Source of the DNA: a virus
Strand: one strand, 5' to 3'
DNA length: 34,202 nucleotides
Virus record (IMG/VR): IMGVR_UViG_3300009506_000124
Span: 1-34,202 of that record
Shown: piece after piece, positions 1-34,202 of the stretch
How positions within the stretch are numbered: position 1 is the stretch's first letter
Layout: each line of letters begins with the position of its first letter
Notes under the pieces: model-generated
What the model saw: only the letters and a program-made list of their open reading frames with translations
What the model was told of the DNA's origin: nothing
Database searches by the model: none
Translations under genes and position numbers: made by a program

Positions 1-181
1 GGATGACTTCCCGGATTTGTTGGTCGTGTCAAAAAAAAACGTGACTGTGCTGCTGGAAGTAAAAACAGATTTAAGGTTCCTGACCTGGGGTCAATTCCGG
101 TTCCTTTGGAACTTCCCAGGACCCAGGGCGGTTGTTTTGAGTTTGGAGCAGGCCCTAGAGGTGATGTACCGCTATGATTGA
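1..181 (+). CDS. PD-(D/E)XK (VRR-NUC-like) nuclease, C-terminal part
   Basis: The reading frame is open from base 2 to TGA at 179-181 and is the continuation, across the circle junction, of the gene beginning at 33680. Joined, the intact protein is about 93 residues. This part carries the catalytic core: the FPDLL motif and the LLEVKT motif fit the D and E-x-K of the PD-(D/E)XK fold, followed by a conserved Q in GQFRF. The family cuts or resolves DNA, and stand-alone VRR-NUC proteins are common in phage replication modules. Unlike the right-end copy, this one is not frameshifted and ends in a normal helix (LEQALEVMYRYD). It overlaps the next start by 8 bases. The family call is fairly firm; the substrate is unknown. 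Confidence 0.78.
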   Translation, partial: DDFPDLLVVSKKNVTVLLEVKTDLRFLTWGQFRFLWNFPGPRAVVLSLEQALEVMYRYD

Positions 182-414
182 TTGGAAAAGGAAGATCCTG
201 AAATTGTCCAGGTTGGCGGTCCTTAACCCGCTGGCTGCTAGGAAGTATGCCGAGCAGGTTTTGATTTTGGTTCAATATGAAGAGAATACGCAGGACCTAC
301 TTAATGCCTGGCAAACTTGCCAGGGTGACCGGGACCAGGCGCAGCAGGATTATTTAATTGCACTTGGGGCCGAGAATAATTATTCTGAAAGGATGGATCA
401 AAAATGGGAAAAAA
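1..414. repeat. terminal direct repeat, left copy
   Basis: This segment is repeated at 33781-34202. The first 144 bases are identical. Beyond that the copies differ by several substitutions and by 8 bases present only in the right copy. Such ends normally mean a circular or circularly permuted phage genome assembled past its starting point. The mismatches mean the two copies represent different molecules or strain variants, or genuinely diverged ends. Confidence 0.92.
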
Positions 415-458
415 TGGAAGATCCCAGGCTGGGCCAGGATGGGAACAGGTTGATTTGA
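174..458 (+). CDS. hypothetical protein, 94 aa
   Basis: I do not recognise this family. It is a charged, mainly helical protein rich in Q, E and K, with a basic N-terminus (MIDWKRKILKLSRL) and no membrane segment. It overlaps the preceding nuclease gene by 8 bases, which suggests translational coupling in the early operon. A second, diverged and truncated copy lies at 33962-34202. Differences such as E-to-Q, N-to-K and T-to-V keep the frame open, which supports real coding. Confidence 0.6.
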   Translation: MIDWKRKILKLSRLAVLNPLAARKYAEQVLILVQYEENTQDLLNAWQTCQGDRDQAQQDYLIALGAENNYSERMDQKWEKMEDPRLGQDGNRLI

Positions 459-616
459 TTGAGGCTGGTTCGATTGTGGAGCAGCAGAAAACAGGCCGGG
501 AATTATGGCGCAGGGTTGAGGTCCAGATCCCTGACCGGCCTTTATGTTTTGAAGAGGAATTGAACCTTCAAAGTATATTGAGGTCAAATAGTGAAAATGT
601 GAGGATCAAAAAATGA
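404..616 (+). CDS. hypothetical protein, 70 aa
   Basis: A small soluble protein of unknown family, acidic in the middle (PLCFEEELN) and basic at the end. The ATG at 404 follows AAGGATGGATCAAAA, a start region resembling those of several other genes here. It overlaps the upstream gene by 55 bases in another frame, which is long, so a later start is possible. The stop shares an ATGA with the next gene, supporting operon membership. Confidence 0.5.
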   Translation: MGKNGRSQAGPGWEQVDLIEAGSIVEQQKTGRELWRRVEVQIPDRPLCFEEELNLQSILRSNSENVRIKK

Positions 617-912
617 AACTGACGACGGCTTATAAAATTGCGATTGATGCCCTGACCTTGCAGCAGAAAAAATACTACCCCGGCAAGGTTGAATACGAAA
701 GGTCAACTTACCTGTTTGAATGGGCGGTTAAGGCTAATAAGCAATGGGAAAAACTGGAAGCAGCAAAGAACAGAATGATCCAGGAAATGCACCGACAGGA
801 ACAGGAAGAAAAGCAGGGATCCCTATTTGGATCCCCTACCCCTCCGCAATTGGATCCCTGGGCGTTGCCATTGGACCAGGAAGGCGCACGCACGGAGGCT
901 CAAAATGGATAA
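613..912 (+). CDS. hypothetical protein, 99 aa
   Basis: Unknown family. The first 65 residues are predicted helical and charged (coiled-coil-like, with EKLEAAKNRMIQEMHRQEQEE), and the C-terminal third is proline rich (GSPTPPQLDPWALPLDQ). The start is set by GAGGATC seven bases upstream and by the ATGA overlap with the preceding stop. No catalytic motif is visible. The position among early small genes suggests a host-takeover or replication accessory role, which is inference only. Confidence 0.6.
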   Translation: MKLTTAYKIAIDALTLQQKKYYPGKVEYERSTYLFEWAVKANKQWEKLEAAKNRMIQEMHRQEQEEKQGSLFGSPTPPQLDPWALPLDQEGARTEAQNG

Positions 913-1129
913 AAAAATCTTAATTTGGGTGATCATTTTGGTGGTTGTTTTGGTGGTCCTTGCTTTGTCAGTGATTTGGACAACCGCCCAGGGTCGCCAG
1001 GATGGGGAATCGTACTTTCCTGTCATCCTAAAATGGGTTCGGGATTTTGGACCAACGCCGACCTGGGCGCCGACAATGGATCCCAGGACGCAAATCCCCT
1101 ACCCTACACCTATTACACCGGAACCATAA
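905..1129 (+). CDS. small single-pass membrane protein with Pro/Thr-rich tail, 74 aa
   Basis: I chose ATG 905 because GGAGG lies just upstream and it overlaps the previous stop by 8 bases; a longer frame from 827 would bury the gene in its neighbour. Residues 5-26 are a strong transmembrane helix (ILIWVIILVVVLVVLALSVI) with a lysine-flanked N-terminus. The remainder is soluble and ends in a Pro/Thr-rich stretch (PTPTWAPTM to the end). Function unknown; an envelope-targeted early protein such as an exclusion factor or lysis helper is possible. Confidence 0.6.
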   Translation: MDKKILIWVIILVVVLVVLALSVIWTTAQGRQDGESYFPVILKWVRDFGPTPTWAPTMDPRTQIPYPTPITPEP

Positions 1130-1141
1130 AAGGAACAGAAA

Positions 1142-1447
1142 ATGCCTACTTACAAGATGAAAGCGGAAACAGGAAAATTTAAGTCGCAGCTGCAGCAGGA
1201 CCAGGGGCCGGCTATGGTCCAGGAAATATCCGGTTCTGCTGTTGTGGTTGGGGTGGTTCAAATGCACAATACACTTGTCGAAATGGCAAGGGCCCTGCGG
1301 TCATCTAATGAATTGCTGGAGCAGCTGCTAATTATTGTGGATGAACCGACGGGATATATTGAGACAAGCGTTAATGTCCAGGAACTTCAGAAGATCATAG
1401 GAACCAATATCGCAATTTTGGGAGGAATCAACCTTGACCGGCCCTGA
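1142..1447 (+). CDS. hypothetical protein, 101 aa
   Basis: Unknown family. The N-terminus is basic (MPTYKMKAETGKFKSQLQQD). A hydrophobic, Val-rich stretch near residues 29-40 is too short and polar to be a confident membrane span. The C-terminal half is predicted helical (LVEMARALRSSNELLEQLLIIVDEP). It starts 12 bases after the previous stop behind AAAGGAACAGAAA and runs 14 bases into the next gene. Confidence 0.55.
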   Translation: MPTYKMKAETGKFKSQLQQDQGPAMVQEISGSAVVVGVVQMHNTLVEMARALRSSNELLEQLLIIVDEPTGYIETSVNVQELQKIIGTNIAILGGINLDRP

Positions 1448-2036
1448 AAGCAGGTTGACCGGCCCGATATTTGGGTCCCTGGTAGCGGTGATTTGTTTTG
1501 TGATTGGGAAATATTTGATCCCCGAGCAGCACGCTGCTTTAAGGTCCCTGTTTATTTTGTTTGGGGGGGTTGCGCTCCTGTTTGCGTTGTTTGGTTGGTT
1601 GGATTGGTTTGTCGATAGGTTCACTGTCCACCTGAAAGCAGCGCGGCAAGCGTGGTACGGACCGACGGAATATTACAGGGACCTGGCCCGGGAAATCAGG
1701 TTAATGAACTCCCGTCAATTGAGAATTTTCGAGCATATTGGACCGCTTGAAATCAGGGGATATCTGAAAGGGAAAACTGTTTATTATTCCTTTCATACCT
1801 CGACAATCGATATCCCCTATACGTTCATTGGGGAATACCTGGGGAAATGTGGACCAATATATCCGGATTTGAAAACGCAGCACGGGATCCCCGACAATTT
1901 GAGGCGGGATTATATAGCAGCCTTTACCAGGGAAATGGTCGCCAACGGGTTGGCTGACCCGCCCCAGGGGAACCGTCCAGCAGTTTGGAAGGTCCCCTTT
2001 TCGGAAATCCTTGATTTGTTTGGGATGGGCGAATGA
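1434..2036 (+). CDS. membrane-anchored hypothetical protein, 200 aa
   Basis: Two N-terminal transmembrane helices are visible (about residues 12-29 and 36-56) separated by a short loop, followed by a 140-residue soluble domain that I do not recognise. The soluble part has a basic helical start (HLKAARQAWYG) and a mixed alpha/beta look, so a cytoplasmic winged-helix-type or signalling domain tethered to the membrane is possible. It overlaps its upstream neighbour by 14 bases and its downstream neighbour by an ATGA. No signal peptide cleavage site is evident. Confidence 0.6.
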   Translation: MTGPESRLTGPIFGSLVAVICFVIGKYLIPEQHAALRSLFILFGGVALLFALFGWLDWFVDRFTVHLKAARQAWYGPTEYYRDLAREIRLMNSRQLRIFEHIGPLEIRGYLKGKTVYYSFHTSTIDIPYTFIGEYLGKCGPIYPDLKTQHGIPDNLRRDYIAAFTREMVANGLADPPQGNRPAVWKVPFSEILDLFGMGE

Positions 2037-2632
2037 TTTATTTATGGCCGCAGGCTTCATCAATGGAAGGACTTCACAAGAATTTTGGGGTGATGACTAC
2101 TCCAAAAAATTGGACAATTCCAGCAGGAATCCGGGAGGGTCGGTGGTGGGCCTGTGATAACGGGGCCTTTACAGGGGCCTTTAACCCTAGCGAGTTCCTT
2201 AGTTATTTGGAAGAACTGAAACCATATCGGGACACCTGCCTTTTTGTTGTGGTGCCTGATGTTTATGGGGATGTGGAGCAGACCCTGATCCAATATGAGT
2301 ATTGGGCCGGTGGATTGGCTGCTGATTGGCCTATTGCCCTTGGGGCTCAACCGGGTTTGGAAAATATTGAGGAATGGCCTGAGGGGTTCGATTGGTTGTT
2401 TATTGGTGGTACGGATGATTGGAGAGCCGGCCAGGGGGTTAAGGATTGTATAACCAGGGCTAAGAGTTTGGGATGTCTGGTCCATATTGGGCGGGTCAAT
2501 TCGGTCAAAAGGTTCCATTACTTTCAAAGACTTGGAGCAGATTCCGCAGACGGGACAACTGCTGTATTCGCCCCTGACCAGGCGACCAGGTGGTTGACCA
2601 GGTTGGTGGCTCAAAGAATGTTTGATTTATAA
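2033..2632 (+). CDS. queuine tRNA-ribosyltransferase-like protein (DUF7221-type)
   Basis: A 199-residue protein with the signature of the phage TGT-like family: WACDNGAF (39-46), a VVPDVYGD motif (73-80) followed by TL, the FIGG pair (123-126) with a nearby W, HIGRVNS (151-157), and a DSADGT element (170-175). The family is a shortened relative of tRNA-guanine transglycosylase, the TIM-barrel enzyme that swaps guanine for a 7-deazaguanine. DNA-acting relatives (DpdA) exist. No queuosine or preQ0 synthesis gene is seen here, so any deazaguanine would have to come from the host. ATG 2033 overlaps the previous stop. The family assignment is good; whether it acts on tRNA, DNA or neither is open. 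Confidence 0.8.
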   Translation: MIYLWPQASSMEGLHKNFGVMTTPKNWTIPAGIREGRWWACDNGAFTGAFNPSEFLSYLEELKPYRDTCLFVVVPDVYGDVEQTLIQYEYWAGGLAADWPIALGAQPGLENIEEWPEGFDWLFIGGTDDWRAGQGVKDCITRAKSLGCLVHIGRVNSVKRFHYFQRLGADSADGTTAVFAPDQATRWLTRLVAQRMFDL

Positions 2633-2707
2633 AACCGGCTCCAAAATGGCGCAGGGTTGAAAATTTGGGGGTTCTGCTTAGTTTTGGGGCTGAAAAGGGC
2701 GCAAACT

Positions 2708-2953
2708 ATGCGGACGGTGAAAATGGACCCTAAAAATGGCAAATTTACGATGCGTGATTTTGAGTCTGCTTTATTGGTTATGGATCCGGAGGATCGCAGA
2801 ATGATAAAAAACCTTGCGCGGCAATTGGACCGCAGGATGAAGGCCAGGGGTTATTATCGGGGTCAAAAAATAATGTTTGGGAAATTATCATCATTTGAAC
2901 TACTCGCCAGGTTGGGGATATTTATTAATAAACGGGGAATTGTTAAAAAATAG
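2708..2953 (+). CDS. hypothetical basic protein, 81 aa
   Basis: The frame is open from a TTG at 2657, but ATG 2708 preceded by AAAGGG is the better start; ATG 2723 is also possible. The protein is strongly basic and helical (MIKNLARQLDRRMKARGYYRGQ), ending in GIFINKRGIVKK. Its composition suits a small nucleic-acid-binding protein, but no named fold is recognised. It is the last gene before the promoter at 2955, so it closes the early transcription unit. Confidence 0.55.
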   Translation: MRTVKMDPKNGKFTMRDFESALLVMDPEDRRMIKNLARQLDRRMKARGYYRGQKIMFGKLSSFELLARLGIFINKRGIVKK

Positions 2954-2954
2954 A

Positions 2955-2983
2955 TTGACTTTTGAAGGTCCAGTTCTTATAAT
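2955..2983 (+). promoter_or_regulatory. sigma70-type promoter for the lysis/late operon
   Basis: TTGACT at 2955-2960, a 17-nt spacer, then a perfect TATAAT at 2978-2983. The expected start point is near 2990. It begins inside the last codon region of the gene ending at 2953 and faces the lysis, packaging, head and tail genes, with no other obvious promoter until 27056. Confidence 0.85.
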
Positions 2984-2993
2984 CAAATTAGAT

Positions 2994-3056
2994 GGGCCAT
3001 TGGAGCCCGCTTCTCCTTATTGAACCAGGTCTGACCTTCCGGGTGGTCAGGCCTGG
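2994..3056 (+). promoter_or_regulatory. two-hairpin leader upstream of the lysis genes
   Basis: Right after the promoter start point come a small hairpin (GGGC 2994-2997 with GCCC 3005-3008, loop CATTGGA) and a strong one. The strong one has 12-nt arms at 3025-3036 and 3045-3056, fully paired in RNA with one G-U and an 8-nt loop TTCCGGGT. No U-run follows, so it is not a standard terminator. CGGAGG then occurs about 6 bases before ATG 3084. It may stabilise the late mRNA or control the first lysis gene; that role is inferred. Confidence 0.7.
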
Positions 3057-3083
3057 GAAGGTTTATTCTCACGGAGGTTAAAA

Positions 3084-3368
3084 ATGTTTGATTTTGGTTC
3101 AATTCAGATCGGCGGGGTTGGTTTGTTATTGTGGATCCCAGGGGCGACGCAATTTCTCAAAGAATTGTTTAATGTAAGTGGAAAGGCTGCCACTGTGCTG
3201 GCGTTCAGCGTTGGAGCTGCAGCGATGGGGCTCTTCCAGGTGATCCAGTTTGCGCCAGCGGAATGGATCCCCTATATTGAGGCGGTTTTTCTGTCAATCA
3301 CTATGGGGATGTCCGCAGCCGGTTACTACAAATTGGCTGCACCGGTTTTAAGGGCTAATGGTTCCTAA
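3084..3368 (+). CDS. putative holin
   Basis: A 94-residue protein with three hydrophobic segments (about 8-25, 34-55 and 61-82), small residues lining the helices (FSVGAAAMG, SITMGMSAAG) and a short polar tail. This matches phage holins, which oligomerise in the inner membrane and release or activate the endolysin. It is the first gene after the late promoter, with an excellent ribosome site (GGAGG), and is followed by another small membrane protein and the endolysin, the classical lysis order. The assignment rests on topology and position. Confidence 0.72.
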   Translation: MFDFGSIQIGGVGLLLWIPGATQFLKELFNVSGKAATVLAFSVGAAAMGLFQVIQFAPAEWIPYIEAVFLSITMGMSAAGYYKLAAPVLRANGS

Positions 3369-3743
3369 GTGGTCGCCGGAAATCCCATAATTGACATTAA
3401 GGCGGGGGGGTCCGATATCTACGACGACATAATTAAGGCACTGGACAAAAACGGGGATTTGACGGAAAAACAATTCCGCCGTTTGGTCCTCTTGACCTTG
3501 GTAGATTTGGGGAGGGGGCGCAGGGATGCGAAGATCTGCAGGGAGGGAATCGAGCAGGTTAATAAGAGGATTGACGTTATAGAAAAATATACGCTGCTCC
3601 TTTGGATGGGACGACACCCGAAGGGAACTGCTATCGTCCTTTTCCTGCTTGGTTTGTTTGTCTTTGGGGTTGTATCGCATCTTGAATTATGGGGCTGGAT
3701 CCAACAATTAATCGAGCAAATTTTGGGAGTTCCTTTGCCATGA
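3369..3743 (+). CDS. XhlA-like membrane-associated lysis protein
   Basis: Translation most likely starts at GTG 3369, directly abutting the previous stop. The 124-residue product has a long charged helical region (about 30-75) and one strong transmembrane helix near the C-terminus (about 86-105). A predicted coiled-coil followed by a C-terminal membrane span is the layout of XhlA/haemolysin-type lysis helpers and of some second holins or antiholins. No sequence motif proves this. The gene shares an ATGA with the endolysin gene. Confidence 0.6.
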   Translation: MVAGNPIIDIKAGGSDIYDDIIKALDKNGDLTEKQFRRLVLLTLVDLGRGRRDAKICREGIEQVNKRIDVIEKYTLLLWMGRHPKGTAIVLFLLGLFVFGVVSHLELWGWIQQLIEQILGVPLP

Positions 3744-4768
3744 GAGTCTTGCTTAGTACTTGGAAGCCTTGGACTAATGTATCTGTGACCCTTCAAAATA
3801 GGGTTGACCAGGTCCAGCAGGTCCGGGGGGAGTTCTGCTTAAAGGGGACAAATTCGACCGGCCTTTATGGTCCTAATTCTTGGAACCTTTTCAAATTATG
3901 GCCTTATAAGGGGAAGTCAAATGATGATTTGGAACAGTTGGCTAAGAGGAATGGGCTAAAGGTCCAGTTATGGGACTTTCCCTACCTGCAATATCCGCAG
4001 GGTTCAGCGGATGCGGTAAATGAGTCTATAACCAGGTGGAATCCGAGCGATATATGGTTGGATGTCGAGGGCTCATGGGCGAAGAACTACCCAGGAAACA
4101 CGGGTCCTTTTTTGCGAGGGTTAGGGGTTGTCAGGGCCCGATATTGGCTTCAGTCCTACCGCAGGCCCGACCTTCACCCCGAGATTAAATGGGATAAATG
4201 GTTGAGTTATAAGGACCCAAACGGGGATTATATAATTCACGGTTTGGGACCGCAGGCTTACCCGATTGGTGCGAGTTCCTGGGCGTTGGATTTTGCCCGG
4301 ATGGTGGACGAGTACGAAACAATATTGAAAAGGGTCGGAAGGCCCGACATGCCCTGGCTTCCAACACTCCCAACCTTCACCGAGCGGGGCTGGACACCTA
4401 ACTTTGCTCAAATGATGGACGGGATCGACTACCTGACAAACCGGTTGGGAAGCAGGCTGAAGGGGTTCAATTTCTGGCGACAGGACTTCCTTTTCAATGA
4501 CCAATTCGCATCTATTTTGTCGTATATAGGGACCTTGGCAAGTGACGAACCAGAACCGCCCGAACCGCCTTCCCCAGGGACACCGGACCTAGTCAGGGTC
4601 AAGTCGACTTCCGTTCCCTTTTTGAATATCAGGAAGGAACCTAATGCGACTTCCCAGGATATCGGGGACTTGATGCCAGGTTCAATCGTGCCTGTTGTCG
4701 CCCAGGAGGGTGACTGGTTGCAGCTGGCGGGGGGTTGGATACACAAGGACTATGTCGAGGACGCCTAA
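3740..4768 (+). CDS. endolysin: TIM-barrel glycosidase with C-terminal SH3b
   Basis: ATG 3740 sits in an ATGA overlap with the preceding lysis gene, giving 342 residues; a frame extending to 3689 is unlikely. The N-terminal ~270 residues look like a glycoside-hydrolase barrel with WLDVEGSW (about 106-113), reminiscent of the D-x-E catalytic strand of GH25-type muramidases. A Pro/Glu linker (EPEPPEPPSPGTP) leads to an SH3b wall-binding domain with LNIRKEPN and GDWLQLAGGWIHKDYV. The enzyme would cut peptidoglycan after holin permeabilisation. No signal peptide is seen, consistent with holin-dependent export. The exact glycosidase family is not certain. Confidence 0.75.
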   Translation: MRVLLSTWKPWTNVSVTLQNRVDQVQQVRGEFCLKGTNSTGLYGPNSWNLFKLWPYKGKSNDDLEQLAKRNGLKVQLWDFPYLQYPQGSADAVNESITRWNPSDIWLDVEGSWAKNYPGNTGPFLRGLGVVRARYWLQSYRRPDLHPEIKWDKWLSYKDPNGDYIIHGLGPQAYPIGASSWALDFARMVDEYETILKRVGRPDMPWLPTLPTFTERGWTPNFAQMMDGIDYLTNRLGSRLKGFNFWRQDFLFNDQFASILSYIGTLASDEPEPPEPPSPGTPDLVRVKSTSVPFLNIRKEPNATSQDIGDLMPGSIVPVVAQEGDWLQLAGGWIHKDYVEDA

Positions 4769-4946
4769 ATCGATTGGTGAATTGATTGAAGAAAAGGAGC
4801 AGGAACTAAAAAACCTGCTCCAAAACTTCCCTGATAAAAGGAATGATCCAGCAGGGGCGGTCGATGCGTTGAACCGTAGCCGGTTACTTTCCCAGGAAAT
4901 CCGCAGCCTGGTTGAAAACAGGACGGGGTCAAATGCCCTACCGTAG
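4752..4946 (+). CDS. small helical protein, 64 aa
   Basis: ATG 4752 overlaps the end of the endolysin gene by 17 bases. The product is charged and helical (ELIEEKEQELKNLLQNF, then LNRSRLLSQEIRSLVENR) and may form a short coiled coil. Compact helical proteins of this kind between lysis and packaging genes include Spo0E-like proteins; the SQEIRSLV end loosely resembles that S-Q-E-L-D type motif but lacks the D. Function is therefore left open. Confidence 0.5.
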   Translation: MSRTPKSIGELIEEKEQELKNLLQNFPDKRNDPAGAVDALNRSRLLSQEIRSLVENRTGSNALP

Positions 4947-5331
4947 CCGGTATCCTTGTGGGTGGCCGGGATGCCCTGAAATTATTCGGGACGGGCGATA
5001 TTGTGAAGAGCACTCAAAGCAGGACCAGCAGCAGCAGGACCAGGACAGGCCAACCGCTGCTGCCAGGGGATACGGGGCCAGGTGGCGCAGGCTTAGGGGA
5101 ATGGTCCTTCACCGGGAGCCGGTATGCCGGGACCCGTTCGGGATCCATGCGAAAAATAACGAAGTGGTTGCTTCCTCCGAAGTGGATCATATAATTCCAC
5201 TGGCCCGAGGAGGAACCAATAAATTAATTAATTTACAGGCTTTATGCAAATCCTGCCACTCAAAGAAAACAATTTTGCTAGATGGTGGATTGGGAAGGGA
5301 AGGGGGGGTCAAATCCCTAGGGCGTTCCTGA
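4933..5331 (+). CDS. HNH endonuclease (packaging-associated)
   Basis: From ATG 4933 the protein is 132 residues. An N-terminal zinc-binding knuckle is visible (C9, C14, C24, H27), then a Q/D-rich linker, then a classical HNH core: SEVDHIIPLARGGTN (83-97), N100, and CKSCHSKK (105-112) supplying H109 and two zinc cysteines. In HK97 and many cos phages an HNH protein next to the small terminase stimulates cos cleavage by the terminase. The position just upstream of the terminase genes supports that role and suggests a cos-type phage. The first 14 bases overlap the previous gene. Confidence 0.85.
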   Translation: MPYRSRYPCGWPGCPEIIRDGRYCEEHSKQDQQQQDQDRPTAAARGYGARWRRLRGMVLHREPVCRDPFGIHAKNNEVVASSEVDHIIPLARGGTNKLINLQALCKSCHSKKTILLDGGLGREGGVKSLGRS

Positions 5332-5392
5332 CCGAGACCAGCCGGGCAATGATTTATATCTGTGCGCGTATTGAATAAAAAAAGTTGGGACC

Positions 5393-5872
5393 ATGCCAGG
5401 AAGAAAACCGAAACCTACTGAACTGAAAAAACTGGAAGGGAATCCAGGGCGAAGGCCGTTGAATGAGAACGAGCCGAAACCTGACCTTGCAGACATTACG
5501 CTCCCCAGGGGGAAACTGCCAAAGGAAGGACAAAACTTGTGGAAGAAACTTGCGCCCAGGCTGCTTGATTTGGGGATCCTCACCGAGGTTGACCTACCGG
5601 CCTTTGAAATGATGTGCCTGCACTATGCACTTGCCAGGGATGCCTTCGAGGTCGTCGATAAATTGGGTCTGTTTGTCAAGGACAGGGAAAATGCTCCCAG
5701 GAAGAATCCTGCTATGCAACTGTTCAGGGACAATTCCGCAGCCTTCAAGGCTTACATGATTGAATTTGGAATGACACCGAGCAGCAGATCCAGGATTGAA
5801 GCAAATCCAATAGATGACGAGCCGAGCCTGGCTGATTTGTTATATGACGGAGTTTTCGATAATGACGAATGA
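5393..5872 (+). CDS. terS: terminase small subunit, P27 family
   Basis: The N-terminus MPGRKPKPTELKKLEGNPG followed by RRPLNENEPKP is the hallmark of P27-type small terminases, which bind the packaging site and hand DNA to the large subunit. The length (159 residues) is normal. A helical middle region and an acidic C-terminus (SLADLLYDGVFDNDE), thought to contact the large subunit, follow. The 61 bases upstream hold no gene. The start of the ParB-like gene overlaps its end by 11 bases. Confidence 0.9.
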   Translation: MPGRKPKPTELKKLEGNPGRRPLNENEPKPDLADITLPRGKLPKEGQNLWKKLAPRLLDLGILTEVDLPAFEMMCLHYALARDAFEVVDKLGLFVKDRENAPRKNPAMQLFRDNSAAFKAYMIEFGMTPSSRSRIEANPIDDEPSLADLLYDGVFDNDE

Positions 5873-6503
5873 ATCCCAAAACGGTAAATTGACTTGGACC
5901 AACGGAAAGCGGAAATTATCCGATTTGATCCCCTGGCCGAAGAATCCCAGGAAGGTATCCGGGGAGCAGGTCCGAGCCCTGCAGGAAAGTTTCGAGGAAT
6001 TTGGTCAACCTGATGTAATTGCAATTGGACCCGACGACGAGTTATACAATGGACACCAGCGATTAACCGCCTGGGGTAAAAAATTTGGTGACATCGAGGT
6101 CGATGTAAGGATTGCTTCCAGGGCATTGACGGAAAAGGAACGGGGAAGACTGGTCGGGTATCTGCATAAAAAGGCCGTAGGGGAATGGGACGAAGAAAAG
6201 CTGCAGGCCTTCCCATTGGAAGAGCTCATCGATTGGGGGTTCAAAGAAAAGGAATTAATCAAGCAGGGGCGGGGGTCCAGTTTGTCCCTGATGGAAGGGG
6301 AATTGTTTATCGGCCCTGAATTATTGGAACGCCACGACTACCTGGTATTTTATTTTGACAATGAGTTTGACTGGCAAGTCGCCTGCGAAAAATTGGAAGT
6401 ATCGAAAACCCTGGGCGGTCAGGTTGGGAAAAAAACCATACAATCAAAAGGACTTGGCCGGGTCCTTGATGGGACCAGGTTACTGGAATTGTTGAATGAT
6501 TGA
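5862..6503 (+). CDS. ParB-like nuclease-domain protein
   Basis: ATG 5862 overlaps the small-terminase stop. The 213-residue protein carries a ParB/sulfiredoxin N-terminal domain: LIPWPKNPRKVS, then ALQESFEEFGQPDVI, then LYNGHQRLTAW, whose GHQR corresponds to the GxRR nucleotide-binding box (here with H-Q). The C-terminal segment DYLVFYFDNEFDWQVACEKL resembles the tail often fused to phage ParB-methylase proteins, but no methylase motif is present. Known members act as CTP-dependent clamps, nucleases or partners of DNA modification enzymes. Being placed between terS and a glycosyltransferase suggests a link to DNA marking or packaging, which is inference. Confidence 0.82.
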   Translation: MTNESQNGKLTWTNGKRKLSDLIPWPKNPRKVSGEQVRALQESFEEFGQPDVIAIGPDDELYNGHQRLTAWGKKFGDIEVDVRIASRALTEKERGRLVGYLHKKAVGEWDEEKLQAFPLEELIDWGFKEKELIKQGRGSSLSLMEGELFIGPELLERHDYLVFYFDNEFDWQVACEKLEVSKTLGGQVGKKTIQSKGLGRVLDGTRLLELLND

Positions 6504-7254
6504 TCAAATACACTGTGCGATAAAATCGTACCGAAGAGCGGGGAAGGTCAAGACTTTGGAAGTGATCCCCTGGGCGAAGGTTTGGATCCCAGAGTCGCAA
6601 TTGGAAGAATATCTGTTCTATTATGACCAGGAACAGTTAATCACTATTCCGGATGAATTGGACGGGAACCTTTGCAGGAAACAAAACGCAATTTTGGACC
6701 GGTCGCCAGCTCCTTGGACAATTATCTTTGATGACGATATTACAGCGATTGGGGTTTGGGACCAGGGGGATCACGTTTACTTAAAACCGGAAGAGATTGA
6801 ACACCTGATATTAATGGGGTTCCAATTGGCGTCTGATTTGGGCGTTGAATTATGGGGGATTAACCAGGGGCGTGATGAATTATGGTATGAAACCTATAAG
6901 CCTTTTAATTTGTTGGCTCCCATTTTGGGACCCTTTCACGGACACTTAGAACCGACCCTCCGGTATGATGAGTCGGTTTTGGGGAAGGATGACTATGACT
7001 TCTGGCTTCAGAACATTCGGAAGATCCGGAAGACGTTGAGATTAAACAAATATCACTACCTTCACGATCATGGGAAGATGCCCGGGGGATTTGTTTCAAT
7101 GCGAACGATGGATCACGAACAGGCTGGGGTTGAAAGGATGCGGGAAAAATGGGGGGACAGGGTCTTCACCCCAGGGGGAACCGCAGGGGGAAGGAAGGCG
7201 ACAGGGAAGAACATTCTCAACAGTATGATCCGGATCCCGATCCCAGGTTGTTGA
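6496..7254 (+). CDS. GT-A glycosyltransferase, TAGT-like
   Basis: The 252-residue protein reads as a GT-A glycosyltransferase similar to the TET-associated glycosyltransferases. It starts with an IKSYRRAGKV segment, then has a hydrophobic strand ending in IIFDDDI (D79-D81, metal and sugar-nucleotide site), a KDDYDFWL motif (164-171) as the catalytic acid region, and PGGFVSMR followed by a KWG segment. Known TAGTs glycosylate hydroxymethylated pyrimidines in phage DNA. No TET/JBP oxygenase or hydroxymethylase is encoded here, so the acceptor could be a host-made base or a protein. It overlaps the ParB-like gene by 8 bases and abuts terL. The fold call is good; the acceptor is unknown. Confidence 0.72.
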   Translation: MIDQIHCAIKSYRRAGKVKTLEVIPWAKVWIPESQLEEYLFYYDQEQLITIPDELDGNLCRKQNAILDRSPAPWTIIFDDDITAIGVWDQGDHVYLKPEEIEHLILMGFQLASDLGVELWGINQGRDELWYETYKPFNLLAPILGPFHGHLEPTLRYDESVLGKDDYDFWLQNIRKIRKTLRLNKYHYLHDHGKMPGGFVSMRTMDHEQAGVERMREKWGDRVFTPGGTAGGRKATGKNILNSMIRIPIPGC

Positions 7255-7255
7255 A

Positions 7256-8923
7256 ATGAAACGCCGATGCGAAGGGTTGACCAGGTCAGGATCCCGCTGC
7301 AAAAATAATGCGATTGATGGATCCAGCTGCTGCTCAATTCACCAGGACCAGGTCATTGAACAGGAATTTTATTTCGATGACAGGGCGGCCAGGGCAGCGG
7401 TCAACTTTTTCGAGAAATTACTTTTCCATGTTAAAGGGGAATGGGCCGGGGAACCTTTCATCCTTCAGGATTGGCAAAAAAAGGAAATCATCGAGCCCTT
7501 ATTTGGTTGGAAAAGGGAATCGGATGGGACCAGGAAATATCGCACCGCATATATTGAAATCCCAAGGAAGAACGGGAAATCTACCCTGGCAGCAGGAATC
7601 GCCTTATATTTGGAATTTGCTGATGGGGAACATGGCGCCGAAGTTTACTCAGCTGCAGCAGATAAGGACCAGGCGAAGATCGTCCACGAATTGGCTAAGG
7701 AAATGGTTGAGAAATCGAAACCCTTGGCTAAAAGGTCAAAGATTTGGAAGAACTCAATCGTGGTGGAAGGGACAAAGTCAACTTATAGGGTCCTTAGTGC
7801 GGATGCCTTCACGAAACATGGGTTAAATGCTCATGGGGTGGTCGTGGATGAATTGCACGTACAACCTAACAGGGAATTGGTTGACGTATTGGTTACGTCA
7901 ACCGGGGCCCGTCGTCAACCGATGGTTGTTTTGATCACTACCGCAGGATTTGACAGGGAGTCGATTTGTTGGGAATATCACGAATACGCCCGCCAGGTCC
8001 AGGAAAAGATAATTGACGACCCGACCTTTTTCTCTTATATTGTAGCTGCTGACCAGGAGGATGACTGGCTTGACGAGCAGGTCTGGAGGAAAGCAAATCC
8101 GGGGCTTGGGGTATCAGTGAAAATTGATTATCTCAGGACCCAGGCGAAAAAGGCCGAGCACGTACCGGCTTATCAGAACACCTTTCGGAGATTACACCTG
8201 AACCAGTGGACCGCCCAGGAGTCCAGGTGGCTGGACCTTCACGAATGGGATGCTTGTAACTTTCCAGTTGACCCTAAACTATTGGAAGGTTCGACATGCT
8301 ATGCGGGATTGGACCTGGCGAACACTTCCGATATTGCGAGTTTGGTCCTCAACTTTTCAGCGGAACAGGGGGAAGCAGAACGACATTACTGGTTGCCTTT
8401 TTTCTGGATCCCTAAAGATAATATGATTGAACGGGTTCGCAAGGACCGGGTCCCTTATGATGCTTGGGTGCGGGATGGGTTGATTATTGCCACTGAAGGG
8501 AATGTCATCGATTACGATTTTATTTTGTCGGAAATTGAGAGATTGGGCGAGATCTACAACATTAAGGAAATTGCGTTCGACCGGTGGGGAGCCTTTCAAA
8601 TATCCTCGCAGCTTGAAGGGATGGGCTTTACAATGGTTGGGTTTGGTCAAGGTTATAAGTCAATGAGTCCTCCGATGACATCATTGCTAAGGTTGGTTCT
8701 GGACCGCAAATTATCACATGGCGGGAATCCGGTTTTAAGATGGATGGCTGATAATTTGGTCGTGGACCAGGATCCAGCAGGGAACGTTAAGCCGAATAAA
8801 AATAAAAGCAGGGAAAAAATAGACGGAATTGTCGCCGGTTTAATGGCATTGGACCGGGCCATTCGGCACGAGGGCCCAGGCACTTCTGTTTACGAAGGAA
8901 GGGGGATCAGGACCCTTGAATAA
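7256..8923 (+). CDS. terL: terminase large subunit with N-terminal zinc motif
   Basis: A 555-residue packaging motor. The ATPase shows a Walker-A-like PRKNGKST (103-110) and Walker B GVVVDELH (194-201). The nuclease shows GLDLAN (D353), AFDRW (D442) and KIDGIVAG (D523). Packaging ATPases pump DNA into the prohead and cut it. The first 30 residues hold C5, C15, C26 and H29 in a CEGLTRSGSRCKN context ending in CSIH, like DUF5763-type zinc motifs. This addition is not normally part of TerL, whose usual beginning corresponds to residue ~33 here. No alternative ATG exists before residue 150 to exclude it. ATG 7256 follows the glycosyltransferase stop directly. Confidence 0.93.
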   Translation: MKRRCEGLTRSGSRCKNNAIDGSSCCSIHQDQVIEQEFYFDDRAARAAVNFFEKLLFHVKGEWAGEPFILQDWQKKEIIEPLFGWKRESDGTRKYRTAYIEIPRKNGKSTLAAGIALYLEFADGEHGAEVYSAAADKDQAKIVHELAKEMVEKSKPLAKRSKIWKNSIVVEGTKSTYRVLSADAFTKHGLNAHGVVVDELHVQPNRELVDVLVTSTGARRQPMVVLITTAGFDRESICWEYHEYARQVQEKIIDDPTFFSYIVAADQEDDWLDEQVWRKANPGLGVSVKIDYLRTQAKKAEHVPAYQNTFRRLHLNQWTAQESRWLDLHEWDACNFPVDPKLLEGSTCYAGLDLANTSDIASLVLNFSAEQGEAERHYWLPFFWIPKDNMIERVRKDRVPYDAWVRDGLIIATEGNVIDYDFILSEIERLGEIYNIKEIAFDRWGAFQISSQLEGMGFTMVGFGQGYKSMSPPMTSLLRLVLDRKLSHGGNPVLRWMADNLVVDQDPAGNVKPNKNKSREKIDGIVAGLMALDRAIRHEGPGTSVYEGRGIRTLE

Positions 8924-9074
8924 ATGGATTGATGGAACCGATATTTTAATTATTTTAGGGTTAATTTTGTTGGGTTATGGCTTATACTTGATTTGGGTCC
9001 CTTTGACACCGATTGTTATTGGTTCGATTTTGGTAATAATTGGGTTGATTGGGGCCAGTAGAAAAAGGACCTGA
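8916..9074 (+). CDS. small two-pass membrane protein between terL and portal
   Basis: A TTG-initiated frame of 52 residues overlaps the terL stop by 8 bases, with GAAGGGGGATCAGG upstream as ribosome site. The product has two transmembrane helices (about 9-27 and 30-47) split by a WVPLTP turn, then a basic tail SRKRT. No ATG start gives this frame, but the continuous hydrophobic coding pattern and operon fit argue it is real. Small hydrophobic proteins in this slot occur in many phages; a role in prohead assembly at the membrane or in lysis control is speculation. Confidence 0.6.
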   Translation: MNKWIDGTDILIILGLILLGYGLYLIWVPLTPIVIGSILVIIGLIGASRKRT

Positions 9075-9079
9075 AAACT

Positions 9080-11080
9080 ATGACGGGAATTTTCTCAAAT
9101 ATATTGGGACAGGTGGAAGAACGCCAGGGCGGGGACTACCAGGTCGTTGTCGAGGCAATGGCTGCTAACAGGGAAGCTTCCGAAGGGGTTGTCACTCCGA
9201 CCAGCGCAATGAAATTGTCCGCAGTTTACGCCTGTGTTAGGATTTTGGGCGAAACGATGGGAAGTTTGCCCCTATTGATTTATGAACGGGTCGGGAATGG
9301 GAAGCGCAGGGCTCAGAATCATCCGCTTTATAGGATACTGCACGACCAGCCTAATGAATTTATGACCGCCTTTGAGTTCAGGGAGACGGTCCAGGGACAC
9401 CTTGCCTTGTGGGGTAACGCCTACGTACAGGTCGAATATGATGCCAGGGGTCAAGTATCGGAATTATGGCCCTTGTTGCCTAATATGGTCCAGGCTTCAA
9501 AGTTTGATGGGAACCGCAGGCTTTATTATTATCAGCTTCCAACTGGTCAAATGACCTGGTTATCTAGCGATATTATCTGGCACCTGCGTGGTTTGGGTGG
9601 GGATGGATTGAACGGCTATTCGGTGATTGGGTTCGCCAGGAAGAATTTCGGGACCAGTTTAATGGCCGATGAGTTTGTCAACCGGTTCTATAAAAATGAT
9701 GCCCGACCGGGGATCATTTTGGAACACCCGGGGGTTCTTGGTGACGAGGCCTACCAAAAATTACGAGATTCCTGGAAGGAAACTCACGAAGGGGTTGAAA
9801 AGTCGCACCGGGTTGCTATTTTAGAGGAGGGGATGAAACTCCACGAAGTCGGGATGCCGCAAACTGATATGCAATTTATCGAAACCCGCAACTTTCAGAT
9901 CACCGATATTGCCCGATGGTTCAGGATGCAACCGCACAAGATTGGACACCTGGTCAACGCAACCTTTTCAAATATTGAACACCAGTCGATTGAACACGTT
10001 ACCGATACAATCGCTCCCTGGGCGAAGAGATGGGAGCAGTCGATAAATAACAATTTGATTTTATCCTCCGAGCGCAGCAGGTTTTATTCTGAGTTCTTGC
10101 TGGAAGCACTTTTGAGGGGGGATACTGCGACCCGCTATGATGCCTACGCCAGGGGGCGACAAAATGGGTGGTTGTCCGCAAACGATATTCGGGAATTGGA
10201 AAACATGAATCCGATCCAGGGTGGTGACGTTTACCTGGTCCCGCTTAACATGGTCCCGGCTCCTGAATTGGGGAACCAGGCGCAGCAGCAGGATCAGAAG
10301 TCGGCCAGGTCCAGGGCTATGGCCAAAGTAGAAAATAGAGCAGCGGCCTTGCGATTGCGATTGAGGGGGTCTTATTTGGGACTTTACCAGGATACCGCTG
10401 CTAGGATCCTCCGCAGGGAAGCAAACGACATTCGCCAACAGGTCAAGAAAATGACCAGGTCCCGACAATTGGATGCCGGAGGCTTTTTGTTGTGGTTGGA
10501 ACAGTTCGAGCAGGAACATGCTGATTTTGTGAAGAGGAACATGCTGACTGTCAATGGATCATACGGGGACGCAGTTTACAGCGAAGCAATGGACGAAGTC
10601 GGGGAAGAGCCGGCCGAGATCCCGCCTGAGGTCGCCAGGTTCATTGATTCCTATACCGGTGGATATTCGGCCCGACATACTGGGATCAGTTTGGACCGGA
10701 TCCGAAAGGCTATTCAGCAGGCGCAGCAGGACCAGGAACCGGCGGAGAATTTAATCGAGCAGGAATTGGATACCTGGGAGGAAAGCAGGTCCGCAAATAT
10801 AGCCGAGGAAGAATCGACCAGGTTTAATAATGCGGTTGCAAAAACTGTATTTGCGATTGTTGGGGTCCAGAAGATAAGGTCAATTGCCTTTGGGGATAGT
10901 TGTCCTTATTGCCGGGCCCTGGATGGGAAGGTCGTCGGGATTAATCAGTTCTTCCTTGCAGCAGGTGATCAGCTGCTCCCCGATGGGGTGGATGAACCAT
11001 TGACGACGACTTCAAATATTGGACACCCGCCTTATCATGGTGGTTGCGATTGTATGATAACTGCTGAATTTGGAGTTTAG
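9080..11080 (+). CDS. portal protein fused to a MuF-like head morphogenesis domain
   Basis: The 666-residue protein has an HK97-type portal in residues 1 to ~395 (SAVYACVRILGETMGSLPL near the start; FQITDIARWFRMQPHKIG in the clip/stem region). A Q-rich linker follows, then a helical region, and a C-terminal SPP1 gp7/MuF-type end with CPYC (608-611), LDGKVV and HPPYHGGCDC (649-658). The portal forms the dodecameric DNA gate; MuF proteins are minor head proteins that bind portal or DNA. Normally they are separate genes. The HPPYHGGC motif resembles zinc- or metal-binding sites. ATG 9080 follows the small membrane gene by 5 bases. Confidence 0.9.
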   Translation: MTGIFSNILGQVEERQGGDYQVVVEAMAANREASEGVVTPTSAMKLSAVYACVRILGETMGSLPLLIYERVGNGKRRAQNHPLYRILHDQPNEFMTAFEFRETVQGHLALWGNAYVQVEYDARGQVSELWPLLPNMVQASKFDGNRRLYYYQLPTGQMTWLSSDIIWHLRGLGGDGLNGYSVIGFARKNFGTSLMADEFVNRFYKNDARPGIILEHPGVLGDEAYQKLRDSWKETHEGVEKSHRVAILEEGMKLHEVGMPQTDMQFIETRNFQITDIARWFRMQPHKIGHLVNATFSNIEHQSIEHVTDTIAPWAKRWEQSINNNLILSSERSRFYSEFLLEALLRGDTATRYDAYARGRQNGWLSANDIRELENMNPIQGGDVYLVPLNMVPAPELGNQAQQQDQKSARSRAMAKVENRAAALRLRLRGSYLGLYQDTAARILRREANDIRQQVKKMTRSRQLDAGGFLLWLEQFEQEHADFVKRNMLTVNGSYGDAVYSEAMDEVGEEPAEIPPEVARFIDSYTGGYSARHTGISLDRIRKAIQQAQQDQEPAENLIEQELDTWEESRSANIAEEESTRFNNAVAKTVFAIVGVQKIRSIAFGDSCPYCRALDGKVVGINQFFLAAGDQLLPDGVDEPLTTTSNIGHPPYHGGCDCMITAEFGV

Positions 11081-11092
11081 GAGGATCTTGCT

Positions 11093-11830
11093 ATGAAGAA
11101 GGAAGATAAAAAATTATTGGATCCCTTGCTGGCTGAGGATGGGTCGGAGCGTAGATATTATGTCGCCGAATTAAGAGCCGATGAGGAAAAGGGGATAATT
11201 GAGGGCTATGCTGCGGTATTTAATCAATGGTCCGAGGACCTGGGGTTCTTCAGGGAGCGGATCAGACCGGGAGCCTTTTCAAAGACAATTCGGGAAGCCG
11301 ATATTCGGGCCCTGTTCAATCACGATCCTAATTACGTTTTGGGAAGGAACAGATCAGGGACCCTTGACTTGTTGGAAGATGATCACGGGCTGCAGTTCAG
11401 GGTTACTCCACCCGAGGCGCAATGGGCCCAGGACCTATACAGTTCTGTGAAAAGGGGCGACATTGACCAGGCTTCCTTTGGATTTGGGACTGTCAGGGAT
11501 GAATGGAATCACGATGCGGATCCAGTGGAACGGGAATTGATTGAGTTAAGGTTATATGATGTATCGGTGGTGACCTACCCGGCCTATCCGCAGACTTCAG
11601 TATCGGCAAGAACACTAGGGGAATTATTTATCGCTAATGTCCAGCGGACTGGCAATTTTGAAGCAGGCCAGGAAATGCTGGAACAGTTAGAAAACTTCTT
11701 TGACATCCTGTCAACGCCGTCCCAGGAGGGACACCTTGGCGGGACCAGTGGAAGCAATGAAGCAGATCAGGCCCTGGCGAGGGCTGCTGCTCGAAGGCGA
11801 AAACTGGAATTACTGAAGATCAAAAAATAA
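11093..11830 (+). CDS. HK97-family prohead protease
   Basis: The 245-residue protein has the family motifs GIIEGYAAVFN, LFNHDPNYVLGR (catalytic H77) and DQASFGF (catalytic S128), followed by VSVVTYPAYP. This serine protease matures the procapsid by removing the scaffolding part of the major capsid protein. The C-terminal ~70 residues form an acidic then basic low-complexity tail (ARAAARRRKLELLKIKK) that may bind inside the shell. It is preceded by a GGAGGATCTTGCT ribosome region and followed immediately by the capsid gene, the usual order. Confidence 0.93.
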   Translation: MKKEDKKLLDPLLAEDGSERRYYVAELRADEEKGIIEGYAAVFNQWSEDLGFFRERIRPGAFSKTIREADIRALFNHDPNYVLGRNRSGTLDLLEDDHGLQFRVTPPEAQWAQDLYSSVKRGDIDQASFGFGTVRDEWNHDADPVERELIELRLYDVSVVTYPAYPQTSVSARTLGELFIANVQRTGNFEAGQEMLEQLENFFDILSTPSQEGHLGGTSGSNEADQALARAAARRRKLELLKIKK

Positions 11831-11851
11831 TTAGATAACAGGAGTAGTAAC

Positions 11852-13126
11852 GTGAAGAAAATTCGTGAATTAAGGGACCGCCGGTCTCAATTATTGGACC
11901 AGGCTACCGCAATGAATGATGCTGCGGAAGCCGAGGATCGGAACTTTTCCCAGGAAGAGCAGGAAAAGTACGACGAGATCCTCGCCGATGCTGCTGAATT
12001 AGAGCAGCGGATCAGCCGGTTGGAAGCAGTACCGGAAAACACTCCCCGCCAGGACATTCGCCAACAGGTCCAGGGACAAAGCGTTAATCGTGGTGGTTTG
12101 GGTGACACCGAGGCGAGGGCCCTGGGAGCCTACCTGAAACGTGGCGATACGGGAGGGGTCAAAGAAATGATGGAAAGGGACGATGGCGAATCAGGTTCAT
12201 CTGTGACCGTCAGGATCCCGACTGCTCTTCAGCAGAGAGCCAACAAAATGTTCGAGCAGCGAGCCGTCGACTCGATTATGAACATTACCACCGCTGCTGA
12301 TGGTGGCGCAGCAGTTCCGACCGGTTTTGCTGGGACTATTGCCCTCCGCATGAATGAAATGAGATTGTCGGAAAGGTTGGGGGTCCGCCCTGTTCCTGGG
12401 GTTGGGACGACCGTCAATTATCCGTTTGAAAATGCGGATCCTTCTGTATTTGCTGCAACTTCAGAACAAGACGACAGCTATGCGCAGACCTACCAGCGGG
12501 ATGTCGCCCCTGTCCTTGCAAATAAAGCCTTCACCCTGGCTAAATACACGAAGAAATTAGCACTGACCGAGGAATTGTTAGACGATGAGGACGCTAACCT
12601 ATTGGCGCACGTTGCCGATTCGGTTGGGCGTGGATTGGGGATCACGCATAACAGTTTGCTAATTACTGAAGTCGCTGCTAATGGGACCAGCCTAAAAACC
12701 TTTGCTTCCGCTTCCGCAATTGCAGCAGGGGAGCCTGAGGATATCGTCTTCAATGACACCCTGTCATACTACCTTGAAGATGCGGGGTCAATTGGTTGGG
12801 TTGTCCGGCCTACAACTTTTGGAACTGTTGCTTCAATAACAGGTTCTGCCAGGTTGTATGCTGAAACACCAGGCGGTTCGTTTGCCCGTGAAATTTTGGG
12901 CTACCCCGCCTATTACTCAAATCAGGCGACCGCAATTGCTGCTTCCGCAAAGTCAATGTATTTCGGTAACTGGTACTTTGTGGGAATGAGGGAAGATCCC
13001 GCCCTCCGGTTCCTGCGAGATCCCTATACCACTGACGGAATTGTTTATCTGAAATACTCATTCCGAGCAGTTTATGGGGTCCTCATTGCCGGGGCCATTG
13101 GATACGGAGCTCACCCGACCGCATGA
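11852..13126 (+). CDS. major capsid protein, HK97 fold
   Basis: Starts at GTG 11852 after CAGGAGTAGTAAC; 424 residues, normal for the family. The first ~110 residues are a charged coiled-coil delta domain that acts as the built-in scaffold (RELRDRRSQLLDQA to EQRISRLEAV), presumably cleaved by the upstream protease. The rest shows the HK97 shell pattern: AVPTGFAGTIALRMNEMRLSE, TVNYPFENADP, KLALTEELLDDED, and the E-loop/P-domain region to RFLRDPYTTDG. Its stop shares ATGA with a glycosyltransferase gene. Confidence 0.93.
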   Translation: MKKIRELRDRRSQLLDQATAMNDAAEAEDRNFSQEEQEKYDEILADAAELEQRISRLEAVPENTPRQDIRQQVQGQSVNRGGLGDTEARALGAYLKRGDTGGVKEMMERDDGESGSSVTVRIPTALQQRANKMFEQRAVDSIMNITTAADGGAAVPTGFAGTIALRMNEMRLSERLGVRPVPGVGTTVNYPFENADPSVFAATSEQDDSYAQTYQRDVAPVLANKAFTLAKYTKKLALTEELLDDEDANLLAHVADSVGRGLGITHNSLLITEVAANGTSLKTFASASAIAAGEPEDIVFNDTLSYYLEDAGSIGWVVRPTTFGTVASITGSARLYAETPGGSFAREILGYPAYYSNQATAIAASAKSMYFGNWYFVGMREDPALRFLRDPYTTDGIVYLKYSFRAVYGVLIAGAIGYGAHPTA

Positions 13127-13779
13127 TTGAAGATGTTCTGGTCTTTACTCCTATTTGGAGATTGGAACCAGAAACGATCAAAGCAGTATTTGACCTGGAA
13201 TGGGACGGACCAAAGTCTGTCCTGTTCCAGGACGATAATCCTGAACCTGAACAAAGGGACCGCCTGAAAAGGAAGGTTTTGAATCACCTTCACCAGTACA
13301 GAAGGGCTCGGGAATTATTCCTGATGGGTCCCTTTGATGCCATGCTGGTGGTTGAGTCTGACATCATTCCGCCCAGGGATGCCTTGAAGAAAATGGCTGC
13401 TGTTGATGCCGATATCGTTTATGGCGTTTACAGGTTCAGGGCTTCCAACGTGATTAACATTTTCGAGTTGTATCCTGGGAAGCCTAGGAACGTTGGAGAG
13501 TCTTTATCTGTCAGGCCTTACAGGTTGGAAGCAGCAGTTCGGGCTGGGGTGGTTGGCTGTTCAGGGGCGGGGTTTGGATGTACTTTAATCCACCGTAAGG
13601 TTTTGGAGCAGATTCCTTTCCGGGTGGAATGGCCTAAAAATGGCGGTTACTGTGATACGCCATTTATAAGGGATGCGCACCTTGAAGGGTTCTCCCAGGC
13701 TGCTGAAATGTCCGTAATTTGTGGACATAAGGACGAAAAAGGTTCTATTTTATGGCCCGAACTCCCGTCAATAGATTGA
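13123..13779 (+). CDS. GT-A/GT2-like glycosyltransferase in the head module
   Basis: A 218-residue protein beginning with a Rossmann-like strand (VLVFTPIWR), then a MLVVESDIIPP segment (about 74-84) in the position of the D-x-D metal/nucleotide-sugar site (here E-S-D). A GAGFGCTLIHRKVLEQ acceptor-region pattern follows, then CDTPFIRDAHLEGF as the likely catalytic loop. Small GT-A enzymes of this kind transfer sugars from UDP- or GDP-sugars. It overlaps the major capsid gene by ATGA and the next glycan-type gene by 28 bases, so translation is coupled to capsid synthesis. Glycosylation of capsid or neck protein, or of host glycans, are the plausible roles. Confidence 0.75.
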   Translation: MIEDVLVFTPIWRLEPETIKAVFDLEWDGPKSVLFQDDNPEPEQRDRLKRKVLNHLHQYRRARELFLMGPFDAMLVVESDIIPPRDALKKMAAVDADIVYGVYRFRASNVINIFELYPGKPRNVGESLSVRPYRLEAAVRAGVVGCSGAGFGCTLIHRKVLEQIPFRVEWPKNGGYCDTPFIRDAHLEGFSQAAEMSVICGHKDEKGSILWPELPSID

Positions 13780-14402
13780 AGGACCGACACCCTGGGGCTG
13801 ATATTTGGATCATTGCTTCCGGTCCTAGTGCAGGATTGGTCGAGCCCAGGTTCTTTGATGGGAAAATCACTATCGGAGTTAACAGGGTTTGGACCAGGTT
13901 CAAAACTGATTACCTGGTGATCAAAGAAACTGCGGTCCTCTCCCAGGCGATTGAAACAGGGTCAACGGTGATTGCTAGCCGTCACAATTGCGGGACCTTG
14001 GCTTATCCGGAAAACAAAGAAAAGGGTGATTATTATTATTTTGATCACGATGACAATGGGTTGGAAGAGGTCAACCTTGATGTTATTGGGACCGATAAAA
14101 TAGTTGTATCCTTTTCGACCATTACTTCAGCGATGAACCTGGCTGCTTACATGGGAGCAAAAAATATTATCCTTGTCGGCCATGATTGTGGATCATTGAA
14201 TGGGATGGTTAATTTTGCTGAATATCCGGAGAATTTACTCAGGGACCCAAAGTTTTATTCTGACTTCCTGGCCAGGATTGAACCGCAAAGCAAAGAAGTT
14301 CGGGCCAGGTTAGAACAGGTCTATGGATGCCTGATTTATTCGCTTAATCCGTATTTGAATTTTGGATTGGAGGGTAACTGCTATGAAAGTAGTCGCAATT
14401 AG
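13752..14402 (+). CDS. DUF115/MptE-like Rossmann protein, possible glycan enzyme
   Basis: A 216-residue protein with IWIIASGPSAG near residue 20 (glycine-rich nucleotide loop), IGVNRVW, then TDYLVIKE, and later AAYMGAKNIILVGHDCG. This pattern belongs to DUF115/MptE-like Rossmann proteins, which include motility-accessory Maf/PseE-type nonulosonate transferases and sialyltransferase-like enzymes. It lies 28 bases inside the end of the preceding glycosyltransferase gene, so the pair probably act together on the same glycan. A donor such as a nonulosonic acid is possible but not shown. Confidence 0.7.
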   Translation: MARTPVNRLKDRHPGADIWIIASGPSAGLVEPRFFDGKITIGVNRVWTRFKTDYLVIKETAVLSQAIETGSTVIASRHNCGTLAYPENKEKGDYYYFDHDDNGLEEVNLDVIGTDKIVVSFSTITSAMNLAAYMGAKNIILVGHDCGSLNGMVNFAEYPENLLRDPKFYSDFLARIEPQSKEVRARLEQVYGCLIYSLNPYLNFGLEGNCYESSRN

Positions 14403-14622
14403 AAATTTTGTCGGTATTGTGCAGCATGTCAAAAGGACTTACGAGGAAGGTCAGGAATTTGATCTACCCGATGGGGTTGATTGGATCCAGGCTGGACTTG
14501 TCGCCCCTGTCAGGGCTGAAAAGGTTGAAACTGCGACCAGGAAGGCTCCTGAAAAGGCTGTGACCAGGGAAGCTCCGCAGAAAAAGGCGGTTGACAAAGT
14601 TATGAGGACGACCAAAAAATGA
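14383..14622 (+). CDS. small head-module protein with Lys/Ala-rich tail, 79 aa
   Basis: ATG 14383 is preferred over an upstream start because GGAGGG lies 10 bases before it. The N-terminal half is compact (VVAIRNFVGIVQHVKRTYEEGQEFDLP), matching small proteins often found after phage capsid genes. The C-terminal half is a repetitive Lys/Ala/Glu tail (RKAPEKAVTREAPQKKAVDK). It overlaps both neighbours slightly. Its function is not known; a head-associated or connector accessory role fits the position. Confidence 0.62.
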   Translation: MKVVAIRNFVGIVQHVKRTYEEGQEFDLPDGVDWIQAGLVAPVRAEKVETATRKAPEKAVTREAPQKKAVDKVMRTTKK

Positions 14623-15200
14623 CCATTGAAATTGTGACCGGTCCAGCAGCAGAACCTGTCGGGTTGGATGAAGCGAAACTCCATTGCCGGGTCGATATCA
14701 CTGAAGACGATGAGTTAATCCAGGGTTTGATCATTGCTGCCAGGGGGACCGCTGAAAAAATATCAAATCATAGAATGATCACTCAAACCTGGGATTATTG
14801 GCTCGATGGGTTCCCGGGATCTGCGACCCTGGTACTTCCCAAAAGTTTGACACCTGTTCAGTCGGTGACATCAATAAAATATTATGACGCAGCCGACCAG
14901 GAATCGACTTTCAATGCTGCAAATTATGTGACTGACACGAAAAGGGAACCAGGGAGGATCATATTGAAATCAGGATCCTCCTGGCCGTCAGATGTTTTGA
15001 GGGTTGTTAATGGGGTTGTGGTCAGGGTTGTGGTTGGGTTTGGTGACGATGCCGACGTTCCGCAGCAGTTCAAACAGGCCATGCTATTAATGATTGGTCA
15101 CTGGTATGAAAATAGGGAATTGGCGCAGGAAAAAAGGTTCGAGGAAATCCCCTTCGGGGCCAGGTCCCTTTTATGGTTGGATCGCAATGTACCGATTTAA
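14619..15200 (+). CDS. head-tail connector (gp6/phiE125 gp8-like)
   Basis: The 193-residue protein opens with PVGLDEAKLHCRVD followed by DDELIQGLIIAARGTAE, the classic start of HK97 gp6-type adaptor proteins that bind under the portal. It continues with helices and ends with QAMLLMIGHWYENRE and FGARSLLWLDRNVPI, as in the phiE125 gp8 family. It overlaps the preceding gene by ATGA and is followed after 9 bases by the head closure gene, the standard order. Confidence 0.9.
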   Translation: MTIEIVTGPAAEPVGLDEAKLHCRVDITEDDELIQGLIIAARGTAEKISNHRMITQTWDYWLDGFPGSATLVLPKSLTPVQSVTSIKYYDAADQESTFNAANYVTDTKREPGRIILKSGSSWPSDVLRVVNGVVVRVVVGFGDDADVPQQFKQAMLLMIGHWYENRELAQEKRFEEIPFGARSLLWLDRNVPI

Positions 15201-15209
15201 GGTGGTTCC

Positions 15210-15530
15210 ATGAGAGCCGGAGACTTACGCCAGCGGGTAACAATCCAGTCTAAAACCGCAGTTCAGAACTCATTCGGTGAGGAAGTGATCACCTGGGTTG
15301 ACCTGGCTACGGTTTGGGCTTCTGTGGAGCCCTTGAGGGGGCGGGAGTTCCTGGATGGGAAGATGCTCACCGCTGAAATCACGACCAGGATCCGGATCCG
15401 AGAACGGGATGGAATCAGTCCTGAAATGAGGGCCGTATTTGGTTCAAAGATTTATGACATCCTGGCGGTTGTCCACATTGAAGAGCGGGAACGGGAAATT
15501 GACCTAATGTGCCAGGAAATAATCGCATGA
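15210..15530 (+). CDS. head closure / head-tail adaptor protein (SPP1 gp16-like)
   Basis: The 106-residue protein reads MRAGDLRQRVTIQ, then VDLATVWASVEPLRGREFL and a TTRIRIRERDGISPEMR beta region, the recognised pattern of Phage_H_T_join proteins. These plug the connector and provide the surface for tail attachment. The next recognised gene (gp10-like) starts 117 bases downstream. The interval has only a 24-codon frame. Confidence 0.9.
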   Translation: MRAGDLRQRVTIQSKTAVQNSFGEEVITWVDLATVWASVEPLRGREFLDGKMLTAEITTRIRIRERDGISPEMRAVFGSKIYDILAVVHIEEREREIDLMCQEIIA

Positions 15531-15646
15531 ATCAAATAAAAATGAGTCTGCAGCTGCTCAGGTCGCAAAGAATATTGCAAAAAATGGGGACCAGGTCCTG
15601 ACCAGGTGCAGCAGATTTGAAGGTAAATGATGCAAGGTAAATTGCA

Positions 15647-16105
15647 ATGACATTTCGAGCAGAACTGGAAGGGATTGACGACCTGGAAAAAAAACTTGCT
15701 GGATTGAGGAAGGAAATAACAGGGATCCTCGAACAGGCGACCCAGGCTGGGGCTGATGTGGTTGTCGATGAAGCGAATCACCTTGCGCCAGGTCCCAACA
15801 TTGAAACTAAAACAGTTGGGAAGAGGTTGACTTATTGTGCGATATTTATTGGACCCGACAAAGAACACTGGTACTACCAGTTCTTTGAATATGGGGCTCA
15901 ACCGCATGAAATCACTCCAAAGAACACCGGGGGACTTCAGTTCCCAGGAAGAGAGGGGGAAATGATAGTGCGGATGGTTGCTCACCACTCAGGGATGCCG
16001 GCTAAGCCTTTCCTGCGCCCTGCGTTTGACGAGAAAAGGGACGAAGCCGAGGAAGCGACCGGCCAGGAGTTCCTGAAGATAATCAACAAATTTACTAAGA
16101 GGTGA
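15647..16105 (+). CDS. HK97 gp10-like neck/tail-completion protein
   Basis: The 152-residue protein starts EGIDDLEKKLAGLRKEI, continues with a helix carrying AGADVVVDEANHLAP, and contains HWYYQFFEYGAQPHEI and GMPAKPFLRPAFDEK. These are standard features of HK97 gp10 family proteins, which join the head connector to the tail. The start follows a stretch with an imperfect 12-base repeat of AAGGTAAAT just upstream, AAGGTAAATTGCAATG. Confidence is high from the motif order and location. Confidence 0.88.
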   Translation: MTFRAELEGIDDLEKKLAGLRKEITGILEQATQAGADVVVDEANHLAPGPNIETKTVGKRLTYCAIFIGPDKEHWYYQFFEYGAQPHEITPKNTGGLQFPGREGEMIVRMVAHHSGMPAKPFLRPAFDEKRDEAEEATGQEFLKIINKFTKR

Positions 16106-16108
16106 AAA

Positions 16109-16540
16109 ATGGCTACGTTTACAGAAATTAATGACTTCCTGGAATACTTAGCGGAAGGGATCAACGCAGGTTCGGATGCGTTCGAGATTGCGTTATCCAA
16201 TACTGCGCCAGGTTCGGAATCTTCAAATCCGACCGCCGATGGGAATGGGGTCCTGGCGAATGTGACGCAGGTTAGTTATACCTATTGCAGCAGCCGGGTA
16301 ATAACCACGACCAGCAGTTCTCAAACTGGCGGGACCTACAAACTGGTCCTGCAGGATTTGACCCTGTCGGCTTCAGGTGGTGCGGTCGGTCCGTTTCAAT
16401 ATATTTATGTCTTTGATCAGACCGCAGCAGGGGATCCCCTTGTTTGTGTCTATAATTATGGATCCAGCATAACCCTAAATGATGGGGAAGATCTGGCGAT
16501 TGACTTTGACGATGCAAACGGGCTCTTCCAGATCACGTAA
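16109..16540 (+). CDS. putative virion/tail-module structural protein, 143 aa
   Basis: Ser/Thr/Gly-rich, beta-predicted protein with segments DAFEIALSNTAPG, ADGNGVLANVTQVSY and GAVGPFQYIYVFDQ. This type recurs in phage tail modules, but I know no assigned function. It has a clean AAGAGGTGAAAAATG start, three bases after the gp10-like gene. The absence of helices and the abundance of small residues fit an external structural or decoration protein. Its end overlaps the next frame. Confidence 0.65.
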   Translation: MATFTEINDFLEYLAEGINAGSDAFEIALSNTAPGSESSNPTADGNGVLANVTQVSYTYCSSRVITTTSSSQTGGTYKLVLQDLTLSASGGAVGPFQYIYVFDQTAAGDPLVCVYNYGSSITLNDGEDLAIDFDDANGLFQIT

Positions 16541-16901
16541 TTGGAAGATATTTTACGGGGACCGATCCACTTTTAGCTGCGAGGATGGGGCTCCCAGGGA
16601 TGCCCCTACCCTCAACGTTCAGGTTATTGTCCAGGAAGATCCTGACCTGGTTTGGGCGACCCAGGCGAAAGAAGATTACTACACCTGGGAGGACCGGGGC
16701 CAGGGTCCCCGATGGTGGGGGGTTGACCTGTTCGGATTGTGGGAATACCTTTTCCTTTCCCAGGGGGAAAAGGTTGTCCTGGCAGGAAGGACCCTCGAAT
16801 CCGCTGACTATTCGTGGATTTGGGAACAAGCGGTTAATGATCCGAAGTTTGGAAGGAAAGCGGTCTGGGCCAGGAATGAATTGAGGCTTGATGCTGCGTA
16901 A
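16512..16901 (+). CDS. conserved-type phage tail-module protein, ~129 aa
   Basis: The frame is open from 16479; ATG 16512 gives the smaller overlap (29 bases) with the upstream gene, but no clear ribosome site decides the start. The core reads NWKIFYGDRSTFSCEDGAP, then QVIVQEDPDLVW, DYYTWEDRG, WWGVDLFGLWEYL and KVVLAGRTLESADYSWI. This pattern, rich in Trp and Tyr, is familiar from proteins beside repeat-containing tail proteins in environmental phages. The function is unknown. It shares 11 bases with the next gene. Confidence 0.62.
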   Translation: MQTGSSRSRNWKIFYGDRSTFSCEDGAPRDAPTLNVQVIVQEDPDLVWATQAKEDYYTWEDRGQGPRWWGVDLFGLWEYLFLSQGEKVVLAGRTLESADYSWIWEQAVNDPKFGRKAVWARNELRLDAA

Positions 16902-19548
16902 ACTGTTTGGGATTGATGGGGCGATTGATTGGGCTAATGGCTGGTTGAGAATTGGGCGCCATTGGTTCGGGTTCTGGCGTGGCCGGTTCCAGTGGATCCC
17001 TGTCATTGCCGGGGGGACCTCCGCAAACACGACCCAGGAGGACTTCTGGTTTAGGAATGACGACGGGAGTTTGACAACTGCTACCTATATGGGTTCGCAG
17101 AATAGTGATCAAACTATTGGGGGAAATGTGGTCTTCAGGATCAGGATAATCGCCGAGGAAAATAACGGGAAAACAGATCCTTGGGCTTTTCAAATTTATG
17201 CTCAGAAAAATGGGTCCGGTGGCTACACCGCAGTGACGACCAGCAGGACAGACGGGCTGCAATATAGCGACGATGCAAATTCGATTGCTGATGGGGCAAC
17301 AATTGGAACCGCAGACTTTGACCTGACCTGGTCAGGAACACCGATCGCTGGGGAGTATGACGACGCTCAATCCTCCGCAGGAACAGGGACCATCGGACTA
17401 AACGGGTCCTATACGGAAATTGAATTTTGCCTTGTATTGAACACTGGTACGGGGAACGTCAATAATGGGGATTATTGGGATCTCCGCATGTACTCAACAG
17501 GGGGAACGGCACTTGACGGCTACACGAGAACGCCGAGGGTTACTGCTTCGGTTGCTCATTCTCCCCTGGTTGCTGCATATCATCCTTTTTCAATAACGGG
17601 ACAAATCACCGACCTGCTGGCTTCCAGATTGTTGACTGCAGGTCAGGGGTCCTTCACATTGACAGGATATGCTGCAGGGCTGACCGGTCCAGCTGCTAAC
17701 CTGATTGAAATTAACCACGAAGATAATGACTTCTCAGAATATACAGGGATCCAGCAGGATGGTAGCGATTTGGCTGTTTCGGCAGGTGCAGCACTGGCGG
17801 GAACAAATTATGGTTTGTCTGTCACTGTAAACGATGTAAATAATATTTTCGGCTATGTCACATTGGGAACACCTGACGCATCTGGCGTAATGAGGATGCG
17901 ATTTTATTTGGATCCAAACGGTATTTCGATGGCTTCTGGTTGGGGGAATTATATCTTCAATTGCAAGCGTGCTAGTGGTGGTTCAGATATCGGCGAAGTT
18001 TATTTATTATGGTCGGGGACTTCCTACCAGTTGTTTTTCTCACTTTATGATGATGTTAGTTCGACCGATTCGTCAAACTACAACATAACTGACGCCCCTC
18101 ATTACATTGATGTATTAATAGTCCGGGCGACAACTTCAGGTTCGGCTGATGGCTATATGTCGATGTGGGTGGATGGGGTCCTTAAGGAAACCATTTCCGG
18201 CAAAGACAATTACGACACGTTCGACCAGCTTGGATATCTGAAATGGGGCTGCACGTATGGCGCACGCTCCGATACAAGCGGAACCTATTATATTGATGAA
18301 ATTATTGTCAATAACACTGGGGATCCAATAGGACCAGCAGCACTAATCGCAGGCCAGGGGTCCTTTACAATCACTGGACAGGCGACCAGTTTGTTGGCTT
18401 CCAGGTTGTTGGATGGGGACCAGGGATCCTTTACTTTGTCGGGCCAGGTGACCGGACTTTTTGCTTCCAGGTTGGTGGAAGCAGACCAGGGGTCCTTTAC
18501 TTTATCTGGTCAAGCGGTTGGGTTCCAATTGACAAAGTATCTTGGAGCAGATCAGGGAGCCTTTACCCTGGCTGGTCAGGTGACCGGGTTCCAATTGACA
18601 AAGTATCTTGGAGCAGGTCAGGGGTCCTTTACCTTGACAGGGTTCGCAACCGGCCTTGCAAAGACTTTTTCGATGGTTGCAGGATCAGGGTCCTTTACGT
18701 TTACAGGATCCCCTTCAAATTTGCTCCTGGCCAGGATTTTGGAAGCGGGACAGGGATCCTTTACCCTGACAGGGTTCGCAGCAGGAATCGCTAAAACCTT
18801 CACCCTGGCAGCAGACCAGGGATCCTTCACCCTTACCGGCTATGATGCGGGGTTGACCAGGACCAGGGTCTTACTGGCTTCCCAGGGTTCCTTTACACTG
18901 ACCGGCTATGATGCGGGACTTCAGAAAATTGGTGCCTATGAATTAATCGCCGAGGTTGGATCCTTCACCTTGTCAGGTCAAGCGGTTGGATTGTTGGCGA
19001 CCAGGTCCCTGGCAGCAGGTCAGGGGTCATTCACTTTATCGGGACAGGTGACAGGTTTTACTTTTGTCCGGACCCTGGCAGCAGGTCAAGGGACCTTCAC
19101 CCTGGCGGGACAGGATACCGGTTTATTTGTGACCAGGTCCCTGGCAGCAGGTCAAGGATCCTTCACCCTTACAGGATCAGCAGCAGGATTAACAAAAATT
19201 GGTTCCTACGCACTCATGGCAGCATATCACGCCTTCGCAATTGCCGGCCAGGATGCCGGGTTATATTGGGACAGGTTGTTAACCGCAGGATTGGGGACCT
19301 TCACCCTGACCGGTCAGGCTATGAACTTCTCCAGGTCCTACCGGTTGGTTGCTGGTCAAGGGTCATTCACTTTGACCGGGATAGATGCGAGCCTTATTTA
19401 TTCACTCGTTAGATTAATTTTGCAGCAGGATGCTTATTTAATGATTGAATTGGAACGGGATGCCCTTATAATTCAGGAAGAGGAACAGGATGCTTTTATC
19501 GTCCAGGAACAGGAACAGGATGCTAAGTTAATCGGAGGTCAAGGATGA
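16891..19548 (+). CDS. large repeat-containing tail/adhesin protein, 885 aa
   Basis: Start ATG 16891 is chosen over TTG 16888. Layout: an N-terminal ~215 residue unknown beta domain; two 22-residue repeats; a ~215-residue domain resembling LamG/concanavalin folds (about 268-483, ending YYIDEIIVNN); sixteen further 22-residue repeats of the type GQGSFTLTGxxxGLxxxRxLxA; then four decapeptide repeats (QDAFIVQEQE type) up to the stop. The protein is probably a fibre, whisker or adhesin on the virion. DNA repeats of up to 31 identical bases (18520-18550 and 18586-18616) show recent duplication. It is coupled to the following Ig-like gene by an ATGA. Receptor binding is inferred. Confidence 0.75.
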   Translation: MLRKLFGIDGAIDWANGWLRIGRHWFGFWRGRFQWIPVIAGGTSANTTQEDFWFRNDDGSLTTATYMGSQNSDQTIGGNVVFRIRIIAEENNGKTDPWAFQIYAQKNGSGGYTAVTTSRTDGLQYSDDANSIADGATIGTADFDLTWSGTPIAGEYDDAQSSAGTGTIGLNGSYTEIEFCLVLNTGTGNVNNGDYWDLRMYSTGGTALDGYTRTPRVTASVAHSPLVAAYHPFSITGQITDLLASRLLTAGQGSFTLTGYAAGLTGPAANLIEINHEDNDFSEYTGIQQDGSDLAVSAGAALAGTNYGLSVTVNDVNNIFGYVTLGTPDASGVMRMRFYLDPNGISMASGWGNYIFNCKRASGGSDIGEVYLLWSGTSYQLFFSLYDDVSSTDSSNYNITDAPHYIDVLIVRATTSGSADGYMSMWVDGVLKETISGKDNYDTFDQLGYLKWGCTYGARSDTSGTYYIDEIIVNNTGDPIGPAALIAGQGSFTITGQATSLLASRLLDGDQGSFTLSGQVTGLFASRLVEADQGSFTLSGQAVGFQLTKYLGADQGAFTLAGQVTGFQLTKYLGAGQGSFTLTGFATGLAKTFSMVAGSGSFTFTGSPSNLLLARILEAGQGSFTLTGFAAGIAKTFTLAADQGSFTLTGYDAGLTRTRVLLASQGSFTLTGYDAGLQKIGAYELIAEVGSFTLSGQAVGLLATRSLAAGQGSFTLSGQVTGFTFVRTLAAGQGTFTLAGQDTGLFVTRSLAAGQGSFTLTGSAAGLTKIGSYALMAAYHAFAIAGQDAGLYWDRLLTAGLGTFTLTGQAMNFSRSYRLVAGQGSFTLTGIDASLIYSLVRLILQQDAYLMIELERDALIIQEEEQDAFIVQEQEQDAKLIGGQG
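17565..19420 (+). repeat. 22-codon tandem repeats within the fibre-like gene
   Basis: I count 18 units with a period of 66 bases (72 in two units that insert KIGxY). The consensus is GQGSFTLTGQxxGLxxxRxLxA. Units 1-2 are separated from units 3-18 by the LamG-like domain. Two units are variants with AAYHxFxIxG in place of GQGSFTLTG. The DNA of the units is still highly similar, including a 31-base exact direct repeat 66 bases apart, so copy number may vary between strains. Confidence 0.88.
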
Positions 19549-19859
19549 CCGAAGGAAAAATTCACGTTGGAGACTGTCCGACCTGGCGGGATGTGATCAA
19601 AGATCAGGACGGGGTCATAGTGGATATTAGTACCGCAACGATCAAAATGGTCTTCAGGAAGCCGTCAGGGGCAGCGGTTTTGAAAACTGCTGTTTTGACA
19701 GGCGACGGGACTGATGGGGAAATGGAATATACCGCACTCACTACGGATTTGGACCAGGCCGGGCAATGGCAGCGACAATCTAAGGTTCAGATCGGAACTG
19801 ATGTTTGGAGGACAGTTAAGGACCGGTTTTGGGTTTATGAAGCCTTACCGGAGAGTTAA
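19545..19859 (+). CDS. BppU-like Ig-fold baseplate/tail protein
   Basis: A 104-residue protein: IHVGDCPTWRDVIKDQDG, VVDISTATIKMVFRKPSGAA, then TDGEMEYTALTTDLDQAGQW and a final DRFWVYEAL strand. It matches the short Ig-like domain related to BppU N-terminal domains that pairs with repeat or fibre proteins in many phages. It probably attaches or decorates the fibre protein encoded just upstream, with which it shares an ATGA. The placement before the tail terminator is unusual for a baseplate protein, so the exact location in the virion is open. Confidence 0.68.
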   Translation: MTEGKIHVGDCPTWRDVIKDQDGVIVDISTATIKMVFRKPSGAAVLKTAVLTGDGTDGEMEYTALTTDLDQAGQWQRQSKVQIGTDVWRTVKDRFWVYEALPES

Positions 19860-19862
19860 AAA

Positions 19863-20264
19863 ATGGTGATTGAGGAAGCACTTTTCTACCACCTGAAAAA
19901 TACTGCTGGAATTTCCGCAATTGTTGGATCCAGGATTTATCCTAATGTGATTCCGCAGGATGTTAGTTTACCGGCTATTGCTTACCAGGTGATCAGCAGG
20001 CCCGGATTAATGGCGCACGATGGACCGCCAGGGATTGCCTGGCCTAGGTTCCAGATAACCGCCCAGGCTGACAACTATAACCAGGTTGTGAGTTTGACTA
20101 ATGCTGTGAGGGTTGCTCTGGATGGGTTCTCCGGGCTCATGGGAGGGGTTGGGGGGGTGACAATCGAAGGGGCCTTTGTTAAGGATGTCAGGGACGATTA
20201 CTTATTTCCGACCGAGCGTGAAACCAGGCGACTTGATGTGGTTATATATCACCAGGAGGCGTAA
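19863..20264 (+). CDS. tail terminator/completion protein (DUF3168, gp17-like)
   Basis: The 133-residue protein begins VIEEALFYHLKNTAGISA and has IYPNVIPQDVSLPAIAYQVIS, RFQITAQADNYNQVVSLTNAV, and a final TRRLDVVIYHQE. This order is diagnostic of DUF3168 proteins, which cap the tail tube at the head-proximal end and set its length together with the tape measure protein. It lies three bases after the Ig-like gene. Confidence 0.9.
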   Translation: MVIEEALFYHLKNTAGISAIVGSRIYPNVIPQDVSLPAIAYQVISRPGLMAHDGPPGIAWPRFQITAQADNYNQVVSLTNAVRVALDGFSGLMGGVGGVTIEGAFVKDVRDDYLFPTERETRRLDVVIYHQEA

Positions 20265-20267
20265 CCT

Positions 20268-20468
20268 ATGGAAGATATTTTGAAGAAGAATTATGACTTG
20301 AAAAGGGATGACCGGTATCATTGCAAATTCTGTTCTTATGATACGCAACTCCCAAACGCAGCAGTACGGCACTTTCAAAGAAAACATGCTGCGGAATTGG
20401 AAAAGGCCAGGAAGCAGAAAAATGCTGCTCCAAAGGCTGAACAAATAGACCAGGAAAAGGAGTCTTAA
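20268..20468 (+). CDS. C2H2-type zinc finger protein, 66 aa
   Basis: The sequence YHCKFCSYDTQLPN followed by AAVRHFQRKH fits C-x2-C-x12-H-x4-H exactly, the classical TFIIIA-type finger. It is flanked by a basic N-terminus (LKKNYDLKRDDR) and a Lys/Ala/Gln-rich tail. Single C2H2 fingers in phages may bind DNA or serve as structural mini-domains. The location between the tail terminator and tube genes, spaced 3 and 1 bases from its neighbours, makes a virion or assembly role as likely as a regulatory one. Confidence 0.75.
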   Translation: MEDILKKNYDLKRDDRYHCKFCSYDTQLPNAAVRHFQRKHAAELEKARKQKNAAPKAEQIDQEKES

Positions 20469-20469
20469 A

Positions 20470-20877
20470 ATGGTTCAAGGTGGATTCGGTGTAGATCTGA
20501 AGATTGATGTTGGGACCGTCCTCACTGCTATAACTCATGTGGTGGACGTTGGCTTCCCTGAATTTGAAAAACTGCTGGCAGAGTCGACCGGCCATGATTC
20601 GGCGGGTGGTTATGCTGAATGGGTGGCGACAGGAAAACGGAAATTGAATGAGTTCACCTGTACATTGACCTGGGACACCAACGAAGCAACTCACGCAGCA
20701 GTAGTAACCGCCTTTGATTCTGATGCTCCGGTATCCTTTTCAATTAATGATCCCGATGCGGATGAAACAATCGCCTTTGAGGGTCATATAAGGACCATTG
20801 GAAGGATCAGCGAGCAGGAAGATGCCTACAAGGCCGAAGTAGCTATTCAGCCAACTGGACAACCGGTGATAACCTGA
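20470..20877 (+). CDS. major tail tube protein
   Basis: A 135-residue beta-rich protein: TAITHVVDVGFPEFEKLLAE, YAEWVATGKRKLNEFTCTLTWD, AVVTAFDSDAPVSFSI, and the final AYKAEVAIQPTGQPVIT. The pattern fits siphovirus tube proteins, which stack as hexameric rings. The order, terminator then tube then G/GT chaperones then tape measure, is the canonical one and supports the call. Confidence 0.87.
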   Translation: MVQGGFGVDLKIDVGTVLTAITHVVDVGFPEFEKLLAESTGHDSAGGYAEWVATGKRKLNEFTCTLTWDTNEATHAAVVTAFDSDAPVSFSINDPDADETIAFEGHIRTIGRISEQEDAYKAEVAIQPTGQPVIT

Positions 20878-20887
20878 GAGGTAAAAA

Positions 20888-21283
20888 ATGCCCTTATTAA
20901 CCAGGGAACAGATCCTTGAAGCTCCTGACATAACCACTGAAGTGGTTGAGGTCCCGGAATGGGGCGGGGAAGTCAAAGTCAAAGCAATGACCGGTTCGGA
21001 GCGGGACGCCTTTGAAGCAATGCTGATCAAGGGAAAAGGGAAGGACACCACCGTTAACATGCAAAACGTCAGGGCTAAATTGGTTGCTCATACCGTTGTT
21101 AATGGGGACAATAAACGGATGTTCACTGACCAGGATATAACCGCCCTTGGCCAAAAGTCGGCTGCTGCATTGGACCGGGTCTTTGCCGTATCTCAAAGGT
21201 TGTCCAGGATCAAAGACGAAGACGTTGAGGAATTAGCAAAAAACTTGCTGGAAGGCCCGAGCGATGGTTCTGGTTCAAATTAA
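20888..21283 (+). CDS. tail assembly chaperone G (unshifted product)
   Basis: A 131-residue helical, charged protein (MTGSERDAFEAMLIKGKGK, LVAHTVVNGDNKRMF, ALDRVFAVSQRLSRI) in the position of lambda gpG between tube and tape measure genes. It ends with a low-complexity Gly/Ser tail, GPSDGSGSN. A slippery heptamer in frame at 21238-21244 allows a -1 shift into the downstream frame to make the longer GT protein. G-type proteins bind the tape measure protein and recruit tube subunits. Confidence 0.9.
   Translation: MPLLTREQILEAPDITTEVVEVPEWGGEVKVKAMTGSERDAFEAMLIKGKGKDTTVNMQNVRAKLVAHTVVNGDNKRMFTDQDITALGQKSAAALDRVFAVSQRLSRIKDEDVEELAKNLLEGPSDGSGSN
21238..21244 (+). promoter_or_regulatory. programmed -1 frameshift slippery site A AAA AAC
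   Basis: In the G reading frame the codons are GCA AAA AAC, giving the ideal X-XXY-YYZ heptamer A AAA AAC. After a -1 slip reading resumes at 21244 with CTT GCT GGA and continues without stop to 21573. The -1 frame has its closest upstream stop at 21226, so the overlap is short and the slip point is well defined. Confidence 0.9.
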
Positions 21284-21573
21284 CCGTCGCATTGGGTCAT
21301 AAGTCAGTCGCAGAATGTCAACGATGGATCACTTCCAGGGAGTTCGCCGAATGGATGGCGTACTTCACTTTGGAACCATTCGGGGATGATTTATTCGACC
21401 TTCAGCTGGCAAGTTTGCAGGCCTTACTTGCTAATGTCAACACGGATCCGAAAAAGGGGCGCAGGTTTGAACCTAAACAGTTTGAACTCAGGAACCAGGT
21501 CCCGCAGGAAGCGGAAGAACTGTCGCCCAGGCAGATCTACCGAAGGCTAAAAATGAACCTAGGACTAGGCTAA
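21244..21573 (+). CDS. tail assembly chaperone T part (made as G-T fusion by frameshift)
   Basis: This -1 frame encodes LAGRPERWFWFKLTVALGHK, then SREFAEWMAYFTLEPFGDD, typical of the T domain of lambda-type tail chaperones. A stand-alone TTG start at 21292 would cut off the conserved RPERWFWFKLTVAL segment, so expression as a fusion is far likelier. The fusion would have 119 residues of G plus 109 of T, about 228 in total. The C-terminus (ELSPRQIYRRLKMNL) is basic. It shares TAATG with the tape measure gene. Confidence 0.87.
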   Translation, partial: LAGRPERWFWFKLTVALGHKSVAECQRWITSREFAEWMAYFTLEPFGDDLFDLQLASLQALLANVNTDPKKGRRFEPKQFELRNQVPQEAEELSPRQIYRRLKMNLGLG

Positions 21574-23384
21574 TGGCAACTTTGGCTCAATTGGTCGTCA
21601 AATTGGTCGGGGATGTCTCCGATTATGAGTCGGCCCTGAAATCAGCAGAACAGAAAACAAAGGCGGTCGGGGACAAACTGACTGGCATTGGAACGAAGAT
21701 GACCGCCGGTGTGACTGCTCCCCTGGTTGGGTTGGGGTTTGTTGCTGTTAATGCTGCTTCAGATATGGAAGAATCCCTGTCAAAGGTCAATGTCGTCTTT
21801 GGTGATAATGCTGATGAGATTGTGAAATGGTCGGAGACTGCTGCTACCTCGATGGGACAGTCGCAGCAGCAGGCCCTGGAAGCAGTCGGGACTTATGGAA
21901 ACCTGCTTCAGTCGATTGGGGTGATCCCTGATACCGCTGCTGATATGTCCACAACCTTTGTGCAGCTGGCGTCCGACCTGGCAAGTTTTAACAATGCTTC
22001 ACCAGACGAAACTTTACTGGCGTTGAGGTCCGCACTGACAGGGGAATTTGAACCTATGAAGAGGTTCGGGGTTGCTTTATCACAAGCAGCAGTCGAGCAG
22101 CAGGCCCTAAAAATGGGGTTGATTGAAACAAAGGACGAACTGACACCGGCCATTAAAGCGCAGGCTGGTTACGCCCTGATTTTGGAGCAGACAACGCTCG
22201 CCCAGGGGGATTTTGAGAGGACCTCCGAAGGATTGGCAAATTCGCAAAGAATTTTATCTGCTCAATTCCAGGATGCTGCTGCTTCAATAGGTCAACAATT
22301 GCTCCCTGTTGCCTTGGAATTGGTCAATGTGATCCGGGGTTGGTTGGAAAGGTTCCAGGGATTGAGTCCAGAAATGCAGCGAATCATCGTAATTGTTGCG
22401 GGGGTGGCTGCTGCCATTGGTCCACTGTTGTTAATTGTGGGGTCCCTGGTATCAGCGATCGGTACGATAATCCCGGTGGTTGGCGCAGTGGTTGGGGTCC
22501 TGTCAGGTCCATTAATTTTGATTATTGGTGCGGTGATTGGGGTCATAGCTTTACTGACCGCAGCCTGGAAGAATAACTGGGGCGATATACAGGGAAAAAC
22601 TCAAGCGGTGATTACTTTCATCCGAAATTTGATTGGTTCAGCGTTGGAATGGATCCGGTCGTTTTGGGCTGATCATGGGGAGCAGATTAAAAGCCTGGTT
22701 CAATCTATATGGGATGGGGTCAAGGCGATATTTGATTGGTTTGTTAATATTGCGAAGCAGATATTCGAAGCCTTCCAGCTTGCGTTCTCAGGGGATTGGG
22801 AAGCGTTCGGCGCAAAGCTGCGGGAAATTTGGGATAGTGCCTGGGAGGATATAAAAACCGCCCTTTCAGCAGCCTGGACCTTTATTAAGACTGCTGTATC
22901 TGATGGGATTAAGGCGATAATCAAATGGTTCAAAGAAACTGACTGGCTGGAAGTCGGAAGGAATATAATCCAGGGGATCGCAAACGGGATCACCGCTGCT
23001 ACCCGATGGGTGATTGATGCGGTTTTATCTGTCGCCGGTGCGATTTGGGACACGTTGAAGGGATTCTTCAAATGGGGATCCCCGTCAAGATTGATGGTTG
23101 ACGCAGGGGAAAATATCGGGGGAAGTCTGGCGACCGGCGTATTGAATATGGCCAGGTCCGTCGGGTCTGCTATGGGATCCTTAATTGGGTCGATGGCTGG
23201 GGTTGCGGGTCCAGAAATAATTAATCCTGTTGGGCCCGGGGCAATGGGGACCAGGTCAGGATCATTGCGCCCTATTCCTGCAGCAGCAGGGGCCGGCCAG
23301 GTGATAATTTACGGAGGATTACATCTTCACGATGTCCAGGATAAACAAACTTTATTAGAGCAGTTAAGGGAAATTGAATTATGA
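21573..23384 (+). CDS. tape measure protein
   Basis: A 603-residue protein starting with ATG in TAATG. The N-terminus has LVVKLVGDVSDYESALKSAEQ; residues ~40-250 match a tape measure core (ASDMEESLSKVNVVFGDNAD, ALRSALTGEFEPMKRFGV, FERTSEGLANSQRILSAQ). A strongly hydrophobic segment at ~265-330 (VAGVAAAIGPLLLIVGSLV) follows, then Trp-rich helical repeats and a GSPSRLMVDAGENIGG motif. Tape measures set tail length and help DNA cross the membrane; at ~1.5 angstrom per residue the tail would be about 90 nm. Its stop shares ATGA with the Dit-like gene. Confidence 0.93.
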   Translation: MATLAQLVVKLVGDVSDYESALKSAEQKTKAVGDKLTGIGTKMTAGVTAPLVGLGFVAVNAASDMEESLSKVNVVFGDNADEIVKWSETAATSMGQSQQQALEAVGTYGNLLQSIGVIPDTAADMSTTFVQLASDLASFNNASPDETLLALRSALTGEFEPMKRFGVALSQAAVEQQALKMGLIETKDELTPAIKAQAGYALILEQTTLAQGDFERTSEGLANSQRILSAQFQDAAASIGQQLLPVALELVNVIRGWLERFQGLSPEMQRIIVIVAGVAAAIGPLLLIVGSLVSAIGTIIPVVGAVVGVLSGPLILIIGAVIGVIALLTAAWKNNWGDIQGKTQAVITFIRNLIGSALEWIRSFWADHGEQIKSLVQSIWDGVKAIFDWFVNIAKQIFEAFQLAFSGDWEAFGAKLREIWDSAWEDIKTALSAAWTFIKTAVSDGIKAIIKWFKETDWLEVGRNIIQGIANGITAATRWVIDAVLSVAGAIWDTLKGFFKWGSPSRLMVDAGENIGGSLATGVLNMARSVGSAMGSLIGSMAGVAGPEIINPVGPGAMGTRSGSLRPIPAAAGAGQVIIYGGLHLHDVQDKQTLLEQLREIEL

Positions 23385-25234
23385 AGTTAAAGTCCTTTGG
23401 TGGTTATAGTATCAATGATGGAACCAATTTTGAGTCGATTTTGGATGCCAGTACCTACGGACTGCCAGGGATAGGAATTAACCTTGCTCAAAGACAAAAC
23501 TACTGGCCCTTGATTGGTGGAATAGAACGCCCAGGGAAACAGATCATTATAGATATTTATATCAGGAACACCGGAGCCCTTTCCACTTATCAAAAACTGC
23601 TCGCTCAATATTTTGATCCGGATGATGAAACTCCCAAGATGTTAGTCGCAGAAGATGACGGGGGTGGGAATGATCGTTACGTAATGGGGATTTGTCAGGC
23701 CCTTGACGAGGTCCCTTTCAGCGCAGGGATCCATTTTGTCGCAACTGTTCAGATTCACGGGGATGTATTCTGGCGGGAAGTCACTCCGACAGCTGCTTCA
23801 GCCTGGAATATTACCGCAACCGGTCAACAGAAAATCATTGCTAATAATGGGGAAATGGACTGCTATCCAAAAATAACCATTAGACCGACCTCCGCAAAAA
23901 CTGGGTCTTGGCCCTACAAATTATTTGTCGCTCTCGAATGGCGAACGACCGCAGCGATACAATACCCGGTCGAAATTGCTGTTTTGGACACCAGGATCGC
24001 ATCGACAAATTTTGCCCTGGCCAGTGGTGACGATTTGAGGGTTTGGATTGATGGCGTGGAAGTCAATAGGTGGCTAACTAATCCGAACACCGCAGTGACT
24101 GACATCTGGTGTAATGTGGATTTTGAATCAAATATCCTGATGACCCTTGCAGCAGGAATTAACAATTCGGTCACTGAATTTACTGTTAATCAAGCGATAA
24201 GCGGGATGCCTGATCAGGGGATTGTATATATAAATTCCGAGGTCATAACCTATACTTCAAAGTCAAATGCTGATAAGACTTTCAAAGGATGCACCAGGGG
24301 GGCGAATGGTTCGACCGCTGCTGCCCATAGTACCGGAGCGACTGTATTTTGGATCCAGCATGATATCTGGATCCTTTATGGGAATGCTTCAGCAGGATCC
24401 CCGCCATCTGATTCCAATTATGAACCAATGATTTATCTGCCATCGTCCAGTAACACGACCTGGGATTATAACGATTTTGCAGCGGTGGCTAAGCCGAACC
24501 GTACAGGGCAATGGGTCTTTGCTAAAAGTTCTGATGCTTATTCTTATGGTGGTGATCGGGGAGCTGCTGCAGATCCATTCGTGGAACTTGGGATCCTATT
24601 AAGTGGTGGCGGTTCAAACAGATATGGCCGGTGGAGCATAACAAATCCTTGTGGGATCACCGTTGCAAACTTCCAAAGTGGAGAATATTATAAAAACCAT
24701 GCTGCAGCCTATGCCTACACGATGAGGTTCAATGACTATACAGGGTGGCTTGAAGTTACTTTAATTTCGACCGGGACCCTTTTAGCGTGGACCAACTGGA
24801 GCAGAAGCGAAACATTTGCAGGAACCGCACCGACAGCAGCAGGGATCCAATTTAATATATCGTCGTCAAGTATTCTCGAATACTTTGAAGCTTCCGACGT
24901 TACTTTGACCTTGGATAGTGCTAAAACACCTATCTCAATCCCGCAGCCTGAAATGACATCCTATTTTCTTGATTGTGCTGTGTGGAACATGAGTACTGTC
25001 GAGCGGATTGAATTAACCATTAACATGGCCTTGAATGAAGATTTGATCGTCGATACCGATAAAAAAACCGTATTGAAGGGCGGGGCGAACCAGTTCCAGG
25101 CTTTGAGTCTCCCAGGCGGGGTCCGCAGGGATTGGTTGAAACTTCAGCCGGGAAATAACACTTTGCAGTTTAATGACACCGGCACGAATGGGGTCACTAT
25201 CACGATTACTTATGAAGAGAGGTTCTACGATTGA
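23381..25234 (+). CDS. distal tail (Dit)-like protein with large insertion
   Basis: A 617-residue protein. The beginning (residues 1-~150: SILDASTYGLPGIGINLAQRQ, GKQIIIDIYI, FVATVQIHGDVFWREV) and the end (DWLKLQPGNNTLQFNDTG) match distal tail proteins, which form the hub ring at the tail tip. Between ~240 and ~500 lies an extra region with FTVNQAISGMPDQGIVYIN, a beta domain often seen in phage structural proteins, then more beta-rich sequence (possibly carbohydrate-binding, as in evolved Dits). ATGA links it to the tape measure gene. The Dit call is good; the insert's function is unknown. Confidence 0.78.
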   Translation: MKLKSFGGYSINDGTNFESILDASTYGLPGIGINLAQRQNYWPLIGGIERPGKQIIIDIYIRNTGALSTYQKLLAQYFDPDDETPKMLVAEDDGGGNDRYVMGICQALDEVPFSAGIHFVATVQIHGDVFWREVTPTAASAWNITATGQQKIIANNGEMDCYPKITIRPTSAKTGSWPYKLFVALEWRTTAAIQYPVEIAVLDTRIASTNFALASGDDLRVWIDGVEVNRWLTNPNTAVTDIWCNVDFESNILMTLAAGINNSVTEFTVNQAISGMPDQGIVYINSEVITYTSKSNADKTFKGCTRGANGSTAAAHSTGATVFWIQHDIWILYGNASAGSPPSDSNYEPMIYLPSSSNTTWDYNDFAAVAKPNRTGQWVFAKSSDAYSYGGDRGAAADPFVELGILLSGGGSNRYGRWSITNPCGITVANFQSGEYYKNHAAAYAYTMRFNDYTGWLEVTLISTGTLLAWTNWSRSETFAGTAPTAAGIQFNISSSSILEYFEASDVTLTLDSAKTPISIPQPEMTSYFLDCAVWNMSTVERIELTINMALNEDLIVDTDKKTVLKGGANQFQALSLPGGVRRDWLKLQPGNNTLQFNDTGTNGVTITITYEERFYD

Positions 25235-26256
25235 GTTACGCCAGGTTGGTTGTTGGTGATCAGTTTGGAGCCCTGCTTGATGAATTGGAAGTTAATCTTC
25301 AGTTTGTCAATTGGCGGTTAAATAAGATTGGAAAATGTAAGTTTGACATAGCAGCGAATGATCCAAAGTCGACCGCAGGAAATTTGAAATTTGGGAACAG
25401 GGTCCTTATTGAGTTTGACAATGGACTACCGGCCTGGGTTGGGATCATAGATCCCTTTAGGGATTGGGACAAAGATTTAATCACTGTTAATTGCTATGAT
25501 CCAGGTGAAATCTTTCAGTACAGGATCACCGATAAGGGAAGGTATTTTACTGCTGAAGCAGCCGGCTCGATATTTAAGGCTGTTATTGATGATGCGAATA
25601 TTGTTGCTTTGACAGGGGTTTTGATTGGTGAAATTTATTCGGGAGGGGATGCTCATTCTCCGGACTATCACCTGAAACCATTGATTGAGATCTTTCAGGA
25701 CAGTATATTAACCAGGTTGTCAAATTATGATTTTGGTTTTACTGGAAGCCTGGTTGATGGGGTGATCCAGATGACCGCCAACTTTTACGAAATGAAAGGG
25801 TCCATTAAGCCGAGCACTGTATTAATCCAGGGGAATAATTTATCGGAGGTCAAATTATCAGAACAGGGGCCGATCATTAATAAATGGGTTGTCGCCGGTG
25901 AGGGGACGGGTTGGGGAGCTGAAAGGTTGACCTCAACTGCTGTAGATCAGGACAGTATCGACACCTATGGATTAAGGGAAGCTTCGAGGGTCTATGGGGA
26001 TGTCAAGGAACAGGGGACCCTGGACCAGAACGCAGCGAATTTATTAGAGCAGACAAAGGACCCTTACAATATATTTACTTTGTCTGCCGTGGATGCGGAA
26101 CCAGCGAAATTTTCGGCCTATGATATAGGGGACACCGTCAGATTAATTGCGCCCGATTATGGGTTCGATGGAACCGATACAATGGTCAGGATTTTGTCAA
26201 GGGAATTTAAGCCGGGGGATGGGGTTTGTGATTTGGTTGTCCAGGAGTCTTTATAA
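25231..26256 (+). CDS. tail-tip/baseplate hub protein (gp37/Tal-like)
   Basis: Starts with TTG in a TTGA overlap with the Dit-like gene. The 341-residue protein contains NWRLNKIGKCKFDIAANDP, FGNRVLIEFDNGLPAWVGIID and DLITVNCYDPGEIF in the first third, then NNLSEVKLSEQGPIINKWVV and the final YDIGDTVRLIAPDYGF and MVRILSREFKPG. This matches siphovirus ReqiPepy6 Gp37-like hub proteins, which cap the tail tip below Dit. No peptidase or lysozyme motif is visible, so any wall-degrading activity must lie elsewhere. Confidence 0.75.
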   Translation: MSYARLVVGDQFGALLDELEVNLQFVNWRLNKIGKCKFDIAANDPKSTAGNLKFGNRVLIEFDNGLPAWVGIIDPFRDWDKDLITVNCYDPGEIFQYRITDKGRYFTAEAAGSIFKAVIDDANIVALTGVLIGEIYSGGDAHSPDYHLKPLIEIFQDSILTRLSNYDFGFTGSLVDGVIQMTANFYEMKGSIKPSTVLIQGNNLSEVKLSEQGPIINKWVVAGEGTGWGAERLTSTAVDQDSIDTYGLREASRVYGDVKEQGTLDQNAANLLEQTKDPYNIFTLSAVDAEPAKFSAYDIGDTVRLIAPDYGFDGTDTMVRILSREFKPGDGVCDLVVQESL

Positions 26257-27050
26257 TGGTCTCAGGTGGATTACAGTCTGACCAGCAGGTTAATAATTTA
26301 TTAGATCAGATCAAGGATTTGCAGGAACGCCTATCGCAATTGGAACGATTTGCTTTGACAAGTCAAGATATTAAAGCAAATAAAATTATCTTAGGCGAAG
26401 GTCCCTGGTCCATTAATGATATTGATAATGGCTCATTGACCCTTCAGGAAAGCGGGATAACTGTATCCGAAAGGATTGAAGCGGAACCAGGTCAAGTCGC
26501 CCAAACTATTTACTCAAAAGGTGGCGACGCCCGATGGGTTATAAGATGTACTAATGCTGCTGAAACCGGTTCAGATGCTGGATCAGATTTGGAAATCATT
26601 TCCCGCCATGACGATGGAACATATTACCTCACGCCTATTAAAATCTGGCGGGACACTGGATTAATAAAACTTGGGACAAATTGTGAGGTTCATACTGTGC
26701 CGTGGACGGATTACAGCAGTACATCGACGATAACCGGGTGGTCGTCCAGAACTGAAACCAGAATATATTATAAAAAACTTGGAAATTTGGTCTTTGTTAA
26801 TTATAGGCTTGTTGGAACCAGCAATTCAACGAGCACTAATTTTACTGTCCCTTATAATGGGGTGGTGGCTTCCTGGCTTCATATGTGCGTTGGAAGGGAT
26901 AACGGGGCCGCTCTTTATGATGGGCCTTATTGTACGATCAGCACGACCGGATTTGTGACTTTTGTTAAGGGGATTGGATATTCGACAACTGCCTGGACCG
27001 CATCTGGTGACAAAGCGGTCTATGGTTCGCTCTGGTATGAAGCAGCTTGA
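26256..27050 (+). CDS. tail fibre / receptor-binding-like protein
   Basis: A 264-residue protein with a coiled-coil N-terminus (QVNNLLDQIKDLQERLSQLERF), suited to trimerisation, then a beta-rich shaft (IILGEGPWSINDID, ETGSDAGSDLEIISRHDDG) and a C-terminal domain (TRIYYKKLGNLVFVNYRLVG, followed by a S/T/N-rich loop) like phage tip domains. It is the last gene before the terminator, where siphoviruses often place their receptor-binding protein. It starts in TAATG with the hub gene. The host receptor cannot be deduced. Confidence 0.75.
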   Translation: MVSGGLQSDQQVNNLLDQIKDLQERLSQLERFALTSQDIKANKIILGEGPWSINDIDNGSLTLQESGITVSERIEAEPGQVAQTIYSKGGDARWVIRCTNAAETGSDAGSDLEIISRHDDGTYYLTPIKIWRDTGLIKLGTNCEVHTVPWTDYSSTSTITGWSSRTETRIYYKKLGNLVFVNYRLVGTSNSTSTNFTVPYNGVVASWLHMCVGRDNGAALYDGPYCTISTTGFVTFVKGIGYSTTAWTASGDKAVYGSLWYEAA

Positions 27051-27055
27051 AATGA

Positions 27056-27084
27056 TTGACAGAAGGTGCTTTATTTGCTAAACT
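27056..27084 (+). promoter_or_regulatory. sigma70-type promoter upstream of terminator
   Basis: TTGACA at 27056-27061 (perfect -35), 17-nt spacer, TAAACT at 27079-27084 (4 of 6 matches). The expected start is near 27091. It lies six bases after the last tail gene and reads directly into the hairpins and terminator ~65 bases on. Its product is therefore either a short RNA or, on read-through, early mRNA. Confidence 0.7.
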
Positions 27085-27090
27085 GATTTT

Positions 27091-27157
27091 GTCGTCAGCG
27101 TTTGGTCCTGCCATTGGACCAGGGCCGCCAGGTCTCCCCCCTGGCGGTCTTTTTGTT
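27091..27157 (+). ncRNA. candidate short phage RNA (two hairpins)
   Basis: Inferred from the promoter at 27056 and the terminator at 27125-27159. The transcript would be roughly 65 nt with a 6-bp hairpin (27103-27121, containing CATT in its loop) followed by the terminator hairpin. No protein is possible. The first hairpin resembles the first hairpin of the late leader (shared CCATTGGA). If the promoter is inactive this is only the late operon terminator region. Confidence 0.35.
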
Positions 27158-27159
27158 TT
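27125..27159 (+). terminator. rho-independent terminator of the late operon
   Basis: Perfect 8-bp GC-rich stem CCGCCAGG (27125-27132) with CCTGGCGG (27140-27147), 7-nt loop, followed at once by TCTTTTTGTTTT. It lies 75 bases after the last tail gene and would end late transcription before the early promoter. Confidence 0.95.
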
Positions 27160-27194
27160 GGGATCCAGGGCGCCGTAAAAGGTCGCCGAATTAT

Positions 27195-27214
27195 TTCGTC
27201 CCTAATTCGTCCCT
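27195..27214. repeat. 11-base direct repeats TTCGTCCCT
   Basis: TTCGTCCCT occurs at 27195-27203 and 27206-27214 (period 11), and a degenerate third unit, TTTGTCCTT, follows at 27216. About one helical turn per unit suits cooperative protein binding, such as an operator or origin iteron. Confidence 0.55.
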
Positions 27215-27220
27215 GTTTGT

Positions 27221-27248
27221 CCTTTCGATAACTGCAATTATCGAAACC
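27221..27248. promoter_or_regulatory. dif-like palindromic site
   Basis: CCTTTCGATAA, six bases CTGCAA, then TTATCGAAACC. The inner 9-base arms (27223-27231 and 27238-27246) are perfect inverted repeats. Both the 11-6-11 geometry and the ATAA/TTAT borders of the core are those of XerC/XerD dif sites. Perfect symmetry is also what a dimeric repressor operator would show. Confidence 0.5.
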
Positions 27249-27277
27249 GTAAGGGGTTGGGGGGTTTTAATATGGGG

Positions 27278-27300
27278 TAACAAAAACGCCCTTTTTGTTA
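27278..27300. repeat. AT-rich inverted repeat
   Basis: TAACAAAAA (27278-27286) and TTTTTGTTA (27292-27300) flank CGCCC, with ATGGGG on both outer sides. It could act as a weak bidirectional terminator (A-run, stem, T-run) or a protein site. Confidence 0.6.
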
Positions 27301-27364
27301 TGGGGTTCAATATTTGATGATTTTAGGGTCCAGGAATTGCAAACAAAAATGATGGGTTTGATTG

Positions 27365-27393
27365 TTGACAATGTATGACAATAGAGTTATATT
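27365..27393 (+). promoter_or_regulatory. sigma70-type early promoter with overlapping direct repeat
   Basis: TTGACA (27365-27370), 17-nt spacer, TATATT (27388-27393). The sequence TGACAAT is repeated at 27366 and 27376 across the -35 and spacer, a possible operator. A GCCGG/CCGGC hairpin (27400-27415) and AGGAG before ATG 27448 follow. It should drive the replication/early operon. Confidence 0.85.
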
Positions 27394-27447
27394 TGTGCTG
27401 CCGGTGATTCCCGGCCAGGAAGCAATTTAACAAACAGGAGTTAATGA

Positions 27448-27654
27448 ATGGATAAAACACAAGATCAGGTTATGGATCAAAGGACCATCTTTCGACATGG
27501 GGTGGAAATATCACAAGATTTAATGGACATTATTAATTTTCTGGAAAGTGAATTTCCTGGGTCAAGGGTTCGCCCAGCCGAGGCGATTCGCTATGCAATT
27601 GCAACGCAGGCCAGGAAGATCAGAACATTAAGAGAGGTCCGAAATGGCAATTGA
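27448..27654 (+). CDS. ribbon-helix-helix-like small regulator, 68 aa
   Basis: First gene of the early operon, with ACAGGAGTTAATGA before ATG 27448. After a polar N-terminus it has a short strand (RHGVEIS), a helix (QDLMDIINFLESEFPG) and a second helix starting RVRPAEAIRYAIATQA. This is the strand-helix-helix pattern of Arc/MetJ-type DNA-binding proteins, in which the S/P-E-A-I-R element begins the second helix. Such a protein could autoregulate via the repeated ATGACAAT over its promoter. Both the family and the target are inferred from pattern only. Confidence 0.62.
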   Translation: MDKTQDQVMDQRTIFRHGVEISQDLMDIINFLESEFPGSRVRPAEAIRYAIATQARKIRTLREVRNGN

Positions 27655-27904
27655 TTTAAGCAAATATCCGCAGGAATTTATTGTCGAATATTGTCGGAAG
27701 GGGACGACAAAAATTATTGAACGAGCCCAGGTCCCAGCGGACAATGAGGACCAGGCGAAGGAGGCTATAAGGAACAAAGTTAATCTTAATTTTATTGTTG
27801 CAGTTTACCCAGCTGAAAGATCCTCAATTGAAGAATTGGAAGGATTATTCGATGACTTGCTGGATGCAAACCTGGGAATTTATAACCCGGGTTTGAAATT
27901 TTAA
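27644..27904 (+). CDS. hypothetical protein, 86 aa
   Basis: A soluble protein with a beta strand start (PQEFIVEYCRKGTTKIIERAQV) and a helix (NEDQAKEAIRNKVN), ending acidic (SIEELEGLFDDLLDANLG). It resembles compact alpha/beta domains but no family is recognised. It overlaps the regulator gene by 11 bases, and GAGAGGTCCGAA lies before the ATG. An early accessory role is likely from position. Confidence 0.58.
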   Translation: MAIDLSKYPQEFIVEYCRKGTTKIIERAQVPADNEDQAKEAIRNKVNLNFIVAVYPAERSSIEELEGLFDDLLDANLGIYNPGLKF

Positions 27905-27920
27905 TTCAGGAGCTGACGAC

Positions 27921-28202
27921 ATGGTTAATATAAGATTTTGTGAAGATCCCGCCGAGCCGGGAAAAGTGATCAGGGTTAATACCTGTAAATGTGGACAGGT
28001 CTTCACTATCCTTAATTGGTTTGAGGAAGAATGTCCTAAATGTGGTCGCCTGTACAATGGTGCTGGTCAGGAATTGGCTCCCCGGTCGCAATGGGGGGAG
28101 GAAACAGGGGAATCACCAGCCGATATTTATAATCCCCGGTACAGGGATCCCCTTGATGAAATGGAAGATTTGGAAAATTTGAAATATGGGAGGGGGGTCT
28201 GA
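27921..28202 (+). CDS. zinc-ribbon protein, 93 aa
   Basis: Two cysteine pairs are visible: TCKCGQVF (C22, C24) and ECPKCGRLYNG (C38, C41), a rubredoxin-like ribbon, followed by GAGQELAPRSQWGEETGE and an acidic C-terminus. Proteins with this YNGxGQxLxPxxQWGEETGE pattern are frequent in phage early regions, without known role. The start lies in a 16-base leader AGGAGCTGACGACATG (27908-27923) that is repeated exactly before the gene at 28519. Confidence 0.68.
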   Translation: MVNIRFCEDPAEPGKVIRVNTCKCGQVFTILNWFEEECPKCGRLYNGAGQELAPRSQWGEETGESPADIYNPRYRDPLDEMEDLENLKYGRGV

Positions 28203-28203
28203 A

Positions 28204-28407
28204 ATGCCGTATCAAATATTTATTCGTGATTGGTGGATAGATAATCCAAAATTTCCTAATGGGTTGGAACCAGGTCCAGGTCCGAAGGAATTTGTTAAGA
28301 TTGTTGACACTTTCCAGCAGGCCCGGGATTATTGCCAGGAATACAATTCGACCCATGAACCAGGAAGATTGAGTCGCAAAGCCGAGTTTGAGGGGTACGG
28401 AGGTTAA
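28204..28407 (+). CDS. small conserved-type phage protein, 67 aa
   Basis: ATG 28204 gives a protein with FIRDWWIDNPKFPNGLEPG, then a helix (FQQARDYCQEYNST) and EPGRLSRKAEFEG. This is a recurring small protein of phages and prophages with no known function. The Trp pair and the RLSRKAEF end are its hallmarks. It is spaced one base from the upstream gene. Confidence 0.65.
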   Translation: MPYQIFIRDWWIDNPKFPNGLEPGPGPKEFVKIVDTFQQARDYCQEYNSTHEPGRLSRKAEFEGYGG

Positions 28408-28409
28408 AA

Positions 28410-28499
28410 ATGCACGAGGCGATATATTATTTGGTTATGGCGGTTGCGGTTTGGTGGGCTGTTTCAAAAACCTTCCCGAAGAATGACCAGAATAAATAA
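28410..28499 (+). CDS. very small membrane peptide, 29 aa
   Basis: ATG 28410 follows ACGGAGGTTAAAA, an excellent ribosome site. It encodes a helix of about 16 hydrophobic residues (AIYYLVMAVAVWWAVS) and a charged end (KTFPKNDQNK). Single-pass phage micropeptides can inhibit membrane proteins or affect lysis. Only the ribosome site and composition support it. Confidence 0.5.
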   Translation: MHEAIYYLVMAVAVWWAVSKTFPKNDQNK

Positions 28500-28518
28500 T
28501 TGAATAGGAGCTGACGAC

Positions 28519-29118
28519 ATGACAAGGAAAAAATTATCTAAAGTAGCATGGATCAGGGACCCTAATTATCCAATAGGGAAACCCGCCCCAGGTCGGCTAA
28601 ATTGCCGATGTGGTTATGGACCATTGGTCTATTTTGAACCTGGTCCCGATGTGGTTTGTCAATGTGGGATCGTATATTCCTGGGATGGGTGGCTGGTTGG
28701 GGGGACTAATACAGGGACACCCTATTTTGCTGATTTACTGCAGCAGCAGGAAGATCGTTATTTGGAAATGGTTGCGGAAAAGGAAGCAATGGGCGAGATC
28801 CCCTGTAATGCTTGTGGTGATGTCCAGAACTGCGAGCCTGGGCGACCCTGGGAGTTCTGCTCCCACTTTGAAGAGCCTGAACAGGATGTCGGACCGCAGC
28901 ACTGGCCGCCTGGCACTCACCCTTTGGATCCCAGGGTTTTGAATGACGATCCCAGGATGGACCAGGACCCAAACGATTTTGATGACCCGCTGAACGAATC
29001 CCCTGATTTTGACCAGGAACCGGAGGAATTTCCTGACGGTGAATTTCCGGATCCCCGCAGATATACCCGCCCCGATTGGGAATTGGATGACGACCGGTTA
29101 TGGGACCTGGGGGAATGA
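28519..29118 (+). CDS. zinc-ribbon protein with long acidic tail, 199 aa
   Basis: The N-terminal half contains CRCGYGPLVYF and VVCQCGIVYSWDG (paired cysteines of a ribbon like that in the gene at 27921) and a further CNACGDVQNC with CSHF, a second possible zinc site. Residues ~120-199 are extremely acidic (DDPRMDQDPNDFDDP, then EEFPDGEFPDP) and Pro-rich. Such a tail could mimic DNA or bind basic proteins. The leader AGGAGCTGACGACATG is identical to that of the other ribbon gene, suggesting duplication. Function unknown. Confidence 0.65.
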   Translation: MTRKKLSKVAWIRDPNYPIGKPAPGRLNCRCGYGPLVYFEPGPDVVCQCGIVYSWDGWLVGGTNTGTPYFADLLQQQEDRYLEMVAEKEAMGEIPCNACGDVQNCEPGRPWEFCSHFEEPEQDVGPQHWPPGTHPLDPRVLNDDPRMDQDPNDFDDPLNESPDFDQEPEEFPDGEFPDPRRYTRPDWELDDDRLWDLGE

Positions 29119-29462
29119 TGGCTAATAAAATGGGTTCAAATAGAATTGGTTGGAACCAACGGGGACCAACGAACAGGGAATTAATGCAGCAGGCCAGGGA
29201 CCTGTCAAATTATGATTCCTACCACTGGGAAAATGCGACCCTGAACCTGAAAGCAGCACTATGCGAAAGGATGGGGGATCAGGAATTTGAAGAATGGGTC
29301 GAGGGGGTCTTCCCAGGGGAAACAATTGACCTTTATACGTGGAAACAGATCCATGACACCTTTTTTGCGAAATTAGAGCGGATCCAATTGGAGGATTTGG
29401 AAGCCGAGGCGCATGATTGGATGAACCGGCCAGAACACTACAAGACGAATGGGGGTTATTAA
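29118..29462 (+). CDS. hypothetical protein, 114 aa
   Basis: ATG 29118 follows GGGGGAATG and overlaps the previous stop; ATG 29115 is equally possible. The protein is polar and helical (ELMQQARDLSNYDSYHWEN, QEFEEWVEGVF, AKLERIQLEDLEAEAHDWM). It ends MNRPEHYKTNGGY, reminiscent of phage SaV-like motifs but not diagnostic. It couples to the next gene by TAATG. Confidence 0.55.
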   Translation: MANKMGSNRIGWNQRGPTNRELMQQARDLSNYDSYHWENATLNLKAALCERMGDQEFEEWVEGVFPGETIDLYTWKQIHDTFFAKLERIQLEDLEAEAHDWMNRPEHYKTNGGY

Positions 29463-29755
29463 TGGAACCATTGAATGATGTCCTCGCCGAAGTCACTGTC
29501 AGGGACTATGTTTGCTCAAACTGTTGGGGAAGTTTGGTGAAATTTCCTATACAGGGAACCAGGTCCTGGCTTGTCCTTTGCCGAAAATGCCAGGAAGAAA
29601 CTAAGGGTTATGTTACCAGGTGGTTCGCAGAAAACAGACGACAGGAATCACTTGCCGACTTGCCCGATGTCAAGCGGATGCTCCAGGAGGCGGGGATCAT
29701 AGAATCCCCGCCCAGGAAGTCCGAGAAAAAAATATTGAACGAGTTGGGATTTTGA
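29462..29755 (+). CDS. zinc-ribbon phage protein, 97 aa
   Basis: TAATG overlap decides ATG 29462. The core is VCSNCWGSLV (C-x2-C), then SWLVLCRKCQEETKGYVT (second C-x2-C), a helix WFAENRRQES, and a C-terminus GIIESPPRKSEKKILNELGF. This exact layout is common in early regions of environmental phages. The two C-x2-C pairs predict a zinc ribbon that likely binds nucleic acid or a polymerase. Role unknown. Confidence 0.7.
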   Translation: MEPLNDVLAEVTVRDYVCSNCWGSLVKFPIQGTRSWLVLCRKCQEETKGYVTRWFAENRRQESLADLPDVKRMLQEAGIIESPPRKSEKKILNELGF

Positions 29756-29774
29756 TCCCGGGGAGTAAAAAAAC

Positions 29775-30161
29775 ATGATTGAAATAACAGGAATTTGGTC
29801 GACCAGGCGGGTGGAAATTGACGGGAAGGAATTGCGCCCAGGCAGATCTCAAAAGGTCTGGAATCACTCACCCGATGGTTTTAATTGGGGTTATGGCGGG
29901 TCAGGTCCCGCCCAGCTTGCTCTTGGGATTTTGCTCTCCCAGGTGGATGAAGAGACAGCCCTTTCCTATCACCAGGCCTTTAAATGGGATGTGATCGCAA
30001 GACTTCCCCAGGATGATTTTAGATTGGAAATTTCGATCTATGATTGGTTGGTGAATCAAGTGAAATTCCAGGAAGAGCGGTACTCAGCGTTCAATTTAAC
30101 CCTCGATTATGATGGTTTTATTGTGAAGGTTGAAGGATTGGAGGATCAAAATGCTGGCTGA
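29775..30161 (+). CDS. DUF6166-family protein, 128 aa
   Basis: The motif VWNHSPDGFNWGYGGSGP followed by AQLALGILL is the signature of DUF6166, with ITGIWSTRRVEIDG before it and HQAFKWDVIARLPQDDF after. The family is found in phages, plasmids and bacteria; no biochemical role is established. GGGGAG lies nine bases before the ATG. Confidence 0.8.
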   Translation: MIEITGIWSTRRVEIDGKELRPGRSQKVWNHSPDGFNWGYGGSGPAQLALGILLSQVDEETALSYHQAFKWDVIARLPQDDFRLEISIYDWLVNQVKFQEERYSAFNLTLDYDGFIVKVEGLEDQNAG

Positions 30162-30624
30162 TCAAATTTGGGATTATATCGACAAAAATGGTCCCGGTGG
30201 TTGTTGGTTGTGGTGCAGGTCATTCGATACCTGGGGCTATGGTCAGGTTTGGGTTGACCAGGTGAAATATTCTACTCACCGGTTTATTTGGGAAATGTAT
30301 AACGGACCTATTCCTAAAGGGTTTTGCGTTTGTCATTCCTGCGATAATCCTCCTTGTTGTAATCCAGATCACCTTTTTCTTGGAACTCACGATGATAATA
30401 TGCGTGATATGAAGGAAAAGGGGCGATCCAATGGGGGAGCGCCTGCAGGCGAAGGAAATGGACGTGCAAAAATCACCTGGGAGGAAGTAAAAACAATCCG
30501 GAAAATGCTGAACAGGGGGACACCTGCCCGGGTCCTTTCCAGGAAGTTCGGGATCAGCATACCTCAAATTTATAAGATCAAAAATAACAATAGTTGGAAA
30601 ACGGGAGATCAAAAATGCCTATAA
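30151..30624 (+). CDS. HNH homing-type endonuclease with C-terminal HTH
   Basis: ATG 30151 follows GGAGGATCAAA. The 157-residue protein has the HNH_3 layout: GCWLWCRSFDTWGYGQV, STHRFIWEMYNGPIPKG, VCHSCDNPPCCNPDHLFLG and THDDNMRDMKEKGR, giving the catalytic histidines and zinc cysteines. It ends with a helix-turn-helix (VKTIRKMLNR, RVLSRKFGISIPQIYKI), probably for target recognition. Free-standing members are selfish homing enzymes. It overlaps the DUF6166 gene end by 11 bases and the following gene start by 10, so it is well integrated. No intron is evident. Confidence 0.85.
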   Translation: MLADQIWDYIDKNGPGGCWLWCRSFDTWGYGQVWVDQVKYSTHRFIWEMYNGPIPKGFCVCHSCDNPPCCNPDHLFLGTHDDNMRDMKEKGRSNGGAPAGEGNGRAKITWEEVKTIRKMLNRGTPARVLSRKFGISIPQIYKIKNNNSWKTGDQKCL

Positions 30625-31691
30625 TTGGATTGACTGACCGGGGTTTGTCCTTCCCGGAAATTGGACAAATCAGAAAAGGGATCAAGGAAGAGCGGACCCG
30701 CAGGGATGGATCAAAATATCAGGTCCCTGTTGACCTGTCCTATTTTAGGGTTGAATTTGACCAGAAGGAAAGTTCGACCGCTGAAAAATTCAGGAAGATT
30801 TACGGGGATGAACCGCAGGAGATCAATATAATCCTACCCTTTGATGAAATCGAAAGGACCTGGGACGCATGGCTTGAGGCCTATACGGCTGGAAGATTGG
30901 TCGCCAGGTCGGACGGGAAAAGGTTCACCTATTTAATTGACACCGCAACCGGGGACATAATTGTTAAAAATGGGGAGCCTTACAGGCCCTACCAGGAAGG
31001 CCAGGTCGTTGGAAATGACTACGAAAATAAGCCGGTTTTCGCAAAGCCGGTGGGAAGATTAAAGGTCATTGTACCGGAGCTGGCGAGGGCTGCTTATATG
31101 ACAGTTATGACGACTTCAATTCACGATATCGCCAACCTGTCCGCACAATTGGAAGCCTTCAAACAGATCAATGGTGGGGTGATCAAAGGGATCCCCTTGA
31201 TCCTCCGCAGAAGGCCGAAGAAAATATCAGTACCTAAAAAGGATGGGGGAAGGGTCCGAATGGAAAAGTGGCTCCTGTCAATTGAGGCTGATCCTGAATG
31301 GGTTAAGATGAAATTGTCGGAGGTTCAAACATTGGCCCTACCAGGTGATTATACCTACCCCTGGGTTCCAGCCGGTGAGGAAAGCGAACCGGATCTGATT
31401 GAGGCAGTTCTTCCAGGGACATGGTCCGAAGAATTGGAAGAGCACGAAGAAGAAGATCTGGAAATCCCGCAATTGATGGATCTGGAGCGGGCTAAGCAGG
31501 TCCAGACTGGCGAAGGGGTTCCTTATGGTGATGTCCCCTTAGAGGATCTCCGCAAAATGTGGGGTTCAATCCAGGCTGCAATAAATCTGAAAGATCCTCA
31601 AATGGATCCTGATGTCCTGCTGTTCAAAAGGGATGCAATAATAACCATTTTGAAAGCAGCAGGGGAAACCGTCGACCAGCCTGGTAATTGA
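30615..31691 (+). CDS. gp3-like recombination directionality factor-like protein
   Basis: ATG 30615 (GGGAGATCAAAA upstream) gives 358 residues. It opens PIIGLTDRGLSFPEIGQIRKG, continues DLSYFRVEFDQKES, EINIILPFDEIERTWDAW and AGRLVARSDGKRF. A middle part, VGRLKVIVPELARAAYMTVM, and IANLSAQLEAFKQINGG follow, with a C-terminal acidic helical region. The order (short N-terminus, RF-strand, LPF, Y-x-x-G with R-x-D-G, RL-x-VxxPEL) resembles the phiBT1/phiC31 gp3-like family. Family members in integrase-free phages may have another role, such as DNA binding in replication. Resemblance is moderate. Confidence 0.55.
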   Translation: MPIIGLTDRGLSFPEIGQIRKGIKEERTRRDGSKYQVPVDLSYFRVEFDQKESSTAEKFRKIYGDEPQEINIILPFDEIERTWDAWLEAYTAGRLVARSDGKRFTYLIDTATGDIIVKNGEPYRPYQEGQVVGNDYENKPVFAKPVGRLKVIVPELARAAYMTVMTTSIHDIANLSAQLEAFKQINGGVIKGIPLILRRRPKKISVPKKDGGRVRMEKWLLSIEADPEWVKMKLSEVQTLALPGDYTYPWVPAGEESEPDLIEAVLPGTWSEELEEHEEEDLEIPQLMDLERAKQVQTGEGVPYGDVPLEDLRKMWGSIQAAINLKDPQMDPDVLLFKRDAIITILKAAGETVDQPGN

Positions 31692-31762
31692 ACCAGGTTA
31701 TTAATCAGGGGAGGGGTCAGGAGCCCTTCCCCTGCAATGATTCCACTAACACGGGTGATAAT

Positions 31763-32635
31763 ATGGCAAAAAAAAGAATAATTGACAGCCGGATCAGGAA
31801 ATCCCTGTCCTTTTCGGCTTTGACTTATCGGCAAAGGGACCTCTGGCACGGTTTGATCACTGTTGCCGATGACCAGGGGAGGACCCTTGCCTTGCCGGCA
31901 ATTGTCAGGTCGGAGGTCTGGCCCTATGATGAAATTAATGTATCGGAGGTTCAGGAAGATTTGTCGGCATTGGTCGATCAGGGGATGATTTATATCTACC
32001 AGGTGAAAAACAAGCCGGTTCTTCAGGTGGTTAATTGGTGGCGTTACCAGGTGAAACAATGGGCGGGTCCTAGTGATTGGGATCCTCCGGAAGGATGGGA
32101 GGATCGCAAGCGATATCATGGTCCAGGTCATAAAATAATACTGGAAAATTGGGACCGGCCCGGGGGATTTGGGCCCGGATATGCCTATGCGAACCAGGTG
32201 GAAAATCACCTAGAAAACCACCTAGAAAATCACGCAGGGCTTAATGATAGTGATAGTGATAGTGATATTGAAGAGGATCCTAAAGGTCCCGCAAGCGGGA
32301 CTTCTGTCCCAACGCCGGCTAATCTAGATGACTGGTTGGAACTGCTGCAGCAGGAAAAAAACAAAAATGCTGCTCTTAAAAAAATGATTGAGGTCCTTCA
32401 TCCTTCATTGGTGGAATTTCCTGATTTTGGTTATATTGGGAAAACTGCTAAAAAGGTTGGGGGAGCCGGAAGGTTGGCGGTTTTGATTTGGGAAACTGCT
32501 GCTAAAAATGTAACCGGTGATTTGTTGGCTTATATCATGGCAATGACTAACGGAAGAACAAAGGACCAGGAGCCCGCAGGGTTCAAAAGTTTGAAGGCCT
32601 ATGCTAACTCCCAGGGGTGGAACAATGGCGACTAA
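31763..32635 (+). CDS. replication initiator / replisome-organizer-like protein
   Basis: ATG 31763 is chosen over a frame from TTG 31688. The 290-residue protein has a winged-helix N-terminus (RIIDSRIRKSLSFSALTYRQ, DLWHGLITVADDQGR, then EVQEDLSALVDQGMIYIYQ and PVLQVVNWWRYQ), like DnaD/replisome organizer phage initiators that bind the origin and recruit loader and helicase. A linker with NHLEN and DSDSDS repeats follows, then a C-terminal domain (AALKKMIEVLH, GGAGRLAVLIWETAAKN). The linker DNA has iteron-like repeats. It overlaps the loader gene by 11 bases, the expected partner. Confidence 0.72.
   Translation: MAKKRIIDSRIRKSLSFSALTYRQRDLWHGLITVADDQGRTLALPAIVRSEVWPYDEINVSEVQEDLSALVDQGMIYIYQVKNKPVLQVVNWWRYQVKQWAGPSDWDPPEGWEDRKRYHGPGHKIILENWDRPGGFGPGYAYANQVENHLENHLENHAGLNDSDSDSDIEEDPKGPASGTSVPTPANLDDWLELLQQEKNKNAALKKMIEVLHPSLVEFPDFGYIGKTAKKVGGAGRLAVLIWETAAKNVTGDLLAYIMAMTNGRTKDQEPAGFKSLKAYANSQGWNNGD
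32201..32269 (+). repeat. iteron-like tandem repeats inside the initiator gene
   Basis: Three tandem 12-mers: GAAAATCACCTA (32201-32212), GAAAACCACCTA (32213-32224), GAAAATCACGCA (32225-32236), then GATAGT three times plus GATATT (32246-32269). They fall in the linker between the two protein domains, as the lambda iterons do inside gene O, so this may be the replication origin. Confidence 0.65.
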
Positions 32636-33200
32636 AAAGGAAGTATTTGAAATTCTGGTTATGCTGGCTGCGACCTATCCCCGGTTTAATTTGGTCCCTG
32701 AAACCATTGAAGCCTATTCGGTATTGTTGCAGGATTTGGATCCAGAAGAGTTAAAGGCTGCAGCAATGGACACCGCAGCGAAAAGGGACTTCTTCCCTTC
32801 AGTACACGAGATCCGACAATCGGTGGTTGAAATCAGGAAGCAGGCGAACAGGGTCCCGTCTGCTTATGAAGCCTGGTCGGAAGTTCTGGCAGCAGGGACA
32901 GGGGTTAAGAAATCAGTGATTGAATTGGGACCCGATAAATGGGGGATCAAGGTTGAAGAGTTTGTCTTTTCTCACCCATTGGTTGAAATGGTCGCCAGGG
33001 CCCTGGGGTGGCCTAGTTCGTTCCCAGGGGGCGACACCGAAATGGCTGACCGGGCTCATTTCCTAAAGGCTTATGACCAGGCGGTTAATAATGCAATGAA
33101 CCAGGAAATAACCCTTCCCGAGGTCAGGGCCTATATTGAGAGGTCAGGATCCCGACAAATTGGAGCGGGATCCCCGGAGGATCAAAATGGGAAAAGTTAA
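32625..33200 (+). CDS. helicase loader/inhibitor-like protein (G39P-type)
   Basis: ATG 32625 overlaps the initiator gene by 11 bases, giving 191 residues. The N-terminal pattern EVFEILVMLAATYPRF, ETIEAYSVLLQDLDPEEL and KRDFFPSVHEIRQSVVEI is typical of SPP1 G39P-like loaders, small helical proteins that deliver the replicative helicase. The C-terminal half (HPLVEMVARALGWP, ADRAHFLKAYDQAVN) resembles the tail often fused in such proteins. With the upstream initiator it would recruit host DnaB/DnaC, consistent with no helicase gene here. Confidence 0.72.
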   Translation: MATKKEVFEILVMLAATYPRFNLVPETIEAYSVLLQDLDPEELKAAAMDTAAKRDFFPSVHEIRQSVVEIRKQANRVPSAYEAWSEVLAAGTGVKKSVIELGPDKWGIKVEEFVFSHPLVEMVARALGWPSSFPGGDTEMADRAHFLKAYDQAVNNAMNQEITLPEVRAYIERSGSRQIGAGSPEDQNGKS

Positions 33201-33366
33201 TATTATCGACCAGGTCGAATTATTGAGTCATGTCACAATAAGGGTTAAATTTGTCAGGGTCAAGGAAGCAATGATCAGGCTAAAAATTGCTATTTGGTTG
33301 TTTAGATTGGGAGCCTGGGTTGCCGGGATGGGGATTGAAATTGAGAATAAAGGAATGGAAGAATGA
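33187..33366 (+). CDS. small hydrophobic/basic protein, 59 aa
   Basis: ATG 33187 follows GGAGGATCAAA. The product has a basic middle (IRVKFVRVKEAMIRLK) and an amphipathic, hydrophobic stretch (IAIWLFRLGAWVAGMGIEIE) ending acidic. Such short proteins with RL and GMGIEIE ends are widespread in phages. It may be membrane-associated; function is unknown. It overlaps the loader gene by 14 bases. Confidence 0.62.
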   Translation: MGKVNIIDQVELLSHVTIRVKFVRVKEAMIRLKIAIWLFRLGAWVAGMGIEIENKGMEE

Positions 33367-33509
33367 CCTTTGAAAATTTTATGCTTTGCGTGGTGGTTTT
33401 GATCGCCATTGGGTTCATATTGTTAGTAATAATGTCATTGATGAAAATGGCGACCTGGGCTGACGAGAATTTGAGAATGAAGGACAAAAAAAATGGTGAC
33501 GATGATTAA
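33363..33509 (+). CDS. single-pass membrane protein, 48 aa
   Basis: Encoded from ATG 33363 in an ATGA overlap with the previous gene. Residues ~5-26 form a clear transmembrane helix (FMLCVVVLIAIGFILLVIMS), then a charged C-terminus ending KDKKNGDDD. Operon position and coupling support it. The role is unknown. Confidence 0.6.
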   Translation: MTFENFMLCVVVLIAIGFILLVIMSLMKMATWADENLRMKDKKNGDDD

Positions 33510-33708
33510 TGCCTGTATTTGGACCAGGGAAAAACTCCCCTTTTATGATGGGTGGTCGACCAGTTGTGGAATGAATTTTGAATTTTGGGACGGGTCAGGA
33601 CCGGCCGATAATTGGTTTGTTTATTGCCCTTTTTGTGGGGTCCAGGTGATTGAAAAAAAACTCACTGGCCAGGAAAAAAATGTATCGGCGATATCTGAAA
33701 TCAGTTGA
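33493..33708 (+). CDS. small zinc-ribbon-type protein, 71 aa
   Basis: Start is ATG 33493 or 33502. The product reads CIWTREKLPFYDGWSTSCGM and WFVYCPFCGVQVIEKK, so it has a C-x2-C pair plus C25 and C8 that could complete a zinc site. The form is typical of small phage CPFCG proteins with a Trp-rich N-terminus. Function unknown. It overlaps both neighbours. Confidence 0.6.
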   Translation: MVTMINACIWTREKLPFYDGWSTSCGMNFEFWDGSGPADNWFVYCPFCGVQVIEKKLTGQEKNVSAISEIS

Positions 33709-33928
33709 CGGGAACCAGGGGGAGATCCAGGAAGGGCTCGAGACTGCTGGCTATTATGTGGTTGACTGCTCGGGATTTGGGGATGACTTCCCGGATTTGT
33801 TGGTCGTGTCAAAAAAAAACGTGACTGTGCTGCTGGAAGTAAAAACAGATTTAAGGTTCCTGACCTGGGGTCAATTCCGGTTCCTTTGGAACTTCCCAGG
33901 ACCCAGGGCGGTTGTTTTGAGTTTTTGA
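33680..33928 (+). CDS. PD-(D/E)XK (VRR-NUC-like) nuclease, right-end truncated version
   Basis: ATG 33680 (MYRRYLKSVDGNQGEI) begins the nuclease gene whose body is shared with bases 2-181. NQGEI supplies the early catalytic Glu; FPDLL and LLEVKT supply the rest. In this copy an 8-base insertion after GTTGTTTTGA shifts the frame, ending the protein at ...VVLSF. The left copy runs on for LEQALEVMYRYD. The active-site part is intact, but the last strand/helix is lost, so this copy is either a natural variant or an assembly error. Confidence 0.75.
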   Translation: MYRRYLKSVDGNQGEIQEGLETAGYYVVDCSGFGDDFPDLLVVSKKNVTVLLEVKTDLRFLTWGQFRFLWNFPGPRAVVLSF

Positions 33929-34202
33929 GTTTAGAGCAGGCCCTCGAGGTGATGTACCGATATGATTGACTGGAAAAGGAAGATCCTGAAATTGTCCAGG
34001 TTGGCGGTCCTTAACCCGCTGGCTGCCAGGAAGTATGCCGAGCAGGTTTTGATTTTGGTTCAATATGAACAGAAAACGCAGGACCTACTTAATGCCTGGC
34101 AAGTTTGCCAGGGTGACCGGGACCAGGCGCAGCAGGATTATTTAATTGCACTTGGGGCCGAGAATAATTATTCTGAAAGGATGGATCAAAAATGGGAAAA
34201 AA
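33781..34202. repeat. terminal direct repeat, right copy
   Basis: Copy of 1-414, longer by 8 bases inserted near 33920-33930. It is diverged at several further positions, such as CTCGAG for CTAGAG, CGATAT for CGCTAT and GTTTGC for ACTTGC. It closes the genome into a circle. Confidence 0.92.
33962..34202 (+). CDS. second copy of the 94-aa hypothetical gene, cut by window end
   Basis: Diverged repeat of the gene at 174-458, starting MIDWKRKILKLSRLAVLN and continuing to the window edge, with EQK for EEN and QVC for QTC. It is the same locus across the circle junction rather than a true second gene. The frame stays open despite substitutions, which supports coding. Confidence 0.6.
   Translation, partial: MIDWKRKILKLSRLAVLNPLAARKYAEQVLILVQYEQKTQDLLNAWQVCQGDRDQAQQDYLIALGAENNYSERMDQKWEK

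Follow-up and report, generated by a model that had tools for sequence, protein, structure and literature searches.

A ParB-fold protein and a TAGT-family glycosyltransferase form a conserved gene pair near phage terminase genes and probably a DNA-modification module

The window, i.e., the whole stretch of DNA that was analyzed, has 34,202 bases; it is a virus record from IMG/VR and is possibly incomplete or a fragment. It contains a series of four intact genes on the plus strand. The first gene, terS, encodes a Terminase_4-type small terminase subunit (5393..5872; PF05119, E=9.1e-21; phrog_83, E=1.3e-36). It is followed by the gene of a ParB/Srx-fold partner protein of about 212 amino acids (about 5862..6503; phrog_498, 1.4e-16; phrog_620, 1.9e-14), by the gene of a TAGT-family GT-A glycosyltransferase (GT) of 252 amino acids (6496..7254), and by terL, which encodes the large terminase subunit with TerL_ATPase and TerL_nuclease domains (7256..8923; PF20441, 6.7e-50; PF03354, 1.5e-28). 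An earlier note on this DNA had placed the ParB-like and GT genes between terS and terL, and the order terS-ParB-GT-terL is as claimed there. The same note described the genes as overlapping. This is correct for terS and the ParB-like gene (about 11 nt) and for the ParB-like gene and the GT gene (8 nt), but the GT stop codon and the terL ATG merely abut, with 1 nt between them. The ParB-like gene likely starts at the ATG at 5862; an alternative, longer frame starts at the ATG at 5814. A gene of an HNH endonuclease (4912-5331; PF01844, 3.5e-12) is located directly 5' of terS.

The assignment of the GT to TAGT-like GT-A enzymes, proposed in the earlier note, was confirmed by several kinds of evidence. 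Residues 2-221 match PHROG 842, beta-glucosyl-HMC-alpha-glucosyltransferase (E=3.8e-13). The window protein alone matches the TAGT profile PF20691 weakly (E=0.003, 17.9 bits, which is below the Pfam gathering score of 27.5 bits), and the profile matches 68 of the 69 aligned family members (E<=0.01; best 7.3e-21). A phmmer search of the PDB with the GT sequence alone gave nothing significant. The AlphaFold2 model of the GT (pLDDT 91.8, pTM 0.90) has a GT-A fold; no other fold was indicated by the structure check. In fold searches it significantly matches GT-A enzymes from the PDB (best E=8e-6, TM about 0.5). It also matches viral TAGT-type proteins from BFVD and the beta-glucosyl-HMC-alpha-glucosyltransferase of a Klebsiella phage (TM about 0.76-0.83), with values of 0.77-0.78 for a viral TAGT and a T-even-type beta-glucosyl-HMC-alpha-glucosyltransferase.

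Both sequence motifs singled out previously, IIFDDDI and KDDYDFW, are real and nearly invariant across 68 homologues. The first includes the DDD (DxD) metal/nucleotide-sugar motif (residues 79-81; 6730..6738, plus strand), with D79 and D80 found in 68/68 homologues and D81 in 67/68. The second includes KDDYD (residues 164-168; 6985..6999, plus strand), a candidate catalytic acid/base, where K164 is conserved in 62, D166 in 67, and D168 in 63 of the 68 sequences. With D79 and D80 kept in every homologue and D166 in nearly every one, the GT looks active.

The second protein of the pair was also correctly recognized as ParB-like. Its best PHROG match is to a DNA-methylase N-domain/ParB family (E=1e-16), and a PDB comparison of its AlphaFold2 model found the folds of ParB-N, Noc, and sulfiredoxin. 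Among 54 ParB homologues N27 and G63 are invariant, and R66 of the P-motif is present in 52. The ParB_N profile PF02195 matches 40 of the 54, the window copy not being among them. However, conservation in GT-linked ParBs peaks not in the ParB core but in the C-terminal ~65 residues. This C-terminal domain (6300..6500 in the window, plus strand) is described by the pattern E..Y-x-V..F-D-N-xx-D-W ... G-x-G-R-V; E155 and R199 are invariant in the 54 homologues, and Y159, F164, D169, W170, and G198 are conserved in 98% of them. A profile of the domain matches 8/8 GT-linked ParBs outside the IMG/VR set and 0/4 ParBs from ParB-methylase or ParB-ATPase loci. A methylase domain was sought in the window ParB and was not found. 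A role in ParABS partition was considered and rejected: the HTH of ParB is replaced by the different C-terminal domain, and no ParA was detected among the scanned window proteins.

Homologues of the pair were obtained from IMG/VR, phage records, and bacterial genomes. A single-sequence scan of IMG/VR gave no relatives; they were found by profile scans, and the best 80 of 289 relatives were taken. After removal of near copies, 59 loci had at least 900 bp of upstream flank. Two terminase-linked pairs served as seeds of this sample, and its percentages therefore describe this clade rather than all TAGTs. Homologues from bacterial genomes lie on contigs of Treponema, Bacteroides, Roseibacillus, Phascolarctobacterium, and Victivallaceae.

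In the loci from these best 80 of 289 relatives, the 700 bp upstream of the GT contain a ParB homologue in 49/59 cases; if loci with intervening genes are included, ParB is upstream of the GT in 56/59. The intervening gene is a second GT in four loci (L036, L065, L072, L091) and a methylase in one (L095); another locus has two other genes in between (L057), and in L033 ParB is about 2 kb away from the GT. The three loci without ParB are all T4-like. The distance matrices of ParB and GT are correlated (Mantel r=0.74; permutation maximum 0.23). When the window was compared with Streptococcus phage Javan291 and Microbacterium phage Crisis, ParB and GT were the only proteins clearly shared with either. 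The rest of the comparison amounted to one weak match in an antisense frame, and no clear third protein common to all three was found. Isolated Microbacterium phages, too, carry the module. Phosphoesterase and AAA genes occur near some copies of the pair and are too poorly conserved to be regarded as core parts.

A reciprocal test was based on two IMG/VR scans seeded from ParB, with dereplicated contigs independent of the GT scan. The pattern of the first scan was the C-terminal domain itself, so that it samples this clade by design. A TAGT gene comes next after ParB in 38/38 cases with the domain and in 3/45 without it (Fisher p=2e-20). None of the 38 ParBs with the domain is fused to a methylase, whereas fusion to an N6/N4 methylase was seen in 26 of the 45 that lack it. 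The terL gene is found within 5 kb of ParB in 35/38 and 29/45 cases, respectively. The conserved unit is the ParB-GT pair with a dedicated C-terminal domain of ParB. We found no description in the literature that pairs ParB with a TAGT, a glycosyltransferase, or a terminase; an earlier mention in Iyer et al. 2013, reportedly the paper that named TAGT, is possible.

The linkage to packaging genes suggested by the earlier note is also common. TerL lies within 3 kb of the GT in 46 of the 56 loci with enough flank (again among the best 80 of 289 relatives), so the case of homologues that are never near packaging genes did not occur. The pair is usually located upstream of terS and sometimes, as in the window, between terS and terL. 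A few loci have their terminase about 3-5 kb away, encoded on the other strand. In Crisis the record begins with terS at position 1, and the pair lies ~2.5 kb from the end of the record; the two may thus be linked across the ends. The downstream terminases (n=55) belong to several Pfam classes, namely Terminase_6N (19), GpA (13-14), Terminase_3 (13), and TerL_ATPase (5), and the GT tree implies about 20 changes of class. As these classes are unrelated, the pair moves between packaging systems while keeping its place.

The GT adjoins terL, and ParB is the one protein that nearly always accompanies it; both facts would be expected if the GT modified a protein (a packaging protein, a virion protein, or ParB itself) and the terminase neighbourhood reflected the substrate. 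In the window, moreover, the interval from the major capsid gene to the head-tail connector encodes two further sugar enzymes. One is a GT-like protein resembling mycobacteriophage glycosyltransferases (13123-13779; phrog_12406, 4e-6); the other is an MptE/DUF115, sialyltransferase-like protein (13752-14402; phrog_4603, 2e-7). These two enzymes could possibly glycosylate the capsid, and they make protein glycosylation a plausible theme of this genome. As parts of the system around the pair they were rejected: the GT-like protein (P0002) has matches in the window alone, i.e., in 1/38 records, which also tells against a common protein substrate. The earlier note had offered the marking of a packaging protein as one possibility, and the several unrelated terminase classes argue against any single such target. 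Neither is a packaging-protein substrate indicated by the position of the pair, because the slot is also used by DNA methylases linked to ParB and by further enzymes that modify bases. Given also that TAGT relatives work in DNA glycosylation, we regard a protein substrate as unlikely.

Phage ParB-DNA methyltransferases (PF02195 + PF01555) have a homologous ParB domain and often take the same place before the terminase, as in P8625, Javan105, and many IMG/VR contigs. In them the methylase is fused in cis, while here ParB has a distinct C-terminal domain and the GT is encoded in trans. Of the remaining ParBs that lack the C-terminal domain, those of L194, L210, L230, and L235 adjoin a C5-cytosine methylase (PF00145, E<1e-38). 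In L239 and L268, also from this group, and, by annotation, in Fusobacterium phage phiFN37 (L272), a ParB-like gene is followed by a gene of a DpdA-like transglycosylase and one of a YhhQ/Vut_1 transporter. The DpdA-like proteins were recognized by tblastn to annotated phages; the TGT profile PF01702 did not recognize them. DpdB, the partner of DpdA, has been described as an ATPase of ParB-like type (PMC12839542), and the 7-deazaguanine DNA modification by DpdA/DpdB is similar to our case in that a ParB-like NTPase is paired with a base-modifying enzyme. However, DpdA is a transglycosylase that exchanges a base, and the window enzyme is a nucleotide-sugar transferase. ParBc proteins of unknown role were reported to adjoin phage carboxymethylcytosine enzymes (PMC12783734); in this CmoA/CmoX system a ParBc-domain protein is often near the base-modifying enzyme, but its chemistry is C5-carboxymethyl transfer, and its description does not include a ParB-glycosyltransferase pair. 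Together, the linkages to methylases, DpdA-like proteins, and carboxymethylcytosine enzymes indicate that ParBs related to that of the window repeatedly partner DNA-base-modifying enzymes. It is very improbable, for this reason and because of the TAGT kinship of the GT, that the pair acts on nucleotides or RNA instead of DNA, as an accessory set for counter-defence or regulation, even though ParB-fold proteins bind diverse NTPs (PMC12704722).

We consider it likely that ParB and GT constitute a two-gene DNA-modification module, in which a ParB-partnered DNA glycosyltransferase acts late, before packaging. The computed basis for this is the GT-A fold with its motifs, the TAGT kinship, the nearly constant presence of ParB, its partner-specific domain, and the shared slot. 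We infer DNA as the acceptor, recruitment of the GT by ParB, and a protective effect. The ParB-fold protein would serve as a nucleotide-dependent DNA-binding partner, as has been described for DpdB with DpdA, and its C-terminal domain would be an adaptor bringing the GT to phage DNA. The GT would then act late in infection, on DNA that is replicated but not yet packaged by the terminase, and attach to a base of this DNA a sugar taken from a nucleotide-sugar donor; the packaged genome would consequently resist host nucleases. The earlier description of the two genes as a DNA- or virion-modifying pair of the packaging operon is thereby narrowed: TAGT kinship and slot favour DNA modification, and the conserved unit is ParB-GT.

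One fact counting against DNA-base glycosylation by the module is that the characterized TAGT relative glycosylates a sugar already present on hmC. In T6-like phages TAGT is proposed to add a second glucose onto glucosyl-hmC in DNA (PMC13390438). The window GT is similar to the TAGTs of PF20691, including the beta-glucosyl-HMC-alpha-glucosyltransferase of T2/T6, in its GT-A fold, DxD and K-x-D-x-D motifs, family profile, and nearly full-length structure. It differs from known TAGTs in its surroundings. They are accompanied by TET/JBP or by dCMP hydroxymethylase and a first glucosyltransferase; the GT studied here has a ParB-fold protein as its constant partner, and no hydroxylating enzyme was recognized. 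A GT homologue of Citrobacter phage NM4.3 (T4-like) is encoded between dCMP hydroxymethylase and DNA beta-GT.

The TAGT family owes its name to an association with TET/JBP. To our knowledge, phage DNA is glycosylated only after a hydroxyl handle has been installed, and we know of no hydroxyl-bearing base in pair-carrying phages or their likely hosts. We detected no thymidylate-synthase-type hydroxymethylase or C5 methylase in the window, whose record may be a fragment. In agreement with the earlier note, no TET/JBP oxygenase was recognized in the window by a search that had no positive control. Among 50 records, many of them fragments, dCMP hydroxymethylase of the TS type (PF00303) is present only in three T4-like ones and in none that is ParB-linked, unlike in T-even hmC glucosylation. 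A C5 methylase occurs in 1/50 records, and TET/JBP (PF12851) in 0/50, the control genome being silent too. No handle enzyme is annotated in the records of Javan291 and Crisis.

The family name and the T4-like relatives beside dCMP hydroxymethylase would fit a conventional TAGT pathway, where a hydroxymethyl or hydroxy base comes from a host enzyme or an unrecognized phage enzyme, the GT decorates it, and ParB is incidental. The scarcity of handle enzymes in the 50 records, the lack of a clear third protein common to the window, Javan291, and Crisis, and the association of the ParB domain with a TAGT neighbour (38/38 against 3/45) make this improbable, slightly more so than a protein substrate. 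A bolder version of the DNA-modification module, which we regard as possible though rather doubtful, is that ParB and TAGT alone glycosylate an unmodified base without a hydroxyl handle, and that interchangeable ParB adaptors deliver different enzymes to DNA before packaging. In any case, new chemistry or a hidden pathway is to be expected where a widespread module has a TAGT and no recognizable handle enzyme. The module also suggests a role for the unexplained ParBs near phage DNA-modifying enzymes, namely that of delivery partners with enzyme-specific adaptor domains.

Sugar genes adjoin some copies of the pair: UDP-galactopyranose mutase (L036), Polysacc_synt_2 (L083), and UDP-glucose dehydrogenase (Microbacterium). 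FkbM or Methyltransf_23/25 methylases are located between ParB and GT in some copies. The sugar donor probably varies between phages. Two tandem TAGT genes follow ParB in L036, L065, L072, and L091, which suggests a stepwise addition of two sugars.

Several other neighbours of ParBs were observed. In phage phiFN37 a single region contains three ParBs, one of which adjoins a PAPS reductase. L024 has, beside its ParB-GT pair, another ParB with a radical-SAM protein after it (4883-6851), and a ParB is located near a radical-SAM-like protein in L220; these are possibly another base-modifying module. Upstream of the terminase, ParB is followed by a P-loop ATPase in L114 (4510-5610) and L113 (4489-5166), with a fusion to a GNAT domain in Pasteurella phage Pmp13.
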